Positions 1 through 64,000 of a stretch of 64,000 nucleotides of DNA are shown one piece after another. Numbering within the stretch: the stretch's first letter is position 1; the number at the start of each line of letters is the position of its first letter. Location of the stretch: positions 806,001-870,000 of the forward strand of contig NZ_AP022620.1 of assembly GCF_010731855.1 (NCBI RefSeq), read 5' to 3'. Source of the stretch: Mycolicibacterium anyangense. GTDB taxonomy: Bacteria; Actinomycetota; Actinomycetes; Mycobacteriales; Mycobacteriaceae. The position numbers were made by a program, and so were the translations under genes. The notes under the pieces are model-generated. The model made no database searches. It was given only the letters and a program-made list of their open reading frames with translations, and was not told the DNA's origin.

Positions 1-950
1 ATCCGGTACTCGTCCCAGACGTCGTCGAGATTGAGGTCGGGTCCCCCGTGCCTGGCGAGAGCTTCGAGGTAATGCGCGAGCAAGGCGCTCTCGCGTTCGC
101 GGCGGTCCTCCACGCTGAGAGCGCCGGAGATGAAGTACGCGACGTCGTCCATCGCCGGCGCGGCGCAGACCGCCTGCCAGTCCAGGAAGGACACTTGGCC
201 GTCCGCCGCCAGGTAGGTGTTGCCGATGTGCGGGTCGTTGTGAGACACGGCAACGTACTGGTCGGACTCCGCGTACCGCCACCACGCGGCGAAGGCCGCC
301 TGCATCCGCGGCCGGTCAAGGAGTTCGTCGGGGACCACTGGTGCGTATTCGCTGGCGAAGTGCTGATCCCAGTACGGAGCGTCGAGCAGAAGGGCGCCGA
401 CCTCCCGGACCGGGTTAATCTGGGTCAGCCAGGGGAAACGGCCCGGGTCCGCGCCCCACGTGCCGCCGTGCAGGCCGGCGAGTACATCGAGCCCGCTGGC
501 GACCTGGTCGACGGTCATCGGCTCGGTGCATTCACCGAAACTGAACCCCCCGGCTGCCAGGTCCTCCATGACGACGATGCCCTGCTGACCGGCAGCATCG
601 GCGCCGCTGTACCAAACTCGCGGCAGGGCGATGTCCAGCTGTGGTGCCAGGTGTGCATAAAACTCTGCCTCCCGCCGGTAGGAACTTCCCAGCCCGAACT
701 CTCGCAGCGCCGGGTCGAAGCCACCCTTGACGCAAACGGAGCGTAAAAGGTCATCCGGCGCTCCAGGCGCGAAGTCCAAGGTCATGAGGACCTTCGTTGC
801 AGTGCCCCACACGATGGTGCTGACCGCAGCGGCCGTGACGGTAACGCCGGGTCGGCGGCTCGCCAGCGCCCACGTCAGCCATTCCGGCGTGAGTTCGTCC
901 GGGGTCTCCGGCATTGCGTGGGCAACGTCGAGTGACAGCGATCCGGGCAT
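1..950 (-). CDS. APH-family phosphotransferase, 3' end beyond left edge
   Basis: Aminoglycoside-phosphotransferase/choline-kinase-fold protein. The frame from ATG at 950-948 stays open to base 1, giving about 316 codons; the C-terminus is outside the window. GAGGTG a few bases upstream is a fair ribosome binding site. The catalytic loop reads HNDPHIGN (around residue 237) and the metal-binding aspartate lies in FLDWQ (around residue 256), both in the right order and spacing for the family. The substrate is unknown; mycobacterial members usually act on small hydroxylated metabolites or CoA esters rather than antibiotics. It is divergent from the TetR gene at 1046, which may control it. Confident of the fold, not of the function. 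Confidence 0.85.
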   Translation of the reverse strand, partial: MPGSLSLDVAHAMPETPDELTPEWLTWALASRRPGVTVTAAAVSTIVWGTATKVLMTLDFAPGAPDDLLRSVCVKGGFDPALREFGLGSSYRREAEFYAHLAPQLDIALPRVWYSGADAAGQQGIVVMEDLAAGGFSFGECTEPMTVDQVASGLDVLAGLHGGTWGADPGRFPWLTQINPVREVGALLLDAPYWDQHFASEYAPVVPDELLDRPRMQAAFAAWWRYAESDQYVAVSHNDPHIGNTYLAADGQVSFLDWQAVCAAPAMDDVAYFISGALSVEDRRERESALLAHYLEALARHGGPDLNLDDVWDEYR

Positions 951-990
951 AAGCACCTCGTGAGTAGTTGGGCCATTAGTCGCTTCGAAC

Positions 991-1003
991 GTAGCAATGC
1001 TAC
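991..1003. promoter_or_regulatory. Perfect inverted repeat, candidate TetR operator
   Basis: GTAGCA-A-TGCTAC is a perfect 6+1+6 palindrome in the 95-base gap between the divergent phosphotransferase and TetR genes. A second smaller one, CTCA-T-TGAG, lies at 1024-1032. TetR regulators commonly bind such sites between themselves and a divergent target. Binding is inferred. Confidence 0.4.
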
Positions 1004-1033
1004 TTATTAGGCACAAGACCATACTCATTGAGA

Positions 1034-1045
1034 TAGTGTGGCTTT
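1034..1045 (+). promoter_or_regulatory. Probable leaderless promoter (-10 box) of TetR gene
   Basis: TAGTGT fits the actinobacterial TANNNT -10 consensus and ends exactly 6 bases before the GTG start at 1046, so transcription would begin at the start codon. No Shine-Dalgarno sequence is present. The -35 region is weak. The same geometry recurs at four other genes in this window. Confidence 0.4.
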
Positions 1046-1666
1046 GTGACAATTCACGCCGTACGGCGCAGCTCGGTCCAGGTCCGCGAAGAGATCCTGC
1101 GCGCGGCCGAGTCGGTGTTCAGCGAGAAGGGCTACGCCTCCGCGACAAGCCGCGACCTGGCGAAAGCCGCGGGGGTGAGCGAGTCGGTGCTGTACCGCCA
1201 TTTCGGTTCGAAGTCCGGCCTGTTCGCCGAGGCCATGGTCACGCCGTTCATCCACGTCCTCGACGCGTTCTCCGCGCTGTCGGCGCGGACGATGGCGCAG
1301 CCGCTCGACGTGGAGACCCTCATGCGGTTGTTCCTTTCCGAGCTCATCGAACAGCTCTCGGCGCACCGTCAGACCATCCGGATGTTCCTGGCTGCCGAGG
1401 ATCAACTCGACACGGAAACCCGGGCATCGTTCTACGACCGCTTCCACTCGGTGATGACCCGCCTAAGCGAAGCTACCGGTGAAGAGTCGCACCGACGCCA
1501 ACGACCGCAAGGGCCTCTTGGTCCAGACATGAACGTGCGAGCAACTATGGGGATGGTGCTTTCCCTTGTCGTTTTTGACGATTGGCTATTGCGGCCAGAA
1601 CCCCATCGCCCGAGCCGGGAGCAGCTCATCGAGCATCTCGGCACCATGCTGCTGCATGGAACCTGA
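1046..1666 (+). CDS. TetR/AcrR-family transcriptional regulator
   Basis: 206-residue one-component repressor. The N-terminal helix-turn-helix spans about residues 15-60, with the recognition segment around VSESVLYRHFGSKSGLF, a typical TetR signature. The rest is the helical ligand-binding and dimerisation domain and gives no clear ligand clue. GTG at 1046 is chosen because it just precedes the HTH and sits 6 bases after a TANNNT box; there is no ribosome binding site, which suits a leaderless mRNA. Divergent from the phosphotransferase gene, its most likely target. Confidence 0.9.
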   Translation: MTIHAVRRSSVQVREEILRAAESVFSEKGYASATSRDLAKAAGVSESVLYRHFGSKSGLFAEAMVTPFIHVLDAFSALSARTMAQPLDVETLMRLFLSELIEQLSAHRQTIRMFLAAEDQLDTETRASFYDRFHSVMTRLSEATGEESHRRQRPQGPLGPDMNVRATMGMVLSLVVFDDWLLRPEPHRPSREQLIEHLGTMLLHGT

Positions 1667-1740
1667 AGCCTCGTCAATTTTAGAAATCCGATCAAGTCCG
1701 TTTCGAGAACGGCAACTTATGAGTGCCGCAAGATTGGGCG

Positions 1741-2657
1741 ATGTCGAGGCGGGCGGAGTACATCTATGCGCTCTATTCCGGGCGGCTGGCTGATCCAGGC
1801 GCCCGCAACCCCTACGCCGGCCAGTCACACGCCCTGGCGGCACTCTGGCTGCGTGGGTACATGCGGATGCTGCATTATTCGAACCAGCAGCGGGCGGGTG
1901 ACGCCGTGAAGGCCAGCGATTGGCTCTCGCTGGCGGCGTTCGTCCTCGCCCTGGCGGCATTCGCCACCAACACGGCGCTGAGTTGGTTGCGGTGGCCGCG
2001 CGTCGTGGTGGATATCAGCAGTCGAGTGAACGTCTACATCCCAATGACGCCATTGACGCCAGAGGAAGCAGCCAAGCGGAAGCGGGCGAGGTGGAGCCCG
2101 TCTTCTGCGATAGCTACGACACGTTCACGGTCGCAGTGATCAACACTGGCGCTGAAGCTTTCACCATCCGCACAATCGGCCTAATGGTCGCCGACAAGGC
2201 GCTCCGATGGACACCCGATACAGGCCCAGCGGGCGTGGTGCTCCTCTATGAGGCACCACTGTCGCTCAAGCAGAAGTTCAGGCGCCTGCTGCGTCGCTTG
2301 GCGCGACGCGGCAAACCGAAAATGCTCCCGACCTTCGGTAACCCGTACACGGACTACGAGAAGGAACGCGACTCCAACCACTACGTCCCGGCTGGGCCGG
2401 AGCTACCGGCCCGTATCGAGCCAAATGACGTCAAGCTGTGGACCTATCACAATCACCTGCTGCGGACGATTCCACGCGGCGCCAGGGTCGTAGCGTTCGC
2501 AGATCGCTACAAGGCGTTCAGGTTGTGGCCTCGTGGCCACCGATCCATCGTGCGCAGGACGGAAAGCGAACGCAGCGTGAGCCGTGAAGGCACCACGTTC
2601 AAACCGCCGCCCCAGGGGAACATTCCTCCGCCACAACGGATTCAGCCGCGGCAGTGA
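1741..2657 (+). pseudogene. Frameshifted single-pass membrane protein
   Basis: Two overlapping frames read as one interrupted protein. The first (ATG 1741, alternative GTG 1723, open to 2139) carries an NPYAGQSHALAALWLRGY segment, then a transmembrane helix (about bases 1918-1990) and the start of a beta-rich domain (VVVDISSRVNVYI). The protein-like sequence then continues in the other frame from about 2085 (EPVFCDSYDTFTVAVINTG) to the stop at 2657. A one-base indel near 2070-2100 would rejoin them. The exported domain resembles beta-sandwich domains of actinobacterial membrane proteins of unknown function; I do not recognise the family. Either a true pseudogene or a sequencing error. Confidence 0.55.
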
Positions 2658-2679
2658 ACCCCCAAGGAATGCGAAGCGA

Positions 2680-3619
2680 TTAGGTCCATCGGGTCAACTC
2701 ATAGTTGGGCTCATCGAGCAGGCGGACGTGTTCGCGGCCGGCGATAGCAATGGTGGGCGTCTCCCAGAACGTCGCGGTGGAGTCGTAGACGCCCGGAGGC
2801 CAAGATGCTTCGGTGCGCCAGAAGAGTGCGGTCATCCACCAGATGGCGCGCGTGTACCCAGGTTCGCCGTCGGTTTGAAGGCCGCGAGTTGTGATCGCGC
2901 AGATCTGATTGTTCATGTCGAAGACGGCGCCGCCGCTCATCCCGCCGAGGGTGCCGCTGTCGAAAGAAATCGCGGGGTAGGGCGCCAGGACGGGGTGTTG
3001 CACCGGGTAGCTGAACTCGCCGACGACGCCCTGCGATACGTACATCGCTCCGCCCAACGTGATCGGGTCGTCGGCAGATTTTCCGACGAAGGAGCCTTCG
3101 AATCGGTACCCCACCGCTGTCACCGTCTCACCGGGTGCAGGCAGTCGTGTTGTGAGGGGCAGAAACTCTGAATCGACGGTCTGCCGGTACGTCCGATATC
3201 AGCTCGAGACATAGAAGCTCGAGGTCGCATTGATCTTCTTTGTCTCGGCTCATCGCATAGCACCGCCAGAGTTCGGCTGCGCCGTTCGCGCGCATCCCGA
3301 TGCAAGTGAGCGTCGCTTCGCCAGTAACAAGTGCATCGCGGTGATCGTCGAAGACGTGCGCCGCCGACAGGGCGAGTCCGAGTCCGACCATGACCGCCGT
3401 TCCCTCGACGACATACGTGTCGCCGTACTGGAAGCAGACAGCGAGCAGTGCGCCGTCGAAGGTTTCCCAGTTGGCAACGCCCTGAGGCATAGCGGTGGCT
3501 TGAACGGATCCGTAGTCGAGCGGTTCTACGGTGAGCGTCGTTCCAACGGGCAGACCTCCAAGAGGATTGTCCGACGTGACCGCGCTATGAGTCTTTTTGG
3601 GTTCGGGCTGATCCACCAC
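2680..3619 (-). pseudogene. Frameshifted trypsin-like serine protease
   Basis: The N-terminal part (GTG 3619 to stop 3128) holds the histidine of the triad in LALSAAHVFDDH and a likely aspartate in QCDLELLCLEL. The C-terminal part (down to 2680) holds the serine in GTLGGMSGGAVFD. In the C-terminal frame good protein sequence extends upstream of its first GTG (EFLPLTTRLPAPGETV), so the break lies around 3165-3185. All triad residues survive across the two frames, which implies a recent inactivation or a base-call error. No signal peptide is evident. It converges on the membrane pseudogene at 1741-2657, another damaged gene. Confidence 0.7.
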
Positions 3620-3694
3620 GCGCTGAGGATAGACGTGCCGTGGACCGGGTCGAGTTCGCGTGCGCCCGCGGCGATCGTGGCGCCCGTACGGTCA

Positions 3695-4051
3695 TCACAT
3701 CACGTCAAGCACCGACGCGGCGCCGTCGAGCGCCTGGGCCAGCCCGTCCGGGTCGGAAGTGAACTCCGATCCCCAGCAGCCGGCGCGTAGCGCTGCTGCG
3801 CGAATCCGGAGTGACCCGACGGCGTCGTCGGCTGTGCATGCGAGTTCGGCGATTGTCCCGGCGGCGACTCGGGCGTCCGTGATCGTGGTCAGGCTTGATA
3901 GCGCGCTCTCAAGTTGGAGGGCGCCGGCGAAGTGTTGGAGCGCTCCGCGCAACGCGCGGGCGCCGCCGGGGAGAGCTTCCGCTATCAGAACAATGAGGTC
4001 GAGCGCGGCGGATTCTGGGTCGGCCGGCGGGGTGTTGATGGTAGTTGTCAT
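3695..4051 (-). CDS. Hypothetical helical protein
   Basis: 118 residues, rich in Ala and Leu, predicted mostly helical, with no recognised motif. The ATG at 4051 is supported by a strong promoter-like pair: -35 TTGGCA and -10 TAGCTT with an 18-base spacer, and 6 bases from the -10 box to the ATG, so the mRNA is probably leaderless. It lies 75 bases upstream of the broken protease on the same strand and may have been its partner. Codon use is ordinary for the genome. No function assigned. Confidence 0.6.
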   Translation of the reverse strand: MTTTINTPPADPESAALDLIVLIAEALPGGARALRGALQHFAGALQLESALSSLTTITDARVAAGTIAELACTADDAVGSLRIRAAALRAGCWGSEFTSDPDGLAQALDGAASVLDVM

Positions 4052-4057
4052 GCGCCG

Positions 4058-4087
4058 AAGCTAACCCCATAGAAATCGAATTGCCAA
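4058..4087 (-). promoter_or_regulatory. Leaderless promoter of the 3695-4051 gene
   Basis: On the minus strand -35 TTGGCA (4087-4082), an 18-base spacer and -10 TAGCTT (4063-4058) precede the ATG at 4051 by 6 bases. The string GTTAGCTTCGG with the same spacing to ATG also occurs before the gene at 43443. Confidence 0.5.
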
Positions 4088-4166
4088 GGGCTGCAGAAAT
4101 AGTCATACATATGTCTCTACCAGAGCAAATGTCGGAATTGGGCGTATGTCGGATTCCTCCAATTCG

Positions 4167-4388
4167 CCACCGCCGGAACGCCGCCGCTTCCGGCTTGTTC
4201 GAACGGATCACGACTTCGTACGTGCCGGCCTCGGACACGGCGGTCATCTGTTGAGCGTCGCCCGCGGTGGTAAGGGTGTGCGTTCGACGCAGACCCCCGC
4301 CGAGTCACGCCGCGAGCCGGCCGATCGGCTGCCAGGTCGAGCAAGCGGCGCAAGTCGCCGAGCGCGAACCACGGATTCGCAGTCGATC
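4167..4388 (-). pseudogene. Phage antirepressor (Bro-N domain) relic
   Basis: On the minus strand one frame reads NPWFALGDLRRLLDL, the usual opening of a Bro-N domain. After a frameshift near 4290 another frame reads GDAQQMTAVSEAGTYEVV and then SNKPEAAAFRRW, its usual end. The open reading diverges right after FRRW at 4167, and a stop sits just before the first segment. Only about 75 codons remain and no C-terminal DNA-binding domain follows. Bro-N proteins are phage or prophage antirepressors, so this is a remnant of a mobile element lying next to tRNA genes, the usual integration targets. The leaderless promoter of the 4051 gene begins beyond the break. Confidence 0.65.
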
Positions 4389-4400
4389 ACCACAGGGCGG

Positions 4401-4420
4401 ATTGGGCACGTATTGGGCAC
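4401..4420. repeat. Tandem 9-base direct repeat near tRNA-Val
   Basis: ATTGGGCAC occurs twice (4401-4409 and 4412-4420) separated by two bases, between the antirepressor relic and the tRNA cluster. Such short repeats are common around integrase arm or attachment sites. With the phage relic beside it this may be the scar of an att site, but there is no integrase gene to confirm it. Confidence 0.3.
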
Positions 4421-4452
4421 AGAAACACGAAAGGCCCAGGTTTGCCGGGCCT
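4421..4452 (-). terminator. Probable terminator of the minus-strand tRNA cluster
   Basis: Reading the minus strand downstream of tRNA-Val(GAC), an imperfect GC-rich hairpin (AGGCCCGG, loop CAAA, CCTGGGCCT) is followed by TTTCGTGTTTC. It lies about 18 bases past the tRNA 3' end, as expected for an intrinsic terminator. Confidence 0.5.
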
Positions 4453-4469
4453 GACCTGCTAAAACATAG

Positions 4470-4541
4470 TGCGCGATACTGGGATTGAACCAGTGACCTC
4501 TTCCGTGTCAGGGAAGCGCTCTCCCGCTGAGCTAATCGCGC
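4470..4541 (-). tRNA. tRNA-Val(GAC)
   Basis: A 72-base cloverleaf on the minus strand. Acceptor GCGCGAT pairs with ATCGCGC, the T-loop reads GGTTCAATCCC, and the anticodon loop CTGACAC gives anticodon GAC. Discriminator A; no encoded CCA. Last gene of a Gly-Cys-Val tRNA run on this strand. Confidence 0.95.
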
Positions 4542-4561
4542 GGGTAGATCGTTAGATCCTT

Positions 4562-4635
4562 TGGAGGTGGAGACGGGAATCGAACCCGTGTGCACGGCTT
4601 TGCAGGCCGTTGCCTCACCACTCGGCCACTCCACC
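4562..4635 (-). tRNA. tRNA-Cys(GCA)
   Basis: Minus-strand cloverleaf with acceptor GGTGGAG paired to CTCCACC. The anticodon stem-loop ACGGCCTGCAAAGCCGT gives anticodon GCA. Discriminator T, and CCA is encoded at 4564-4562. Middle gene of the tRNA run. Confidence 0.95.
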
Positions 4636-4663
4636 GTTGGGTCTGATGCCAGTTGCACCTTCG

Positions 4664-4736
4664 AGCGGATGACGGGATTCGAACCCGCGACCCTCACCTT
4701 GGCAAGGTGATGCGCTACCAACTGCGCTACATCCGC
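4664..4736 (-). tRNA. tRNA-Gly(GCC)
   Basis: Minus-strand cloverleaf of 73 bases. Acceptor GCGGATG pairs with CATCCGC, the anticodon loop TTGCCAA gives GCC, and the T-loop reads GGTTCGAATCC. Discriminator T; no encoded CCA. First gene of the minus-strand run. Confidence 0.95.
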
Positions 4737-4907
4737 ATGCTCCGAATGAGATCGTCACTCGGTGCGATGCAGAACAATAGTCGACGCAACCGGAGCCACA
4801 CAAATCCCTATGGTCACGTCCGGTTATGAGCGCATTCCGAGCCCGTTCACGGTTCGTGCTAGTGTCTGTCCTCGGCGCCATCGCCGCCTCGCGGCGGTCA
4901 GCCACTC

Positions 4908-4982
4908 GGTCTCGTAGCTCAGCGGAAGAGCGTCCGCCTCACACGCGGAAGGTCGCTGGTTCGAACCCAGCCGGGACCACCA
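4908..4982 (+). tRNA. tRNA-Val(CAC)
   Basis: Plus-strand cloverleaf. Acceptor GGTCTCG pairs with CGGGACC (one G-T pair), the anticodon loop CTCACAC gives CAC, and CCA is encoded at 4980-4982. It is divergent from the Gly-Cys-Val run, so valine tRNAs for GTC and GTG codons lie within 500 bases. The 280 bases downstream, up to the P450 stop, hold no gene I can support. Confidence 0.95.
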
Positions 4983-5261
4983 TCAGGGTTTGTGATCCGG
5001 ACCCGCCGCTGGGCGGGCTCCACCGTCAGCCCCGCTGCCCAGCTCGTGTACCGGGCGGTCGATGCCGCTGAACTCCCACCCGGTTCTCGCGGCGAACGCA
5101 TCCCTCTTCGCTCCGCAACACCGTCGCGCAACCGCAGCTGACGGTCAAGTCAATCCTGAGCGAATCATGCAGTGCGGTATAGCCCTAGACTGATAGCGGC
5201 GAGCTCTCCGAACGAATCGTGTTGGGCTGTATAACGTTCAACCTATGCTGCACGGCACCCG

Positions 5262-6650
5262 TCACGCGGGCTGAGTCGACGCCCCCTCGTTGTGTGTGTC
5301 CGTCCTTGTCGAATTCGATGGCACCCGAAGCTGATTCACCTGAATCCGGCCACCACGATCGGGGATGAGGATCACATGTTTGACCCGCTGCACCTCGCCG
5401 GCGGCGGTGGTGGTGGCCAGCTCGGCACGGCGCAGCACCTCTCGCAGCACCACCCGCATCTCGGCCATCGCGAAGGTCGCACCCAGGCAGCGCCGAGCAC
5501 CCCCGCCGAACGGCAACCACGTCGTCGGGCTCAGGCTCGCGCCCACCATGCGATCGGGATCGAAGCGCTGCGAATCGGGGTAGATCCCCTCATCAGCGTG
5601 CACCAGGCCGATCCCGGGGGCCACCATGGTTCCGGCCGGCAACCGGTAGCCGGCGAGCTCGACCGGCCGGGTCAGGATGCGGCCCACGTCGAACACCACC
5701 GGCCGGGTGCGGAAGGTCTCCTTGGCCACCGCGTCGAGGTACTCGTCGCCCCCCGGGTCACCGGCGGCGCTGGCCTCAGCGGCCGCCACCGCCTTCGCCA
5801 GCGCCGCGGGATGGCGGGTCAACCGCTCCAGCGCCCAGGACAGCCCCGTCGCGGTGGTGTCGTGCCCAGCCACCAGCAGCGTCATCAGCTGATCACGCAG
5901 CTCCGCATCGGACATCGTCCGGCCGTCCTGATCGGCCGCACGCACCAGCATGGCCAGGGCATCGGAGCGCGACGCCAGGTCCGGGTCGGTGCGACGTTCG
6001 GCGATCTCGGCGTAGAGCAGCCGATCCGCCTCGTCGATGCGCCGTCGCACGCCACGCCACGGCAGCCGGTTCTGCAGCCGAGGTGAGGCGATGGCCAGCA
6101 ACTGGAAGGCCGAAAGATTCAGCAACCGCGGCATGACGGCGCGTAACGCGGCCAGGCGGGCCGGATCCGTCGCACCGATCACCGTCCGCAGGATCACTTC
6201 CAGGGTGATCTGCGACATCCGCGGGGCCACCGCGAACGGTGTGCGCACCGGCCAGGTCGCGATGTCGGCGGCGGCGATCTCGGCCATGATCGCGGTCTGG
6301 CGGGCCACCGCGTCCCGGGTGAACGGCTCGAGCATCAGCTTGCGCCGATCGCGGTGCACGTCGTCGTCGATCACCAGCACCGAGGCAGGGCCGAGCAGGC
6401 CGACGAGCATCGAATTTGCTTCTCCGGCATGAAAGGTCGCGGGATCTCCGGCGAACACCTTCTTGATGTCGGCCGGATCGGCCAGGTAGACGATGGTGCC
6501 CATCCCGGCGATGCGCACGGTGAACACATTCCCGTATCGGCGGCGGCACGCTGCGGCGAAGCGTGGCCAGTACCGCCACAGCAGGGCGGCTTGAACTGCC
6601 GGCGGCAGAGCGGGTCCGGGCGGCAAGGCTGCTCGCGCGGTATCGGTCAT
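5262..6650 (-). CDS. Cytochrome P450
   Basis: 462-residue haem-thiolate monooxygenase. The I-helix oxygen-binding motif is AGHDTT, the K-helix ExxR is KETFR, and the haem loop FGGGARRCLGA carries the cysteine ligand. Length and the GPALPP N-terminus resemble the CYP135/CYP138-type P450s of mycobacteria, but I cannot assign a family. The substrate is unknown. No ferredoxin gene is adjacent; the nearest is at 34214. A TATGCT box 6 bases before the ATG suggests a leaderless mRNA. Divergent from the GntR gene at 6739, its probable regulator. The about 25-residue tail after the P450 core is polar and looks disordered. Confidence 0.93.
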   Translation of the reverse strand: MTDTARAALPPGPALPPAVQAALLWRYWPRFAAACRRRYGNVFTVRIAGMGTIVYLADPADIKKVFAGDPATFHAGEANSMLVGLLGPASVLVIDDDVHRDRRKLMLEPFTRDAVARQTAIMAEIAAADIATWPVRTPFAVAPRMSQITLEVILRTVIGATDPARLAALRAVMPRLLNLSAFQLLAIASPRLQNRLPWRGVRRRIDEADRLLYAEIAERRTDPDLASRSDALAMLVRAADQDGRTMSDAELRDQLMTLLVAGHDTTATGLSWALERLTRHPAALAKAVAAAEASAAGDPGGDEYLDAVAKETFRTRPVVFDVGRILTRPVELAGYRLPAGTMVAPGIGLVHADEGIYPDSQRFDPDRMVGASLSPTTWLPFGGGARRCLGATFAMAEMRVVLREVLRRAELATTTAAGEVQRVKHVILIPDRGGRIQVNQLRVPSNSTRTDTHNEGASTQPA

Positions 6651-6656
6651 CGCCCC

Positions 6657-6662
6657 AGCATA
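6657..6662 (-). promoter_or_regulatory. Leaderless -10 box of the P450 gene
   Basis: TATGCT on the minus strand (TANNNT) is followed by exactly 6 bases and then the ATG of the P450. The -35 region is GC-rich and poor. TGGTCTGGCCA at 6692-6702, a near-palindrome between the divergent genes, could be a GntR site but is a weak match. Confidence 0.35.
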
Positions 6663-6738
6663 GGAGCCATCCCGCCCACCTCGCGGGGAATTGGTCTGGC
6701 CACTTGACGTCTTTCCGGTGGGCCGTCATCATCGGCCC

Positions 6739-7455
6739 ATGGCGCTTCAACCGGTGCAACGCAGATCAGTTCCGGAAGAAGTCGTGGAACAGATCATCGC
6801 TGACGTTCTCAGCGGCGAGATGAAGCCCGGCGACGTGCTGCCCAGCGAGCGCCAGCTCGCCGAACTGCTCGGCGTATCGCGGCCGGCCGTCAGAGAAGCA
6901 TTACGTGGTGTGTTGGCGGCCGGACTCATCGAGGTGCGGCAGGGGGATGCGACGACGGTGCGGGACTTTCGTCGCCATGCCGGCCTGGACCTGTTGCCCC
7001 GGTTGGTGATTCGCGGTGGTGAACTGGATGCCGACGTGGTGCGCAGCATGCTGGAGGCGCGACTGCACATCGGCCCCAAGGTCGCTGCTCTGGCCGCCGA
7101 ACGTCGGCCGCCCGAGCTCGTCGCCGTGCTGCGAGAGTCGTTGCACGCCTTGGATGGCGAACCGGATCCGGTGCAACGCCAGCGGTTGGCGCTGACGTTC
7201 TGGGACCACGTCGTCGACGGTGCGGACTCGATCGTGTTCCGCTTGATGTACAACACGCTGCGCACGACGTACGAACCTGCACTGGCGGCGCTGAGCGCGG
7301 TGATGGCCGACGAGGTGGACCGCGCCGAGTGCTACGCGGCGATCGTCGATGCCATCGAGGCCGCCGACCCGGGGTGGGCGACCAAGGCGGCGGGCGATCT
7401 GCTGGAACCGGCCACCACAGCCCTGCTGGCGGTGCTCGACCGCCTTGTGAGCTGA
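6739..7455 (+). CDS. GntR-family (FadR-type) regulator
   Basis: 238 residues from ATG 6739; an in-frame upstream GTG at 6691 would add 16 non-conserved residues. The winged helix spans residues 5-70 and has the GntR signature [22 protein letters not shown]. The C-terminal part is a helical FCD-like effector domain with metal-ligand candidates (for example [12 protein letters not shown] and FWDHV). FadR-type GntR proteins usually sense small carboxylates or acyl-CoAs. Divergent from and 88 bases away from the P450, which it probably controls. Confidence 0.9.
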
Positions 7456-7695
7456 CGCATGAGCGTCCTGGTGGCCACCTGACGCCGCTGATATTGACGG
7501 CGGAATCCGCGCTGCCGCGCGATGTGGGTTAGCCTGGAGGGGTCCCGCGGTCCGTTCGCCGGAGCGTGGACTCGGCGCCGCAAGCAGTGCGGCCCGCAAC
7601 GTGCACTGAGTTCTTGCCAGGTTCAGACGGAAGCCTTGCAGGCCTTACCTATCTCGAGGCGTGCCAGCCTGGTGCGCTCAAGTGAGGTGTGAATC

Positions 7696-8088
7696 TTGGA
7701 CGAACAAGCCATCGCCACCAACAGCGTGACGACCACCACGGCCAACACCGGGTGCCTGATCAGCGAAGAGTGGTTCGGCCGAACAGTAGTGGTCTCGGCT
7801 TCGGGCGTCGTCGACATGCTGACGTCGCCGCAACTGGAAGCCAGCATCATGACGTCGCTGGACAAGAATCCGGCAGCCGTCATCGTTGACATGACCGAGG
7901 TGGAGTTCCTGGCCTCGGCGGGGATGGGCGTGCTGGTCGCCGTGCGCGAGCACGCCGGCCCGGACGTCGGTTTCGGCGTCGTGGCCAGCGGACCGGCCAC
8001 CAGCAGGCCGCTCAAGCTGGTGGGATTGGCCGAGATCATCGGCCTGTATTCGACTTTGGACGAGGCGCGCGCGGCAGTGGGTGAGTAA
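7696..8088 (+). CDS. STAS-domain anti-sigma factor antagonist
   Basis: 130-residue SpoIIAA/RsbV-like protein. The STAS core covers about residues 25-125, and the phosphorylatable serine lies in VEFLASAGMGVL. It would bind and titrate an anti-sigma kinase when unphosphorylated. The start is TTG at 7696 because an in-frame stop lies just upstream at 7690. The anti-sigma kinase gene follows 30 bases downstream, so the two form a partner-switching pair. The 240-base upstream gap holds no gene. Confidence 0.88.
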   Translation: MDEQAIATNSVTTTTANTGCLISEEWFGRTVVVSASGVVDMLTSPQLEASIMTSLDKNPAAVIVDMTEVEFLASAGMGVLVAVREHAGPDVGFGVVASGPATSRPLKLVGLAEIIGLYSTLDEARAAVGE

Positions 8089-8118
8089 TCCCGCTCAGGT
8101 GGGTATACGACATTTGCC

Positions 8119-8583
8119 ATGACGACACCGAGTTATCCAGTCCCAGACGATGGCGACAGGTTCGCAGACAGCGGCGTCCATGCCGATGCCCGCAGTGCCG
8201 CCCGCGCGCGCGAGGCTTTCGCCCGCTGGTTGCGTGCGCACACCGGGCTCGATGACATCCGGTTCAGCGACGTCCTGCTCGCCGTCAACGAAGCGCTGGC
8301 CAACGCCGCGGAATTCGCCTATGTGCAACACGGCGTTTCCGGCGTGATCGACGTGGAAGCCGTGCGCAATCGCACGGCTCACACGTTGACGGTCACGATT
8401 GCCGACCAGGGCCGCTGGCGTGAGCCAGACCCCGCCAAACAGGGCCGCACCCGCGGGCGCGGCATTCCGCTGATGAGAGCACTGGCCGACGAGGTCACCA
8501 TCGACACCTCGGCCCTGGGCACCACCGTGTGCCTGCGGTTCGACAACGTCCCCGCTCGGCAGCCCGCCGACGCCAACGTCTGA
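8119..8583 (+). CDS. RsbW/SpoIIAB-like anti-sigma factor, serine kinase
   Basis: 154 residues with a GHKL ATPase fold. The N box is NEALANAAEFAY, the G1 box is DQGRWREP, and the G2 region is GRGIPLMRALAD. It should phosphorylate the STAS antagonist encoded immediately upstream and hold a sigma factor (SigF/SigB type in mycobacteria) inactive. No sigma factor gene is present in the window, so the target is encoded elsewhere. ATG 8119 fits the domain start. Confidence 0.88.
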   Translation: MTTPSYPVPDDGDRFADSGVHADARSAARAREAFARWLRAHTGLDDIRFSDVLLAVNEALANAAEFAYVQHGVSGVIDVEAVRNRTAHTLTVTIADQGRWREPDPAKQGRTRGRGIPLMRALADEVTIDTSALGTTVCLRFDNVPARQPADANV

Positions 8584-8586
8584 GCG

Positions 8587-8997
8587 TTACGCCGGCTCGT
8601 ACCGCAGCATCGTCACCCCGTCGTCGGGGTAGTCGCAGAACACCGGCTTCACCCGCATTCCCACCGACAACTGTGCCGGATCGGCGTTGACGATCTCGGT
8701 CGAGAAGTGCGGGCCTTCATCCCATTTCACGACAGCCAGGATCTGCGGTACCTCCTCGGCGAAATGTGGCGCCACCGGGCGATAGGCCACCGTGAAGGTG
8801 TAGAGCGATCCGGCTCCGCTGATGTTCCGCCATTCCAGGTCGTCGGCCAGCGTCCCCGGGGCCAGCACCCTGGGGTAGAACACGTAACTGTCGGCCGACG
8901 GGGAGTACTGGATACGAATCGTGTGCTGCGCCAGCGCATCCCAGAAGGGTTGCGCGGTTGGGGTCGGGATCGGCATCGGCTTGGCGAACGTGGCCAT
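8587..8997 (-). CDS. DUF35 OB-fold protein lacking zinc-ribbon cysteines
   Basis: 136 residues; the ATG at 8997 lies one base past the stop of the thiolase-like gene, so the pair is translationally coupled. The C-terminal OB-fold is clear (GAGSLYTFTVAYRPV to GMRVKPVF). In the N-terminal rubredoxin-like segment, where the family normally has four cysteines, this protein reads RIQYSPSADSYVFYPR and has none. DUF35 proteins partner thiolase-like enzymes; in steroid side-chain catabolism Ltp2-ChsH2(DUF35) forms an aldolase. It probably stabilises the upstream thiolase-like protein. A longer frame to 9126 is only antisense noise. Confidence 0.85.
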   Translation of the reverse strand: MATFAKPMPIPTPTAQPFWDALAQHTIRIQYSPSADSYVFYPRVLAPGTLADDLEWRNISGAGSLYTFTVAYRPVAPHFAEEVPQILAVVKWDEGPHFSTEIVNADPAQLSVGMRVKPVFCDYPDDGVTMLRYEPA

Positions 8998-8998
8998 A

Positions 8999-10204
8999 TC
9001 AGTCGCCTTCCAGCACGAGGGTCGTTTGTTCGGACAGGATGCCGCCGTTGCCGGAGACGAAGGCCCGGTTGCAGTCAGCCACCTGGGTGGCGCCGGAGCG
9101 GCCCATGATCTGGCGGGCGGCGTCACAGACGTGGTGCATGCCGCCGGCGGTGCCGGCCTGGCCGTAGCCGAGTTGGCCGCCTGCGGTGTTCATCGGGAAG
9201 TCACCGCGGAACGTCAGGTCGTGCTGAGCGACAAATTGCAGGCCCTTGCCCTTGTCGCAGAAGCCGGCGTCCTCCAGGCTGAGCAGGGCGGTGATCGTGT
9301 AGCAGTCGTAGATCGACACCACGTCCATGTCAGCAGGCGCCAGCCCGGCCATCGAGAACGCCGATGCGGCGGCCTTGATCATCGGGGTCTGCAACAACTC
9401 ACGGGCATAGGTCGGGGTCTTGTAGGGCACCCGTTCACCGAAACCCTTGACCCACACCGGCCGGTTGCGTGAGCGCCGGGCTAGGTCGGTGTTGGTCACC
9501 ACCACCGCAGCCCCGCCCATCACCGGCATGACGATCTCGAGCATGTGCAACGGTGCGGCGATCACCGGGCTGTTCACCACGTCGTCGATGGTGATCGGGG
9601 TGTCGTGGAAGATCGCGCCGGGGGTGTGGTTGGCGTTGACCCGCTGGTCCACACTGATCTTGGCCATCGCGCGTTCGTCGTAGCCGTAGGTGGCGGCGTA
9701 CAGCGTGGCGACCTGACCGTAGGGGCCGTTCTGGCCGAGGTTGCCGTAGGGGATCTCGAACTCGGCCTGCGGCGAGCCGTACCGGTTGCTCGAGGCACCG
9801 AAGTACAGCATGTCGCCGAAGTCGGGGGGTCGCTTCTCCGACGCCGGCGACATCGGCGTGCCGGGGATCACGCACAACACGGCGTTGCACAGTCCGAGCT
9901 CGATAGCGGCCGCGGCGCGCCATACCATCGCCGCGGCGCTGGCGCCGCCGAGGTCGACCATCTCAGCGAAATTAGCTGTGATACCGAGGTATTCGATGAC
10001 GGTCGAGGGAGCGAAGATCTGCGACTCCTGCAGGTACGTGGTGCAGATGCCGTCGACGTCGGTGGCCGAAAGGCCGGCGTCCGCCAGGGCTGCGGCGGCC
10101 AGCAGGGCCCAGTGCTCGAGGCTGAACAGCAGTGGTCCGGTCGGGCGTTTCGTCGAGGGCATCTCGGTATACCCGACGATCGCGGCATCCCCTCGAAGAC
10201 CCAT
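8999..10204 (-). CDS. Thiolase-like (SCP-x/Ltp type) enzyme
   Basis: 401 residues from ATG 10204, with GGAAGGGC as ribosome binding site. The fold is recognised from VDGICTTYLQ, the GGASAAAMVWRAAAAIELG helix and a C-terminal NTAGGQLGYGQAGTAGGMHH segment. The usual nucleophilic cysteine after the first GGAS is absent, as in Ltp2-type retro-aldolases, where tyrosines serve (here candidate SIYDCYTIT). With the coupled DUF35 protein it may cleave a beta-hydroxyacyl-CoA. Divergent from the SDR at 10295. An acyltransferase role is the alternative. Confidence 0.85.
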   Translation of the reverse strand: MGLRGDAAIVGYTEMPSTKRPTGPLLFSLEHWALLAAAALADAGLSATDVDGICTTYLQESQIFAPSTVIEYLGITANFAEMVDLGGASAAAMVWRAAAAIELGLCNAVLCVIPGTPMSPASEKRPPDFGDMLYFGASSNRYGSPQAEFEIPYGNLGQNGPYGQVATLYAATYGYDERAMAKISVDQRVNANHTPGAIFHDTPITIDDVVNSPVIAAPLHMLEIVMPVMGGAAVVVTNTDLARRSRNRPVWVKGFGERVPYKTPTYARELLQTPMIKAAASAFSMAGLAPADMDVVSIYDCYTITALLSLEDAGFCDKGKGLQFVAQHDLTFRGDFPMNTAGGQLGYGQAGTAGGMHHVCDAARQIMGRSGATQVADCNRAFVSGNGGILSEQTTLVLEGD

Positions 10205-10294
10205 GGCTGCCCTTCCGTCATTGCCCAAGAACATTGAGCATGTAATCATATTGACCGCTCTATGAAAATCGTCGTCCCGGAAAGGGTCCGCATT

Positions 10295-11167
10295 GTGAGC
10301 GATGTCTCACCACTGACCGGCAAGATCGCCGTTGTCACCGGAACATCCCGAGGCGTCGGTCTCGGGATCGCCCATGAACTGCTGCGTGCAGGAGCCACCG
10401 TCGTCGGCTGCTCGCGAAGGCCGCTGCAGACGTTGCCCGGGGCGGCCGACAACCCGGACTGGCTGGCGCGCTCGTCTCAACGAGTCTGCGACCAAGGCGA
10501 TTTCGGTGCCATCGACGCCTTCATCGCCGGGGTGGTGGCCGACCACGGCCGCATCGACATCCTGGTCAACAACGCCGGCGGCACGGTGCCCACACCGCAC
10601 GTCGAGGACGTCCCCGACCTCGTCGCGCGTATCCAGGGTGCACCGGCGGCAGCCGACGACTTCGAGCGAACCGTCCTGTTCCACCAGTTCGCCATCCAGA
10701 TGAACCTGATCAGCCCGCTGTGGTTCGCCATTCGGGCCTACCGTCAGATGCGCGATCAGGACGGCGCCGGCTCCATCGTGAACATCTCCAGCGGGGCCGG
10801 GCATCCGGCCGGTTCGCCCACCCTGGTGTCCTACGGAGCGGCGAAATCCGGACTCAACCACATGACACGGTCGCTCGCGCAGGAGTGGGGGCCCAAGGTC
10901 CGGGTGAACTGTCTGGCGCTCGGCCCGACCATGACCGACAACTTCCAGTCCTTCGTGCTGCCCAAGGACGACCCGACAGGGGAGAAGTATTTCCGCGACG
11001 TTCCGCTGCACCGGGCCGGTGAGCCTGCCGAGGTCGGGCGCGCCGTGGTGTTCCTCTGCAGCGGCACAGCCGATTTCATCAACGGAACGACCATCGAGAT
11101 GGACGGCGGGATGTTGCCCGGCGTCCTCTACGAGGCGGGCCTCAAGACGATCACGGACCTGCTATGA
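10295..11167 (+). CDS. Short-chain dehydrogenase/reductase
   Basis: 290 residues. The Rossmann motif is TGTSRGVG, followed by NNAGG, serine in NISSG, and YGAAK as the Y-x3-K catalytic pair. GTG 10295 is chosen because GGAAAGGG lies 8 bases upstream; an in-frame ATG at 10262 lacks a ribosome binding site and would add 11 residues. The stop overlaps the start of the next gene by 4 bases. Likely a hydroxyacyl-CoA or alcohol dehydrogenase acting with the adjacent thiolase-like pair. Confidence 0.9.
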   Translation: MSDVSPLTGKIAVVTGTSRGVGLGIAHELLRAGATVVGCSRRPLQTLPGAADNPDWLARSSQRVCDQGDFGAIDAFIAGVVADHGRIDILVNNAGGTVPTPHVEDVPDLVARIQGAPAAADDFERTVLFHQFAIQMNLISPLWFAIRAYRQMRDQDGAGSIVNISSGAGHPAGSPTLVSYGAAKSGLNHMTRSLAQEWGPKVRVNCLALGPTMTDNFQSFVLPKDDPTGEKYFRDVPLHRAGEPAEVGRAVVFLCSGTADFINGTTIEMDGGMLPGVLYEAGLKTITDLL

Positions 11168-12231
11168 AAAACGTCATCCAGTTCTCCACCGGCAACGTCG
11201 GCATCCACGCCCTGAAGATGATCATCGAGCGGCCCGACCTGAGGCTGGTGGGACTGCATGCCCACGGCGCGGACAAGATCGGTCGGGACGCCGCCGAACT
11301 GTGCGGGCTGCCCGAACCGACCGGTATCGTGGCCACCGACGACATCGATGCGTTGTTGGCGCTCGACGCCGACTGTGTGGTGTACACCTCGCAGGCCGAG
11401 ATGCGGCCGCAGGAGGCCATCGAGGAGATCTCCCGCTTCCTGCGATCCGGCACCAATGTGGTTGGGACATCGATGGTCTGGCTCGTCGCCCCCTACCAGG
11501 CCGACGAATGGATGCGCGCTCCGCTGGCCAGGGCCTGCGAGGCTGGTGGCACCTCGCTCTACATCAACGGGGTGGACCCGGGGTTCTCCGGGGACAGCCT
11601 GGTCTACACCGCGTTGACCCTGGCCGGTCGCGCCACCTCCGTCACCGTCTCGGAGATCTGCGACTACGGAACCTATGATGACGCCGAATTCACCGGTGTG
11701 AGCTTCGGTTTCGGAACGACGCCCGATCACACCCCGATCATGTTCGCCCCGGGCGTGCTCTCCTCGTTGTGGGGTGGTCAGGTCCGGTCATTGGCCCAGG
11801 TGCTCGACATCACCCTCGACGAGGTGCGCGAGCGACACGAAAGCTGGGTGACCCCCGAGCAGATCGAGTGCACGATGATGACCGTCCCGCCGGGCCACGT
11901 TGCGGCGGTGCGCTTTGCCGTCGAAGGGATGCGCGACGGACAGCCCGTCATCACCATGGAGCATGTCAACCGGCTCACGTCCGCCGCAGCTCCGGACTGG
12001 CCGTGCCCACCGGACGGCCGGCCCGGGGTGCACCGGGTGGTGGTCCGAGGCGATCCGGGTGTGGAGATCAACACCCACCTCGGTCTCGACGGCGTCGACC
12101 ACAACCAGGGCGGTGTGGTGTCCACGGCGGCGCGGGCGGTCAACGCTGTTCACGACGTCTGCGCTGCGCCGCCGGGTCTGCTCGCGGTCAAGGATCTACC
12201 TGCCGCCCACGCCGACAACGTGATGTGGTGA
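11164..12231 (+). CDS. DapB-N-like NAD(P)-dependent dehydrogenase
   Basis: 355 residues. The N-terminus is a Rossmann domain (QFSTGNVGIHALKMI, then YTSQAEMRP) like dihydrodipicolinate reductase or 2,4-diaminopentanoate dehydrogenase. The C-terminal half (GVDPGFSGDSL, later HVNRLTSAAAPDWP) is the conserved extension seen in many mycobacterial paralogues of unknown substrate. Overlaps the SDR stop by 4 bases and is followed after 6 bases by TetR, so the three are one operon. It probably reduces or oxidises a pathway intermediate. Confidence 0.85.
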   Translation: MKNVIQFSTGNVGIHALKMIIERPDLRLVGLHAHGADKIGRDAAELCGLPEPTGIVATDDIDALLALDADCVVYTSQAEMRPQEAIEEISRFLRSGTNVVGTSMVWLVAPYQADEWMRAPLARACEAGGTSLYINGVDPGFSGDSLVYTALTLAGRATSVTVSEICDYGTYDDAEFTGVSFGFGTTPDHTPIMFAPGVLSSLWGGQVRSLAQVLDITLDEVRERHESWVTPEQIECTMMTVPPGHVAAVRFAVEGMRDGQPVITMEHVNRLTSAAAPDWPCPPDGRPGVHRVVVRGDPGVEINTHLGLDGVDHNQGGVVSTAARAVNAVHDVCAAPPGLLAVKDLPAAHADNVMW

Positions 12232-12237
12232 TGTTCG

Positions 12238-12897
12238 GTGGCGCCTAAGGTCGAGCCGCGTCGCCCGCCGGGCGGCAGCCAGGTTCGTGCCGACCGCACC
12301 CGCGACCGGGTCCTCGACGAGACGGTGCGGTGCGTGGTCGGGGAGGGGTTCGCAGCGGCCAGCGCCAAACACATCGCCGAGCGGGCCGGCGTGACGTGGG
12401 GCGTGGTGCAGTACCACTTCGGTGATCGCGATGGTCTGCTGATGGCCGTGGTAGATCGCGGATTCGGCGAACTGCTGGCGTCTCTGCGCGCCCTGCCGCC
12501 GCCGTCAGCCGCGCTGAGCCGCCGCGAACGAGTCCAGTTGCTGGTCGACGAGGCCTGGCGCGTCTTCTCCAGCGAGAATTCGCGCGCTTCGCTGGAGATC
12601 CTTATCGGTACCCGCGCTATGCGCGACAAGCGGGGCACCCGGCATCTGGTCGAATTGCACAGCGCGATAACCGATCTGAGTCACGAGATTGCCGACGGTC
12701 TCGAAAATCCGCATGCCGCGGCGATCGGCGATCTGATCTGGGCCACCATGCGAGGTTTGGTGATCTCCCGCCTCGTCGTGGCAGCTCAGGTGGACGCGAC
12801 CCGGGAACTGGCAGCGCTGGTGGAGGTGGTCACCTCCTACCTCGACCAGCACACCGACGCGATCAGTGTCCCGGACTGGCCGGTGCCTCCGTCGTAG
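12238..12897 (+). CDS. TetR-family regulator
   Basis: 219 residues from GTG 12238. The HTH spans about residues 22-70 with AERAGVTWGVVQYHFGDRDG as its signature; the C-terminal domain is helical. Last gene of the SDR/DapB-like operon, so it probably autoregulates that operon and perhaps the divergent thiolase-like/DUF35 genes. The 3' end overlaps the convergent small exported protein gene by 35 bases. Confidence 0.9.
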   Translation: MAPKVEPRRPPGGSQVRADRTRDRVLDETVRCVVGEGFAAASAKHIAERAGVTWGVVQYHFGDRDGLLMAVVDRGFGELLASLRALPPPSAALSRRERVQLLVDEAWRVFSSENSRASLEILIGTRAMRDKRGTRHLVELHSAITDLSHEIADGLENPHAAAIGDLIWATMRGLVISRLVVAAQVDATRELAALVEVVTSYLDQHTDAISVPDWPVPPS

Positions 12898-13078
12898 TCG
12901 TCGCGGTCGACACCACCGCAACCGCCGACGGGCTGGGGGTCGGGAAGACCACATACGGTCCGTTGCCGGCCACCACATTGCCCCTCGGTGGTGCAGCACT
13001 GTCCACCACGGACACCACACCCATCAAAGCGATTGCAGCACCGCCGATTACCACACCGGTCATCCGTGTTGCCTTCAT
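12863..13078 (-). CDS. Small exported protein, hypothetical
   Basis: 71 residues beginning MKATRMTGVVIGGAAIALMG, a typical signal peptide with a charged start and a hydrophobic core. A short Pro/Thr/Ser-rich mature part follows, ending EAPASPGH. AAAAGGGG ends 7 bases before the ATG and is a good ribosome binding site, which supports a real gene despite its size. The last 35 bases overlap the TetR gene tail to tail. Function unknown. The 248 bases upstream, to the GAF-ANTAR stop, hold no gene. Confidence 0.65.
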   Translation of the reverse strand: MKATRMTGVVIGGAAIALMGVVSVVDSAAPPRGNVVAGNGPYVVFPTPSPSAVAVVSTATTTTEAPASPGH

Positions 13079-13326
13079 GCGCAGCCCCTTTTCCTAGCTG
13101 ATCGTCATGGTCTGATTCGAGGGTAGATCCGTGATTGACGAGGTAGTCCGGTCGGCAGAGCGTTTGACGCACCTGCACAGCTCTCAGCCATCTGACAGCT
13201 GCTCTCACCGGCGGGAAAGCTCTCTCTCCCAGCAATTTCCGAGCCAACCGAACCCTGTGCGGCAGCGGTTTTACAGCAACAGCACTGAGACGTGACAGCA
13301 ACGTGTGGCGCCTTTGCGGGCGTCTT

Positions 13327-14037
13327 TCAGTGCGAGTCGGACTGCGCGGCATCAATGAGGCGTGCGGCTACGTCGGCCAGCGCCGTATTGGTGTCGTGGG
13401 ACAGCGTGCGCAGCATGTCGAAGGCCTGGCCGGCGTCGAGGTGGTAGCGCTCCATGATCATTCCCTTGGCCTGGCCGATGACGTCGCGGCTGGCCAGCGC
13501 CTCCTGGAACTGTGCTTCGCGGCGCGCGGCGTCCCACACCAGCGCGGTATGGGCGGCGAACAGCGAGCCCAGCTTGCGCGTGTGGCCGTCGAAGGCACCC
13601 GGTCGGTCGGCGAACACGTTGAGTGAACCCATCGACCTGTCGCTGACGAACAGCTGAAAGCCCATGATGCTGCGCACCGGGGTGTTCGCGAGCGCCTCGG
13701 CCCGGAACCGCGGCCAGCGGGTGTCGGCGTCGAGATCCTCGACATGCACGGTCTTGTTGTGCCACGCCGAGGACAGGCATGGCCCTTCGGATAGCCGGCG
13801 CTGGATTTCGTCGAGCACGACCGCACACGGATGGGTGGCCGCGGGTGTGTCGACGGCCGAGCCGCCGGAGGTCACGGTGACATTGGCGTAGTCCACCCCG
13901 GGCAGCTCGGCGGCGGCGTGCTCGGCGAGTTCGGCCACCACACCACCGTGGCGGTTCCGCCGCTGATACAGCGTTCGGGCGATTTCGGCGATGCGCGCGG
14001 GTACATCCATCGGGTCTGGGTGATCATCAACCGACAT
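13327..14037 (-). CDS. GAF and ANTAR domain transcription antitermination regulator
   Basis: 236 residues. A GAF sensor domain fills about residues 25-165 and a C-terminal ANTAR RNA-binding domain covers about 175-232 (ASRDVIGQAKGMIMERY, then LSHDTNTALADVAARLI). ANTAR proteins bind paired hexaloop hairpins in nascent RNA to stop termination. The protein is soluble and needs an input signal through GAF, not identifiable here. A GGGTAT box at 14052-14047 near the start resembles SigF-type promoters. Divergent from the membrane protein at 14096. Confidence 0.92.
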   Translation of the reverse strand: MSVDDHPDPMDVPARIAEIARTLYQRRNRHGGVVAELAEHAAAELPGVDYANVTVTSGGSAVDTPAATHPCAVVLDEIQRRLSEGPCLSSAWHNKTVHVEDLDADTRWPRFRAEALANTPVRSIMGFQLFVSDRSMGSLNVFADRPGAFDGHTRKLGSLFAAHTALVWDAARREAQFQEALASRDVIGQAKGMIMERYHLDAGQAFDMLRTLSHDTNTALADVAARLIDAAQSDSH

Positions 14038-14046
14038 GGCTGTGCC

Positions 14047-14075
14047 ATACCCGCCGCGATGGGCGGTTCAACACC
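14047..14075 (-). promoter_or_regulatory. Possible SigF-type promoter of the GAF-ANTAR gene
   Basis: Minus strand: GGTGTT (14075-14070), 17 bases, GGGTAT (14052-14047), 9 bases before the ATG. The -10 matches the mycobacterial SigF consensus GGGTAY; the -35 (GGTTT expected) is imperfect. Suggestive because an anti-sigma/antagonist pair lies nearby. Confidence 0.25.
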
Positions 14076-14095
14076 GGCGTGAGTGGAGATTTTCG

Positions 14096-15148
14096 ATGAC
14101 TGATCGCACCAGGCCCCGGCGCGGCCCCATCACCCGCAATGCCCTGGGGCCGACGTCGGCGGAGGCATTCGTCATCGTCGCCATCGCCACGATCTTGCTG
14201 ACCAGGCTCTACCTGCAGCTCACCGGGTATCCCCAGATCGGTGGCGGGGACCTGCACATCGCGCATGCGTTGTGGGGTGGGGCGCTGATGATGCTGGCCC
14301 TGTTGACCGGGTGGCTAGCACTGGGGTCCGGCGTGCGCATCCTGACCGTGGTGATGGGTGGAATCGGGTTCGGGTTGTTCCTCGACGAGGTGGGCAAGTT
14401 CGTCACCAAGGACAACGATTACTTCTACGGACCGTCCGCCGAGATCATGTACGTCCTGGTCTGCCTGATCCTGGTGGGGGCGCGTCTGGTGCGGGTGGTC
14501 CGCCCGCTCAGCGCCCACGAATGTCTGGCCTCGGCCACGGCCATCGCCGCTGACGGGGTGGCCCGCGGCCTGGCCGATCACCGCCGCGAGATCGCGCTGG
14601 GCCTGCTCGACCAGGCTCGCGCCGGGGGAGCGGCAGAAGCGGACGTCGAACACGTGCGGGCGCTGCTGCTCTCCGCGGGACGGGCCAGTGACCGGCTCTA
14701 CCGGTTGCAGCAGTGGGCGCCGCGCTTGATCCCCACCGTGTTTCGCAACCCCAAGTGGGTGCCGTGGGTGGGCTGGCTGTTGGTGGCCGGTGCGCTGTTC
14801 GGTCTGTTCTTCCACACCCTGGGCATCGCACTGGGCGACAACTTCTACGAAGAGAAGCACGTCAAGATTCATCTGGCCGGCAAGAGTCCGGCGACGATCA
14901 TCCTGCTGATCACCGCGGCGCTCACCCTGGCGATGGCGCTGCCGGCGATGATCGCTCTGCGCCGCACCACCAAGGTGTGGCCGTTGCGCCTGCTGCGCAG
15001 CGCGGCGCTGGTGTTCACCTTCCTGACCGCTCTGGTGGACTTCGCCACCGAAGGTTTCGCGGCGCTGATCACGCTGTCGATCGGCCTGTTCGGATTGGCG
15101 ATCCTGTCCTATCAGCTCGACGTGGCCACTCGGGATGAGGCGCGTTGA
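14096..15148 (+). CDS. Multi-pass membrane protein, function unknown
   Basis: 350 residues from ATG 14096, preceded by GTGGAG. About eight hydrophobic helices are visible, four in the first 130 residues (for example ALMMLALLTGWLALG) and four in the last 150, separated by a soluble helical segment around residues 140-215. The conserved-looking FLDEVGKFVTKDNDYFYGPS follows the third helix, and acidic residues in membrane-proximal loops are a feature. I do not recognise the family. Divergent from the GAF-ANTAR gene. Confidence 0.82.
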   Translation: MTDRTRPRRGPITRNALGPTSAEAFVIVAIATILLTRLYLQLTGYPQIGGGDLHIAHALWGGALMMLALLTGWLALGSGVRILTVVMGGIGFGLFLDEVGKFVTKDNDYFYGPSAEIMYVLVCLILVGARLVRVVRPLSAHECLASATAIAADGVARGLADHRREIALGLLDQARAGGAAEADVEHVRALLLSAGRASDRLYRLQQWAPRLIPTVFRNPKWVPWVGWLLVAGALFGLFFHTLGIALGDNFYEEKHVKIHLAGKSPATIILLITAALTLAMALPAMIALRRTTKVWPLRLLRSAALVFTFLTALVDFATEGFAALITLSIGLFGLAILSYQLDVATRDEAR

Positions 15149-15214
15149 GCGTGCATCCCGGGCGAAAAAATCAGTGAGATCCCGCCGTGGGTGCACACTC
15201 GACGTTCCGCGCTC

Positions 15215-15724
15215 TCACAGCACGGACAGATACCGCCGGGTGATCACCCGCTGCACTACCGAGGCAACCGGCGCCCCGACCTGGCTCCACCACGTCGCCG
15301 GTCGCGAGAACGCCACCACCTCGGCGTGCACCGAATCGTCGGCCGGTTCGTAGCGAACCCCGAACATCTCCTCGCCGGCGACCGCATGGCCGGGCAGGCT
15401 GCCATAGGCGAAACCCCGGCGGTTCTTGTCGTCGACGACGTAGACCACCCGACAGGGGGCGACGAACGGCCCCAGCTTGCCCAGCACGTCGGTGCCGACC
15501 TCGGCCACCTCAGTGGTCGCGGTCACCCGCAGGCCGGCGCCGCGCAGCATCCCGTACCGCAGCACTGTCGCGGCGGCCTGCTCGAACCGGTCACGGCCGC
15601 GACCGATTGGTGCAGACAACCGGACATGGTGATAACCCGCGGGAAGCTGGCCGAAGGTGGCACCCACTTGGGTGTAGGTCAACGGCTGTCCGGCCAGGTC
15701 GCTGAGCTTCACCCGATCCACCAT
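15215..15724 (-). CDS. DUF1990 family protein
   Basis: 169 residues matching the DUF1990 (UPF0548) pattern: an early LTYTQVGAT, then HHVRLSAPIGRGRDRFEQA, AYGSLPGHAVAGEE and a closing PATWWSQ. Function unknown; family members are small soluble beta-rich proteins. As I recall, Rv2616, near thrS in M. tuberculosis, is the equivalent gene. Divergent from the thioesterase gene at 15787. Confidence 0.82.
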   Translation of the reverse strand: MVDRVKLSDLAGQPLTYTQVGATFGQLPAGYHHVRLSAPIGRGRDRFEQAAATVLRYGMLRGAGLRVTATTEVAEVGTDVLGKLGPFVAPCRVVYVVDDKNRRGFAYGSLPGHAVAGEEMFGVRYEPADDSVHAEVVAFSRPATWWSQVGAPVASVVQRVITRRYLSVL

Positions 15725-15774
15725 GCCACCGACGCACGTACCGTCGTCAGCAGGGCCGTCCAGCCGGGGCGGCT

Positions 15775-15780
15775 TACGGT
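15775..15780 (+). promoter_or_regulatory. Leaderless -10 box of thioesterase gene
   Basis: TACGGT (TANNNT) followed by 6 bases and then the GTG start at 15787, with no Shine-Dalgarno sequence. The -35 region is poor. Confidence 0.35.
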
Positions 15781-15786
15781 AACCAG

Positions 15787-16422
15787 GTGGCAGACGACAT
15801 GACCGTGATGGGCGCGACCCACCCAGGCGGCGGGTTCAACCCGCCCGTACCGACCGCCAAAGGCGGGCCGGACTACGGCAGATTCATCGACGCAGTCCGC
15901 GATCTTCAGGATCTGGCCCGCGGCGCGGACGCACCCGATGATGTCGTCAGCCGGGCCGCCGCGCTGATCGAAGAGGCCTGCGGGCTGCTGGGCCCCTACG
16001 AGGCCGACGAATGGAGCACACCATCGGGCCGTCGTACCGACCTGCCGATGCGTGGCAACATCCTGAGCATTCCCAATCACGTGGACCCCTGCGAAGACGG
16101 CCGCTTGCGCGGCTGGGCCCGCTTCCGGCGGTTCCATCTCGGTCGCAACGGCGCCGTGCACGGCGGCATCATCGCCCACCTCTTCGACAGTGTGCTCGGC
16201 AAGACGTCATTCCTGCTCACCGGCGGGCCGTACCAGCGCACCGCCTATCTGCATGTCAACTACCGCCAGATCGTGCCCATCGAGAAGGACTTGCAGGTCG
16301 AAGCCGGTGTGCTGCGCACCGAAGGCCGCAAGATCTTCGTCGACGTGCGGCTGTCCGACGGTGACACCGTCCTCGCCGAAGGAGAAGGCCTGTTCGTGCT
16401 GCTCAAACCGGGACAACCGTGA
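15787..16422 (+). CDS. PaaI-type hotdog thioesterase
   Basis: 211 residues. The hotdog domain occupies the C-terminal two thirds, with the active-site helix in GRNGAVHGGIIAHLFDSV; the HGG turn and acidic residue are as in acyl-CoA thioesterases. The N-terminal 85 residues are a helical extension. GTG 15787 follows a leaderless-type promoter. The stop overlaps the start of the next gene. Substrate unknown. Confidence 0.87.
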   Translation: MADDMTVMGATHPGGGFNPPVPTAKGGPDYGRFIDAVRDLQDLARGADAPDDVVSRAAALIEEACGLLGPYEADEWSTPSGRRTDLPMRGNILSIPNHVDPCEDGRLRGWARFRRFHLGRNGAVHGGIIAHLFDSVLGKTSFLLTGGPYQRTAYLHVNYRQIVPIEKDLQVEAGVLRTEGRKIFVDVRLSDGDTVLAEGEGLFVLLKPGQP

Positions 16423-16844
16423 AGCGATCGGTCAAGCGGTTCACGCAGGCGTGGGCACACCGACGCGACCGGCTCCGAGACCGTCCGGTGGCCGACTTCG
16501 TTTACCGGGTGGCCGTCGGGGTGGTCGGGGTGGCCGTCCTGCTGGTCGGGATCGTGGCGATCCCGTACCCCGGGCCGGGCTGGGCCATCCTGTTCGTCGG
16601 CCTGGCGATCCTGGCCACCGAGTTCTATTGGGCGCACCGCACCCTGACGTTCACCCGGGGCCGCTACAACACCGCTATGGCCTGGTTCAAACGGCAGGGA
16701 TGGTGGGTGCAGGCCCTCGGGGCGGTCTTCACCGCCGCGATCGTGGTCGCCACGCTGTGGCTGTTCGGCGCGGTGGGGTGGACGGCAGGGCTGTTCGGAC
16801 TGGAGCACCCAGCCCTGGACAGTCCTATCGGCCTCGGAGCGTGA
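16419..16844 (+). CDS. PGPGW-motif transmembrane protein (TIGR02611 type)
   Basis: 141 residues, GTG 16419 overlapping the previous stop. The first hydrophobic segment (about residues 30-48) runs into the PYPGPGW motif that defines this actinobacterial family; a second and third helix follow (GWAILFVGLAILATEF and a C-terminal AAIVVATLWLFGAV). Function unknown. It lies just before thrS, as Rv2614A does in M. tuberculosis. Confidence 0.85.
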   Translation: MKRSVKRFTQAWAHRRDRLRDRPVADFVYRVAVGVVGVAVLLVGIVAIPYPGPGWAILFVGLAILATEFYWAHRTLTFTRGRYNTAMAWFKRQGWWVQALGAVFTAAIVVATLWLFGAVGWTAGLFGLEHPALDSPIGLGA

Positions 16845-16928
16845 CCGCCGCACCGATAGCATGGTCGCGACCGACCGCGAGGCCTCGCGGTGGTCCTCCC
16901 TGTCCCCATTGACCGAAAGAGCACCGTG

Positions 16929-18980
16929 ATGAGCGCCCCCGCGACGACCGCCCCAGCAGCCCCGATCCGGGTTCCTGCCGGGACTACCGCGGGTGCGGCT
17001 GTCCGCGATGCCGGCCTGCCCAGCCGCGGCGAGGCCGACGCCATCGTGGTGGTGCGCGACGCCGACGGGAAGCTCCGCGATCTGAGCTGGGCGCCGGACG
17101 CCGACGCCGAGGTGGTCCCGGTCGCCGCGAACACCGACGACGGCCGCAGCGTCATCCGGCACTCCGCCGCCCACGTCCTGGCGCAGGCGGTCCAGGAACT
17201 CTTCCCGCAAGCCAAACTGGGCATCGGCCCGCCCATCACCGACGGCTTCTACTACGACTTCGACGTTCCGGAGGCATTCACCCCGGAGGATCTCGAGAAG
17301 CTCGAAAAGCGGATGCGCGCCATCGTCAAGGAAGGCCAGCTGTTCGCCCGCCGGGTCTACGAATCCAAGGACGAGGCCAGGCGCGAACTCGCCGCCGAGC
17401 CCTACAAACTCGAACTGGTCGACGACAAATCCGGTGACGCCGACATCATGGAAGTCGGCGGCGACGAGCTGACGGCCTACGACAACCTCAATCCCCGCAC
17501 CCGCGAACGGGTCTGGGGCGATCTGTGCCGCGGGCCGCACATCCCCACCACCAGGTACATCCCCGCGTTCAAGCTCACCCGCAGCTCGGCGGCGTACTGG
17601 CGCGGCGACCAGAACAACGCCAGCCTGCAGCGCATCTACGGGACGGCCTGGGAGTCCCAGGAGGCTCTGGACGCCTACCTGGAGCTGCTGGAAGAGGCTC
17701 AGCGTCGAGACCACCGCAAGCTCGGCGTGGAACTGGACCTGTTCAGCTTCCCCGACGAACTCGGTTCGGGCCTGCCGGTGTTCCACCCGAAGGGCGGCAT
17801 TGTGCGCCGCGAGCTGGAGGAGTACTCCCGGCGCAAGCACATCGAGGCCGGTTACGAGTTCGTCAACACCCCGCACATCACCAAGGAACAGCTCTACATC
17901 ACCTCGGGGCACCTGGAGTGGTACGCCGACGGCATGTTCCCCCCGATGCACATCGACGCGGAGTTCGACGAGAACGGTGCGCTGCGCAAGCCCGGGCAGG
18001 ACTACTACCTCAAGCCGATGAACTGCCCGATGCACCACCTGATCTTCCGGTCGCGTGGGCGTTCCTACCGGGAGCTTCCGTTGCGGCTCTTCGAGTTCGG
18101 CACGGTCTACCGGTACGAGAAGTCCGGTGTGATCCACGGTCTGACCCGGGTGCGCGGGATGACACAGGACGACTCGCACATCTACTGCACGCGCGAGCAG
18201 ATGCGCGACGAGCTGTCCTCGCTGCTGCGGTTCGTGCTCGACCTGCTGGCCGACTACGGCCTTTCCGACTTCTATCTCGAACTCTCGACCAAGGACCCCA
18301 ACAAGTACGTGGGCTCCGACGAGGTGTGGGAGGAAGCCACCGACACGCTGCGCGAGGTCGCCGAAGCCTCTGGGCTGGAACTGGTTCCGGATCCGGGCGG
18401 CGCGGCCTTCTATGGCCCGAAGATCTCGGTGCAGGTGCGTGACGCGCTCGGGCGCAGCTGGCAGATGTCGACGATCCAGCTGGATTTCAACATGCCCGAA
18501 CGATTCGAGCTGGAGTACACCGCCCAGGATGGGTCGCGTCGGCGCCCCGTTTTGATCCACCGCGCGCTGTTCGGATCCATCGAGCGATTTTTCGGCATCC
18601 TCACCGAGCACTACGCGGGCGCCTTCCCGGCCTGGCTGGCTCCGCTTCAGGTGATGGGTATTCCCGTCTCCGATGATCACGTGCCCTATCTCCAGGACCT
18701 CGCCGCCGAACTGCGTTCGCACGGTGTGCGGGTCGACGTCGACTCCAGTGACGACCGGATGGCCAAGAAGATCGTCAACCACACCAACCAGCGGGTGCCG
18801 TTCATGCTGCTGGCCGGTGATCGTGACGTGGAGGCGGGCGCGGTGAGTTTCCGGTTCGGTGACCGCACCCAGATCAACGGGGTGCCGCGGGCGCAGGCGG
18901 TGGCCGCCATTGTGAAGTGGATCGCCGAACGGGAAAATGCCGTTCCCACAGCCGAATTGGTGAAGGTCGACGGTGACTGA
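16929..18980 (+). CDS. thrS: Threonyl-tRNA synthetase
   Basis: 683-residue class II aminoacyl-tRNA synthetase, cytoplasmic. Order: TGS domain (about 1-75), the editing/SAD domain with SAAHVLAQA (zinc-site histidine region, near residue 80), and the catalytic core with motif 1 around HITKEQLYI. Then come the zinc cysteine in [10 protein letters not shown], motif 2 around [21 protein letters not shown], motif 3 around [11 protein letters not shown], and an anticodon-binding domain from about 580. ATG 16929 is used; GTG 16926 is equally possible. It heads a run of overlapping genes through to pimA. Confidence 0.98.
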
Positions 18981-19527
18981 CGACCGCGAGGCCATCACCG
19001 ATCGGGGGGTGGGGGAGCCGGACCGCCTGCAGCGGTTGTGGACCCCGCATCGGATGAGTTACATCGTCGAGGTCCCCGCCCAGAAGACGTCCGCGGAGCC
19101 CGCGCAGCCGTTCACCCACATCCCGACGCTGTCCGACGAGGACGGCCTGGTGGTGGCGCGCGGTGAACAGGTCTACGCGGTGCTCAACCTCTACCCGTAC
19201 AACCCGGGGCATCTCATGGTGGTGCCCTACCGGCGGATCTCGGAACTGGAAGACCTCACCGCCGAGGAGAGCGCCGAGCTGATGGCGTTCACCCAGAAGG
19301 CAATTCGCGTCATCAAGGCCGTCTCCAGCCCGGACGGCTTCAACGTCGGCCTCAACCTCGGCAAGTCGGCAGGCGGCTCGTTGGCCGAACACCTGCACAT
19401 GCATGTGGTCCCGCGCTGGTCGGGCGACGCCAACTTCATCACGATCGTGGGTGAGACCAAAGTCATCCCGCAGCTGCTGCGCGACACCCGGGCATTGCTC
19501 GCCACCGAGTGGACCAACCAGCCGTGA
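18973..19527 (+). CDS. HIT-family nucleotide phosphorylase/hydrolase
   Basis: 184 residues. The histidine triad is [10 protein letters not shown] near residue 140, preceded by [12 protein letters not shown], the family nucleotide-binding region. The M. tuberculosis orthologue Rv2613c is described as an Ap4A phosphorylase, so this protein probably degrades diadenosine tetraphosphate, a by-product of aminoacyl-tRNA synthetases such as the thrS product encoded just upstream. GTG 18973 overlaps thrS by 8 bases and the stop overlaps pgsA. Confidence 0.92.
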
Positions 19528-20186
19528 GCGATTTCTATTTGATGACTCGCGCGGCGTACACCAAGATCAGTACGCCGGTGGCCAAGGCGGCGCTCACGAT
19601 CGGGCTCACCCCCGACATCGTCACCATCATCGGGACCGCCGGCTCGGTGCTGGCGGCGCTGATCCTGTTCCCGATCGGGGTGCTGTGGTGGGGCGCGGTG
19701 GCCGTGTTCTTCTTCGTGCTCGCCGACATGCTCGACGGGGCGATGGCCCGCCAACGTGGCGGTGGCACCCGGTTCGGAGCGGTGCTCGACGCTACCTGCG
19801 ACCGGATCAGCGACGGCGCGGTGTTCTGCGGCCTGCTGTGGTGGGCGGCGTTCGGTCTGCACAGTTCGTCTCTGGTGGTCGCGACGCTGATCTGCCTGGT
19901 CACCTCGCAGGTGATCTCCTATATCAAGGCCCGCGCCGAGGCCAGCGGCCTCGACGGTGGCGGTGGCCTGATCGAACGGCCCGAACGCCTGGTGATCGTG
20001 CTGGCCGGTGCTGGCCTGTCGGACTTGCCGTTCTTCCCGATGCCGATCCTGCTGCACATCGCCATGTGGCTGCTGGCGGTGGCCAGCCTGGTCACCGTCG
20101 GTCAGCGGGTTCATTCGGTGCGTAGTTCGCCCGGGGCGATGGACAAGATCGAGCCCGCTGCCGAGACGGGGAGTGCCGAGCAGTGA
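19524..20186 (+). CDS. pgsA: Phosphatidylinositol phosphate synthase
   Basis: 220-residue integral membrane CDP-alcohol phosphotransferase. The signature D-x2-DG-x2-AR-x8-G-x3-D-x3-D is complete from DMLDGAMARQRGGG into FGAVLDATCDRISD. About six hydrophobic helices follow the family pattern. It condenses CDP-diacylglycerol with inositol phosphate as the first step to phosphatidylinositol and PIMs. GTG 19524 overlaps the HIT stop and gives the N-terminus expected for PgsA1. A start at 19509 would add five residues. Confidence 0.96.
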   Translation: MSDFYLMTRAAYTKISTPVAKAALTIGLTPDIVTIIGTAGSVLAALILFPIGVLWWGAVAVFFFVLADMLDGAMARQRGGGTRFGAVLDATCDRISDGAVFCGLLWWAAFGLHSSSLVVATLICLVTSQVISYIKARAEASGLDGGGGLIERPERLVIVLAGAGLSDLPFFPMPILLHIAMWLLAVASLVTVGQRVHSVRSSPGAMDKIEPAAETGSAEQ

Positions 20187-21142
20187 TCGCACGACCCACC
20201 GCCCTGCTCAGGGCGCCGCTCAACCGGCTGCCGTCCGGCGACAACCTCGCGGACTGGGGATACGCCGCAGGCTGGCGGGTGGTGCGCACCATGCCGGAAT
20301 TCCTCGCCCGCAATGCTTTTGACGCCGGCGCCCGCTACGCCGCCCTGGGCGGTGGGCCCGAGCAGTTGCGCAAGAACCTGGCTCGGGTCATCGGGACCAC
20401 GCCTGCCGACGTGCCGGACTCGCTGATCCGCGCTTCGCTGGCCTCGTATGCCCGGTATTGGCGGGAGGCGTTCCGGCTGCCGACGATGGATCTGGAAGCG
20501 CTGGCGCTGCGGCTCGACGAGCTGGTGATCGGTGCCGAGCATGTCGACGCCGGCTATGCGGCGGGCCGGGGCGTCATCCTGGCCCTGCCGCACAGCGGCA
20601 ACTGGGATATGGCCGGGGTCTGGCTGGTACACCACAGCGGAACGTTCACCACCGTGGCCGAGCGGCTCAAGCCGGAGTCTCTCTACCGCCGCTTCCTGGA
20701 CTACCGGGAGAGTCTGGGTTTCGAGGTGCTGCCGCTCACCGGCGGCGAGCGCCCGCCGATGGAGGTCCTGGCCGAACGGCTGGAAGCCAACCGCGCGGTG
20801 TGCCTGATGGCCGAGCGTGATCTCACCCGGTCCGGTGTTCAGGTGGATCTCCTGGGCGAGCCGACTCGGATGCCGGGCGGTCCCGCCAAGCTCGCCGTCC
20901 AAACCGGTGCCGTGCTGCTCCCCGCGCACGTCTACTACCAGGGCCCGGACTGTGTCGTCCAGATCGGGCCGGCCCTGGACTGCTCGAGCGGGGACGTCGG
21001 CGTCATCACCCAGCTGCTTGCCGACGAGTTCGGCAAGAACATCGCCGCCCACCCCGAGGACTGGCACATGCTGCAGCCGCAGTGGCTGGCCGATCTGTCG
21101 GCGCAGCGGCGGGCCCGAATACAGGGAGACGGGCCGAGCTGA
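20183..21142 (+). CDS. patA: Phosphatidylinositol mannoside acyltransferase
   Basis: 319-residue LpxL/HtrB-type lysophospholipid acyltransferase at the membrane. The HX4D catalytic motif is PHSGNWDMAG (about residue 135). It acylates the mannose of PIM1/PIM2. GTG 20183 overlaps the pgsA stop and its own stop overlaps pimA, so the three PIM genes are translationally coupled. Equivalent to Rv2611c by sequence and position. Confidence 0.94.
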   Translation: MIARPTALLRAPLNRLPSGDNLADWGYAAGWRVVRTMPEFLARNAFDAGARYAALGGGPEQLRKNLARVIGTTPADVPDSLIRASLASYARYWREAFRLPTMDLEALALRLDELVIGAEHVDAGYAAGRGVILALPHSGNWDMAGVWLVHHSGTFTTVAERLKPESLYRRFLDYRESLGFEVLPLTGGERPPMEVLAERLEANRAVCLMAERDLTRSGVQVDLLGEPTRMPGGPAKLAVQTGAVLLPAHVYYQGPDCVVQIGPALDCSSGDVGVITQLLADEFGKNIAAHPEDWHMLQPQWLADLSAQRRARIQGDGPS

Positions 21143-22266
21143 TGCGCATCGGCATGGTCTGCCCGTACTCGTTCGACGTTCCCGGCGGGGTGCAGTCGCA
21201 CGTGTTGCAGCTTGCCGAGGTGATGCGCGAGCGCGGGCACGACGTCAGCGTGCTGGCGCCGGCGTCGGCTGACGTCGACCTGCCCGACTACGTGGTTTCC
21301 GGTGGCAAGGCCGTCCCGATCCCGTACAACGGCTCGGTGGCCCGGCTACGGTTTGGACCGGCTACCCACCGCAAGGTCAAGAAGTGGCTGGCCCAGGGTG
21401 AGTTCGATGTGTTGCACCTGCATGAGCCCAACGCGCCCAGCCTGTCGATGCTGGCCCTGCAGGCCGCCGAAGGCCCGATCGTCGCGACCTTTCACACCTC
21501 CACGACAAAGTCGTTGACGCTCAGCGTCTTTCAGGGAATTCTGCGGCCTTCGCACGAGAAGATCGTCGGCCGTATCGCGGTGTCGGACTTGGCCCGGCGC
21601 TGGCAAATGGAGGCGCTCGGCTCCGATGCCGTCGAGATTCCCAACGGCGTGGACGTGGCGTCGTTCGCGGACGCGCCATTGCTCGAGGGCTATCCCAGGG
21701 CCGGCAAGACGGTGTTGTTCCTCGGCCGCTACGACGAGCCGCGCAAGGGCATGGCGGTGCTCCTGGGCGCATTGCCGGCCCTGGTCGATCGCTTCGAGGA
21801 CCTCGAGGTGCTCATCGTCGGCCGCGGCGACGAGGACGAGCTTCGGGACAAGGCCGGCGATCTGGCCGGACATCTGCGCTTCCTCGGCCTGGTCGACGAC
21901 ACGACCAAGGCTTCGGCGATGCGCAGCGCCGACGTCTACTGCGCCCCGAACACGGGCGGGGAGAGCTTCGGCATCGTTCTGGTCGAGGCGATGGCTGCGG
22001 GTACGGCGGTGGTGGCCAGCGACCTCGACGCCTTCCGTCGGGTCCTGGTCGACGGCGAGGCGGGCCGGCTGGCCGCCGTCGAGGATTGCGACGCGCTGGC
22101 CGAGGGACTGATCGCCGTCCTCGAGGACGACGCGCTGCAGGCCGGTTACGTCGAGGCGGCCAAGGTGGCGGTGCGGCGCTACGACTGGTCGGTGGTGGCC
22201 GATCAGATCATGCGGGTCTACGAGACGGTGGCGGGGGCGGGCATCAAAGTGCAGGTGGCTAGCTGA
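21142..22266 (+). CDS. pimA: Phosphatidylinositol alpha-mannosyltransferase
   Basis: 374-residue GT4 glycosyltransferase with two Rossmann domains. The N-terminus MRIGMVCPYSFDVPGGVQSH holds the glycine-rich loop, HLHEPN and FHTSTTKS line the acceptor site, and the E-x7-E motif lies in ESFGIVLVEAMAAG. It transfers mannose from GDP-mannose to phosphatidylinositol to start PIM synthesis on the inner membrane face. ATG 21142 overlaps the patA stop by one base. A frame start 60 bases upstream is not the real start. Confidence 0.96.
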   Translation: MRIGMVCPYSFDVPGGVQSHVLQLAEVMRERGHDVSVLAPASADVDLPDYVVSGGKAVPIPYNGSVARLRFGPATHRKVKKWLAQGEFDVLHLHEPNAPSLSMLALQAAEGPIVATFHTSTTKSLTLSVFQGILRPSHEKIVGRIAVSDLARRWQMEALGSDAVEIPNGVDVASFADAPLLEGYPRAGKTVLFLGRYDEPRKGMAVLLGALPALVDRFEDLEVLIVGRGDEDELRDKAGDLAGHLRFLGLVDDTTKASAMRSADVYCAPNTGGESFGIVLVEAMAAGTAVVASDLDAFRRVLVDGEAGRLAAVEDCDALAEGLIAVLEDDALQAGYVEAAKVAVRRYDWSVVADQIMRVYETVAGAGIKVQVAS

Positions 22267-22303
22267 TGGCGGGCTGGGGCGGAGCGACTCGGGGGATCGA
22301 CTA

Positions 22304-23344
22304 ATGGCGGGGCCGCTGTATTGGTCGCTGACTGCGGTTCTGGTACTGGTCCTGGTGCTCAGTGCCGCATGGGCCTACCAGACGGCCAATCGGTTGGACC
22401 GGCTGCACGTCCGCTACGACCTGTCCTGGCAGGCTCTCGACGCAGCCCTGGGGCGACGTGCGGTGGTGGCGCGCGCTATTGCCGCCGATGCCTACCGCGG
22501 TCGCCCTGAAGGTAGGCGACTGGCGGCACTGGCCGATGCGGCCGAACGCACACCGCGGACATCCCGCGAAGCCGCCGAGAACGAGCTGTCCACCGCGCTG
22601 GCGATGGTCGACCCGTCGGCCATTCCGGTGGCCCTCGTCGCCGAGCTGGCCGACGCAGAAGCCCGGGTACTGCTGGCCAGACGATTCCACAACGACGCGG
22701 TTCGGGACACCCTGGCGCTGCGGGAGCGACGTCCGGTGCGATGGCTGCGCCTGGGTGGGACCGCTGCGCTGCCGAGCTATTTCGAGATCGCTGAGCGGGC
22801 GGGTCAGAGCGCCCCCGCGGCCGCTGACAGCAGTTCGGTGGACCAGCGCACCTCCGCTCGGGTGGTGCTGCTCGACGACGAGGGTGCGGTGCTGTTGTTC
22901 TGCGGCTCGGACCCGGCCATCACCGACGGCACCGCGCCGCGATGGTGGTTCACCGTCGGCGGTGAGGCGAACCAGGGGGAGCGGCTGGTCGATGCTGCCG
23001 TCCGCGAGATCGCCGAGGAGACCGGGTTGCGTGTCGACCCGGCGGCGATGGTGGGCCCGGTCTGGCGGCGCGACACCGTCATCGATTTCAACAACACCGT
23101 CGTCGCGAGCCAGGAGTTCTACTTCGTGCACCGCACCCGCCGGTTCGAACCGGTCGTCACCGGCCGCACCGAACTGGAACTGCGCTACATCCACGGCCAC
23201 CGGTGGTGCGATACCGCCACGATCGAAGAGCTGGCCGCCGGCGGTGAAACCGTATACCCGCTACAGCTCGGTGAACTGCTCGCCGAGGCCAACGCGATGG
23301 CCGACGCCGGGGCCGGGCACCGCGAGCTGCAACCGATCCGCTGA
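22304..23344 (+). CDS. Membrane-anchored Nudix hydrolase
   Basis: 346 residues. One N-terminal transmembrane helix (residues 5-24), a helical cytoplasmic linker to about residue 150, then a Nudix domain whose box fits G-x5-E-x7-REUxEExGU (from GGEANQGE to REIAEETGL, about residues 225-248). Equivalent to Rv2609c, which also follows pimA. Substrate unknown; the location suggests a role at the membrane with lipid or GDP-mannose metabolism. It starts 37 bases after pimA. Confidence 0.9.
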   Translation: MAGPLYWSLTAVLVLVLVLSAAWAYQTANRLDRLHVRYDLSWQALDAALGRRAVVARAIAADAYRGRPEGRRLAALADAAERTPRTSREAAENELSTALAMVDPSAIPVALVAELADAEARVLLARRFHNDAVRDTLALRERRPVRWLRLGGTAALPSYFEIAERAGQSAPAAADSSSVDQRTSARVVLLDDEGAVLLFCGSDPAITDGTAPRWWFTVGGEANQGERLVDAAVREIAEETGLRVDPAAMVGPVWRRDTVIDFNNTVVASQEFYFVHRTRRFEPVVTGRTELELRYIHGHRWCDTATIEELAAGGETVYPLQLGELLAEANAMADAGAGHRELQPIR

Positions 23345-23520
23345 ACCGCCCTCGACGGCGACGACCTGCCCGGTTGCGGTAACCTCACGCCCATCGCGGG
23401 TGCGCTCCGGACGTTCGGAGAACAGAGCGGCCCGCGTCGATACAGGTCCGCTGAACGGCGGAATTATTCAGTTTGGGTTGGCCCATTACACTGGATCCGT
23501 ATCAATAGAAGGGACTGACA

Positions 23521-24441
<921 letters not shown>

Positions 24442-24446
24442 ACCGG

Positions 24447-25292
24447 GTGGCAATCGAGGAGATCCTGGATCTCGAACAGCTCGAGATCAACATCTACCGA
24501 GGTGGGGTGTTCAGCCCCGAATCCGGTTTCCTGCAGCGCACTTTCGGTGGACACGTGGCCGGGCAGTCACTGGTGTCGGCGGTCCGCACCGTCGAGCCGA
24601 AGTTCCAGGTGCATTCGCTACACGGATACTTCCTGCGGCCCGGTGATGCCACCAAGCCGACGGTGTACATCGTCGAACGACTGCGCGACGGGGGCTCGTT
24701 CGTCACTCGCCGGGTCAACGCCGTCCAGCACGGCGAGACCATCTTCTCCATGTCGGCGTCGTTCCAGACCGACCAGAGCGGTATCGAGCATCAGGACGCG
24801 ATGCCCGAGGCGCCGCCGCCCGACGACCTGCCCGGCTTCCGCAGCCGCGGTGAAGTGTTCGACGACGCCAGTTTTGCGCAGTTCGCGGAGTGGGATGTCC
24901 GCGTCGTGCCGCGTGACGAGGTCACGGTCGTTCCCGGTAAGGCATCCCAGCAGCAAGTGTGGTTCCGGCACCGGGACCCGTTGCCTGACGATCATGTGCT
25001 GCACATCTGCGCGCTGGCCTACATGAGTGACCTGACGCTACTGGGCTCGGCGCAGGTTCATCATGTCGAGGATCGCAAGCACCTCAACGTGGCCTCGCTG
25101 GATCACGCCATGTGGTTCATGCGGCCGTTCCGGGCCGACGAGTGGTTGCTCTACGACCAGTCCTCGCCGTCTGCGTGCGGCGGACGCGCGCTGACCCACG
25201 GTCGGATCTTCAACCAGTACGGGGAGATGGTGGCCGCCGTCATGCAGGAGGGCCTCACCCGCTACCAGCGGGGATACCGGGACGGGCAATGA
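24447..25292 (+). CDS. tesB: Acyl-CoA thioesterase II
   Basis: 281-residue double-hotdog thioesterase. Family landmarks are [15 protein letters not shown] near residue 30, [11 protein letters not shown] near 55, and the catalytic aspartate region [12 protein letters not shown] in the second domain. It hydrolyses medium and long acyl-CoA. Equivalent to tesB2 (Rv2605c), which lies between pdxS and pdxT in M. tuberculosis too. GTG 24447 is five bases after pdxS; the stop overlaps the pdxT start. Confidence 0.94.
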
Positions 25293-25882
25293 GCCGACGT
25301 ATCGGTGTGCTGGCCCTGCAGGGCGACACTCGCGAGCATGTCGCTGCGCTACGCGAGGCCGGCGCACAGGTCTCGACGGTGCGCCGCCGGTCCGAACTCG
25401 ACACAGTCGACGGTCTGGTGATCCCCGGTGGTGAATCGACGGCTATGAGCCACCTGCTGCGGGTTTTCGATCTGCTCGACCCGCTGCGCGAACGGTTGGC
25501 GGCTGGCCTGCCTGCTTACGGGTCATGCGCGGGAATGATCCTGTTGGCCACCGAGATCCTGGATGCGGGGGAGCCCGGGCGTGAAGCCGTCCCGCTCGGC
25601 GGTATCGATATGACCGTGCGGCGCAATGCTTTCGGTCGTCAGGTCGATTCCTTTGAAGGCGATATCGACTTCGAGGGCTTGGACGGTCCCGCCCATGCGG
25701 TGTTCATCCGCGCGCCGTGGGTGGAGCGGGTGGGTCCCGAGGTCCAGGTGCTCGCCCAGGCCGGCGAACATATCGTCGCGGTGCGTCAGGGCGCGGTGTT
25801 GGCAACGGCATTTCATCCAGAGATGACCGGAGACCGGCGGGTGCACAAGCTCTTCGTGGACATCGTCGCCGGCGCCGTCTGA
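25289..25882 (+). CDS. pdxT: Pyridoxal 5'-phosphate synthase, PdxT glutaminase
   Basis: 197-residue class I glutamine amidotransferase supplying ammonia to Pdx[11 protein letters not shown] at the start, the substrate loop [10 protein letters not shown], the catalytic cysteine in [10 protein letters not shown], and the His-Glu pair in AFHPEMTGD are all present. ATG 25289 overlaps the tesB stop by 4 bases. It is the last gene of the conserved block; in M. tuberculosis a YebC-like gene follows, whereas here accessory genes begin. Confidence 0.96.
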
Positions 25883-26009
25883 GCAAGGCCCTATCGCCCC
25901 AATTTGTCGATTGACGTTTATCCGACGTCAATGTGGGCAGCCACCTGTTGCCGTGAGCGGCGTCCATACTTGCCGGACCCGAGGTTCACGGCGAAGGGCG
26001 GAGGTCGTG

Positions 26010-26165
26010 ATGCTGTCACGGATCTGGTTTGGTCGGCGTTTCCGGCACGCGGGCACCGATGCTGAATCGGCTCACGTCGTTGCCTCCGGGCACCGCCTGG
26101 TGTGGCGGCCGGTCTGGCAGTACCAGTCCGGCCAGCGGCCGACCGGCTGGTGGCGGGCGTTGTGA
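26010..26165 (+). CDS. Possible small basic protein
   Basis: A 51-codon frame starting ATG 26010 after GGAGG (26000-26004), a strong ribosome binding site. It is Arg/Trp-rich (it ends QRPTGWWRAL) and has no signal peptide or known motif. The region 25883-26282 otherwise holds no gene. The ribosome binding site and lack of an antisense partner favour coding, but the call is tentative. Confidence 0.35.
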   Translation: MLSRIWFGRRFRHAGTDAESAHVVASGHRLVWRPVWQYQSGQRPTGWWRAL

Positions 26166-26243
26166 TCGGGTAACCGCTGGCGCACGAACCCCGTCTAATG
26201 AGATAGATCATTCAGGCGTATAGCCCCGACTAGGTGTGCGAGA

Positions 26244-26273
26244 CTCCGAACATCGGATCAATCACGTTCGGAG
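26244..26273 (+). promoter_or_regulatory. Inverted repeat that covers a ribosome binding site
   Basis: CTCCGAAC (26244-26251) and GTTCGGAG (26266-26273) form a perfect 8-base stem with a 14-base loop. The right arm contains the first part of the CGGAGGAG Shine-Dalgarno sequence of the gene starting at 26283, so the hairpin could limit translation or be a protein site. Confidence 0.35.
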
Positions 26274-26282
26274 GAGCCAGCC

Positions 26283-26594
26283 GTGTCGATCATGGGCCGC
26301 GGATCCTCAGACTCTGAGGCTCCCCCCTTCGGCAGTGTCGCGCTACCGAGCTGTGTGGTCACCCTGCTGGCGCCGGGATGCATCGCTGACGACGCTGCAC
26401 GCATCGAATGCCCGGTCTTTGTCGGGGCCGGTGAGCGTGACACGCTGCCGGTGCCCCACCACGAGCCTGCCGCTTACGAAAAGTCTTCCGATGTAACAGT
26501 GTTCGTGGCCCCCCGGATGGCGCACATGCACAACTTCGCGTCGACTCGGGCGATGCTGTGGGACCGGCTCGCTGGGTGGGCGGCCGCTGTGTGA
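26283..26594 (+). pseudogene. C-terminal fragment of an alpha/beta hydrolase
   Basis: 103 codons from GTG 26283, preceded by a strong CGGAGGAG site. From about residue 36 the protein reads like the last third of an alpha/beta hydrolase: RIECPVFVGAGERDTLP holds the acid residue region and VAPRMAHMHNFAST the catalytic histidine. The nucleophile elbow and the first 150 or so residues are missing. An internal deletion that kept the original start region, or a fusion of a foreign start to the tail, would explain it. Unlikely to be active. Confidence 0.6.
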
Positions 26595-26735
26595 CATGAA
26601 GAGGTGACTCGGATCCGCCGGGTCGTCGTTGATCGGCAGGGCATCGCGTGGGTCTCGGTTTTACGTTGTATAGTCATGCCGGGGTATCCGGCGGATGCCG
26701 CCCTGGACGTTGCTGTCCTGACCCGAGCGAGGTAG

Positions 26736-27485
26736 ATGAGCGTGACACACCGAGGTCCCTCGATCCCGCAGGCTTGGCAGCGCACCGACAACCCTGGGGG
26801 AGAACCCCCACCGGAGATGCCCGCGGCAACAGCTGTTCTGGCGCGCGACGGGCAGTTGGGTCTTGAGGTCTTGTTGCTCAGGCGTGCCGCTACCACGTCG
26901 TTCGCCGCTGGTGCATGGGTGTTTCCCGGCGGCCGGGTGGAACCGGGTGATGTCGAGGACACGGAGAACGATAACCCCGACGCATTTGGTCTCGCGGCTG
27001 CGCGCCGGGCTGCCGTGCGGGAGACCGCTGAAGAAGCGGGCGTCTTCGTCGATGCTGACGATCTGCAACCTATTGCACACTGGACCCCGGGACCCGAAGC
27101 GCCCAAACGGTTTTCAACCTGGACCCTGTTTGGCCGCGTCGAGCTGTCCACCCAGGTGCAGATCGACGGCGGGGAGATCGTCGACCATCGGTGGATCGCA
27201 CCGACACGGGCGCTCGACGAACACCGTTGCGGCGCGATCGCCATGATGCCACCCACCTGGATGACATTGCACACGTTGTCGAAGTACGGGAGTTACGCCG
27301 CGGCTGCCGCGGGCCTGGCTGCGGCGCCGGTGGAGAGATTTGTCAGCAGGGTCGCGGTAAGCGGCGCGTGCCGGGTGATTCTGTGGGACGGCGATGCCGG
27401 GTATCACTCCGGGGATGGCGAGGCGTCAGGTGCGCGCCACCGGCTGTATCTCGACGACGGTGGGTGGCGGTACGAGCGGACATGA
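26736..27485 (+). CDS. Nudix hydrolase
   Basis: 249 residues. The Nudix box is split by an insertion: GAWVFPGGRVEPGDVED, then AAARRAAVRETAEEAGVFVD with the REUxEE core. Such longer-spaced boxes occur in the NUDT8/NUDT19-like group, some of which cut acyl-CoA. The ATG at 26736 follows GAGCGAGGTAG, a fair site. It sits alone before the DUF35/thiolase cluster. The substrate is unproven; coenzyme A or an acyl-CoA is plausible given the neighbours. Confidence 0.85.
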   Translation: MSVTHRGPSIPQAWQRTDNPGGEPPPEMPAATAVLARDGQLGLEVLLLRRAATTSFAAGAWVFPGGRVEPGDVEDTENDNPDAFGLAAARRAAVRETAEEAGVFVDADDLQPIAHWTPGPEAPKRFSTWTLFGRVELSTQVQIDGGEIVDHRWIAPTRALDEHRCGAIAMMPPTWMTLHTLSKYGSYAAAAAGLAAAPVERFVSRVAVSGACRVILWDGDAGYHSGDGEASGARHRLYLDDGGWRYERT

Positions 27486-27569
27486 CGCCAAATATCGGGG
27501 CGCCGTGCCGGCGGACCCGCAGAGTTCAGTGGACGGTCGAAGATTCGGAATTCGATGAGGAATGGTGCG

Positions 27570-28037
27570 ATGCCAACACAGCGGGATGTCACGGACGTCG
27601 ATGATTCGGAGTTGGTGCTCCGTTTCCCCGGCGAAGCGATCACACACGACAACAAGGCCCACTATCGTGGCCGGCTGCAGCACCGCCTCCTGATCAATCG
27701 ATGCGCCGATTGCGGGACGTGGCATCATCCGCCCAAGCCGCTATGTCCCCAATGCTGGTCTGGAAACGTCGAGCCGACTGAAGTCAGCGGCGCGGGCGTC
27801 ATCCACCTCACGGTGATCCTCCATCAGGGACCGCCCGCGGAGGGGGTTGACTACTCGACCCCGTATCCGGTTGTTGCGGTGGATCTCGATGACGCGCCAG
27901 GGGCCCGTTTCACCGCTGCCGTGGTCGGCGCGCAGAACTGCGACGTCACCATCGGGCGCAGGGTGAAACTGGATTGGGCTACCCGCGCAGGAAGCCCGAT
28001 GCCGGTATTTCGGATCGAGTCCGAGGAGAAGGTGTGA
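27570..28037 (+). CDS. DUF35 OB-fold protein with intact zinc ribbon
   Basis: 155 residues. The rubredoxin-like ribbon is intact (RCADCGTWHHPPKPLCPQC, four cysteines) and is followed by the OB-fold (SGAGVIHLTVILHQ to GRRVKLDWATR). ATG 27570 is preferred because GAGG lies nine bases upstream; an ATG at 27555 is possible. The stop overlaps the GTG of the thiolase-like gene. Such pairs form aldolases or acyltransferases (the ChsH2 DUF35 domain with Ltp2 is the studied case). Confidence 0.88.
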   Translation: MPTQRDVTDVDDSELVLRFPGEAITHDNKAHYRGRLQHRLLINRCADCGTWHHPPKPLCPQCWSGNVEPTEVSGAGVIHLTVILHQGPPAEGVDYSTPYPVVAVDLDDAPGARFTAAVVGAQNCDVTIGRRVKLDWATRAGSPMPVFRIESEEKV

Positions 28038-29203
28038 GCACGACAAACCCTTTGCGGCACAAGGTTGCAATCGCCGGTGCTGCGAGCACGGGATTCACCG
28101 CTGCCAATACGCCGATGTCTCAGACCGCATTGGCCGCCCGGGCCTGTGTCGAGGTGATACGGCAATGCGGGCTCACCGCCGACGACATCGACGGGATCTG
28201 CGGATCCACTCCGTCGTCAGCCGAACTGCAAGCAGCGCTGGGCATTCCCCGTGCCACTTGGGTGGCGAGCCCGTTCATCCCGTTCGGCAATCACGTCGCG
28301 GCCGCCGTCTCGGCCGTCTACAGCGGCCTGGCCGAGGTGGTCCTGGTGTATCACGCTGCCTATCGGCTGGCGTGGAACACCGCGTCGTCGTTGAAGGACC
28401 CCTTCCGCCGGATCGCCACCCCGGGATTGACGGAACCGCACCCCGGTCCGGAGACGATGGCCGCTTCGGTGGGATACACGGCGTGGGCGTCGCGGTACAT
28501 CCACGAATATGGCGCTGGCAAAGAGGATTTCGGTTTGGTCGCCATCAATGACCGATCCAACGCAGCGATGAACCCGCTGGCCGCTATCCACAAGCCCATC
28601 ACCATGGACGACTACTTCGCAGCACGGATGATCCGGGAGCCGCTGTGCCTGCTGGACATGGATCTGCCGGTCGACGGTGCAGACGCATTCATCGTCACCA
28701 GTGCTGAGCGCGCACGCGACCTACCGCTGCCGCCGGTCCTGGTGGATGCCGTGGTGCTCGGCCAGGTCGGCCGCAACGAAGAGGACCAGATCGCCGGCCT
28801 CGGTGAGCACGGCCAGCAGGTCGTGGTCGATGCACTGAAGGCCAAGAGCGAATTCTGGATCGACGACGTCGATGTCTATCTCCCCTACGACGGGTTCACC
28901 ATCCTGACTTTGTCCTGGATCGAGAACGCAGGCTGGTGTGGCCGCGGGGAAGCGGGTGACTTCCTGCGGCAGCATTGGGACCCGAAGACCAATCGGGTAT
29001 TGATCGATGGTCGGGTTCCGATGAACCCGCACGGAGGATCTCTCTCCGAGGGCGCCACGCAGGGCTCCGGTCACGTGCGCGAGGCGGTCCACCAGTTGCA
29101 GGGGCTGGCTGGCGAACGTCAGGTGGCCGATGCCCAGCGCGCCTTGGTGACACCAGGTGGGTTCTTCTTCAACGCGCAGGGCATCACGCTGACCCGCGGC
29201 TGA
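28034..29203 (+). CDS. Thiolase-like (Ltp type) enzyme
   Basis: 389 residues, GTG 28034 overlapping the DUF35 stop, with GGAGAAGG upstream. Thiolase-fold landmarks include LTADDIDGICGSTPS, DRSNAAMNPLAAIHKP, DVDVYLPYDGFTILTLS and PMNPHGGSLSEGATQGSGH. The nucleophilic cysteine position is not a cysteine (PFIPFGNHVAAAV), so classical thiolysis is unlikely; retro-aldol cleavage with the coupled DUF35 partner is a reasonable guess. The next gene is a true thiolase. Confidence 0.87.
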   Translation: MSTTNPLRHKVAIAGAASTGFTAANTPMSQTALAARACVEVIRQCGLTADDIDGICGSTPSSAELQAALGIPRATWVASPFIPFGNHVAAAVSAVYSGLAEVVLVYHAAYRLAWNTASSLKDPFRRIATPGLTEPHPGPETMAASVGYTAWASRYIHEYGAGKEDFGLVAINDRSNAAMNPLAAIHKPITMDDYFAARMIREPLCLLDMDLPVDGADAFIVTSAERARDLPLPPVLVDAVVLGQVGRNEEDQIAGLGEHGQQVVVDALKAKSEFWIDDVDVYLPYDGFTILTLSWIENAGWCGRGEAGDFLRQHWDPKTNRVLIDGRVPMNPHGGSLSEGATQGSGHVREAVHQLQGLAGERQVADAQRALVTPGGFFFNAQGITLTRG

Positions 29204-29229
29204 TCGTTCAGCTCACCCGCGCTATCCAT

Positions 29230-29238
29230 GACAATGTC
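29230..29238. promoter_or_regulatory. Small palindrome upstream of thiolase gene
   Basis: GACA-A-TGTC is a perfect 9-base palindrome inside a wider TCCAT-N10-ATGGA repeat (29225-29244), in the short gap before the thiolase gene at 29259. Possible operator; no direct support. Confidence 0.25.
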
Positions 29239-29258
29239 GATGGAAGCAGGTCAGATCA

Positions 29259-30527
29259 GTGGTTGACGCACCCCAAGCCGTCATTGTCGCGGCAGCCCGG
29301 ACCCCGATCGGCAGAGCTTTCAAGGGCTCGCTGAATTCGGTTCGCGCCGATGACTTGTGCGCTGCGGCGGTGCAGGCCGCGATGGCGCAGGTTCCACAGC
29401 TTGGCCCAGGGGACCTCGACGACCTCATGGTGGGTTGTGGCGCACCAGGCGGTGAACAGGGCTTCAACATGGCGCGAGTAATCGCCCTGCTGCTTGGTTG
29501 GGACTCGGTGCCGGGAACCACAGTGACGCGGTACTGCGCATCGAGTCTGCAAACCATCCGGATGGCTTTCCATGCCATTCGCTCTGGTGAGGGGCATGCC
29601 CTCGTGGCCGCCGGCGTGGAGACGGTGAGCCGATCACGGCGGGGCACCAGCGACAGTCCGCCGGTTGACGAGGGTGCCGATCCGCGCGACCGCTCGAAGA
29701 ATCCGTGGGTCAATCCCAAATTCGCAGCCGCACAGCAGATTACCCGCGAACGTGCCCAGGCGGGTACGGGTCCGTGGCTCGACCCGCGGACCGCGGGACA
29801 TCTGCCCGATGTGTACATCGCGATGGGTCAGACCGCCGAGAACGTCGCGCAGATCGACGGCATCACACGTCGTGACCAGGACGAGTTCGCGGCACGGTCT
29901 CAGCAGCTGGCCGAGGCTGCGGCAATGAACGGGTTCTGGGCGCGGGAAATCACTCCCTATCGAGTCGATGAGTCGACGCTGGTGGACCGTGACGACTGTC
30001 CGCGACCGGGGACCACGGTGGACGGCCTTGCCGGATTGAAGCCGGTGTTTCGCCCAGACGGGACTGTGACCGCCGGAAACGCCTGTCCGCTCAACGACGG
30101 TGCAGCCGCGGTGGTCGTGACCAGCGATGTATTGGCCCGAAGGTTGGGTATCACGCCTCTGGCACGTGTCGTGTCGACGGGTGTCACCGGTCTTTCGCCG
30201 GAGATCATGGGCCTGGGACCGGTCGAGGCCACCAGACGAGCATTGGCCAACGCCGGGTTGGCTGTATCGGATATCGACCAGTTCGAGATCAACGAGGCGT
30301 TCGCTGCGCAGGTGCTGGCCAGTATTCGACGCTTAGGTCTGGATCCCGACAAGGTCAACGTCAACGGTGGCGCCATCGCGGTCGGGCATCCGTTCGGGAT
30401 GACCGGAGCACGCATTGCCACGACCTTGATCAATTCACTGCGTTGGCATGACGCCCAGTTCGGCATGGAGACGATGTGTGTGGGCGGCGGTCAGGGCATG
30501 GCGCTGGTGCTTGAACGGCTGAGCTGA
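29259..30527 (+). CDS. Acetyl-CoA acyltransferase (thiolase, FadA)
   Basis: 422 residues, GTG 29259. A true degradative thiolase: the nucleophilic cysteine is in TRYCASSLQT (about residue 93), the histidine in GHPFGMTGAR, and the second cysteine in MCVGGGQGMA. NEAFAAQVL is the usual family marker. It cleaves 3-ketoacyl-CoA to acetyl-CoA plus the shortened acyl-CoA. It follows the DUF35/thiolase-like pair after 55 bases and converges with the kinase/dehydrogenase pair. Confidence 0.94.
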   Translation: MVDAPQAVIVAAARTPIGRAFKGSLNSVRADDLCAAAVQAAMAQVPQLGPGDLDDLMVGCGAPGGEQGFNMARVIALLLGWDSVPGTTVTRYCASSLQTIRMAFHAIRSGEGHALVAAGVETVSRSRRGTSDSPPVDEGADPRDRSKNPWVNPKFAAAQQITRERAQAGTGPWLDPRTAGHLPDVYIAMGQTAENVAQIDGITRRDQDEFAARSQQLAEAAAMNGFWAREITPYRVDESTLVDRDDCPRPGTTVDGLAGLKPVFRPDGTVTAGNACPLNDGAAAVVVTSDVLARRLGITPLARVVSTGVTGLSPEIMGLGPVEATRRALANAGLAVSDIDQFEINEAFAAQVLASIRRLGLDPDKVNVNGGAIAVGHPFGMTGARIATTLINSLRWHDAQFGMETMCVGGGQGMALVLERLS

Positions 30528-30534
30528 GCAGCGG

Positions 30535-31545
30535 TTAGCCCAGAGCTCTCAGGCCGTGTGCGACGAACTCCGGAACCGTTGCTCCGGCGTCGAGTTGGCC
30601 GGCGCCCGCCTCGGCACCGTGACGGGCCCGGTGCGCGATGCCCTCAGCGATCACTGCGATCTTGAGGCAGGCCAGGCCGATGTAGAACCCCCAATCGGAA
30701 AGGTCGCGCCCGGAGACGTGAGCGTATCGCTCTGCGATGGCGTCTGCGGTGGGTAAGCGGGGGCTGGTCCAGGCCGCAGCAGTGCCGATCACTGCGTCGA
30801 ATTCGGGCATCCGGTAGACACACATCAGGGCCAGGTCAGTCAGAGGGTCACCGAGTGTCGACATCTCCCAATCGAGGACAGCGCGGACCGTCGACACGGC
30901 CGCTGGGTCGAGGATCGTGTTGTCCACCCGGAAGTCACCGTGGATGACCGACGAGGTGCTGTGCGAGGGGACGCGGTCGGCCAGTCGGTTGGCCAGCGTG
31001 TCGAGGTCGGCGATCTCGCGGGACTTCACCCGCTCCCACTGTCGTACCCACAAGGCCACCTGCCGGCTGGTGAAACCGTCTGGGCGGCCGAAGGTTTCCA
31101 GCCCCACCGACGTGTAGTCGACGGAGTGGATCGAGACCAGGCAGTCGACCAGGGTGTCGGTCAGGCTGCTGATCTTGTCGTCGGTCAGGCCGCTCAGGTC
31201 GTCTTGACTGCGAATCACGGTCCCGTCGACAAACTCCACGATGCTGACCGGTACGCCCAGTGCCGAACCGTCAGGGTCACAGGCCACCGCCGCTGCAATG
31301 GGCACCACGGTACCGCTCAGCGCCTTGGTGACGGTGAATTCGCGGGCGACGTCATGTGCTGACGGGGTGAGGCCGCCAAGGGGCGGTTGTCTCATCACCC
31401 AAGTCGAGACCCCGTCGGAGACCTTGTGGGTCAGGTTGGATCGTCCACCACTGATGAAGTCAGCGTGCAGATCGCCGGCAACGTCAACGCCGTTGTCGCA
31501 GAGGAACTGTCGCAGGGTAGCAAGGCTCACGCCGCCGGCGCTCAT
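30535..31545 (-). CDS. APH-type kinase paired with acyl-CoA dehydrogenase
   Basis: 336 residues. The N-lobe has GGRSNLTHKV and VMRQPPLGGL; the catalytic loop is VIHGDFRVDN (about residue 200) and the metal-binding aspartate is in VLDWEMST. ATG 31545 overlaps the dehydrogenase stop by 4 bases, so the two are co-translated. The arrangement equals the fused kinase and dehydrogenase halves of animal ACAD10/ACAD11, where the kinase phosphorylates a 4-hydroxyacyl-CoA. A longer open frame to 32289 is antisense-like noise. The substrate is inferred, not shown. Confidence 0.9.
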   Translation of the reverse strand: MSAGGVSLATLRQFLCDNGVDVAGDLHADFISGGRSNLTHKVSDGVSTWVMRQPPLGGLTPSAHDVAREFTVTKALSGTVVPIAAAVACDPDGSALGVPVSIVEFVDGTVIRSQDDLSGLTDDKISSLTDTLVDCLVSIHSVDYTSVGLETFGRPDGFTSRQVALWVRQWERVKSREIADLDTLANRLADRVPSHSTSSVIHGDFRVDNTILDPAAVSTVRAVLDWEMSTLGDPLTDLALMCVYRMPEFDAVIGTAAAWTSPRLPTADAIAERYAHVSGRDLSDWGFYIGLACLKIAVIAEGIAHRARHGAEAGAGQLDAGATVPEFVAHGLRALG

Positions 31546-32747
31546 CGGGCCTGCACCGCGTTGCGGGCAGCCCGCACCCGCCGCTTGGCCAGCGCCCAGC
31601 GGTGGACCTCGGAAGGGCCGTCGTAGACGCGGAACGGCCGAACCTCCCGGAGCAACCGGGCAATCGGAAGGTCCTCCGAGACACCCATGCCGCCACACAT
31701 CTGTACCGAGCGGTCGACGATGCGGTAGATGGCCTCGGCGGCAAAAGTTTTCGCAATTGACGTCGACTCCGCTGCGGCATCCCCCTGGTCGAGTTCCCAG
31801 CACGCTCTCACCAGCAGAGCACGGGTGGCAGCGATATCGATCTCGTTGTCGGCGATCATCTGCTGGATCATGCCCAGATCGCCCAGGCGCGCACCGAACG
31901 CCTCGCGATTGGCGACATAGTCCAGCGCGACATCGTGGGCTCGGCGCGCGGCACCCAGCCACCGCATCACATGGGTCATGCGTGCCGGTCCCAACCTCAC
32001 CTGTGCATAGCTGAAGCCCTGGTCGACCTCGCCGAGTACCGCATCCGCACCGACCAGGACGCCGTCGAACTTCACCTCGCAGTGTCCGCCCAGCATCGAA
32101 TGATCCAGAGTGGCGATGTGGCGCCCGACGGAGAGGCCGGGCGTCTGCGCGGGTACCAGGAACATCGTCGCTCCGCCGCGTTGACCGGGTTCGCCGGAGG
32201 TACGGGCCATCACGATGAAGAATGCCGCGCCATCGGCTCCGGTGATGAACCATTTGTGTCCGGTGATCCGCCAGCGATCGCCGGTCCATTCGGCTCGGGT
32301 ACGCAGCGCCGCCGGGTCCGAGCCGGCCCCCGGAGCCGGCTCGGTCATCGCGAAGGCGGAGCGCACCGCACCGGTGGCCAGTGGGGCCAGAAACTCCGCT
32401 CGTTGTGCGGCGCTGGCCACGTGCGCCAGCAGATGCACGTTCCCTTCGTCTGGCGCAGCGATATTGAGCGCGGTCGGGCCGAACACCGAATAGCCGGCCG
32501 CTTCGAAGACAGGCGAGCGATCCGACATATTCAGGCCGAGTCCGCCGTACTCGACGGGGGCGTGTGGTGCAAACACGCCGGCAGCCTTCGCCGCGTCCTG
32601 GAGCTCGCGCCGGATCGCGTCACCGCCTGCGGCGCTGATATCGCCGTGGTATCGGTCGTCGATCGGAAGCACGGTCGTGGACACGAACTGCTCCGTGCGC
32701 TCGACCAGGTCCATGACGTCCTGCCGATAGGACAAGTTTACTGTCAT
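31542..32747 (-). CDS. Acyl-CoA dehydrogenase, ACAD11-like (FadE)
   Basis: 401 residues from ATG 32747, with TTGGAG five bases upstream. FAD/substrate-binding signatures: FAMTEPAPGAGSDPAALRT and RWRITGHKWFITGADGA; the C-terminus has QMCGGMGVSEDLPIARLLRE and then the YDGPSEVHRW segment. The GP(S/D)EVH form is typical of ACAD10/11-like enzymes. With the coupled kinase it may convert a phosphorylated hydroxyacyl-CoA to an enoyl-CoA. Divergent from the XRE-TetR regulator at 32888. Confidence 0.93.
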   Translation of the reverse strand: MTVNLSYRQDVMDLVERTEQFVSTTVLPIDDRYHGDISAAGGDAIRRELQDAAKAAGVFAPHAPVEYGGLGLNMSDRSPVFEAAGYSVFGPTALNIAAPDEGNVHLLAHVASAAQRAEFLAPLATGAVRSAFAMTEPAPGAGSDPAALRTRAEWTGDRWRITGHKWFITGADGAAFFIVMARTSGEPGQRGGATMFLVPAQTPGLSVGRHIATLDHSMLGGHCEVKFDGVLVGADAVLGEVDQGFSYAQVRLGPARMTHVMRWLGAARRAHDVALDYVANREAFGARLGDLGMIQQMIADNEIDIAATRALLVRACWELDQGDAAAESTSIAKTFAAEAIYRIVDRSVQMCGGMGVSEDLPIARLLREVRPFRVYDGPSEVHRWALAKRRVRAARNAVQAR

Positions 32748-32824
32748 GTGCTGCTCCAATGCTGTGTCCCGAGTGATCGCTCTGTATCCGCGAATTCTGC
32801 TGAGGCTGGCATATCGGCTATGTT

Positions 32825-32835
32825 TTGTTCAACAA
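32825..32835. promoter_or_regulatory. Palindrome between FadE and XRE-TetR genes
   Basis: TTGTT-C-AACAA is a perfect 11-base palindrome in the 140-base gap between divergent genes, 53 bases before the regulator start. Candidate operator for the double-HTH regulator. Confidence 0.35.
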
Positions 32836-32887
32836 CAGCGCTTTAGCGGTGCGCATCGGCGACAAAACCGCAGGATCGAGGACCGGA

Positions 32888-33763
32888 ATGTTCAGTATTT
32901 CTGAACAGCAGGCACCGTCGGTCGGGGTGGCGATGCGTGCCGCGCGCGTTCAGCGGGGCATGAGCCTGCGTGCGCTGGCGGCGCAGATGGGCGTGAGCGC
33001 GGCAACGCTCAGCGCGATCGAGAACGGTCGCACCGGTTTGTCCGTCCGGCGGTTGCAGCAGGTGGCGGCAGTCCTCGGCATCGCCCCGTCCCGATTGCTG
33101 AGCATGACCGCTGAGGAAGCTACGGCGATACCGGACCCCGGTGAGCCGGCCCAGTGGCGCAACTTTCCGCCCTTGACCATCGACCCGGTATTGCGAGGCG
33201 CCATCGACGCGTTCGTCGAGACCGGCTATCACGGGACCTCGATGCGGATGCTGGCGGCGCGCATAGGGGTCAGTGTGCCTGGGATTTATCACCACTACGC
33301 AGACAAGCAGCAACTGCTGGTGAGAATTCTGGACGTCACCATGAGTGAGTTGACGTGGCGAATCGAGTCGGCCCGCCGGGAAGCGTACGACGGGCGTAGC
33401 GAGGTGGCGCTCATCGTCGAAGCGCTGGCGTTGTTCCACACGCACCACCGCAAGCTGGCTTTCATCGGTGCCAGTGAAATGCGAAGCCTCGAGGGTCCCA
33501 ACCGGCGAAGGATCACCGGCTTGCGCGACCGGGTTCAGTACACGCTCGACGAAGCCGTCGACCGCGGCATCGCCGACGGCAGCCTTCACACCTGTGAGCC
33601 ACGTGCTGCGGCACGTGCCATCGCCACCATGTGTACCTCGCTGCCGCAGTGGTTCCGGGACGACGGTCCGCGCGGCGCCGAGGACATCGCGCAGGCGTAC
33701 GTGAGCTTCGCGCTCGCGATGCTCTCCAACACCGACACCGGAAAAAGACCCCGAAAGTGTTGA
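32888..33763 (+). CDS. Double-HTH regulator: XRE domain fused to TetR
   Basis: 291 residues from ATG 32888 (GAGG seven bases upstream). Residues about 13-70 form an XRE/Cro HTH (MSLRALAAQMGVSAATLSAI, ENGRTGLSVRRLQQVAAVLG). Residues about 95-150 form a TetR HTH (YHGTSMRMLAARIGVSVPGI, YHHYADKQQLL). A helical TetR effector domain follows to the end. Two complete DNA-binding motifs in one chain are unusual. It probably controls the divergent FadE-kinase operon and the co-directional SDR remnant, whose start overlaps its stop. Confidence 0.9.
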   Translation: MFSISEQQAPSVGVAMRAARVQRGMSLRALAAQMGVSAATLSAIENGRTGLSVRRLQQVAAVLGIAPSRLLSMTAEEATAIPDPGEPAQWRNFPPLTIDPVLRGAIDAFVETGYHGTSMRMLAARIGVSVPGIYHHYADKQQLLVRILDVTMSELTWRIESARREAYDGRSEVALIVEALALFHTHHRKLAFIGASEMRSLEGPNRRRITGLRDRVQYTLDEAVDRGIADGSLHTCEPRAAARAIATMCTSLPQWFRDDGPRGAEDIAQAYVSFALAMLSNTDTGKRPRKC

Positions 33764-34205
33764 ATGACAGCGGTATTCAGAAGTCGGCAATCATCACCGG
33801 AGCCTCCCGTGGAATCGGCCTGGCGATCGCCGAGAAGCTCGCGGCTCAGGGCATGGCACTCACGATCTCGTCGCGCACCGCCGCGGACCTCGACGCGCTG
33901 GTGCCTCATCTTCGTGGGCTGGGTGCACATTCGGTGACACCGATCGCCGCTGACATGGCCGATCCGGATTCCGTCCCGGCGATCCTCGAGCGTCATCGCG
34001 AGGTCAATACCGACCTCAGCGCCCTCATCGTCAATGCCGGGGTGGGGTCCTCCGGCGATATCGCCGACTACGCCTTGCGCCGCACACCATGATTCCCGCC
34101 GACGACGTCGCCGCACTGGTCCACACGTTGGTGTCACTATCGCGGCGGACGACGCTCGGACCGATCGTGATGGCTCGCGCAGGGTCTGGCGGACATTGCG
34201 CCTGA
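33757..34205 (+). pseudogene. SDR with internal deletion
   Basis: Starts at GTG 33757 or TTG 33760, overlapping the regulator stop. The N-terminal 105 codons are good SDR sequence with ITGASRGIGLAIAEKL and NAGVGSSGDIADYALRR, then a stop at 34090-34092. In another frame from 34089 to 34205 the typical SDR tail appears (MIPADDVAALVHTLVSLS, then GPIVMARAG). The middle, including the serine and Y-x3-K catalytic residues (roughly 100 codons), is missing. Deletion plus frameshift at about 34080 explains this; the product cannot be active. Confidence 0.75.
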
Positions 34206-34213
34206 GCGCAGAC

Positions 34214-34411
<198 letters not shown>

Positions 34412-34465
34412 TCACCTCTTCGTCGACGTGGGTGCATTCCGCGATACCGGCAGATCATTACATCA

Positions 34466-35740
34466 TTACAGACCGAGGCGCTCCAACAGGCGCTCGTGCG
34501 ACATCGCCGGGCCGCCGAACAGCAGATTGCCGGAGATCGCCCGGTGTTGCAAGGCAGTGGCTTCGGGGGAGGGGCCGAGTTTTTCGGCCACCTCCTCGCA
34601 CACCGCGAGCGCCGCCGCGGACGCGCCGATATGGGCCATCGCGGCCCTCTCGGGCGTCGGCTTGTCGATCGCTGCTTGCCACAGTCCGAAGGCCTTCGCG
34701 TGAGCAATTGCCAGCTCGGTCAGATCGGCGTCGCTGTGACTGACCAGATGCCGGATAGCCCGCTCGATGACCCCCACCTGCTCGCCGGCAAGCGCGGTGG
34801 TCGCCCGCCCCAAGGCGTCGAACATGAACCGGCCGCCGGCGCCCTCGCGACCGAGGATGACAGCGGGTGTGTTGGACAAGCTGACTTCGAAGAGTGGCCT
34901 GCTCGTGTCCAGTACGGGATGCGGGGTCACCGCAACTCCGGGGGCGGTGCGTTCCACCGCGAACACCGATGGCCCGGCAATTGAGCGGCCGACGACCAGG
35001 ATCACGTCAGCGGTGTCGGCGCCCGGTACGAAGTGCTTCAAGCCGTCCAGTCGCCAGCCGCCGTCGGTCGATGTCGCCTTCGTTCTGACCAGCACGGGGT
35101 CCCAGGAACCGGTATGTTCGGCGGCTGCCAGGGTGGCGTCAATTCCACCGTCGAGTAGGCGTTGTGCCAGTGCTGCGCCATGTTCGGACTTGGTGATGGT
35201 GTCGAGCATCTGCCAGGCCAATCCGAACGAGGCGAAGAAGTTCGAGTCGCTCAGGGTGTTGCCGTAGGCCCGCATGGCGACGGCCAGGCCGGTGGCGCCG
35301 CTGTCGGCGACCAGCTGGCGCCACTGGGTTTCCAGTGGGTACTCAATGGCCGATGCCTGCGTCGCGACGTAATCGACCGCGGCATCGGCGGTCGCCGCGC
35401 GGGCGTTCGCGGACGCCCGACTCAATGCTGCCGGATCGGCGGCGGCGTGAAGGTACCTCTCCCGCAGGGGATTTCCGGTGTCGGCGATCAGCTTGGGGCC
35501 CAGGACCGTAGCGGCGAAGTGGGCACCGGTGTGCAGCGCCTCGGCATACAGGGCTGCGCCGATTGCGGGGTCACGACACGTTCGTGCACTTTCCAGGTCG
35601 ACGAGGAGGGCCGCCAGGTCACGGCGCAAAGCGCGGTCGTCCCACGTCCACGTCGATCGCATCAGTGCGAACAAGTCCTCGGCATTGAGTGCCGATTCCA
35701 GCGCAGCGTCGGTGACAGCGGTGGTCTGGATGGAAGTCAC
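34466..35740 (-). CDS. Divergent acyl-CoA dehydrogenase (FadE)
   Basis: 424 residues from GTG 35740, seven bases after GGAGG. The dehydrogenase fold is seen in the middle domain (GGWRLDGLKHFVPGADTADV) and the C-terminal helices (RATTALAGEQVGVIERAIRH). The usual T-E-x3-GSD loop is degenerate (AAEHTGSWDPVL) and no GxxEVH-like catalytic segment is seen near the end, which closes NLLFGGPAMSHERLLERLG. Mycobacterial FadE heterotetramers include such non-catalytic subunits, so it may need a partner or use an altered site. Divergent from the amidohydrolase. Confidence 0.85.
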   Translation of the reverse strand: MTSIQTTAVTDAALESALNAEDLFALMRSTWTWDDRALRRDLAALLVDLESARTCRDPAIGAALYAEALHTGAHFAATVLGPKLIADTGNPLRERYLHAAADPAALSRASANARAATADAAVDYVATQASAIEYPLETQWRQLVADSGATGLAVAMRAYGNTLSDSNFFASFGLAWQMLDTITKSEHGAALAQRLLDGGIDATLAAAEHTGSWDPVLVRTKATSTDGGWRLDGLKHFVPGADTADVILVVGRSIAGPSVFAVERTAPGVAVTPHPVLDTSRPLFEVSLSNTPAVILGREGAGGRFMFDALGRATTALAGEQVGVIERAIRHLVSHSDADLTELAIAHAKAFGLWQAAIDKPTPERAAMAHIGASAAALAVCEEVAEKLGPSPEATALQHRAISGNLLFGGPAMSHERLLERLGL

Positions 35741-35875
35741 GAGTCGGCCTCCTGGCTCAGGGGTGGGAAATGTGACGAAGTTGTGCGCGCCTCCACAAAC
35801 ATTACACCGTATAGTGAGTGTCGATGGCGTCGGCCGGTGAGGGTCGACGAAAGGAGTCATAGGAAGGTCAGCGCA

Positions 35876-36997
35876 ATGACACAGGTTGAACTGCAATCGG
35901 ACACCGCGACACAGGACCGCCCGAAGATCTGGGCGCACTCCGGCGATTCGCACTTGATGGAGCCGGAGGATATCTGGACGTCAAGACTGCCCAAGGATCT
36001 GGCCGACCGGGCGCCCCGAACCGAGCGCGGCGAAAAGTACGAGATCGCCTACGTCGACGGTAAGCAGGTCACCCGCCAGCTCAACGACTTCATGGATGCC
36101 ATGCGGCCGCCGGGATTCAAGGACCTGAAGATCCGGCTGCGCGACATGGATCAAGAGGGCGTTCGCTGCCAGCTCGCTTTCCCGTCATCCGGCTTCTGGA
36201 CCGTCGAGATCGAGGACCCCGAGCTGGCCCGGCCCGTCGCGCGGGCGTGGAACGAATGGGCCATCGAAGATTTCATGGGCCAGCAGAACCGCATCCTGGC
36301 CCCTGCCGTCCTGCCGCTTCCCGAGCCTGCCGATGCGGTGAAGGAACTGGAATGGGCGGCCGAGCGTGGCTTCCAGGCCGTCTTCCTGCCTACTGGAACC
36401 CCAGAAGGGCGCGATTGGGGCCTGGAGATGTGGAATCCGTTGTGGGACGCAGCGGCTGCCCACGACATGGTGCTCGCGTTCCACATCGGGACGGGAACGG
36501 CGACGGTGGTGTACCGCGGCCCCGGCGGTGCCGTGGTGAACTACATGGAGACCACCTATCCGGGGATGCGGGTGGTGTCGCAACTGGTTGCCAGCGGTGC
36601 TCTTGATCGCCATCCCGACTTGAAAATGCTTGTCGCAGAGGGTGGTGCCGGTTGGGTGCCGGCCATTGGAGATCGCATGGACGAGGCGTATCGCCAGCAT
36701 GGGATGTTCGTGCGTCCGCGGTTGGATCGGCTCCCGAGCGAGATCGTCCGCAGCCAGGTCTACACCTCGTTCCAGCACGACATCAGCGCGGTGCAGGTCA
36801 TCGAGGACACCAACTACTACAACGTGATGTGGGGTGATGACTACCCGCACCTGGAGGGCACCTACGGTCACACGCAGGACACCCTGCATCAGGTCTTCGA
36901 CGGTGTCGACGCGCGCATCAAGGACCGGGTGTTGCGCGGCACGTTCGAGGAGCTGTTCACGGTGCCTGCCACCGAAGATCTGACCGTCGCCTGCTGA
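35876..36997 (+). CDS. Amidohydrolase-2 family TIM-barrel hydrolase
   Basis: 373 residues from ATG 35876; GGAAGG lies 8 bases upstream. HSGDSHLMEPEDIW near residue 20 supplies the D-x-H metal site, AFHIGTG a histidine near 200, and MWGDDYPHLEGTYGHT the late aspartate. Members act as metal-dependent hydrolases or decarboxylases in aromatic, terpenoid or steroid catabolism. The substrate is unknown. A strong terminator follows 10 bases after the stop. An upstream extension of the frame to 35162 is antisense to FadE and not real. Confidence 0.9.
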   Translation: MTQVELQSDTATQDRPKIWAHSGDSHLMEPEDIWTSRLPKDLADRAPRTERGEKYEIAYVDGKQVTRQLNDFMDAMRPPGFKDLKIRLRDMDQEGVRCQLAFPSSGFWTVEIEDPELARPVARAWNEWAIEDFMGQQNRILAPAVLPLPEPADAVKELEWAAERGFQAVFLPTGTPEGRDWGLEMWNPLWDAAAAHDMVLAFHIGTGTATVVYRGPGGAVVNYMETTYPGMRVVSQLVASGALDRHPDLKMLVAEGGAGWVPAIGDRMDEAYRQHGMFVRPRLDRLPSEIVRSQVYTSFQHDISAVQVIEDTNYYNVMWGDDYPHLEGTYGHTQDTLHQVFDGVDARIKDRVLRGTFEELFTVPATEDLTVAC

Positions 36998-37006
36998 CAC
37001 GCGACC

Positions 37007-37054
37007 AAACAGCAAGGGGGACAACCCGAATGGGTCGTCCCCCTTGCTGTTTTG
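37007..37054. terminator. Strong bidirectional intrinsic terminator
   Basis: Left arm 37007-37027 and right arm 37032-37052 pair over 21 bases with one mismatch around loop GAAT. It is flanked by A-rich and T-rich ends (CCAAAC and GTTTTGG). It lies between the convergent amidohydrolase and SDR genes and should end both transcripts. Confidence 0.9.
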
Positions 37055-37056
37055 GC

Positions 37057-37947
37057 TCAGCGGTTGATCTGCTCGCGGATGTCGTCGGGTAGGACCCCGG
37101 TGGTCATGTCGTCGGACTGTCCTAGATCGGTGGGGAAGATGATCGAGGTGCGGGAGAACTGCCCGCCGTCGGCCGAAGCGATGGTCTGTCCGGACATGTA
37201 CGCCGACTCGTCGGAAACCAGGAAGAGTGCAAGGTAGGCGTTGTCGCGCAGCACCGGCGGGCGGTCGAGCCGTAGTGGCATCGCGCGGTTGTCGGGATTC
37301 CAGGGCGTCATCTCTTCGTAGGACTTGCCCAGGACCTCGCTGTCCGGTGTCATGGCGAAGTTCACTGACATGCCATGGGTCGGGCAGATCGCATTGGCCC
37401 GGATGCCGTACTTGCCGAGGTCCAATGCGACGGCTCTGGTCAAGCCATTGCCGGCGGCCTTGGACGCGGCATACATCGGGAAGCCGGGATAGGCGTTCAG
37501 TGATGCGGCGGAGGTGGTCGCCAGCAGCGCGCCGCGGGCGTTGTTGGTGACCATCCACTTGGCGGCATGCTTCCAGGCCAGGTAGATACCGGTGACGTTG
37601 ACCGCAAAAATGTTGTCCCAGTCCTCAAGGCTCGAGTCCACGAAGCCCTGCATGCCGAAACCGGGTTCGGGGATGCCGGCATTCGCCCACATCACGTCGA
37701 TTCGGCCGTAGGCGGCGACCGTCTCGGTGACGAGTCGCTGCATGTCGGCGTCATTGCGCACATCGGCATCGACGGCGATCGCCGTGCCGCCGGCCGCGAC
37801 GACCTCGTCTGCGACCGCCTTGGCTCGCCCGGGGACGATATCGCTGGTGACGACCGTCGCTCCTTCGGAGGCGAACAGCAGGGCCGATTCTCGGCCCAGT
37901 CCCGAACCCGAGCCGGTGATAGCGATGACCTTGTCCTTCAGTCGCAT
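37057..37947 (-). CDS. Short-chain dehydrogenase/reductase
   Basis: 296 residues, ATG 37947 after AAGGAGG. The cofactor motif is TGSGSGLGRE, followed by ANAGIPEPGFG, catalytic serine in TTSAAS and YAASK as Y-x3-K. The roughly 50-residue C-terminal extension (after ICPTHGMSVNF) is longer than in the minimal fold. Likely oxidises a hydroxyl of the catabolic substrate. Divergent from the P450 at 38109 with a 161-base promoter region. Confidence 0.92.
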   Translation of the reverse strand: MRLKDKVIAITGSGSGLGRESALLFASEGATVVTSDIVPGRAKAVADEVVAAGGTAIAVDADVRNDADMQRLVTETVAAYGRIDVMWANAGIPEPGFGMQGFVDSSLEDWDNIFAVNVTGIYLAWKHAAKWMVTNNARGALLATTSAASLNAYPGFPMYAASKAAGNGLTRAVALDLGKYGIRANAICPTHGMSVNFAMTPDSEVLGKSYEEMTPWNPDNRAMPLRLDRPPVLRDNAYLALFLVSDESAYMSGQTIASADGGQFSRTSIIFPTDLGQSDDMTTGVLPDDIREQINR

Positions 37948-38108
37948 GTGCGACCTCCTTCTCTGGTGTCACGATGATTCACTCCGCCGGAATTATGGGT
38001 AAATCATCTTCCTGTATTGAATACCAGACGACCCGGCTGCTACTGTGCGATAAGTCACGTTACTACGTAAAAGTGTGGCCACACCAGCGACCCGACAGTG
38101 AGGTAGTG

Positions 38109-39308
38109 ATGACTCAAGCCACCCGATTCGATCCCCGGTTCGCCCCCTTGACCCTGCAGGTCAAGGACATGGCCGAACCGCAGCCGATCTACTATCAGAA
38201 GGCTGCCGAAGTCCGCGCCGAGCGGGTCGAGGGCGTGGTGACGCTCTACCGACTCGAGGACATCGTGGCGGTCAACCGTCACCCCGCGATCCTGGGTGCC
38301 GGTGGACGGGGCGGGTCGTTCGGCCACGAGGGCAAGTTGATCCCGTTGGAGATCGATGGTGAGGGTCACCGCAAGTGGCGGCGTCTGCTCGATCCGATCT
38401 TCGCGCCGAAGAAGATCGCCTTCCTCGAAGATCAGATTCGCACCCTGGCCCGGGAACTGATCTCACAGTTCAAAGAATCCGGCCATACCGAGTTGCACGA
38501 TTCGTACTGTGTGCCGTTGCCGTGCTTGACGTTTCTGCGGCTGTTCGGTGCACCGGTGGAGGATCTGGACTTCTTCGTGGAGTTCAAGGACGGCGTGATT
38601 CACCCGCAGGGCGAGACCATGGAAGAGGCCGAGGCCAACATGATGGTCTCGGCGGCGAAGATCTACGAATACTTCGCGACATTCCTGGCGCAGCGAAGGG
38701 CAGAGACGGAGCAGAAGCCGGACATCATCTCGACGTTGCTGCACTCCGAGGTGGACGGCAAGCCGTTGACCGACGAGGAATTGGTCAACATCATGTTCCT
38801 CTTCATGTTCGCCGGGCTGGATACGGTGACGTCGTCCATGTCCTGCATCTATGCCTGGCTTGCCCAACACCCCCAGGAGCGTGACCGGCTCGCTGCCGAT
38901 CATTCGCTGATCCCCGCGGCCATCGAAGAACTGATGCGGTACGAATCGCCGGTCCCGGCCGGAATGCGCTATGCAGAAGAAGATATCGATCTCGGTGATG
39001 GCTTGGTGATTCGTTCAGGCGAAGCTATTCACGCGGTCTGGGCGGCGGCCAATGTCGATCCGACCGCATTCGAGGATCCCTTGACGGTGAAGCTCGATCG
39101 CGGCCGCACCAACCACATCGTGTTCGCCAGCGGCACCCATCGGTGCCTGGGCTCCCATCTGGCTCGACTGGAACTTCGCCTCGCTACCGAAGAACTGCTC
39201 GCGGCCATACCCGATCTCGAGGTCGATTCCGCTGAGCCGCTGGAATACAACAACTCGGCAGTGCGGGCCGCCCTCAAGCTGCCGGTGAAGTTCACCCCGT
39301 CAGCCTGA
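38109..39308 (+). CDS. Cytochrome P450
   Basis: 399 residues from ATG 38109, with GAGGT eight bases upstream. The I-helix reads FMFAGLDTVTSSM (Leu-Asp-Thr), the K-helix ExxR is EELMRYESP, and the haem loop FASGTHRCLGSHLARLELR has the cysteine. The haem loop has Ser-Gly-Thr-His instead of the common Gly-Gly-x-Arg/His. Size fits soluble bacterial class I P450s that use a ferredoxin; the single-cluster ferredoxin at 34214 is a candidate partner. Substrate unknown; hydrophobic acid or terpenoid/steroid hydroxylation is plausible from context. Confidence 0.93.
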   Translation: MTQATRFDPRFAPLTLQVKDMAEPQPIYYQKAAEVRAERVEGVVTLYRLEDIVAVNRHPAILGAGGRGGSFGHEGKLIPLEIDGEGHRKWRRLLDPIFAPKKIAFLEDQIRTLARELISQFKESGHTELHDSYCVPLPCLTFLRLFGAPVEDLDFFVEFKDGVIHPQGETMEEAEANMMVSAAKIYEYFATFLAQRRAETEQKPDIISTLLHSEVDGKPLTDEELVNIMFLFMFAGLDTVTSSMSCIYAWLAQHPQERDRLAADHSLIPAAIEELMRYESPVPAGMRYAEEDIDLGDGLVIRSGEAIHAVWAAANVDPTAFEDPLTVKLDRGRTNHIVFASGTHRCLGSHLARLELRLATEELLAAIPDLEVDSAEPLEYNNSAVRAALKLPVKFTPSA

Positions 39309-39403
39309 GTGCTCATCAGAGCGATGTCCGCTGTTGCTTGTGACAACGCACGCGCGAGCAGTTGGCCCACCGTCCTGACCGACGGCACCAACGTTGCAAT
39401 GGA

Positions 39404-40084
39404 ATGGATGTGACGACGACTCTAGGCAATCCGGGCCCGAGATCGACTGCATTGCCGGATTGGTTGTCCAGCCGGCCGGCGGATCGGCGGTTATGGCGTT
39501 CAGACCTGTTGGCAGGTCTAAAGACTCACTCAGGCCGCTTCATCTACCCACCGTTGACAGCATCGTCGCGCGATGCATCAGTTCTCATCGCCGTCCACGA
39601 AGCTCAAAGCACCGGTCTCGAAGTGGTTCTGATCAAGCGTGCGGCTGACATCGGCACGCACCGTGGCGATATCGCCTTTCCGGGCGGCAGCGTGGATCAG
39701 GGGGAGGGCCGCAGAGCGGCAGCGCTTCGAGAGGCTGAGGAAGAATGCGGTATCTCGCCCGATACGGTGACCATCGTTGCAGAGCTGAGCAACCATCCGA
39801 CGATCGACGGGATGAACATCTGGCCCTATGTTGCGACGGTGAGTAGCCTGCCTAGCGCGACCCACCGCTGCATCGAGGTTCAATATGTGATCGTGAAGCC
39901 ACTGTCGGAGCTCGTTGCCGACGGGGCATGGTCCCGAAGGCCCTGGGCCGGCAATCCATCAGTCGTCTTGGACTACTTCGATATCGATGGCACATCGGCC
40001 TGGGGGACCACCGGCACGTTGTTGCGCGAGCTCTTGGAGATCTGCGTGGCCGGACGGATGACACTGAGCAGCGAGGTGACCTGA
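39404..40084 (+). CDS. Nudix hydrolase, CoA pyrophosphatase-like
   Basis: 226 residues from ATG 39404. The Nudix box GGSVDQGE to REAEEECGI is canonical, and just before it VVLIKRAADIGTHRGDIAFP matches the extra signature of CoA/acyl-CoA pyrophosphatases (UPF0035-type). It would cleave coenzyme A or its esters to 4'-phosphopantetheine and 3',5'-ADP. The stop overlaps the start of the alpha/beta hydrolase by 1 base. It fits a region full of acyl-CoA genes as a housekeeping step for CoA turnover. Confidence 0.87.
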   Translation: MDVTTTLGNPGPRSTALPDWLSSRPADRRLWRSDLLAGLKTHSGRFIYPPLTASSRDASVLIAVHEAQSTGLEVVLIKRAADIGTHRGDIAFPGGSVDQGEGRRAAALREAEEECGISPDTVTIVAELSNHPTIDGMNIWPYVATVSSLPSATHRCIEVQYVIVKPLSELVADGAWSRRPWAGNPSVVLDYFDIDGTSAWGTTGTLLRELLEICVAGRMTLSSEVT

Positions 40085-40998
40085 TGCAGGACAGCTACGA
40101 CGAATTCGGCTTCTTGACTGAAATCTCCTCCGAAGTTGGGTTTGCCGGACCGCTGCCCCGTGTAACTCGGGTGAGGTGCACGATGCCGGACGGCACGTCC
40201 GTGAGCGGCATCCAGTGGGGTGAGGACCCGCAGCTGGCCTTTCTCCATGGCGGTGGCCAGAACGCTCACACGTGGGACTCCGTCATCATGGCATTGGGTG
40301 TCTCCGCGCTCGCCGTCGACCTTCCGGGACATGGACATTCGGATTGGCGCCCGGACCGCGACTACTGGCCTGTTCGCAGCGCAGACGCCGTCTCCCGAAT
40401 CATCGCTGAATACGCGCCCAATGCCGCTGGAGTGGTCGGGATGTCGCTAGGTGGGCTGACAACGATCAGGCTGGCCGCGACGAACCCGGAGCTGGTTCGG
40501 CGCTCGGTCATCATCGATGTCACCCCATCGGTGTTCGCTCGGCAGGCCGAGATGACGACCGCGCAGCGCGGTACGACGGCGCTGGTTTCTGGGCCAAGAG
40601 TCTTTGAGAGCCTGGCGAATATGGTCGCCGCTGCCACAGCGAGGGCGCCGCACCGCAGCGAGGTGAGCATCCGTCGCGGGGTGCGGCACAACGCCAAGAT
40701 GTCGAGCGACGGTAAGTGGACCTGGCGTTACGACGACCTTGATCCGGCGGGGGAGGGCCCACCAGATTTCTCCGGACTCTGGCTGGATCTGGACGCGGCC
40801 ACCACGCCGATTGCACTTGTGGTGGGCGGGAATTCGGCATTCGTCGCCGAGGAGGACTGCAAGGAGTTCGCGCGCCGGCGCCCCGATGCTCTGATCGTGA
40901 CGATCGACGGCGCGGGTCACTCGGTGCAAAGCGATCAACCGGTCGCGCTTGCACGGTTTCTCCGGTCCTTCCTCTTCGCTAGCGAAGAAGGCGACTGA
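40084..40998 (+). CDS. Alpha/beta hydrolase
   Basis: 304 residues, ATG 40084 overlapping the Nudix stop. The oxyanion region is FLHGGGQNAHTWD, the nucleophile elbow GMSLGGLT, and the histidine DGAGHSVQ near the end; the acid is probably in the GGNSAFVAEEDC strand. DLPGHGHSDWRPD is a usual family turn. Could be an esterase, lactonase or C-C hydrolase; no lid feature decides. Co-transcribed with the Nudix gene. Confidence 0.92.
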   Translation: MQDSYDEFGFLTEISSEVGFAGPLPRVTRVRCTMPDGTSVSGIQWGEDPQLAFLHGGGQNAHTWDSVIMALGVSALAVDLPGHGHSDWRPDRDYWPVRSADAVSRIIAEYAPNAAGVVGMSLGGLTTIRLAATNPELVRRSVIIDVTPSVFARQAEMTTAQRGTTALVSGPRVFESLANMVAAATARAPHRSEVSIRRGVRHNAKMSSDGKWTWRYDDLDPAGEGPPDFSGLWLDLDAATTPIALVVGGNSAFVAEEDCKEFARRRPDALIVTIDGAGHSVQSDQPVALARFLRSFLFASEEGD

Positions 40999-41053
40999 TT
41001 ACCTGGCCGGACGGTGCGGGCGCAACGCAGCGACTCTGCGGTCAGTCAAGGTG

Positions 41054-42073
41054 TCAGGGCGTCACAAGGACTTTGCACTGCCGTGTGGGATCGGTCAGCT
41101 CGGTGAAAGACCGGTTGATCTTGCTGAGATCGACGACATCGGTGATCATCGGTGCCACATCGACCGTGCCGTCCGAAATCAGCCGCAGCGCTTCGGCGAA
41201 TTCCTGGGGTGCGTATCCGTTGGCGAACGTCAATACCAGTTCTTTCGAGGCTGCATAGATCATGTGCAGGGTGTCAGCCTGCATGCACACGCCCGCAACG
41301 ACGATTTTGCTACCCCGGGGTGCGAGGCGCATTGCCTCGTCGAGCACTCCGGGCGCTCCGGCTGCCTCGATGGTGACGCCGGGAACCACGATGTCGAACG
41401 GTGAGGCCACCGCCGGATCGACGGCGTGGTGGGCGCCCATCGATATGGCTACGGCTCGCCGCAGTGGCGATGGATCCGCCGCGATGATCGATTCGAACCC
41501 GCGCGCCCGCAATACGGCGATGATCGCCAGTCCCACTCCGCCGCATCCCAGGACGACGACCGCCTCACCGGGGCGGGGCGCGGCCCTGTTCACCGAATGA
41601 ATTCCTACCGCAATAGGTTCCGTAACAGCGGCAGTCGTGGCCTTCACGCCGGAGGGCACCGGAATCATCAGATCAGCGGTGAGTAGCATGCGCTCACCGA
41701 AGCCACATGCCGCAGAGTTGCTGTATACCAGCGGTTCGATTCCAGAATTGGTCAACAACGCGGGCATCGAGGTGACATAGGTACCGGGTGCGGGCCCCGT
41801 GGTCCCGGGCCCGTAATCGAGTACTTCTGCGCAGAACTCGTGGCCCATGTAGACGTCACGGTCGAGGTCGACGGCGAGCTTGGCAAACGGGGCATCACCG
41901 CCGATGGTCTTGGCGACGGCGACCATTTCCTCTGCGTGCGCGGAGAACTGAAGATCCGAGCCGCAGATACCACACGCCTTGACTTCGACGAGGGCTTGGC
42001 CGGGGCCCGGGACCGGTTCCGCAACGTCATCGATCACTGCCATTGCGCCGTTGCGCAGAACTGCTGCACGCAT
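41054..42073 (-). CDS. Zinc-dependent alcohol dehydrogenase (MDR)
   Basis: 339 residues, ATG 42073. The catalytic zinc ligands are in ACGICGSD (Cys) and MGHEF (His-Glu), and the cofactor fold has VVLGCGGVGLAII. The four-cysteine structural zinc lobe is absent; an insertion (AHAEEMVAVAKTIGGDA) follows the first zinc ligand, as in some mycobacterial members. Oxidises a secondary or primary alcohol with NAD(P). It lies 75 bases downstream of the FadE gene on the same strand, so probably one transcript. Confidence 0.92.
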   Translation of the reverse strand: MRAAVLRNGAMAVIDDVAEPVPGPGQALVEVKACGICGSDLQFSAHAEEMVAVAKTIGGDAPFAKLAVDLDRDVYMGHEFCAEVLDYGPGTTGPAPGTYVTSMPALLTNSGIEPLVYSNSAACGFGERMLLTADLMIPVPSGVKATTAAVTEPIAVGIHSVNRAAPRPGEAVVVLGCGGVGLAIIAVLRARGFESIIAADPSPLRRAVAISMGAHHAVDPAVASPFDIVVPGVTIEAAGAPGVLDEAMRLAPRGSKIVVAGVCMQADTLHMIYAASKELVLTFANGYAPQEFAEALRLISDGTVDVAPMITDVVDLSKINRSFTELTDPTRQCKVLVTP

Positions 42074-42148
42074 CTCGTCTCACTTCCCAACTGTGGTGAC
42101 CCGAACGTTCGTTGTCGCGACGCCCTGAGTCTGCTTGTGTCTGCTGGA

Positions 42149-43387
42149 TCAGAACAGGTCGCCGCCGGCTGCCCTGGCCGTGGTTCCGGTGGCCTCGAAC
42201 GCCTTGATCACGCTGCGCCCCACCGTCCAGCGGTGTACTTCGTCGGGTCCGTCGACGATCCGGTTCATCCGTGCTTCCGCGAGCCAGGCAGCCAGGGGGA
42301 GATCGTGGGAGTATCCGAGTGATCCGTGAATCTGCAGAGCGGTGTCGATGATCTCGATGAGCATGTTGGCGATATAGGTCTTGGCAATGGAGTTCTCGAT
42401 CCGCAGATCAAGCCGGCGCTCCATCTTGTAGGCCAGGTGCAGGATCATCAGGCGGGTGATGTAGAGCTTCTCGGCGCAGTCGGAGAGCATCCACTGGATT
42501 CCCTGACGGTCGGCCACCCGCTTGCCGAATGTGACTCGCTCACAGGCTCGCGCCGCCGCCATATCGAGAGCCGCTTGGGCTTTGGCGACACTCCACATGC
42601 CGTGCCGCAACCGACCGTATCCAAGGCGGTGCTGACCCATGGCGAAACCCTGCCCGAGTCCACCGAGGATGTTCTCGTGGGGTACTACCAGGTCGTTGAT
42701 TCGCACCTCGGCGTGACCCATCTGGACCTCGTCCCGATAGTGCGGAATGTCGCTCTCACCCATGATCGGGATATTGCGGACGATCTCGAAGCCGTCACTG
42801 GGCAGCTCGACCAGGAAGGTGGTGTACTGCTGATGGCGCGGAGCGTCGGGATCGGTCTTGGCCATCACCAGTGCCAGTTGTGAGATGGAAGCGCCTGAGG
42901 TGTACCACTTTTCACCGTTGAGAACCCAGTTGTCTCCCTCGCGGACGGCGGTGGTCTGCATACCCGTCGCGTCGGCGCCCGCCGCCTTTTCGGTCATGGC
43001 GAAGCACACTCGGATGTCACCGTTGACAAGCGGTACCAGGTAGCGCTGCTTCTGCTCCTCGGAGCCGTGTTCGATGAGGGTGAGCATGGTGGCGTCCTGC
43101 GGCCCCATGCAGTTCATCGCCCAGGCGCCAAGGTGACTGAACGATCGACCCACCTCGACCTGGACCACGGCATTGGCCAAGTGGCCCAGTCCCATTCCGC
43201 CGTACGCGACGGGGACAAATGGGCACCATAGACCCTCGGCGCGCGCCTTGTCCTGAACCTCGGCCACGATGTCGAAGAAGGGGCGGGTGCCAATCTGCGG
43301 CTCTGCCGGCAACACCACATCGTCGATGAACGAGGCGACCCGAGCGCGCAGCTGCTGGATCTCGTCGGGCATGTCGAAGTCGATCAT
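42149..43387 (-). CDS. Acyl-CoA dehydrogenase, ACAD11-like (FadE)
   Basis: 412 residues from ATG 43387; an upstream start at 43426 would run through the operator and is rejected. Signatures: CFAMTEKAAGADATGMQTT, WVLNGEKWYTSGAS, ALQIHGSLGYSHDLPLAAWL, and RIVDGPDEVHRWTVGR, the DGPDEVH form typical of ACAD10/11. Divergent from an APH-type kinase gene whose promoter shares the palindrome at 43407, which suggests joint control and joint function in removing a hydroxyl group from a hydroxyacyl-CoA. Confidence 0.93.
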   Translation of the reverse strand: MIDFDMPDEIQQLRARVASFIDDVVLPAEPQIGTRPFFDIVAEVQDKARAEGLWCPFVPVAYGGMGLGHLANAVVQVEVGRSFSHLGAWAMNCMGPQDATMLTLIEHGSEEQKQRYLVPLVNGDIRVCFAMTEKAAGADATGMQTTAVREGDNWVLNGEKWYTSGASISQLALVMAKTDPDAPRHQQYTTFLVELPSDGFEIVRNIPIMGESDIPHYRDEVQMGHAEVRINDLVVPHENILGGLGQGFAMGQHRLGYGRLRHGMWSVAKAQAALDMAAARACERVTFGKRVADRQGIQWMLSDCAEKLYITRLMILHLAYKMERRLDLRIENSIAKTYIANMLIEIIDTALQIHGSLGYSHDLPLAAWLAEARMNRIVDGPDEVHRWTVGRSVIKAFEATGTTARAAGGDLF

Positions 43388-43406
43388 GTGGCATAGACTG
43401 ACAGGA

Positions 43407-43436
43407 TTGACAGTCAGTGTCAACATCGGTTAGCTT
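43407..43436 (+). promoter_or_regulatory. Symmetric operator overlapping divergent promoters
   Basis: TTGACAGTCAGTGTCAA (43407-43423) is a palindrome with one mismatched pair. Its left arm TTGACA is a perfect -35 box for the plus strand, followed by an 18-base spacer, -10 TAGCTT (43431-43436) and, six bases on, the ATG of the kinase gene. The right arm gives TTGACA on the minus strand toward the FadE gene. A repressor bound here would block both. The TetR gene two genes downstream is the natural candidate. Confidence 0.6.
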
Positions 43437-43442
43437 CGGGAA

Positions 43443-44477
43443 ATGGCCTCCGCCGCAGTGGCACTCGAAGTCGACAAACTCGACTCCTGGATCGGTGATC
43501 GGCTTCCCGGACAGGGCATCCCGATGACCAGTCAGCGAATCGGTGCCGCCACCGGCATCGCCAACGCGTTGTTCCGGGTGTCGCGCGGCGAGCACGCATG
43601 GATCTTGCGCCGGCCACCGGCGGTCAAGAATGATCCCAGCGCCTCGAACACATTGCGGGAGTGGCGCATCCTCCAAGCGCTCGAGGGCACTGCGGTGCCG
43701 CATCCGGAGCCAGTGCTCTACTGCGACGATATCGAGGTACTCGGTACCGAGTTCATGCTGATGGGCGTGGTCGACGGTTTCACACCGGGCTTCGAACTGC
43801 CGGAGCCGTTCTCGAGCGACCCCGCATTGCGATTCGACCTCGGCATGGCCTACGTGGACGGCTTGGTGCACCTGGCCGCAGTGGACTGGCGGGGAGCCGG
43901 CCTCGATGATCTCGGCAAGCCGGACGGGTTCTTGGAGCGGCAGGTGCCGCGATGGCTCGGCCAGCTGGATCGGTACCGGACCCGCGAGCTGCCGGAGCTG
44001 GACTTCCTCTCATCCTGGCTGACGGCGAACAGGCCCGCCATGAGTCCGGCGGCCATCATGCACGGTGACTACAGCCCATTCAACGTCATGGTTGCCCCGG
44101 AGCCGCCGGCTCGGCTGGCCGCGATCGTCGACTGGGACACCGGAACCATCGGCGATCCACTCCTGGACATCGGACACCTGCTCGCGCGGTGGACCGAACC
44201 TGGCGAAGATCCCGTCATCATCACGCAGGCAGGTGGTGCGACCGGGTACCCCAGCCGACGGCAGATGGCTGCGCGCTACGCCGAACTCAGCGGGCGAGAT
44301 CTCACTTCGCTCCCGTACTACCAGGCACTGGCATTGTTCAAGCTGGCGGTGATCCTGGAAGGGTCCCATTCACGTCAGGTCAAGTCGGGTATCGATCCCG
44401 ATCGCACCGACATGGGACCGCGGGTGATCCGTCTCCTGGCCGGGGCGGCGGAGTTCGCTCGCGGCCAGCGCGTGTGA
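43443..44477 (+). CDS. APH-type kinase, acyl-CoA dehydrogenase partner
   Basis: 344 residues from ATG 43443, probably leaderless. The N-lobe contains ANALFRVSRGEHAWILRRPP; the catalytic loop is IMHGDYSPFNVM (about residue 205) and the metal site IVDWDTGTIGDP. Divergent from an ACAD11-like dehydrogenase with a shared operator. By analogy to ACAD11 and bacterial LvaA it may phosphorylate a hydroxyacyl-CoA for later elimination. Followed by TetR and two SDRs in one probable operon. No resistance function is implied. Confidence 0.9.
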   Translation: MASAAVALEVDKLDSWIGDRLPGQGIPMTSQRIGAATGIANALFRVSRGEHAWILRRPPAVKNDPSASNTLREWRILQALEGTAVPHPEPVLYCDDIEVLGTEFMLMGVVDGFTPGFELPEPFSSDPALRFDLGMAYVDGLVHLAAVDWRGAGLDDLGKPDGFLERQVPRWLGQLDRYRTRELPELDFLSSWLTANRPAMSPAAIMHGDYSPFNVMVAPEPPARLAAIVDWDTGTIGDPLLDIGHLLARWTEPGEDPVIITQAGGATGYPSRRQMAARYAELSGRDLTSLPYYQALALFKLAVILEGSHSRQVKSGIDPDRTDMGPRVIRLLAGAAEFARGQRV

Positions 44478-44487
44478 GACTGCGAGC

Positions 44488-45108
44488 ATGACGGAACCAC
44501 TCACCGACCGCCGACGCAGACTCGTTCGAGAGGACATCGGCAGAGCAGCCGTGCGTCTGTTCGCCGAACGGGGCTTCGACGGTGTCACGGTGGCTGACAT
44601 CGCGGACGCGGCGGGTATCTCCGAGCGAACGTTCTTCCGGTACTTCGCGACCAAGGATGAGGTACTACTCGCCTACGAACGACATGTCTGGGAGCGCCTC
44701 GTCGCGGCAGTCGCCGCCCGGCCCGCGGGCGAGGGGCCGGTCACCGCTCTGCGGGCGGCGTTCCTGGTGACCTCACACGTCGAGCCCGCCGATCGGGGCA
44801 GAGTGGCTCAACTTGGTGGCATCCTTGCCAAGGCGCCCGAGCTCAATGCCCGAAGCCGTGGATATCGCCTCATCAACGATGCAGAGTTGATCGAGTTGAT
44901 CGTCGCGCGGTTCCCGGCCGACACAGCGGCGGCGCGCAGCCACGCCAGAGTGATCGTCACGGCAATGAACGCTGTGGCGGCTGCGGAGTTCGGTGCCTGG
45001 GCCGAATCGGGTGGTCGCGGTGACCCATCCGCCCGAATCGCCGCCGCATTGACCCTATTGGAAGACGGACTGGCCCAGTTCGATCCACGTGAGGAGAGCA
45101 CGTCGTGA
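44488..45108 (+). CDS. TetR-family regulator
   Basis: 206 residues from ATG 44488. The HTH covers about residues 10-55 (TVADIADAAGISERTFFRYF is the signature), followed by a helical ligand domain. It starts 10 bases after the kinase stop and overlaps the next SDR by 4 bases, so it is an internal operon gene. It is the best candidate to bind the palindrome at 43407-43423; the ligand may be an acyl-CoA of the pathway. Confidence 0.92.
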   Translation: MTEPLTDRRRRLVREDIGRAAVRLFAERGFDGVTVADIADAAGISERTFFRYFATKDEVLLAYERHVWERLVAAVAARPAGEGPVTALRAAFLVTSHVEPADRGRVAQLGGILAKAPELNARSRGYRLINDAELIELIVARFPADTAAARSHARVIVTAMNAVAAAEFGAWAESGGRGDPSARIAAALTLLEDGLAQFDPREESTS

Positions 45109-45854
45109 ACAGTCCTTTCGACCTGACCGGTCGGACCGCGCTGATCACCGGCGCAACCCGCGGTATCGGTCGCTCGATCGCTGATCGGTTGGCAGCCGCG
45201 GGAGCCGACATCATCGTGACGAGCAGAAAACCCGACGCCTGCGAGAAGACTGCTGCCGAGATCACGGCCGCCGGCCGAACTGCATATCCGTTGCCGGCCA
45301 ACGTCAACCGGTGGTCGGAGTGCGATGACCTCGTTTCCAGGGCATACGAAACCGTCGGCCGGATCGACATCTTGGTGAACAATGCCGGGTCGTCCTTGCG
45401 CTACGACACTGTCGATACCATCAGCGAAGAACTCTTCGACAAGACGATCGCCCTCAATCTCAAGGGCCCATTCAGGCTCAGTGCGTTGATCGGAAGTCGC
45501 ATGGTTGCCGACGGTGGCGGCTGTATCGTCAACATCTCGACGATCTCGGCACAAGTCGGAGCCGGTCATGCGATCGTCTATGCGGCGGCCAAGGCGGGCT
45601 TGAACAACCTGACTAAGTCCTTTGCGCACACCTTCGCCCCAACAGTCCGTGTAAATGCCATCATGCCTGGCGCGATCGAGACTGACGTGATGAAAGCCTG
45701 GCCGCAAGCGGAGCGTGACATGGCCAGTGCCACAGCAGCTCTCGGACGAATCGGCACGCCCGATGAGGTGTCGGGCGCAGTCCTCTACCTGGTGTCCGAC
45801 GCCGCGAGTTTCACGACCGGTCAAGTGCTGGCCGTCGACGGCGGACACCTGTGA
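45105..45854 (+). CDS. Short-chain dehydrogenase/reductase
   Basis: 249 residues, GTG 45105 overlapping the TetR stop. TGATRGIGRSIADRL is the cofactor loop, NNAGSSLRYD the NNAG motif, with serine in NISTIS and YAAAK as catalytic pair, and a GQVLAVDGGH C-terminus typical of classical SDRs. Size and motifs fit 3-hydroxyacyl-CoA or 3-ketoacyl reductases. Same operon as the kinase and TetR. Confidence 0.93.
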   Translation: MNSPFDLTGRTALITGATRGIGRSIADRLAAAGADIIVTSRKPDACEKTAAEITAAGRTAYPLPANVNRWSECDDLVSRAYETVGRIDILVNNAGSSLRYDTVDTISEELFDKTIALNLKGPFRLSALIGSRMVADGGGCIVNISTISAQVGAGHAIVYAAAKAGLNNLTKSFAHTFAPTVRVNAIMPGAIETDVMKAWPQAERDMASATAALGRIGTPDEVSGAVLYLVSDAASFTTGQVLAVDGGHL

Positions 45855-45867
45855 GAAAGGAATCGAC

Positions 45868-46677
45868 GTGGATTTGAACGAACGCTGCGCGGTCGTGACG
45901 GGTGGGGCGCACGGTATCGGTCGCGCACTGGCAGAGGAATTGGCCCGGCGTGGTGCCCGCGTTGTGGTAGCCGATCTCAATGTGGAGCGGGCGCAGCGAG
46001 TGGCCGATCGAATCGGCGGTGTGGCCGTCGAGTGCAATGTGGGTTCACCTGAGGGCATTGCCGACCTGGTGGAAGCGGCGCAGGACGCTTTCGGGCCGGT
46101 GTCGGTGTTGTGCTCCAACGCTGGCTATTCCGACAACGGTGACGGCCTGACTTTGCCGCCTGAGGACCTGCGCCGGATCGTGGAGGTCAACCTCCTCAGT
46201 CATGTGTGGGCTGCCCAGGCGGTGTTGCCTGGCATGCTCGACCGCGGCGAGGGTTGGCTGATCCAGACCATCTCATCGGCGGCCCTGATCACCGGGCCGT
46301 CCTTCATGGGCTACACGCTGAGTAAGCATGGTGCGCTCGGGTTTGCCGAATGGGTTGCGCTGAACTACCGGCACCGCGGCATCCAGGTCACCTGCCTGTG
46401 CCCGAACGCGGTGAACACCGGAATGCTCGGTCGTAACGAGGACGACGAGAGCCGCACGCCCATGATCGATCTCGCCGCCCTGGGCGACGTCGTGGAGCCC
46501 GAGGACTGTGCCCGGCAGGCACTCGACGCCGCTGCTGCCGGAAAATTCCTCGCCCTCCCTCACCCCCGAGTGGGCGACTCCTTTCTGCGTAAAGCCACTG
46601 ACTACGACGCGTGGCTGGACCGTACCCATCAGCGACTGCAAAAGATGCAGTTGGCCGGGCACAGCCCCGCCGAGTAA
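45868..46677 (+). CDS. Short-chain dehydrogenase/reductase
   Basis: 269 residues from GTG 45868, preceded by GAAAGGA. TGGAHGIGRALAEEL binds the cofactor; CSNAGYSDNG replaces NNAG; the catalytic pair is YTLSK in GYTLSKHGALGFAEW. The C-terminus is longer and lacks the usual DGG close. It starts 13 bases after the previous SDR, last gene of the kinase-TetR-SDR operon. It converges with LysR; the gap between holds no clear terminator. Confidence 0.92.
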   Translation: MDLNERCAVVTGGAHGIGRALAEELARRGARVVVADLNVERAQRVADRIGGVAVECNVGSPEGIADLVEAAQDAFGPVSVLCSNAGYSDNGDGLTLPPEDLRRIVEVNLLSHVWAAQAVLPGMLDRGEGWLIQTISSAALITGPSFMGYTLSKHGALGFAEWVALNYRHRGIQVTCLCPNAVNTGMLGRNEDDESRTPMIDLAALGDVVEPEDCARQALDAAAAGKFLALPHPRVGDSFLRKATDYDAWLDRTHQRLQKMQLAGHSPAE

Positions 46678-46737
46678 CGCTGATTACCAACGCGTCCTGC
46701 ATCGCACCCTGATGGCGTGCACGCGGCGGCACTGCGG

Positions 46738-47613
46738 CTAGCTCGAATCGGCTTTCAGTTCGAGTAGTCGCTCCACTACGGATGGGGGAGTCCGCAGTCC
46801 GCAGGTAAAACCCAGCCAGGCCGGTGCAGCGTCCAGCGCCGGCCAGGACAAATCACTGCGTGTCCACATCAGCGGCGTGAGCGCGGGCATTGTCGCGAAT
46901 CCGCGCCCCTCGGCGATAGCGGTCAGCATTCCCGACACCGAGTTGGTCTGTCGCGAGTAACGACGGCGTCGCCCATTGCTTTGGGGATCCAGCCCCCAAA
47001 ACCGTGCTGCGGACGTCGAAAGTGTGGAGCCAACGACCGCTCGCTCCCCATCGAGGTCTGCGGCGGTGACGCCGTGCAGTGCGGATAGCCGGTGTTCGTT
47101 CGGGAGCACCGCAACCCGAGGTAGGGGCACAACAGGAATTTCCTGAAGGTCGGCGGTCGGCCCCGGGATCAGTGCCACCACCGCGTCGAGGTTCGCCGAG
47201 CCCAAGGAATTGCCGGTGAAGGAGTCGCGCCAACTGACGCGCCGCAGCACGATTCCGGTCTGTGTGAAGGCGTGATCGGCTCGCGCGAGCAGGCGATGCA
47301 GCTCGATGACCGGTGGCAGCGGCGGTATTCCGATAGCTACCGCCCCTGTTCGTCCGGTGTGCCGGGCCATCAGAACACCGCGTCCGAGATGAGCGAAGGC
47401 GATCTTGGCCTCGGTGAGCAGGGCCAGGCCCGCATCGGTGGGTTGGGAGGTGTGGCCGGCTTCGGTGGTCAGTAGTGGCACTCCGACCGAACGTTCCAGC
47501 CTGCGCAGGGCTCTGGATACGGTCGCCGGTGTCATCTCCAGATGTCGTGCCGCCGCGCGTATCCCACCGGCATCAACGACCGAACTGAAGATGTGCAAAT
47601 CGCCCAAGTCCAC
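46738..47613 (-). CDS. LysR-family regulator
   Basis: 291 residues, GTG 47613. The winged HTH spans residues 1-60 (AAARHLEMTPATVSRALRRLE), and an effector domain with the usual alternating alpha/beta pattern follows. Divergent from the large CrtC-like gene at 47682 across a 68-base gap with a T-N11-A-type dyad, the classic LysR arrangement, so that gene is the probable target. Confidence 0.92.
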   Translation of the reverse strand: MDLGDLHIFSSVVDAGGIRAAARHLEMTPATVSRALRRLERSVGVPLLTTEAGHTSQPTDAGLALLTEAKIAFAHLGRGVLMARHTGRTGAVAIGIPPLPPVIELHRLLARADHAFTQTGIVLRRVSWRDSFTGNSLGSANLDAVVALIPGPTADLQEIPVVPLPRVAVLPNEHRLSALHGVTAADLDGERAVVGSTLSTSAARFWGLDPQSNGRRRRYSRQTNSVSGMLTAIAEGRGFATMPALTPLMWTRSDLSWPALDAAPAWLGFTCGLRTPPSVVERLLELKADSS

Positions 47614-47621
47614 GAGTCAAG

Positions 47622-47640
47622 TGTTGCACTTGGCGCAACA
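47622..47640. promoter_or_regulatory. LysR-type dyad operator
   Basis: TGTTGC-N7-GCAACA contains a T-N11-A core, the LysR recognition form. It lies 9 bases from the LysR start and 42 from the divergent gene. A second, looser repeat, CAACACC and GGTGTTG with internal TTGC/GCAA, overlaps downstream (about 47636-47668). Confidence 0.5.
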
Positions 47641-47681
47641 CCTATTGCGCCGGCCAGCAAGGTGTTGTCATCGTCGCCCGC

Positions 47682-48743
47682 ATGACAACGATGTTTACTT
47701 CGACGCTGGGAAGTTTCGAGTGGCAAGCCCTCTGCGGCGGGTTCACTCCCGAACTCGGCGATATCGCCGCCGAACGTGGATTTTTTGGTCTCAAGCCTGA
47801 AGGCATCTATGTGTACGGAACATTCCGTACCGCCGACGGCGATATCCACACCCCTGCGCGCCGGCTGCCGTTTGGATCCGATAAGGGCGACGCCGGTGTC
47901 AGCGGGGACATGCGATTGTCGATGGGGCGGCGGTTGGCCGTTCAAACCACCAAGGACAGCCCGGACGGTCAGCAGCACTTCGACGTCGCCGCGATGCGCG
48001 CGTCGGCCAGTGGCGCCGGCCTTCTTGTCGACCGGACATCCGACGCCGTCGTGTACCGGGCGTCCGGTGACCGCGACATGCTTGTCGAAGTCTCGCCGTC
48101 CGCGCTGCACTGGCGCGAAGAAGATGTGCTGGATCTGCAGGGCGAACTGGTGGGCTCGGGGCTGCACTGGTACCTGCCGGGACGCGACCTCGGCATGTAC
48201 TACACGTCGCAGATCTACGAGGTGGCGGGAACGATCTACGGCGAGAAAGTCACCGGCTTCGTCCCCTTCGATCCGGTCTACATGGCCGACGGTGCTGCGC
48301 TCTATGCGGAGAAAGACATCCTGGAAGGCGAGCAACTCTGCTTGACGTGGTACACGTGGGGCACCCGCTGGGACGATGGCACCGTCGAGGTTGGCCATAC
48401 GCTGTCCGGACACGACCAATTCGGCTTGTGCGTCGCCACCGATGCTGACGGGCTGACCGTTCAGACCAGCAACGTCGAAGCTGAGTATGAATGGGCGCCA
48501 AATGAATACAACGTGGAGCGGGTCGCTTTCGACGTAGACGGCGAGCCCTGGGAATTCGTCGCCGATCCCCGGGGAGTTCAGCCCGATATGGGGCGGATTC
48601 CCAATCCTCAACAAGAGGGGCTGATGCGGAGGGTGGGCGACACGAGGAAGCCGGTGCACTGGTCGTCCTGGGGCGAGGCGAACATTGCCTACCAGCCGCC
48701 GCGCCGGCGCCGCTTCACCACCGCACGGTCAGCACGACTTTAG
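47682..48743 (+). CDS. Large beta-rich CrtC-like protein A
   Basis: 353 residues, ATG 47682, no signal peptide or membrane helix. It is clearly paralogous to the protein at 50671: both contain (E/S)xGLHW(Y/H)LP, YYxSQ(I/L)YEV, TWYTWxTR and xGHxxxGHD, and both end with DPRG, PNPQxEG and DTRxPVHW. Repeated aromatic strand segments suggest a two-domain lipocalin-like beta fold as in CrtC hydratase or AttH-type proteins, but I cannot name the family with certainty. Divergent from LysR with an operator between. A hairpin terminator follows at 48799. Hydration, isomerisation or binding of a hydrophobic substrate is a guess. Confidence 0.8.
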   Translation: MTTMFTSTLGSFEWQALCGGFTPELGDIAAERGFFGLKPEGIYVYGTFRTADGDIHTPARRLPFGSDKGDAGVSGDMRLSMGRRLAVQTTKDSPDGQQHFDVAAMRASASGAGLLVDRTSDAVVYRASGDRDMLVEVSPSALHWREEDVLDLQGELVGSGLHWYLPGRDLGMYYTSQIYEVAGTIYGEKVTGFVPFDPVYMADGAALYAEKDILEGEQLCLTWYTWGTRWDDGTVEVGHTLSGHDQFGLCVATDADGLTVQTSNVEAEYEWAPNEYNVERVAFDVDGEPWEFVADPRGVQPDMGRIPNPQQEGLMRRVGDTRKPVHWSSWGEANIAYQPPRRRRFTTARSARL

Positions 48744-48798
48744 GCCCGTCGCCACGCACGGCTGCCTCGGGCCAGAGGTCCGGGCTTCAGCCTCGCAT

Positions 48799-48845
48799 CC
48801 TGACCGCGGTCTTCAGTGGATTGTTCACTGAAGGCCGCGGTCAGG
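48799..48845. terminator. 20-base-pair hairpin, probable terminator
   Basis: The arms 48799-48818 and 48826-48845 pair over 20 bases with one G-T-type mismatch and a 7-base loop. It lies 56 bases after the stop of the gene at 47682. There is only a short T run (CGTTT), as is common for mycobacterial terminators. It could also be a processing site. Confidence 0.7.
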
Positions 48846-48964
48846 CGTTTCCGGCCACGGTTGTTGTGTTACCCCATCGGTGATGGTCACATCATTCAGG
48901 CGATTGGTCATCGTCTCGGTAGCAGCAGTACTGGAGTGATGTCATCTGACCAATCTGCTCATTA

Positions 48965-48981
48965 AGATTAATTATTAATCT
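48965..48981. promoter_or_regulatory. Perfect 17-base AT-rich palindrome
   Basis: AGATTAAT-T-ATTAATCT, an 8+1+8 perfect inverted repeat made almost only of A and T in a high-GC genome, 147 bases before the SnoaL-like gene at 49128. Too AT-rich for chance here; a strong candidate operator for a regulator such as the MmyB-like, LysR or another protein. Confidence 0.6.
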
Positions 48982-49127
48982 ATGCTCGCAGCATGCGGAC
49001 GATGCTCTGTTTGACAGCCCGATACGGGGCGCGCAGACCGATCCGTACCGGCGTCATTGACGTGGACTCATAGTTGCCAATTGGGCCGGCACGGGCGCGG
49101 CGTAGCTGGCATATGAGAAGGAGCACG

Positions 49128-49589
49128 ATGATCAACATCCAACCGTCACTTGAGGCCGTCGCCGACATCATCGCGATCAACCACCTGGCAGCTTCCTATT
49201 CGGAGGCGATGTGCCGCTTTGAAGTGGAAGAAGCGGTCCAGACCTACGCTCAGGACGGCGTACTCTCGACGCCCACCACGGCGGACGCCATCGGCCGGGC
49301 TGCCATATTCGAAACGATATCGAAGACGGTATCCACGCTGGACTTCGTCTTCCAGACCCTGCACCAGGGGTTGGTCGAGGTCGATGGGGACCGAGCGACC
49401 ACCAACTTTCCCATTACCGAATGGGCGCGGACATCCAAGGATCAGAGAGGCATCCTGTTCCTGGGGGTGTATCGCGATGACGTAGTGCGCACACCCGAGG
49501 GTTGGAGATTCGCCCGCCGCAGGCTCCTTCCTCGGCTCATGGGTAGGCCCGACTTCCTCACGGGCACACTGCACGACATCTCACTGTGA
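49128..49589 (+). CDS. SnoaL-like (NTF2-fold) protein
   Basis: 153 residues from ATG 49128 after AAGGAG; the upstream in-frame GTG/ATG at 49074/49113 are less well placed. The opening helix ADIIAINHLAASYSEAM, the YAQDGVLSTP strand and the late WRFARRRLLPRL fit the NTF2-like fold of SnoaL, ketosteroid isomerases and bile-acid dehydratase BaiE. It may be a dehydratase or isomerase, or a ligand-binding protein. It stands alone in its transcript with its own AT-rich operator. Confidence 0.85.
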   Translation: MINIQPSLEAVADIIAINHLAASYSEAMCRFEVEEAVQTYAQDGVLSTPTTADAIGRAAIFETISKTVSTLDFVFQTLHQGLVEVDGDRATTNFPITEWARTSKDQRGILFLGVYRDDVVRTPEGWRFARRRLLPRLMGRPDFLTGTLHDISL

Positions 49590-49694
49590 CCCCCGCTGTC
49601 GTCATGGAGTTATTCGCTGGCCCAGGCGAAGGGGTCCAACGGCGCCAGCACCGTGCTGCATGGCGGACAGCTGGCGCTGTCGCACGTTCCCGAC

Positions 49695-50561
49695 CTATCG
49701 ATCTGACGTCACGCGCGCGTCCCACGTGGCAGATCCGCGAATCTGCTCGAGCTTGCGGAGATCTGCATCGGTCGCCGGCTGGTGGATGATCAGTTTCAAT
49801 GAAGGTCGGTCCAGCAGTCGCAGCTGCATCAGGTGGGTGGTGAGCACCCCGACGGCCGGATGGCGGAATGATTGCGCTCCGCCCGCGGCACGCACCACCT
49901 CGTGGCTGGACCACCACTGCCGGAATTCGGCACTGAGAGCGGCTAATTCATTGGCTATCGACCCGAACTGGGGGTCGGTAGGGTGCGCGGCGGCTTCTGC
50001 GCGGAACTGGCCGACAACACGGCGGGCGTGTCCCTCCCAATCCACTAGGGAGTCACGCACGCCCGCAACGGTGAACGTCGCCCACAACACATTGCGGCGG
50101 TCTGCGGGTAAGGCTGAGACGTCGCAGAACACTGCCGACAGCGCGTCGTTCCAGCCCAGATAGTCCGACCGAGGCCCCAGGATGTAAGCGGGCGCCGGCA
50201 ACTGGCGGGCCAGCAGCCGACGGGTGGGCTCGTCGACCGATTCGTCATGGTTGTCCGAAGCGCCCAGCGGAAGCGCAGCGAGTCGGCGAAGGTGGCGGTG
50301 TTCGTCATCGGTAAGTTGCAGCGCATCGGCGATGCTGTCGATCACCTCGACGGTGGCATGGATGTCTTGTCCCTGCTCAAGTCGGGTGTACCAGCTGTAG
50401 CTCACCCCAGCCAGGTTGGCAACTTCTTCACGCCGGAGACCACGAACCCGACGGGGGCGCAGGCCAGCGCGCAGACCTGCCTGCTCTGGCGCCAACGCTG
50501 CCCGCCGCGCACTCAGGAACGCCGCAAGTTCGCGGCGCCGTTGCTCGGAGTCTGACGCCAT
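49695..50561 (-). CDS. MmyB-like XRE regulator
   Basis: 288 residues from ATG 50561 (ATG 50570 would add three). The N-terminal HTH has the family signature LRREEVANLAGVSYSWYTRLEQGQDI. The rest is the MmyB-type ligand-binding domain (PAYILGPRSDYLGWNDAL, then RRNVLWATF and the DPQFGSIANEL region), a PAS-like domain thought to bind fatty acids. Convergent with the SnoaL-like gene and divergent, across about 110 bases, from CrtC-like protein B, which it probably controls. Confidence 0.92.
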   Translation of the reverse strand: MASDSEQRRRELAAFLSARRAALAPEQAGLRAGLRPRRVRGLRREEVANLAGVSYSWYTRLEQGQDIHATVEVIDSIADALQLTDDEHRHLRRLAALPLGASDNHDESVDEPTRRLLARQLPAPAYILGPRSDYLGWNDALSAVFCDVSALPADRRNVLWATFTVAGVRDSLVDWEGHARRVVGQFRAEAAAHPTDPQFGSIANELAALSAEFRQWWSSHEVVRAAGGAQSFRHPAVGVLTTHLMQLRLLDRPSLKLIIHQPATDADLRKLEQIRGSATWDARVTSDR

Positions 50562-50670
50562 GCCGCCCATCCTGCCAAACCCCATCGCGCCGGTCTGGGC
50601 TATCACTCACAGTGGTAGCACCAGTCCGGTCTTGTTGCGCGATGCGCTGGGCCCGCACACTCGCTTCACC

Positions 50671-51687
50671 ATGACTACGACATTCGACACGTTGTCCGGG
50701 CGCGGACAGTTCCACTACCAACTGGTGCTCGGTGAACACAACAGTGACCCGGCAGAGGTTGCAGCACAACGCGACTGGTTCGGGCTGCCCTGGTCGGCCC
50801 TGTTCCTTTATGGCAGTCTGCGCGATGACGAGGGCCAGCTCTATACGGTCCTTCGAGTACCGGAACGTAACGGCGGCGGACGTAAGCGCTTCTATCTGCA
50901 AACAACACTCGGCGCCGACGATCTGCACGTCCACGACGCCAGCAGGGGATCGGCCCGCAACGAGGGTTTCGTCCGTCAACACCGCGACGGCGTCACCACG
51001 ATCTACAGTCCGTCGGACTCCGATGGTCAACCATTCAGGTTCGAAGTCGATGCCACCACATCGTCATGGTCCGAGGCCGGCACGATGGAGCTGCACGGCA
51101 CCTTGGTGGAACCAGGCCTGCACTGGCACTTGCCGTCGGCTTCGGGCGGTGTCGACGAGGGCTACTACTACGTGTCCCAGCTCTACGAGGTTCGCGGTCA
51201 GATCCTCGGGCGCGACGTTCACGGCTTCTACGGCGCCGACGACCTGTACGCCAACGGCCTGATCTACCAGGACGACCTCTTGGTCGGCAAGAAGTTGCAC
51301 GTCACCTGGTACACCTGGGCGACGCGCTACGCCGATGGCTCCTTGGATGCCGGGCATTTCATGCTCGGCCATGACGGCCTCGGCATGCTCCTCCTGTGTG
51401 ATCAGGACGGCCGGGTGCGTCGTACCACCCATGTGGACGGCTTTGTCGAACTCGACGAAACGGGAACGTGGCCAACCCGTATCGAGGTTCACGCACCGGG
51501 GGAGGACTGGGAGTTCCTCCCGGACCCGCGGGGACGAATGGTCGACTTCATGCCGATGCCGAACCCCCAGATCGAGGGCCGCTGGCGACGAATCGCCGAC
51601 ACCCGACAGCCGGTACATTGGTTCGCCTACGGCGAGATTGCGCCGTCGCACGGATTAGTGCCCCGCAGCGGCGCTCTCGGCGCGTGA
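50671..51687 (+). CDS. Large beta-rich CrtC-like protein B
   Basis: 338 residues from ATG 50671, where similarity to protein A begins (MTTTFDTL versus MTTMFTSTL). It has the same conserved blocks: EPGLHWHLP, GYYYVSQLYEVRGQILG, HVTWYTWATRYADGS, GHFMLGHDGLG, LPDPRGRMVDFMPMPNPQ and DTRQPVHWFAYGE. It lacks a signal peptide. The longer open frame back to 50416 is antisense to the regulator gene. It ends two bases before an APH-type kinase gene, so the two are one operon with the following genes. Function unknown; see protein A. Confidence 0.8.
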   Translation: MTTTFDTLSGRGQFHYQLVLGEHNSDPAEVAAQRDWFGLPWSALFLYGSLRDDEGQLYTVLRVPERNGGGRKRFYLQTTLGADDLHVHDASRGSARNEGFVRQHRDGVTTIYSPSDSDGQPFRFEVDATTSSWSEAGTMELHGTLVEPGLHWHLPSASGGVDEGYYYVSQLYEVRGQILGRDVHGFYGADDLYANGLIYQDDLLVGKKLHVTWYTWATRYADGSLDAGHFMLGHDGLGMLLLCDQDGRVRRTTHVDGFVELDETGTWPTRIEVHAPGEDWEFLPDPRGRMVDFMPMPNPQIEGRWRRIADTRQPVHWFAYGEIAPSHGLVPRSGALGA

Positions 51688-51688
51688 T

Positions 51689-52741
51689 GTGTCCACCCTC
51701 GAGTACTTCGAAGATCGGCGCCAGGCTCTTGCTGACTGGATTGCATCCAAGAATCCGCACGCTGACAACGTCGGCTTGAGCTCCTTTACCCCGGCGAGCT
51801 CGGGCTTCTCCAATGTCACCCTGTTCACTGATCTGACCTGGAGTGACGCCGGCGGACAGCAGCGTCGGGAGCTGGTCTTGCGGGCCGTTCCCCCGTCCCA
51901 AACCCTGTTCCCGGATGACGACCTCCATCTGCAGTACGACGTGATGGCAGCGCTGCGCGATACGCCCATCCCGGTACCCCAGTTGGCCTGGTATCTCGAC
52001 CGCACCGACGTCCTGGGTGTGCCGGCGTTCCTGATGGACCGGGTGCGCGGCGAGGTGGCCTCCGGCTACCGGCCCGGCTTCCACGGTCACGGCCTGTTCT
52101 TCGAGGCCACTGTCGAGCGGCGCCGGCAGATGTGGTTTGCGGCAGTCGATGTGATGGCCGACCTGCACCGGCTGGACGCTGCGTCTCTGGCGCTGCCGGC
52201 ATCGATGGGGTCGCCCGCGAATGGGCGCGAGGCGATCGGTGCCATCCTGGCCCGGATCGAGACCCAGCTCGATTCGACCGACGCTGACGTCCCGGTGCTG
52301 TGGCAAGCCCTCGATCGGGTGCGCACCACGATGCCTGAGGACATCGACGTGGTGCTGTGCTGGGGTGACGCCCGGCCCGGGAACATCATCTACCGCGACG
52401 GCCAGGTGGCCGCCGCACTTGATTGGGAGCTGGCGCATTACGGTGCGCCGGAGGGTGATCTGGCGTACTTCTTGCTGGTCGATAAGGTTGTCGCCGAACT
52501 CAACGACGTCCCAAGGCTTTCCGGACTCCCGGACACCGACGAGACCATCGACTACTACCAGCGGGCACTCGGCAGGCCGATCCAGAACCTCGAGTATCAC
52601 CGGATTCTGCAGGCCTTGAGAATGGCGACCATGTTGGTCATGACCGTGCAACTGAGCCCGCCCGAGCTCGAATTTCCACCCAACTATCTGACCGAGAATG
52701 TCCCCACCCGCAGGCTCGCGCACCTCATGCGCGTCCACTGA
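51689..52741 (+). CDS. APH-type phosphotransferase
   Basis: 350 residues, GTG 51689 just after the CrtC-like stop. N-lobe LVLRAVPPSQTLFPDDD; the catalytic loop is CWGDARPGNIIY (the histidine of the H-x-D motif is replaced by tryptophan) and the metal site ALDWELAHYGAPEGDL. W-G-D is also seen in animal ACAD10/11-like kinase domains and choline kinase relatives, so activity is not excluded. No acyl-CoA dehydrogenase is adjacent; its partner may be elsewhere. Operon: CrtC-like B, kinase, CrtC-like C, thioesterase, ligase. Confidence 0.9.
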   Translation: MSTLEYFEDRRQALADWIASKNPHADNVGLSSFTPASSGFSNVTLFTDLTWSDAGGQQRRELVLRAVPPSQTLFPDDDLHLQYDVMAALRDTPIPVPQLAWYLDRTDVLGVPAFLMDRVRGEVASGYRPGFHGHGLFFEATVERRRQMWFAAVDVMADLHRLDAASLALPASMGSPANGREAIGAILARIETQLDSTDADVPVLWQALDRVRTTMPEDIDVVLCWGDARPGNIIYRDGQVAAALDWELAHYGAPEGDLAYFLLVDKVVAELNDVPRLSGLPDTDETIDYYQRALGRPIQNLEYHRILQALRMATMLVMTVQLSPPELEFPPNYLTENVPTRRLAHLMRVH

Positions 52742-52758
52742 ATCATGATCGGAAACTC

Positions 52759-53931
52759 ATGACCGACGTCATCCTCACCGCCGCAGACGAATACCTGAAC
52801 CACCAGATGGTGGCCAGTTTTGAACAGGTCGGCACAACTGACCGCAACTGGACGGAGAAGGGCTACATCGTCGCCTACGACGTCTCCGGCGAGATCATGG
52901 TCACCGCCGGGATCGGCAAGTACAGCAACCGCGACGTCATGGACGGCTTTGCCGGGGTCGCGGTCCCCGGCAAGCAGTACAACGTGCGTGCAACTCGCGA
53001 GCTACGCCCCGAACTGGACCGCACCGTCGTCGGTCCCATCTCGTGGGAGGTGGTGCATGCACCAAGTCACAACCGAATCATGTTGGCGGAGAACGAACTC
53101 GGCGTCAGCTATGACGTCACCTACGAAAGCGACTTCGCGCCGATCGTCGGGGCGCCAGGGGAACGCCGAGACCGGGGGATCACCGGGAACCACACGATCC
53201 GCTACTTCCAGCCGGGCCGCGCCAGCGGCACCGTCACTGTCGAGGGTCGCACTTACCGGTTGGATCCCGACCGCAGCTATGCCTATAAAGACCGATCGTG
53301 GGGAATCCGGACAATGTCGGGAATCCCCAACCCCAACTCGTTCTGGTTCAACGACCCGTCGGCGGCGCCCGAGACCGGGCTTCGTCCCGCTCCGGGGCAC
53401 GGCGAGGGCGTGCTGCACGGGTACCTGAACTTCAGCTTCGGCAGCTGGTGCCTGTCATCGACGTTCACTCAAGGCCCCGATGGCCGGCCCATGAAGTCGA
53501 GTACCGGTAGCACGGAGGGTTTCATCGCCTTTGCCGGCACCAACCGGCCGCGCCTTCGGATCGCGAACCTTGAGCTGGACTTCGAGTTCTGGCCAGGAAC
53601 CCGTCGGGCCAAGTCGCTCCACGCGCATGCCGAGCTCGAGGACGGAAGCACTCGCGACATCACGTGCACGTGGAAGGACCTCGTGTACTACTTCCGTGGC
53701 GGCGGCTATTTCGGTTTCCGCGGTTGGTGGCAGGGTGGCTACCGCGGAGCGCTCGACGTCGGAGGTGAGGTCATGGACCTGCGGAACAAGGCAAACCTTG
53801 ACGAGCTGTACGGCTGCGAGGAGATCGCCGTCGACTGCGTGTGCGGGGAGGAGACCGGTCATGGGGTGATGGAGCCGTGGGCGATCGGTTCGCTGCCGCG
53901 ATACGGCATCACCGAAGACACCCTCGGATGA
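52759..53931 (+). CDS. CrtC-superfamily-like protein C
   Basis: 390 residues from ATG 52759. A two-domain beta-rich protein with repeated aromatic strands. Landmarks are RSYAYKDRSWGIRTMSG (a D-R-S-W-G-x-R motif seen in CrtC/AttH-like carotenoid hydratase relatives) and YFRGGGYFGFRGWWQGGYRG. It has no signal peptide. It is more distantly related to proteins A and B but has the same general composition and operon. Possible roles are hydration or cis/trans handling of a lipid or terpenoid. The stop overlaps the thioesterase gene by 4 bases. Confidence 0.78.
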   Translation: MTDVILTAADEYLNHQMVASFEQVGTTDRNWTEKGYIVAYDVSGEIMVTAGIGKYSNRDVMDGFAGVAVPGKQYNVRATRELRPELDRTVVGPISWEVVHAPSHNRIMLAENELGVSYDVTYESDFAPIVGAPGERRDRGITGNHTIRYFQPGRASGTVTVEGRTYRLDPDRSYAYKDRSWGIRTMSGIPNPNSFWFNDPSAAPETGLRPAPGHGEGVLHGYLNFSFGSWCLSSTFTQGPDGRPMKSSTGSTEGFIAFAGTNRPRLRIANLELDFEFWPGTRRAKSLHAHAELEDGSTRDITCTWKDLVYYFRGGGYFGFRGWWQGGYRGALDVGGEVMDLRNKANLDELYGCEEIAVDCVCGEETGHGVMEPWAIGSLPRYGITEDTLG

Positions 53932-54566
53932 GCGCTGACCAGGAACACCTGGTTGGTGTAGTCAACGGACTGGCCAACGCGATCCGCACCGCCGAGATCC
54001 CGGCTCAGCACGTGTCGCGAATCAGTAGCGCTCTAGAGCAGGCGCGCGCGATGATCGACGAGCATATCGTGCCTCCGCCGTATGCCGTCGAGCAGCTGGC
54101 CCCGCCGAACGTGGCTGTGTTGCAATGGGATCCAGACGACCTGTGTAGCACAGTTCCCTACAGCCCGTTCCTCGGACGCCTGAACCCGATCTCGGGAGAC
54201 GCAACGCTGCGGGCCGAGGGGGCGACCCTCTCTGGAACAATCAGATTGTCGCCGATCCACGCCGGACCCATCGGGATGGCACACGGCGGCGTGGTAGCGG
54301 CGCTGCTTGACGAACTGACCAGCATCGCGGTGATGACACACGGACGTTTCGGCTACACCCGGACCCTGACGGTCACCTACCTGCGGCCGACGCCGCTGGA
54401 TGGGGACCTATCGTTATGGGCCCAGTCCGCCGGCCACCTCGGCTCCGGATACCTGACGTCGGCGGAGATCCGCAGCGGCGGCAAGGTGACTGCATCCGCA
54501 GTTGCGGTGCATCATCCGGGCGGACGCGTCGATGAACCGATCTACCCGGATACAGTGACTCGATGA
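53928..54566 (+). CDS. PaaI-type hotdog thioesterase
   Basis: 212 residues, ATG 53928 overlapping the previous stop, itself overlapping the ligase start by 4 bases. The hotdog domain fills residues 85-200 with the active-site region MAHGGVVAALLDELTSIAV (the HGG turn and helix acid). The N-terminal 80 residues are a helical extension as in the gene at 15787. Hydrolyses an acyl-CoA in the same operon as the ligase that would make it, or rescues CoA. Confidence 0.88.
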   Translation: MSADQEHLVGVVNGLANAIRTAEIPAQHVSRISSALEQARAMIDEHIVPPPYAVEQLAPPNVAVLQWDPDDLCSTVPYSPFLGRLNPISGDATLRAEGATLSGTIRLSPIHAGPIGMAHGGVVAALLDELTSIAVMTHGRFGYTRTLTVTYLRPTPLDGDLSLWAQSAGHLGSGYLTSAEIRSGGKVTASAVAVHHPGGRVDEPIYPDTVTR

Positions 54567-56206
54567 CCAAGAGTCATGGCGGTTCGCCCTCCTTGACGCT
54601 CGCGGAGCTGGGGCCGGACACCGAAGAACAGGCCGGCTTGTCCTATCTCAGGCTGACCGACGCCGCCGAATTGACCCGAGCGACCGTCGGTCAAACATTG
54701 CTACGGGTGGCCTCGGAGCGCCCTGATCAGCCTGCACTGATGTGGCTGACCGAGACCGGCGTCGAGGAGATGACCTGGGCGGAATTGACAACCAAGGCGT
54801 CGGCCGCCGCCCACGAACTCAGCCGGCTCAGCCCCGCCCGCGAGCGAGTGGTGGTGCTCGGGGGCAACTCCGTGGACTGGATCGTCGCTGTGTACGGAGC
54901 CAGTCTTGCCGGTATGCCGGTGGTGCCGCTGAGTCCCGCGACGACCGTCGACGAGATCACTGCTGTCTTAGGAGATTTCGCAGTCGCAGGCATCCTGGTC
55001 GGCGACAGGTCGGGCGACGGTGTGCTGCGTGATCGTGCCATTCGGGCGTGCTCGGCAGCAGGATCCGAAGCTCAGGTGCGCGTCATGGGTGATTGGCCAC
55101 CGGGGCCACGATTCGCCATCTGTGAGTCAGCGCGCGCTGACGACGAATTCCTGGTGCAGTACACCTCTGGAACCACTGGTCGTCCCAAGCCGGCGAGTCT
55201 GTCGCACCTGGCGGCACTGAACGCGGGACGATTCTTCGCCGAAGGGACCGGTACCCGCGCCGGCGAGGTGTGGCTCAATCCGCTACCCCTCTACCATGTG
55301 GGCGGACTAGTCTCCGGCCTGCTGTCGTGTCTGTCGATCTCGGCGACTTACGTTGTCGTCGAGCGGTTCTCGGCCGAGGTTGCACTGCGCGCTGTCCGTG
55401 AGACGCGGCCGACCTTCATCGGAATGGTTCCGACAATGCTGATCGACTTACTCGATCAGCCCGATGTGGCGCCCAATGACTTCGCATCGGTGCGCACGGT
55501 GCTCGGCGGCGCCACGGACGTCGACCCCGCGCTGGTTTCCGATGTCGAACAGCGACTTGGTATCCGGTTCAACATCGCCTACGGGCAGAGCGAAGCGCCC
55601 TGCATGACGATGACATGGTCCTCGGACTCGGCGGACGTGCGCACTCGCTCGCTGGGGCATCCACTGCCGGGCCGCGACTACTGCCTGGTCGATCCCGACG
55701 GGGTGGTGCTGGCGGTCGGTCAGCCAGGGGAGCTGTGTGTCCGAGGACCGTTGAACATGTCGGGCTATGTTCGGGCCGGCGGTCAGGTGGACCCTGACAC
55801 CAGTGGCGCAGGATGGCGGCGAACCGGTGATATCTGCGTCTTGGACGATGCGGGAATCCTGCACATGCGTGGACGGTCCCGCGATCTGATCATCCGGGGT
55901 GGAACGAACATCTATCCGGCCGAAGTGGAGCAACAACTGTCCGCCCACCCCGCGGTGCGCGAGGTCGCGGTTTTTGGTGTGCCCGATCGCCGCCTCGGCC
56001 AGAAGGTGGCTGCTGCGGTCATTCCCGTCTCCGGGATGACGGTCGACCCGGCTGGTCTGGATACCTTCGCTGAGGAAGTCCTCGGTCCCAGCAAGCGTCC
56101 GACCGCCTGGCTCATCCTCGATGAGTTCCCGCGCACCGCGTCCGGTAAAGTGCGCAAACACGTTCTGCAGCAGTCGATCACGCCGGGTGGTGTGGAGAGC
56201 GCTTAG
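54563..56206 (+). CDS. AMP-forming acyl-CoA synthetase (FadD-like)
   Basis: 547 residues, ATG 54563. ANL superfamily motifs: A3 QYTSGTTGRPKPASLSH, A5 NIAYGQSEAP, A7 GWRRTGDICVLDDAG, A8 RGRSRDLIIRGGTNIYPAEVE, A10 PRTASGKVRKH with the catalytic lysine. It activates a carboxylate as acyl-AMP and then acyl-CoA. Last gene of the CrtC-like/kinase/thioesterase operon and therefore probably the entry enzyme of that pathway; the substrate is not readable from sequence. Confidence 0.94.
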   Translation: MTKSHGGSPSLTLAELGPDTEEQAGLSYLRLTDAAELTRATVGQTLLRVASERPDQPALMWLTETGVEEMTWAELTTKASAAAHELSRLSPARERVVVLGGNSVDWIVAVYGASLAGMPVVPLSPATTVDEITAVLGDFAVAGILVGDRSGDGVLRDRAIRACSAAGSEAQVRVMGDWPPGPRFAICESARADDEFLVQYTSGTTGRPKPASLSHLAALNAGRFFAEGTGTRAGEVWLNPLPLYHVGGLVSGLLSCLSISATYVVVERFSAEVALRAVRETRPTFIGMVPTMLIDLLDQPDVAPNDFASVRTVLGGATDVDPALVSDVEQRLGIRFNIAYGQSEAPCMTMTWSSDSADVRTRSLGHPLPGRDYCLVDPDGVVLAVGQPGELCVRGPLNMSGYVRAGGQVDPDTSGAGWRRTGDICVLDDAGILHMRGRSRDLIIRGGTNIYPAEVEQQLSAHPAVREVAVFGVPDRRLGQKVAAAVIPVSGMTVDPAGLDTFAEEVLGPSKRPTAWLILDEFPRTASGKVRKHVLQQSITPGGVESA

Positions 56207-56257
56207 CGGCGGTCGGCTGCTGGCGAATCCACACCGCCCGGGCGGTCGGCGCCGGCC

Positions 56258-57793
56258 TCAGCCGGCGACGTTGGTGCCGCCGGGGTATCCGCCGCCGCCG
56301 AACATGGCGTCGAGGGCCTCGTAGTCGGTGAGACCGCCAACCCGCGGGATCGCCTCGATGAACTCCACCGATTTCGGCTTCTTGTACGAGGCGATATGAG
56401 TACGGCAGTGTTCGATGATGTCGTCGGCGCTCGCGCTCAGTCCGGGCTCGAGGACCACAACGGCCTTGACTGACTGGGTGAACTGCGGATCCGGTATCCC
56501 GATGATCGCCGCCTCACGCACCGCCGGGTGGTTGGTGAGGCAGGCTTCCACTTCCTGCGGATAGATGTTCTCGGCAGCCGACTTGATCATCCGGGTCATG
56601 GTGCCCATGAAATGGATGGTGCCGTCAGGTTCGCGGCGGCCCAAGTCGGTGGTGTGCCACCAGCCATCCCGCATCCGCTGACCGTTGAGCTCGGGGCGGT
56701 TCCAGTAACCCAGGTGCACGGTCTCTCCGCGGATGGTGATCTCGCCGGCAGTGCCGTCAGGGACCTCGTTGCCGTCCGGCCCGACGATGCGCACCTGCGT
56801 GAATGGCGATGGGCGGCCGGAGTTCCCGGTACCGCGGCCACCGAACGCATTCAATATCGCCAGCCCGGTGACTTCGGTCTGGCCGAAGCCGCCCGCCGTG
56901 GTCCCCCAAGCGGTGTTGTCCGGCGGCAGCGCATCGCCCCACACGGGAGCCATGGGTCCGGCCCGCAGCGACGAGATGTCGAGATTGGCGGTCTCGTTGA
57001 GTTCCTTGAGCTTGAAAATGGTGGGCGGCATGAGGAACGCCGAGGTGGCGTGCTCCTCGGCGATCAAGGCGAGGAGCTCTTCCTCCTGAACTCGCCGGAT
57101 GTAGACGTTGGTGCCGCCGAACAGGAACGTGGCGATGGCGTCGAACTGGAAGTTTCCGATGTGAAACAGCGGGCCGGAGTTGATGAACACGCTGCGGTGA
57201 TCCACTCCTGTCACGCCGGCGGTGACGCTGCCCATCACGATCAGGTTGCGATGGCTGAGCATCGAGCCGTTGGGGCGACCGCCGATGGCGGCGGTGTAGA
57301 TCACGAGCAGTGCATCCTCGGCCTCGCCGGTGGGGGACACCGGGTCGGTGTCCTGGACCGCCAGCTGCTCGTCGTAGCCCTCCGGCTTTTCGGAGTCGAG
57401 CTGGATCCAGGTGGCCGTGGTGCTCGCCAACGTGCGTGCCCCGTCGATACGGTCGCCGATCTCCTCGTTCTGCCACAACACCACCGTGGGCGTGAAGTCG
57501 TCGATGACAAAAGCGAACTCTTCGGCGGATTGACGCCAGTTCGCCGGGCAGACCATGGCGCCGATACGGGCGCAGGCGACCATGACTTCGAGGAACCGGT
57601 ACGACGTCTGTGCCAACCAGAGCACCCGATCGCCACGCTGCACGCCGAGGGATGCGAGCAGGCGGGCGGCTTGGTTCACCCGATCATCCAGCTCTGGCCA
57701 GGTCAATCGAACCGGGCCTTCGACAACTGCGGTTCGATTGGGAAAACGGCGCCGGTGCTCGGCACAGATATCCGACAATGTCACCTGAGGCAT
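56258..57793 (-). CDS. ANL-superfamily ligase homologue missing key lysines
   Basis: 511 residues from ATG 57793 with GGAG upstream. Overall fold intact: VIYTAAIGGRPNGSMLSH at the A3 loop, GFGQTEVTGLAIL (A5), WWHTTDLGRREPDG (A7), TRMIKSAAENIYPQEVE (A8). The A3 lysine (PKG) is PNG, with TSGTT replaced by TAAIG, and the A10 catalytic lysine is lost: VGGLTDYEA where relatives have GKPDY. It may be a non-canonical ligase, a half-reaction enzyme or a regulator. Convergent with the normal ligase; divergent from the PaaK-like gene at 57944. Ends in a Gly-rich tail. Confidence 0.88.
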   Translation of the reverse strand: MPQVTLSDICAEHRRRFPNRTAVVEGPVRLTWPELDDRVNQAARLLASLGVQRGDRVLWLAQTSYRFLEVMVACARIGAMVCPANWRQSAEEFAFVIDDFTPTVVLWQNEEIGDRIDGARTLASTTATWIQLDSEKPEGYDEQLAVQDTDPVSPTGEAEDALLVIYTAAIGGRPNGSMLSHRNLIVMGSVTAGVTGVDHRSVFINSGPLFHIGNFQFDAIATFLFGGTNVYIRRVQEEELLALIAEEHATSAFLMPPTIFKLKELNETANLDISSLRAGPMAPVWGDALPPDNTAWGTTAGGFGQTEVTGLAILNAFGGRGTGNSGRPSPFTQVRIVGPDGNEVPDGTAGEITIRGETVHLGYWNRPELNGQRMRDGWWHTTDLGRREPDGTIHFMGTMTRMIKSAAENIYPQEVEACLTNHPAVREAAIIGIPDPQFTQSVKAVVVLEPGLSASADDIIEHCRTHIASYKKPKSVEFIEAIPRVGGLTDYEALDAMFGGGGYPGGTNVAG

Positions 57794-57943
57794 CGTGATC
57801 GCTCCTGTGCGTAGGGGGTGGGCTTGAAAACTACTCAATTATCTACCACTATGGCTGTGTCGCGGTTCACGTTACAGCGCAACGTACCGGCCGCACCAGG
57901 CGGTGCGAGTCCAAGAGGTCATCGCGCAAGCAAAAGGAGAATA

Positions 57944-59293
57944 GTGGCTAGTCAACCCCACAGCGGTTCGGCGCCCGTGAGCGTCCCGGCAAGCGGCGAG
58001 CGGTACTTCTATGAGCCCGAGATCGAGACCGCCAGCCGTGAGGCGATCAGGGCTGCCCAGGAAAAACGGATCCTCGAGCTGGTCCCCTATGTGTGGGAAC
58101 GCTCCGGTTTCTATCGGGACCTGTGGTCTCGATCTGGGGTGAGCCCCGATGACATCCAGTCGCTGGATGACTTCTACGCCAAGATCCCGACCTTCTGCAA
58201 AGACGACCTGAAGGCCTACCGGGAACGCACAGGGGACCCGTTCGCCGGCATCCTCTGTGTCGATCGCAGCGAACTGACGTCGATCACATCGACCTCGGGC
58301 ACGACGTCCCTGCCCGAGTTCCTGCCGGAGATCTGGGAAGCGGCCTGGCCACTGCCCATCACCTCGACCCGAGCGCTGTGGGAAATGGGAGTGCGGCCCG
58401 GCGATCGTGCGTTGGTGGCCGCGGGGTCATTCCGGGGGTTCTGGGACGACTACTACCGCATGTTGGGCGTCACGCCGGTCTATATCGATTGCTGGATCGG
58501 GGAGGGCGAGCGGATCCTCAACGCCATCAAGCGCTATCAGGTCGGCTACTTCCAGATGTTCATGCCCACGGTCATGGAGTTCGAGGCGCTGGAGGCCAAG
58601 TACGACATCCGCGACATGCTGTCGTCCCTCAAGGGTGCGGCATTTGCCGGGCAGCCGCTGAGCGCGACATTGGAACGCAAGGTTCGCGACGAATGGGGTG
58701 TGAATCTGTTCACCTGGACCAGCGCCGGGGACACCGGCGGGGCTTGGGAGGGGCAGGAGCACAACGGGTACTTCGTCCAGGAGGACACGGCGCTGCTCGA
58801 GGTCGTCGATCCGGTCACCGGGACACCGGTCGGAGAGCTCGAGACCGGTGAGGTCGTGGCCACCGACCTGGACAACAACGCCGCGCCCTACATTCGGTTC
58901 CGCTCGGAGGATCTGGTCAAAGTCACCCATCAGCCAGCGGCCAGTGGTCGGACCCAGATGCGGATCTGGGTCGTCGGCCGTGCCGGCGACGAGATGCGGA
59001 TTGGCGGTAAGTCCTTTGTACTCAAGGACATCTGGGATCCGGTGGAGTCTCTGCCTGAGTGTGGGGACGCCCTGTTCCAGGTGGTTCGATACGCGCCGGA
59101 GATGGACCAACTGCGGATTCGGATCGGCTATTCCCCCGAGAAGACGGCTGATGTCGACGAACTGCGTTCACGGGCGGCGGCTGTGCTGGAGCGCAAACTG
59201 GGCGTCACATCCCACGTCGATCTGATGCCCGTCGACGAGATCCTCAAGACATCGTCGAGCGTGGCGAAATTCCCCCGCACTGTGAAGGCATGA
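57944..59293 (+). CDS. PaaK-like adenylate-forming CoA ligase
   Basis: 449 residues from GTG 57944 after AAAGGAG; the upstream in-frame codons from 57818 are not conserved-looking. The fold resembles phenylacetate-CoA ligase: RILELVPYVWERSGFYRDLW near the start, P-loop SITSTSGTTSLPEF, an APYIRFRSEDLVKV region and a final SSSVAKFPRTVK with candidate lysine. The P-loop lacks the usual lysine after the SGTT run. It pairs with the 230-residue protein encoded 10 bases downstream. Substrate unknown; an aromatic or cyclic acid would fit the family. Confidence 0.88.
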   Translation: MASQPHSGSAPVSVPASGERYFYEPEIETASREAIRAAQEKRILELVPYVWERSGFYRDLWSRSGVSPDDIQSLDDFYAKIPTFCKDDLKAYRERTGDPFAGILCVDRSELTSITSTSGTTSLPEFLPEIWEAAWPLPITSTRALWEMGVRPGDRALVAAGSFRGFWDDYYRMLGVTPVYIDCWIGEGERILNAIKRYQVGYFQMFMPTVMEFEALEAKYDIRDMLSSLKGAAFAGQPLSATLERKVRDEWGVNLFTWTSAGDTGGAWEGQEHNGYFVQEDTALLEVVDPVTGTPVGELETGEVVATDLDNNAAPYIRFRSEDLVKVTHQPAASGRTQMRIWVVGRAGDEMRIGGKSFVLKDIWDPVESLPECGDALFQVVRYAPEMDQLRIRIGYSPEKTADVDELRSRAAAVLERKLGVTSHVDLMPVDEILKTSSSVAKFPRTVKA

Positions 59294-59303
59294 GAGGACA
59301 GCA

Positions 59304-59996
59304 ATGAGTAGATCGTCGATGGCCGCTACGGCAGCCCAGCTACCGCGACCAGAGTTGTTCGGTATCGCGTCGTGCAAGGTCGGCACTGACATCCTTGATT
59401 TCGAGATCGGTTGGGACGAAGCCGAGCGTGACATTGCCTGGGCCGAGGCCGTGCTGCGCCCGACGGGCCTCGGTAGTGAGGACGTCGCGGTGGTGACGCT
59501 GCCGAACTGGGAAGGGCTGTGGTTCGCCCCGGTGCTGAGCGCACTGCACACCTTGGGCGTGATCCGCGCTCTCGCGGAGAACTACGCCTGGGATGCCCGG
59601 CGCGCAGGACACATGATCCGAAATCTCAAGCCCCGGGCCGTCGTCGGACTCGGTGCTGACACCATCAACGGCCTGGTGGGTCAGGGCGACGATGTGGCTG
59701 GCTTGCTGTCCGGCGTGGATTTCGTCTGGGCGCGCCACGACGCTCTTGGCGTCCTCGCGGAGGCCGGCGTGACCGCGTTGCCCCTGGTTCCGATCGGGCC
59801 AGCCCTGGCGATCGGCGTCCCTGGCGTGGGTGCGGTGGTGAACACCGACGAATGGGCTGTCGAGACTGTCGACGGCGAATTCGTGGTGTCGACCGTAGGC
59901 GATCGGAGGGCTCGCCTTTCCGGCGTCACATCGGGAATCCGCGGGCGGGTGGGCTCGCGCGTCGATGTGGGCACCATCGTCGAGTTCGAGCTGTGA
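59304..59996 (+). CDS. Small partner protein of PaaK-like ligase
   Basis: 230 residues, ATG 59304 with GAGGA 7 bases upstream. Residues about 40-140 look like the N-terminal Rossmann-like subdomain of an adenylate-forming ligase (LGSEDVAVVTLPNWEGLW, then LSALHTLGVIRALAENYAW and a PRAVVGLGADTI strand). It has no A-motifs or C-terminal lid. The last 60 residues are beta-rich with VSTVGDRRARLSGVTSGIRG. Either a truncated ligase that became a subunit, or a dedicated accessory protein. Tight spacing argues for a complex with the PaaK-like enzyme. Confidence 0.75.
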   Translation: MSRSSMAATAAQLPRPELFGIASCKVGTDILDFEIGWDEAERDIAWAEAVLRPTGLGSEDVAVVTLPNWEGLWFAPVLSALHTLGVIRALAENYAWDARRAGHMIRNLKPRAVVGLGADTINGLVGQGDDVAGLLSGVDFVWARHDALGVLAEAGVTALPLVPIGPALAIGVPGVGAVVNTDEWAVETVDGEFVVSTVGDRRARLSGVTSGIRGRVGSRVDVGTIVEFEL

Positions 59997-60017
59997 TCGC
60001 AAGACGCGAGGATCGAC

Positions 60018-60833
60018 ATGGGATTGTTGAACGGCAAGGTCGCGTTTGTCACCGGCGTCGCGCGAGCACAGGGCCGCACCCACGCGGTGCGATTGGCGGC
60101 TGAGGGCGCGGCCATTATCGGGATCGACATCGCGGCTCCCGTCAGCGATCACAACGGTTATCCCGCCGCGACGGAATCTGATCTGGCCGAGACGGAAAAG
60201 CTACTGGCAGACGTCGGGCAGCCCTACGTCGTGGAGGCCGTGGACACTCGAGATGCCGAAGCAATGACTGCTCTGCTGGCGCGGGCCGTACCCGCACTCG
60301 GGGGCAGGCTCGATGTCGTGGTGGCCAACGCCGGCATCGTCAACTGGAATCGGTTCTGGGAGATGCCCGAGGATCAGTGGCAGTCGATGATCGACGTCAA
60401 CTTGACCGGCGTGTGGAAGACCATGAAAGCTGCTGTGCCGCACATGCTGGAGGCGGGCAACGGTGGTTCGATCATCGCGACGAGCTCGGTGGCGGGCATA
60501 AAATCGCTTCCCGCGCAGGCGCATTACAGTGCTGCCAAGCACGGGGTGGTCGGTTTGGTGAAGTCCGCGGCGATCGAGCTGGGCGAATATGGGATCCGGG
60601 TCAACACCATTCACCCCTGGGGGGTGAACACGCCGATGACCCAGGACACCAGGATGCAAGAGGTCCTCGGAGCTCATCCCCATTACCTCGTGTCATTCGG
60701 ATCCATGCTGCCGCAGCTGCCGATCGCTGAGCCGGATGACATCTCGGATGCGGTGGTCTGGTTGGCGTCAGACCTTTCCCGCACCGTCACCGGTGCACAG
60801 ATCCCGGTGGATATGGGTGCGACCAAGGTCTGA
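60018..60833 (+). CDS. Mycofactocin-coupled SDR oxidoreductase
   Basis: 271 residues, ATG 60018 with GAGGATC upstream. The cofactor loop GVARAQGRTHAVRLA, the inserted NGYPAATESDLAET, catalytic YSAAK and the RVNTIHPWGVNTPM segment are the pattern of the mycofactocin-dependent SDR subfamily, which keeps NAD(H) bound and passes electrons to mycofactocin. It should oxidise a secondary alcohol. Probably co-transcribed with the PaaK-like ligase. No mycofactocin biosynthesis gene is in the window. Confidence 0.9.
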   Translation: MGLLNGKVAFVTGVARAQGRTHAVRLAAEGAAIIGIDIAAPVSDHNGYPAATESDLAETEKLLADVGQPYVVEAVDTRDAEAMTALLARAVPALGGRLDVVVANAGIVNWNRFWEMPEDQWQSMIDVNLTGVWKTMKAAVPHMLEAGNGGSIIATSSVAGIKSLPAQAHYSAAKHGVVGLVKSAAIELGEYGIRVNTIHPWGVNTPMTQDTRMQEVLGAHPHYLVSFGSMLPQLPIAEPDDISDAVVWLASDLSRTVTGAQIPVDMGATKV

Positions 60834-60841
60834 TCGGATCC

Positions 60842-60888
60842 TCATGCTCACCGGCCGGCCACCGATCAGCCGCCACCGGTGAGCATGA
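60842..60888. terminator. Inverted repeat between convergent genes
   Basis: TCATGCTCACCGG (60842-60854) and CCGGTGAGCATGA (60876-60888) are perfect 13-base arms around a 21-base loop. The right arm lies inside the last codons of the minus-strand SDR. It could act as a bidirectional terminator or a barrier against read-through; no T run. Confidence 0.5.
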
Positions 60889-61615
60889 TGGTCTGACCGG
60901 TGATGTAGCGCTGGTCATCGGAGACCAGTGCGGCCACCGCACAACCGATATCGGTCTCCGCGTCACCCATGCGGCGCAACGGAATCATGTTCAACTGGCT
61001 CTGATAGCGCTCGGGATGCTGCTCACGGAACTCGAGCGAAGCCGGCGTCTCGGCTGCCGGAACGACGACGTTGACCCGTATTCCATCCGGGCCCCACTCT
61101 CGAGAGGCGACGCGGGACAGCCCGCGAATACCCTCCTTCGCCATCGCATACGCCCCGAATCCTCGGTTGCCGACGATCGCGGTCTGCGAGCCGAGGTTGA
61201 CGATGGACCCGCCCTTGCGGGCAGCCATGTGCGGGTAGGCAGCTTGCATTCCGTAGAGTGTGGCCAACGTTCCAGTGCGGTAGGTGATTTCGACATCCTC
61301 ATCGGTGATGTCGACGATCTTTCCCTGCGCGGGTGTTTGGGCGTTGTTGACCAGGATGTCCAATCCGCCGAAGTGCTCTACTGTTCGGGAGATCGCTGAG
61401 GTGAATTCGCCGCGATCGCCCACGTCGCACTGCACGGCGATGGCTGATACGCCCGGGAGCGCCTGGACTTCGGCGGCTACCGACTCGCACTTCGACAGCG
61501 TACGGCCCAGTAACGCCAGGTGCGCGCCTTCCTTGGCCATCGCGATCGCGATCCCGCGCCCCACTCCCTGGCCGGCACCCGTGATCACCGCGATCTTGCC
61601 ATCGAGCTTACCCAT
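60866..61615 (-). CDS. Short-chain dehydrogenase/reductase
   Basis: 249 residues from ATG 61615 with GGAAGG upstream. TGAGQGVGRGIAIAM is the cofactor loop, NNAQTPAQGK replaces NNAG, serine lies in NLGSQT and the pair is YAMAK. The end GQTIMLTGGG is classical. A start at 61660 would add 15 residues without support. Divergent from the LLM oxidoreductase across a 117-base region. Likely acts on a hydroxy- or ketoacyl-CoA of the same pathway. Confidence 0.92.
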   Translation of the reverse strand: MGKLDGKIAVITGAGQGVGRGIAIAMAKEGAHLALLGRTLSKCESVAAEVQALPGVSAIAVQCDVGDRGEFTSAISRTVEHFGGLDILVNNAQTPAQGKIVDITDEDVEITYRTGTLATLYGMQAAYPHMAARKGGSIVNLGSQTAIVGNRGFGAYAMAKEGIRGLSRVASREWGPDGIRVNVVVPAAETPASLEFREQHPERYQSQLNMIPLRRMGDAETDIGCAVAALVSDDQRYITGQTIMLTGGG

Positions 61616-61732
61616 TCCAGCACCTTCCAGCAGTGAGCGAAAAACGTTGCAATTGAGCACAAGTCGATCAGATTGACCCTGAAACCAACTTTACAAGGTA
61701 ATGTCGACGGTGTCATTCACTTGAGGAGCAGC

Positions 61733-62617
61733 GTGAAAATCGGATTGATGACAACCCCTTGGGAACATCCCGCGGACGTGGCCCGGGTGGCCCAGTCTGC
61801 CGAAGTCCGCGGTATCGAGTCGATCTGGGTCGGGGAGCACAGTCATCTGCCGGTTGCTACCGAACACGCCTTCAGTGCCGACACCCCGGAATTCTATCGT
61901 CGGTTGCCCGACCCCTACGTCACGTTGGCCGCCGTCGCTACCGTCACCACCACGATCAGGATCGGGACAGCCATATCGCTTCCCGCTGAGCATGATCCGC
62001 TGCCGCTCGCCAAGACCCTGGCCACATTGGACCTGCTGTCGGGCGGTCGGTTCGAGTGGGGAACGGGCTACGGATGGAACCGATTGGAGCTGGTCAATCG
62101 AGGCGTCGATCCCAGACACCGAATGTCCCGGTACGCCGAGGTGGTACGCGCGGTTCGCGATCTCTGGACATGCGAAATCGCCAGTGCCAAAGGCGATCAT
62201 GTTCGGTTCAGCGAGAGCTGGTCGTGGCCCAAGCCGGTCCAGCAGCCACACCCGCCGATACTCCTGGGATGCCGCGCGGCGCCGCGAGCTTTCGGACAAC
62301 TCGCAGCGTTCTGCGACGGCTGGATGCCCTCACTGACCCAGGCGGGGGAGGGGCTCGAAGCTGACGTCGCGGAGTTGCGCAACGCCTGGGATGCCGCAGG
62401 GCGGGTTGGCGCACCCCGAATCACCCTGATCGACAGCGGATTCTGGGCGGACATCGACATGGATAAGTTCTATCGACGGATCACCAGGTTGTCCGAGCTT
62501 GTTCCGCGACTGGCCGATCTCGGTGCAGAGCGGTTGATCGTCGGGATGCCGATGTTCCGCCTCGATGATGTCGAGCAGAAACTGGACGTCATCGCCGGAC
62601 TCGTGCCCCGGAGTTAG
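61733..62617 (+). CDS. F420-dependent LLM-class oxidoreductase
   Basis: 294 residues from GTG 61733 (GAGGAG six bases upstream). Luciferase-like TIM barrel: MKIGLMTTPWEHPADVARV start, GIESIWVGEHSHLP, TTIRIGTAISLPAEHDPLPLAKTLATLD, and GRFEWGTGYGWNRLE are the family strands. In mycobacteria such proteins use deazaflavin F420 for hydride transfer. The substrate is unknown. Its last 4 bases overlap the convergent thioesterase gene. Confidence 0.9.
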   Translation: MKIGLMTTPWEHPADVARVAQSAEVRGIESIWVGEHSHLPVATEHAFSADTPEFYRRLPDPYVTLAAVATVTTTIRIGTAISLPAEHDPLPLAKTLATLDLLSGGRFEWGTGYGWNRLELVNRGVDPRHRMSRYAEVVRAVRDLWTCEIASAKGDHVRFSESWSWPKPVQQPHPPILLGCRAAPRAFGQLAAFCDGWMPSLTQAGEGLEADVAELRNAWDAAGRVGAPRITLIDSGFWADIDMDKFYRRITRLSELVPRLADLGAERLIVGMPMFRLDDVEQKLDVIAGLVPRS

Positions 62618-63435
62618 AGGCGACGCACTCGCAACGTCGCGGTCGCGATCAGTTCGCCGTTGGGCGTGTCCTGAACGAGGTCCGATCGGATCAAGATGGT
62701 CGGTCCGTTCTGGCTGAGTATGCGCCCGCTGGCGCGCAGCGGTCCAGTCTTGCCGGCGCGGACGAGTCGCGCACTCAGTGACTCCACTTCGACCCCGGCG
62801 GCGGCAGTCCCGACGGCCGCGAGGGCGGCCGCTTCCAGCGTCACGAGGATCGGTCCGTGATGCAAGACCGGGCCGCCCAGCTTCGGCGATATCTCGGCAA
62901 TGGTGAATTCCGTCCCATCAGCAACGGCGCCATAGGCGGTGTGCAGTGGTGGGAGGGTGCCGGTGTCGGGAACTCCTGGCCCGGGGTCGACGTAGTCGAA
63001 ACCCGTTGCGGTCGGCCTGATCACAGTCCAGTCCGCGGTTCCGAAGCCAACCGTCGTATCGGGATCATCGGAGTCGACGAACCGGCACTCGGTGAACACC
63101 TGGCTGCGGGCCGCACGGGTCATCGACCCGTGTACCCCCAAGGTGGTCACCCCACGCGCGCCACCGACGAGGTTGATGTGCACGTGCGTCAACGCGAGTT
63201 GCCAGTGGCGGTCTATCGCGATGCCGGCGGTATCCAGCATGGCGATGGCGGCCGGCGCAGCCAATAGTGAGCCATTCGGGCGCATGTCGCTTCTCAGCGG
63301 CATACGCCCGGTGGCGTCGAATCCGTCGTGCAGCACCGAACGGCAGCCCAGATACCGGTAGCTGACCAGCTCGGCCAGGCTCTTCGCCCAGACCCCGTAG
63401 ATCGCGGCCTGGTCGGTGTCTCCTGCTGCGGTCAT
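62614..63435 (-). CDS. Hotdog-fold acyl-CoA thioesterase-like protein
   Basis: 273 residues, ATG 63435. Two hotdog-like halves: RPNGSLLAAPAAIAMLDTAG in the first and HHGPILVTLEAAALAAVG in the second, resembling double-hotdog PaaI/TesB-type proteins. An active-site acid in the first helix (MLDTAG) is visible. It lies 8 bases downstream of the SDR at 63444, so they are one operon. A hydratase (MaoC-like) role is less likely. Overlaps the LLM gene tail to tail by 4 bases. Confidence 0.75.
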   Translation of the reverse strand: MTAAGDTDQAAIYGVWAKSLAELVSYRYLGCRSVLHDGFDATGRMPLRSDMRPNGSLLAAPAAIAMLDTAGIAIDRHWQLALTHVHINLVGGARGVTTLGVHGSMTRAARSQVFTECRFVDSDDPDTTVGFGTADWTVIRPTATGFDYVDPGPGVPDTGTLPPLHTAYGAVADGTEFTIAEISPKLGGPVLHHGPILVTLEAAALAAVGTAAAGVEVESLSARLVRAGKTGPLRASGRILSQNGPTILIRSDLVQDTPNGELIATATLRVRRL

Positions 63436-63443
63436 GTCAGTGC

Positions 63444-64000
63444 CTAACGCGGTTGGAAGCGCTGAGCGCCGTCGAGGCGCAGCACTTCACCATTGACGTA
63501 GTGATTGCCCAGCAGGAAGCGGGCTGCGTCGGCGAACTCCGCGGGTTCACCCAACCGCTTGGGGAACGGGACACTCGCCGAGAATGCGGCCAGCGCCTCC
63601 TCGCCGACAGAGGCCATCATCGGGGTCAGCATGGTGCCAGGAGCGATGCTGTTGATCCGGATGCCCGCGGAGCTCAGATCGCGCGCCACGGCCAGGGTCA
63701 GGCCGATGATGCCCGCCTTGGCTGCGGCATAGGACGCCTGCCCGATCTGTCCCTCGTACCCCGCGATCGACGCCGTCATGACCAGTGCACCGCGTTCCCC
63801 ATCGGCTGGATCGTTCGCCGCGATGGCCGAGGCGGCCAGCCGGACCACGTTGTAGGTGGCGGTGAGGTAGATGTCGATGATGCTGGTGAATCCCTCGATG
63901 CTGGCCGGGCTGCCGTCGCGGTTGACAGTGCGCTCCGGCTTGCCGCCCAGCCCGCCGTGCGCGATGACGGCATACCGCAAAGTGCCCAGCTGCGCGGCTG
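63444..64000 (-). CDS. Short-chain dehydrogenase/reductase, 5' end beyond right edge
   Basis: The frame is open to the right edge (at least 185 codons). YAAAK catalytic pair in GQASYAAAKAGIIGL, serine in MTASIAG, the NVVRLAASAI helix, and a VNGEVLRLDGAQRF close. The order resembles HSD17B10-type 3-hydroxyacyl-CoA dehydrogenases (RLAAS and GQI(G)Q elements). The cofactor loop is outside the window. The NNAG equivalent is IAHGG. Upstream of and co-directional with the thioesterase gene. Confidence 0.9.
   Translation of the reverse strand, partial: AAQLGTLRYAVIAHGGLGGKPERTVNRDGSPASIEGFTSIIDIYLTATYNVVRLAASAIAANDPADGERGALVMTASIAGYEGQIGQASYAAAKAGIIGLTLAVARDLSSAGIRINSIAPGTMLTPMMASVGEEALAAFSASVPFPKRLGEPAEFADAARFLLGNHYVNGEVLRLDGAQRFQPR

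What the first reader, a model, noticed from the sequence alone, without database searches (positions are those of the whole stretch)
47682..56206. Cluster with three CrtC-like proteins, kinase, thioesterase and ligase
Two clear paralogues (47682, 50671) and a third relative (52759), each of 338-390 residues and beta-rich, are spread over separate transcripts with their own LysR and MmyB-like regulators. The last two are in one overlapping operon with an APH kinase, thioesterase and CoA ligase. Several related soluble beta proteins beside CoA chemistry is not a pathway I recognise. They may hydrate, isomerise or carry a hydrophobic substrate.
Basis: partly seen in the sequence, partly recalled or inferred. 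Interest (0 to 1): 0.7.

Follow-up and report, generated by a model that had tools for sequence, protein, structure and literature searches.

The report
Kinase–lyase operon with CrtC-fold proteins
A mycobacterium-like bacterium carries an operon that probably removes a hydroxyl group from a fatty or terpene-like molecule by first tagging it with phosphate and then kicking the phosphate out, together with extra, uncharacterised enzymes of the same fold.

The parts
46738..47613 (-). LysR-type regulator, divergent to 47682
   Evidence: HTH_1 and LysR_substrate; gap 68 bases
47682..48743 (+). First paralogue of family A1 (AttH/CrtC fold by homology to 50671), 353 aa
   Evidence: 36% identical to 50671; no Pfam or NCBIfam hit; not modelled itself
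49113..49589 (+). SnoaL_4-like small protein between the two transcripts
   Evidence: PF13577 E 4e-17; start codon read
49695..50606 (-). MmyB-like regulator, divergent to 50671
   Evidence: PF17765 E 1e-44; a relative lies at the same place in L022 and L037
50671..51687 (+). Second paralogue of family A1, AttH/CrtC fold, first gene of the operon
51689..52741 (+). APH-fold small-molecule kinase, closest to Rv3168 (3ats) and to 9fsg
   Evidence: PF01636; PDB hits; motif WGDARPGN...LDWE
52759..53931 (+). Rv3169-family protein, 25-phosphosteroid-lyase homologue; Asp178 in DRSWG
53928..54566 (+). Hotdog-fold thioesterase
   Evidence: PF03061 33.5 bits, cut-off 20.6
54563..56206 (+). Acyl-CoA ligase
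   Evidence: PF00501 and PF13193

Best explanation
The operon 50671-56206 encodes an ATP-dependent, two-step dehydration of a hydroxyl group (probably tertiary or otherwise unactivated) on a hydrophobic, isoprenoid- or steroid-like substrate. The APH-fold kinase (51689) phosphorylates the hydroxyl; the 25-PSL homologue (52759) eliminates phosphate from the ester to leave a C=C bond, using Asp178 of the DRSWG motif. The CoA ligase and thioesterase make and break the CoA ester of the same compound. 50671, and its separately regulated paralogue 47682, are further AttH-fold enzymes of the pathway, probably proton-transfer catalysts (hydratase, isomerase or a second lyase) using Asp190. Shown: gene order, families, folds, conserved residues, kinase-lyase neighbourhood. 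Inferred: the reaction and the roles of the Asp residues. Unknown: the substrate and the exact reaction of 50671/47682.
Against: 52759 is only about 25% identical to 25-PSL, so substrate and even leaving group could differ. In wider-phylum loci a kinase was found beside the lyase in only 15 of 29, with about 1.5 kb flanks; two of the 15 repeat loci of the family set. The lyase-like hit at C1:4382106 has no APH within 119 kb. 9fsg is not confirmed as 25-hydroxysteroid kinase. No expression or biochemical data exist here. 50671 has no sequence similarity to 25-PSL or CrtC models.
Confidence: 0.72

Rival explanations
1. The kinase acts on a hydroxyacyl-CoA made by the operon's CoA ligase, as in the LvaA/LvaC and ACAD10/ACAD11 systems, and 52759 replaces the acyl-CoA dehydrogenase as the phosphate-eliminating enzyme; the substrate is a hydroxy fatty acid, not an isoprenoid.
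For: CoA ligase and thioesterase in the operon; the kinase has a weaker hit to ACAD11 (E 1.9e-10); passages of PMC11342911 describe kinase then phosphate elimination on 4-hydroxyacyl-CoA.
Against: The kinase is much nearer to 3ats and 9fsg (E about 1e-30) than to ACAD11; the operon has no acyl-CoA dehydrogenase; the window has two separate APH-FadE pairs that could do such chemistry.
Confidence: 0.2
2. The kinase is an aminoglycoside-resistance enzyme and the beta proteins are unrelated lipid carriers.
For: Pfam APH match; Rv3168 has been called a putative aminoglycoside phosphotransferase in print (passages of PMC3691515).
Against: 22 bits to APH(3') against a cut-off of 205; 31 APH hits in this genome; repeated neighbourhood with a phospholyase homologue, also outside actinobacteria.
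Confidence: 0.04
3. 47682 and 50671 are non-catalytic lipocalin-like binding proteins that hand a hydrophobic substrate to other enzymes.
For: Two-barrel fold shared with AttH NE1406, which the NE1406 paper calls lipocalin-like with a suggested role in lipid metabolism (passages of PMC2954199).
Against: Near-invariant Asp190 with the G-x4-D spacing of the CrtC catalytic Asp, and charged residues invariant in 66 of 66 rows (R51, R62, E281, R312, E322).
Confidence: 0.25

Closest known systems
25-hydroxysteroid kinase / 25-phosphosteroid lyase pair of anaerobic cholesterol degradation (Sterolibacterium denitrificans)
   Same: APH-fold kinase plus AttH-fold lyase; 52759 matches 25-PSL over nearly the whole length with the DRSWG Asp
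   Different: Here the two genes form an operon, beside P450, SDR, FadE, CoA-ligase and thiolase genes, with two extra A1 proteins; PMC8449060 says no lyase candidate lay near the kinase gene there
Rv3168-Rv3169 operon of M. tuberculosis (under repressor Rv3167c, passages of PMC5340868)
   Same: Same two families, adjacent
   Different: Another locus of this genome, C1:44788-46814, scores far higher against Rv3169_fam (501 bits) than 52759 (267 bits). The window operon adds 50671, thioesterase and ligase
AttH NE1406, kievitone hydratase, Fsa2/Phm7/CghA pericyclases; CrtC carotenoid hydratase by motif
   Different: No Pfam or profile match to them; reaction unknown
LvaA/LvaC and ACAD10/ACAD11
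   Same: Kinase followed by phosphate elimination (passages)
   Different: The eliminating enzyme is an acyl-CoA dehydrogenase, not an AttH fold

Membership tests
25-PSL / Rv3169 family (52759) | Profile score over the curated cut-off | tested here: met
   266.9 bits against 150
25-PSL / Rv3169 family (52759) | Same fold over nearly the whole chain | tested here: met
25-PSL / Rv3169 family (52759) | Asp of DRSWG, the residue seen to differ between 9fzn and 9g4c | tested here: met
   D178 in 34 of 34 rows
25-PSL / Rv3169 family (52759) | Phosphate elimination from a phosphosteroid | not testable with these tools
   Needs an assay
25-hydroxysteroid kinase type (51689) | Nearest solved relative is the 25-hydroxysteroid kinase | tested here: inconclusive
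   9fsg second best, E 4.7e-30; its identity as 25-HSK not confirmed
Aminoglycoside-resistance APH (51689) | Score over a resistance equivalog cut-off | tested here: not met
   22.2 bits against 205
CrtC / AttH (50671) | AttH/CrtC two-barrel fold | tested here: met
CrtC / AttH (50671, 47682) | Pfam match to CrtC or AttH models | tested here: not met
   No Pfam family at E<=1 for either; among 66 A1 members DUF7064 matched 5, best 4.4e-5, and no CrtC or AttH model was listed
CrtC / AttH (50671, 47682) | Catalytic Asp | tested here: inconclusive
   D190 in 65 of 66 rows, Glu in one; equivalence inferred from position, not superposed
LvaC / ACAD11 type | Eliminating partner is an acyl-CoA dehydrogenase | tested here: not met
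   No acyl-CoA dehydrogenase in the operon

The most novel reading that the evidence does not exclude
50671 is a cofactor-free hydratase that turns one alkene into a tertiary alcohol, and the co-transcribed kinase and lyase then remove the hydroxyl on the other side: an ATP-driven relocation (or stereochemical reset) of an isoprenoid double bond by three enzymes, two of them the same fold doing opposite chemistry.
Probability: 0.1. Interest if true: 0.78.

Novelty: new variant of a known kind. Interest (0 to 1): 0.52.

Why it matters
Kinase-lyase dehydration of alcohols was described for anaerobic sterol degradation. Here the same enzyme types occur repeatedly in one actinobacterial genome with P450-type (oxygen-using) neighbours, once as a single fused protein. 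This gives a concrete, testable function to Rv3169-family, DUF7064/DUF7065 and many 'aminoglycoside phosphotransferase' genes, and points to an uncharacterised AttH-fold family (A1) as a partner in what may be terpenoid- or steroid-type catabolism.

Tried and rejected
Sequence link between 47682/50671 and 52759: none. Profile A1 against PDB sequences: three hits at E<=10, taken as chance. Some weak hits of profile A2 (toxin repeat chains) were taken as chance and not followed. PHROGs: nothing for the three proteins at E<=0.01. Viral structure library with the 52759 model: one match at E<=0.001 (an orfan of Tupanvirus soda lake, E 2.5e-4, TM 0.20/0.33), not followed. Plasmids: relatives under 60% identity in 24 records (52759) and 4 records (50671), no near copy. 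Aminoglycoside resistance rejected. A broad search for Rv3169/CrtC listed 20 unrelated CRTC papers. No paper with the 25-PSL structures turned up in the held library; most subscription journals are not held, so such a paper may exist unseen.

Rows left out and limits: A1 used 64 of the 112 hits plus the two window proteins; A2 used 33 of the 35 hits plus the window protein. One search kept 80 of 112 relatives (79 loci). The 29 family loci and 29 wider loci are the best match of one genome each, not all matches. Two of the 29 wider loci (L158, L159) are the same places as L106 and L115. In one search the kinase of L116 counts through a 47-bit partial hit. Searches scored at most 8 and 4 candidates per genome, so their tallies may be low. 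In some searches neighbour frames chosen by size from 19 of the 21 loci without a kinase hit were scanned: four kinases, the other 16 frames none; L113 and L117 were not scanned.

Full report
WHAT IS THERE. The six ORFs of the finding are real and placed as stated. 50671, 51689, 52759, 53928 and 54563 follow each other with gaps of +1, +17, -4 and -4 bases, so they look like one operon. 47682 is a separate transcript behind a divergent LysR gene; 50671 lies behind a divergent MmyB-like gene. The window is C1:806001-870000 of a 5.70-Mb one-contig genome whose organism no tool named; the nearest relative of 52759 outside it is from a Mycobacterium (91% identity). I call the window's family Mycobacteriaceae by inference.

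THE KINASE. 51689 carries PF01636 but is far below the cut-off of every resistance model that it matched. Its best PDB relatives are 3ats (E 1.6e-31) and 9fsg (E 4.7e-30); ACAD11 follows at 1.9e-10. A figure legend in PMC3691515 lists Rv3168 with the code 3ATT (passages), which has the same sequence as 3ats. That 9fsg is the S. denitrificans kinase is my guess from length (379 residues; 43.3 kDa in PMC8449060). The kinase motif is intact (WGDARPGN ... LDWE); 44 of 47 kinase hits of 200 bits or more fit my motif pattern.

KINASE AND LYASE TRAVEL TOGETHER. Among 61 genomes of the window's family 38 have an Rv3169_fam match. In the 29 loci fetched from them, one per genome, 26 have a same-strand kinase hit within about 1.5 kb. 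In 29 loci of a wider phylum sample (49 of 396 genomes match) 11 do by my kinase profile and four more by Pfam, so 15 of 29; two of the 15 repeat loci of the first set. Sixteen further neighbour frames gave no kinase. Control: 6 of 75 loci with an A1 protein but no lyase (1.44 Mb) hold such a kinase anywhere. In the window's own genome there are 31 APH hits (30 over the cut-off) and seven lyase-like hits (two over the cut-off); six of the seven have an APH hit within 700 bases, reached by none of 100,000 random placements (at most three were). One of the six is a short frame of 133 aa that my own profile did not pick up. One is a single 661-aa protein: EcKL/APH + DUF7065 + DUF7064, with an RDHSHG motif. 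The seventh has no APH within 119 kb. Rv3168-Rv3169 are described as one operon in PMC5340868 (passages).

DISTRIBUTION. A1 proteins were found in 9 of 251 genomes of the window's family, own included, with three copies in this genome (the match of the third spans a stop codon, yet a 457-aa open frame there scores 295 bits). Of 79 named loci, four hold a lyase of the 52759 family, each with the kinase on the lyase's strand: Actinomadura L022, Nocardia L023 and L037, Novosphingobium L035. In L022, L023 and L037 the order is as in the window, A1 - kinase - lyase; in L022 and L023 a relative of the thioesterase follows, and in L022 and L037 a relative of the MmyB-like gene is divergent. In L035 two A1 genes flank the kinase-lyase pair on the other strand. 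In a tree of 90 A1 rows the six kinase-lyase-linked rows (two of them from L035) need four changes (8 of 500 shuffles as low), so the association recurs in distinct A1 branches; several branches are long and their places unsure, and the second A1 gene of L023 was left unlabelled. Of the 79 loci, 52 hold a gene of the CrtO-like FAD oxidoreductase cluster and 42 one of a P450 cluster (families named from one locus).

NEIGHBOURHOOD. The 27-62 kb part of the window looks catabolic: a ChsH2-like protein and a lipid-transfer/thiolase protein, a thiolase, two acyl-CoA dehydrogenases, P450, SDRs, a zinc-type dehydrogenase, several CoA ligases. Relatives of several of these lie near A1 genes in other genomes (L024, L025, L168, L169).

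HOW IT PROBABLY WORKS. PMC8449060 (passages) shows that a kinase converts a tertiary 25-OH steroid to the phosphate ester, from which a then unknown lyase makes the alkene; PMC11061730 (passages) still calls the lyase putative. By homology 51689 and 52759 should do the same to some hydrophobic alcohol; the ligase and thioesterase suggest a carboxylic acid in the same compound. A rival is CoA-ester chemistry of the LvaA/LvaC type. The reaction of 50671/47682 is open: hydratase, isomerase, second lyase, or carrier.

VERDICT. A known type of enzyme pair in an operon setting that I did not find described, with an uncharacterised third enzyme family of the same fold.

Noticed in passing
L173:2734-4719 (own genome C1:1302000-1309000): Single 661-aa protein joining an EcKL/APH kinase to DUF7065 + DUF7064, i.e. 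a fused kinase-lyase candidate; open frames of 650-676 aa with a like match occur in other genomes of the genus, not checked one by one.
   Followed up: partly
L140:2-2628: A lyase-family gene overlaps the end of a frame with a PEP-utilizers mobile domain: possibly another class of phosphotransferase beside the same lyase.
   Followed up: no
window 30538-32759 (-) and 42152-44477: Two further APH kinases lie beside acyl-CoA dehydrogenase genes, as expected for LvaA/LvaC- or ACAD11-like chemistry.
   Followed up: partly
window 27555-29203: ChsH2-like zinc-ribbon/OB protein followed by a lipid-transfer/thiolase protein; relatives of both lie near A1 genes in loci L024 and L025.
   Followed up: partly
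own genome C1:915659-916657 (-), L162: Third A1 copy about 45 kb beyond the window, among CoA-ligase, thiolase and acyl-CoA dehydrogenase relatives, without a kinase or lyase hit in the 20-kb stretch.
   Followed up: partly
L084-L100 and related Pseudomonas loci: Conserved cluster with MMPL transporter, CrtO-like FAD oxidoreductase, P450, A1, SDRs, extradiol dioxygenase and FAH-like hydrolase, in P. abietaniphila too and in part in P. citronellolis: a possible aromatic-terpenoid pathway.
   Followed up: partly
own genome C1:4382106-4382213, L177: The only lyase-like hit of the genome without a nearby APH kinase (nearest 120 kb away).
   Followed up: no
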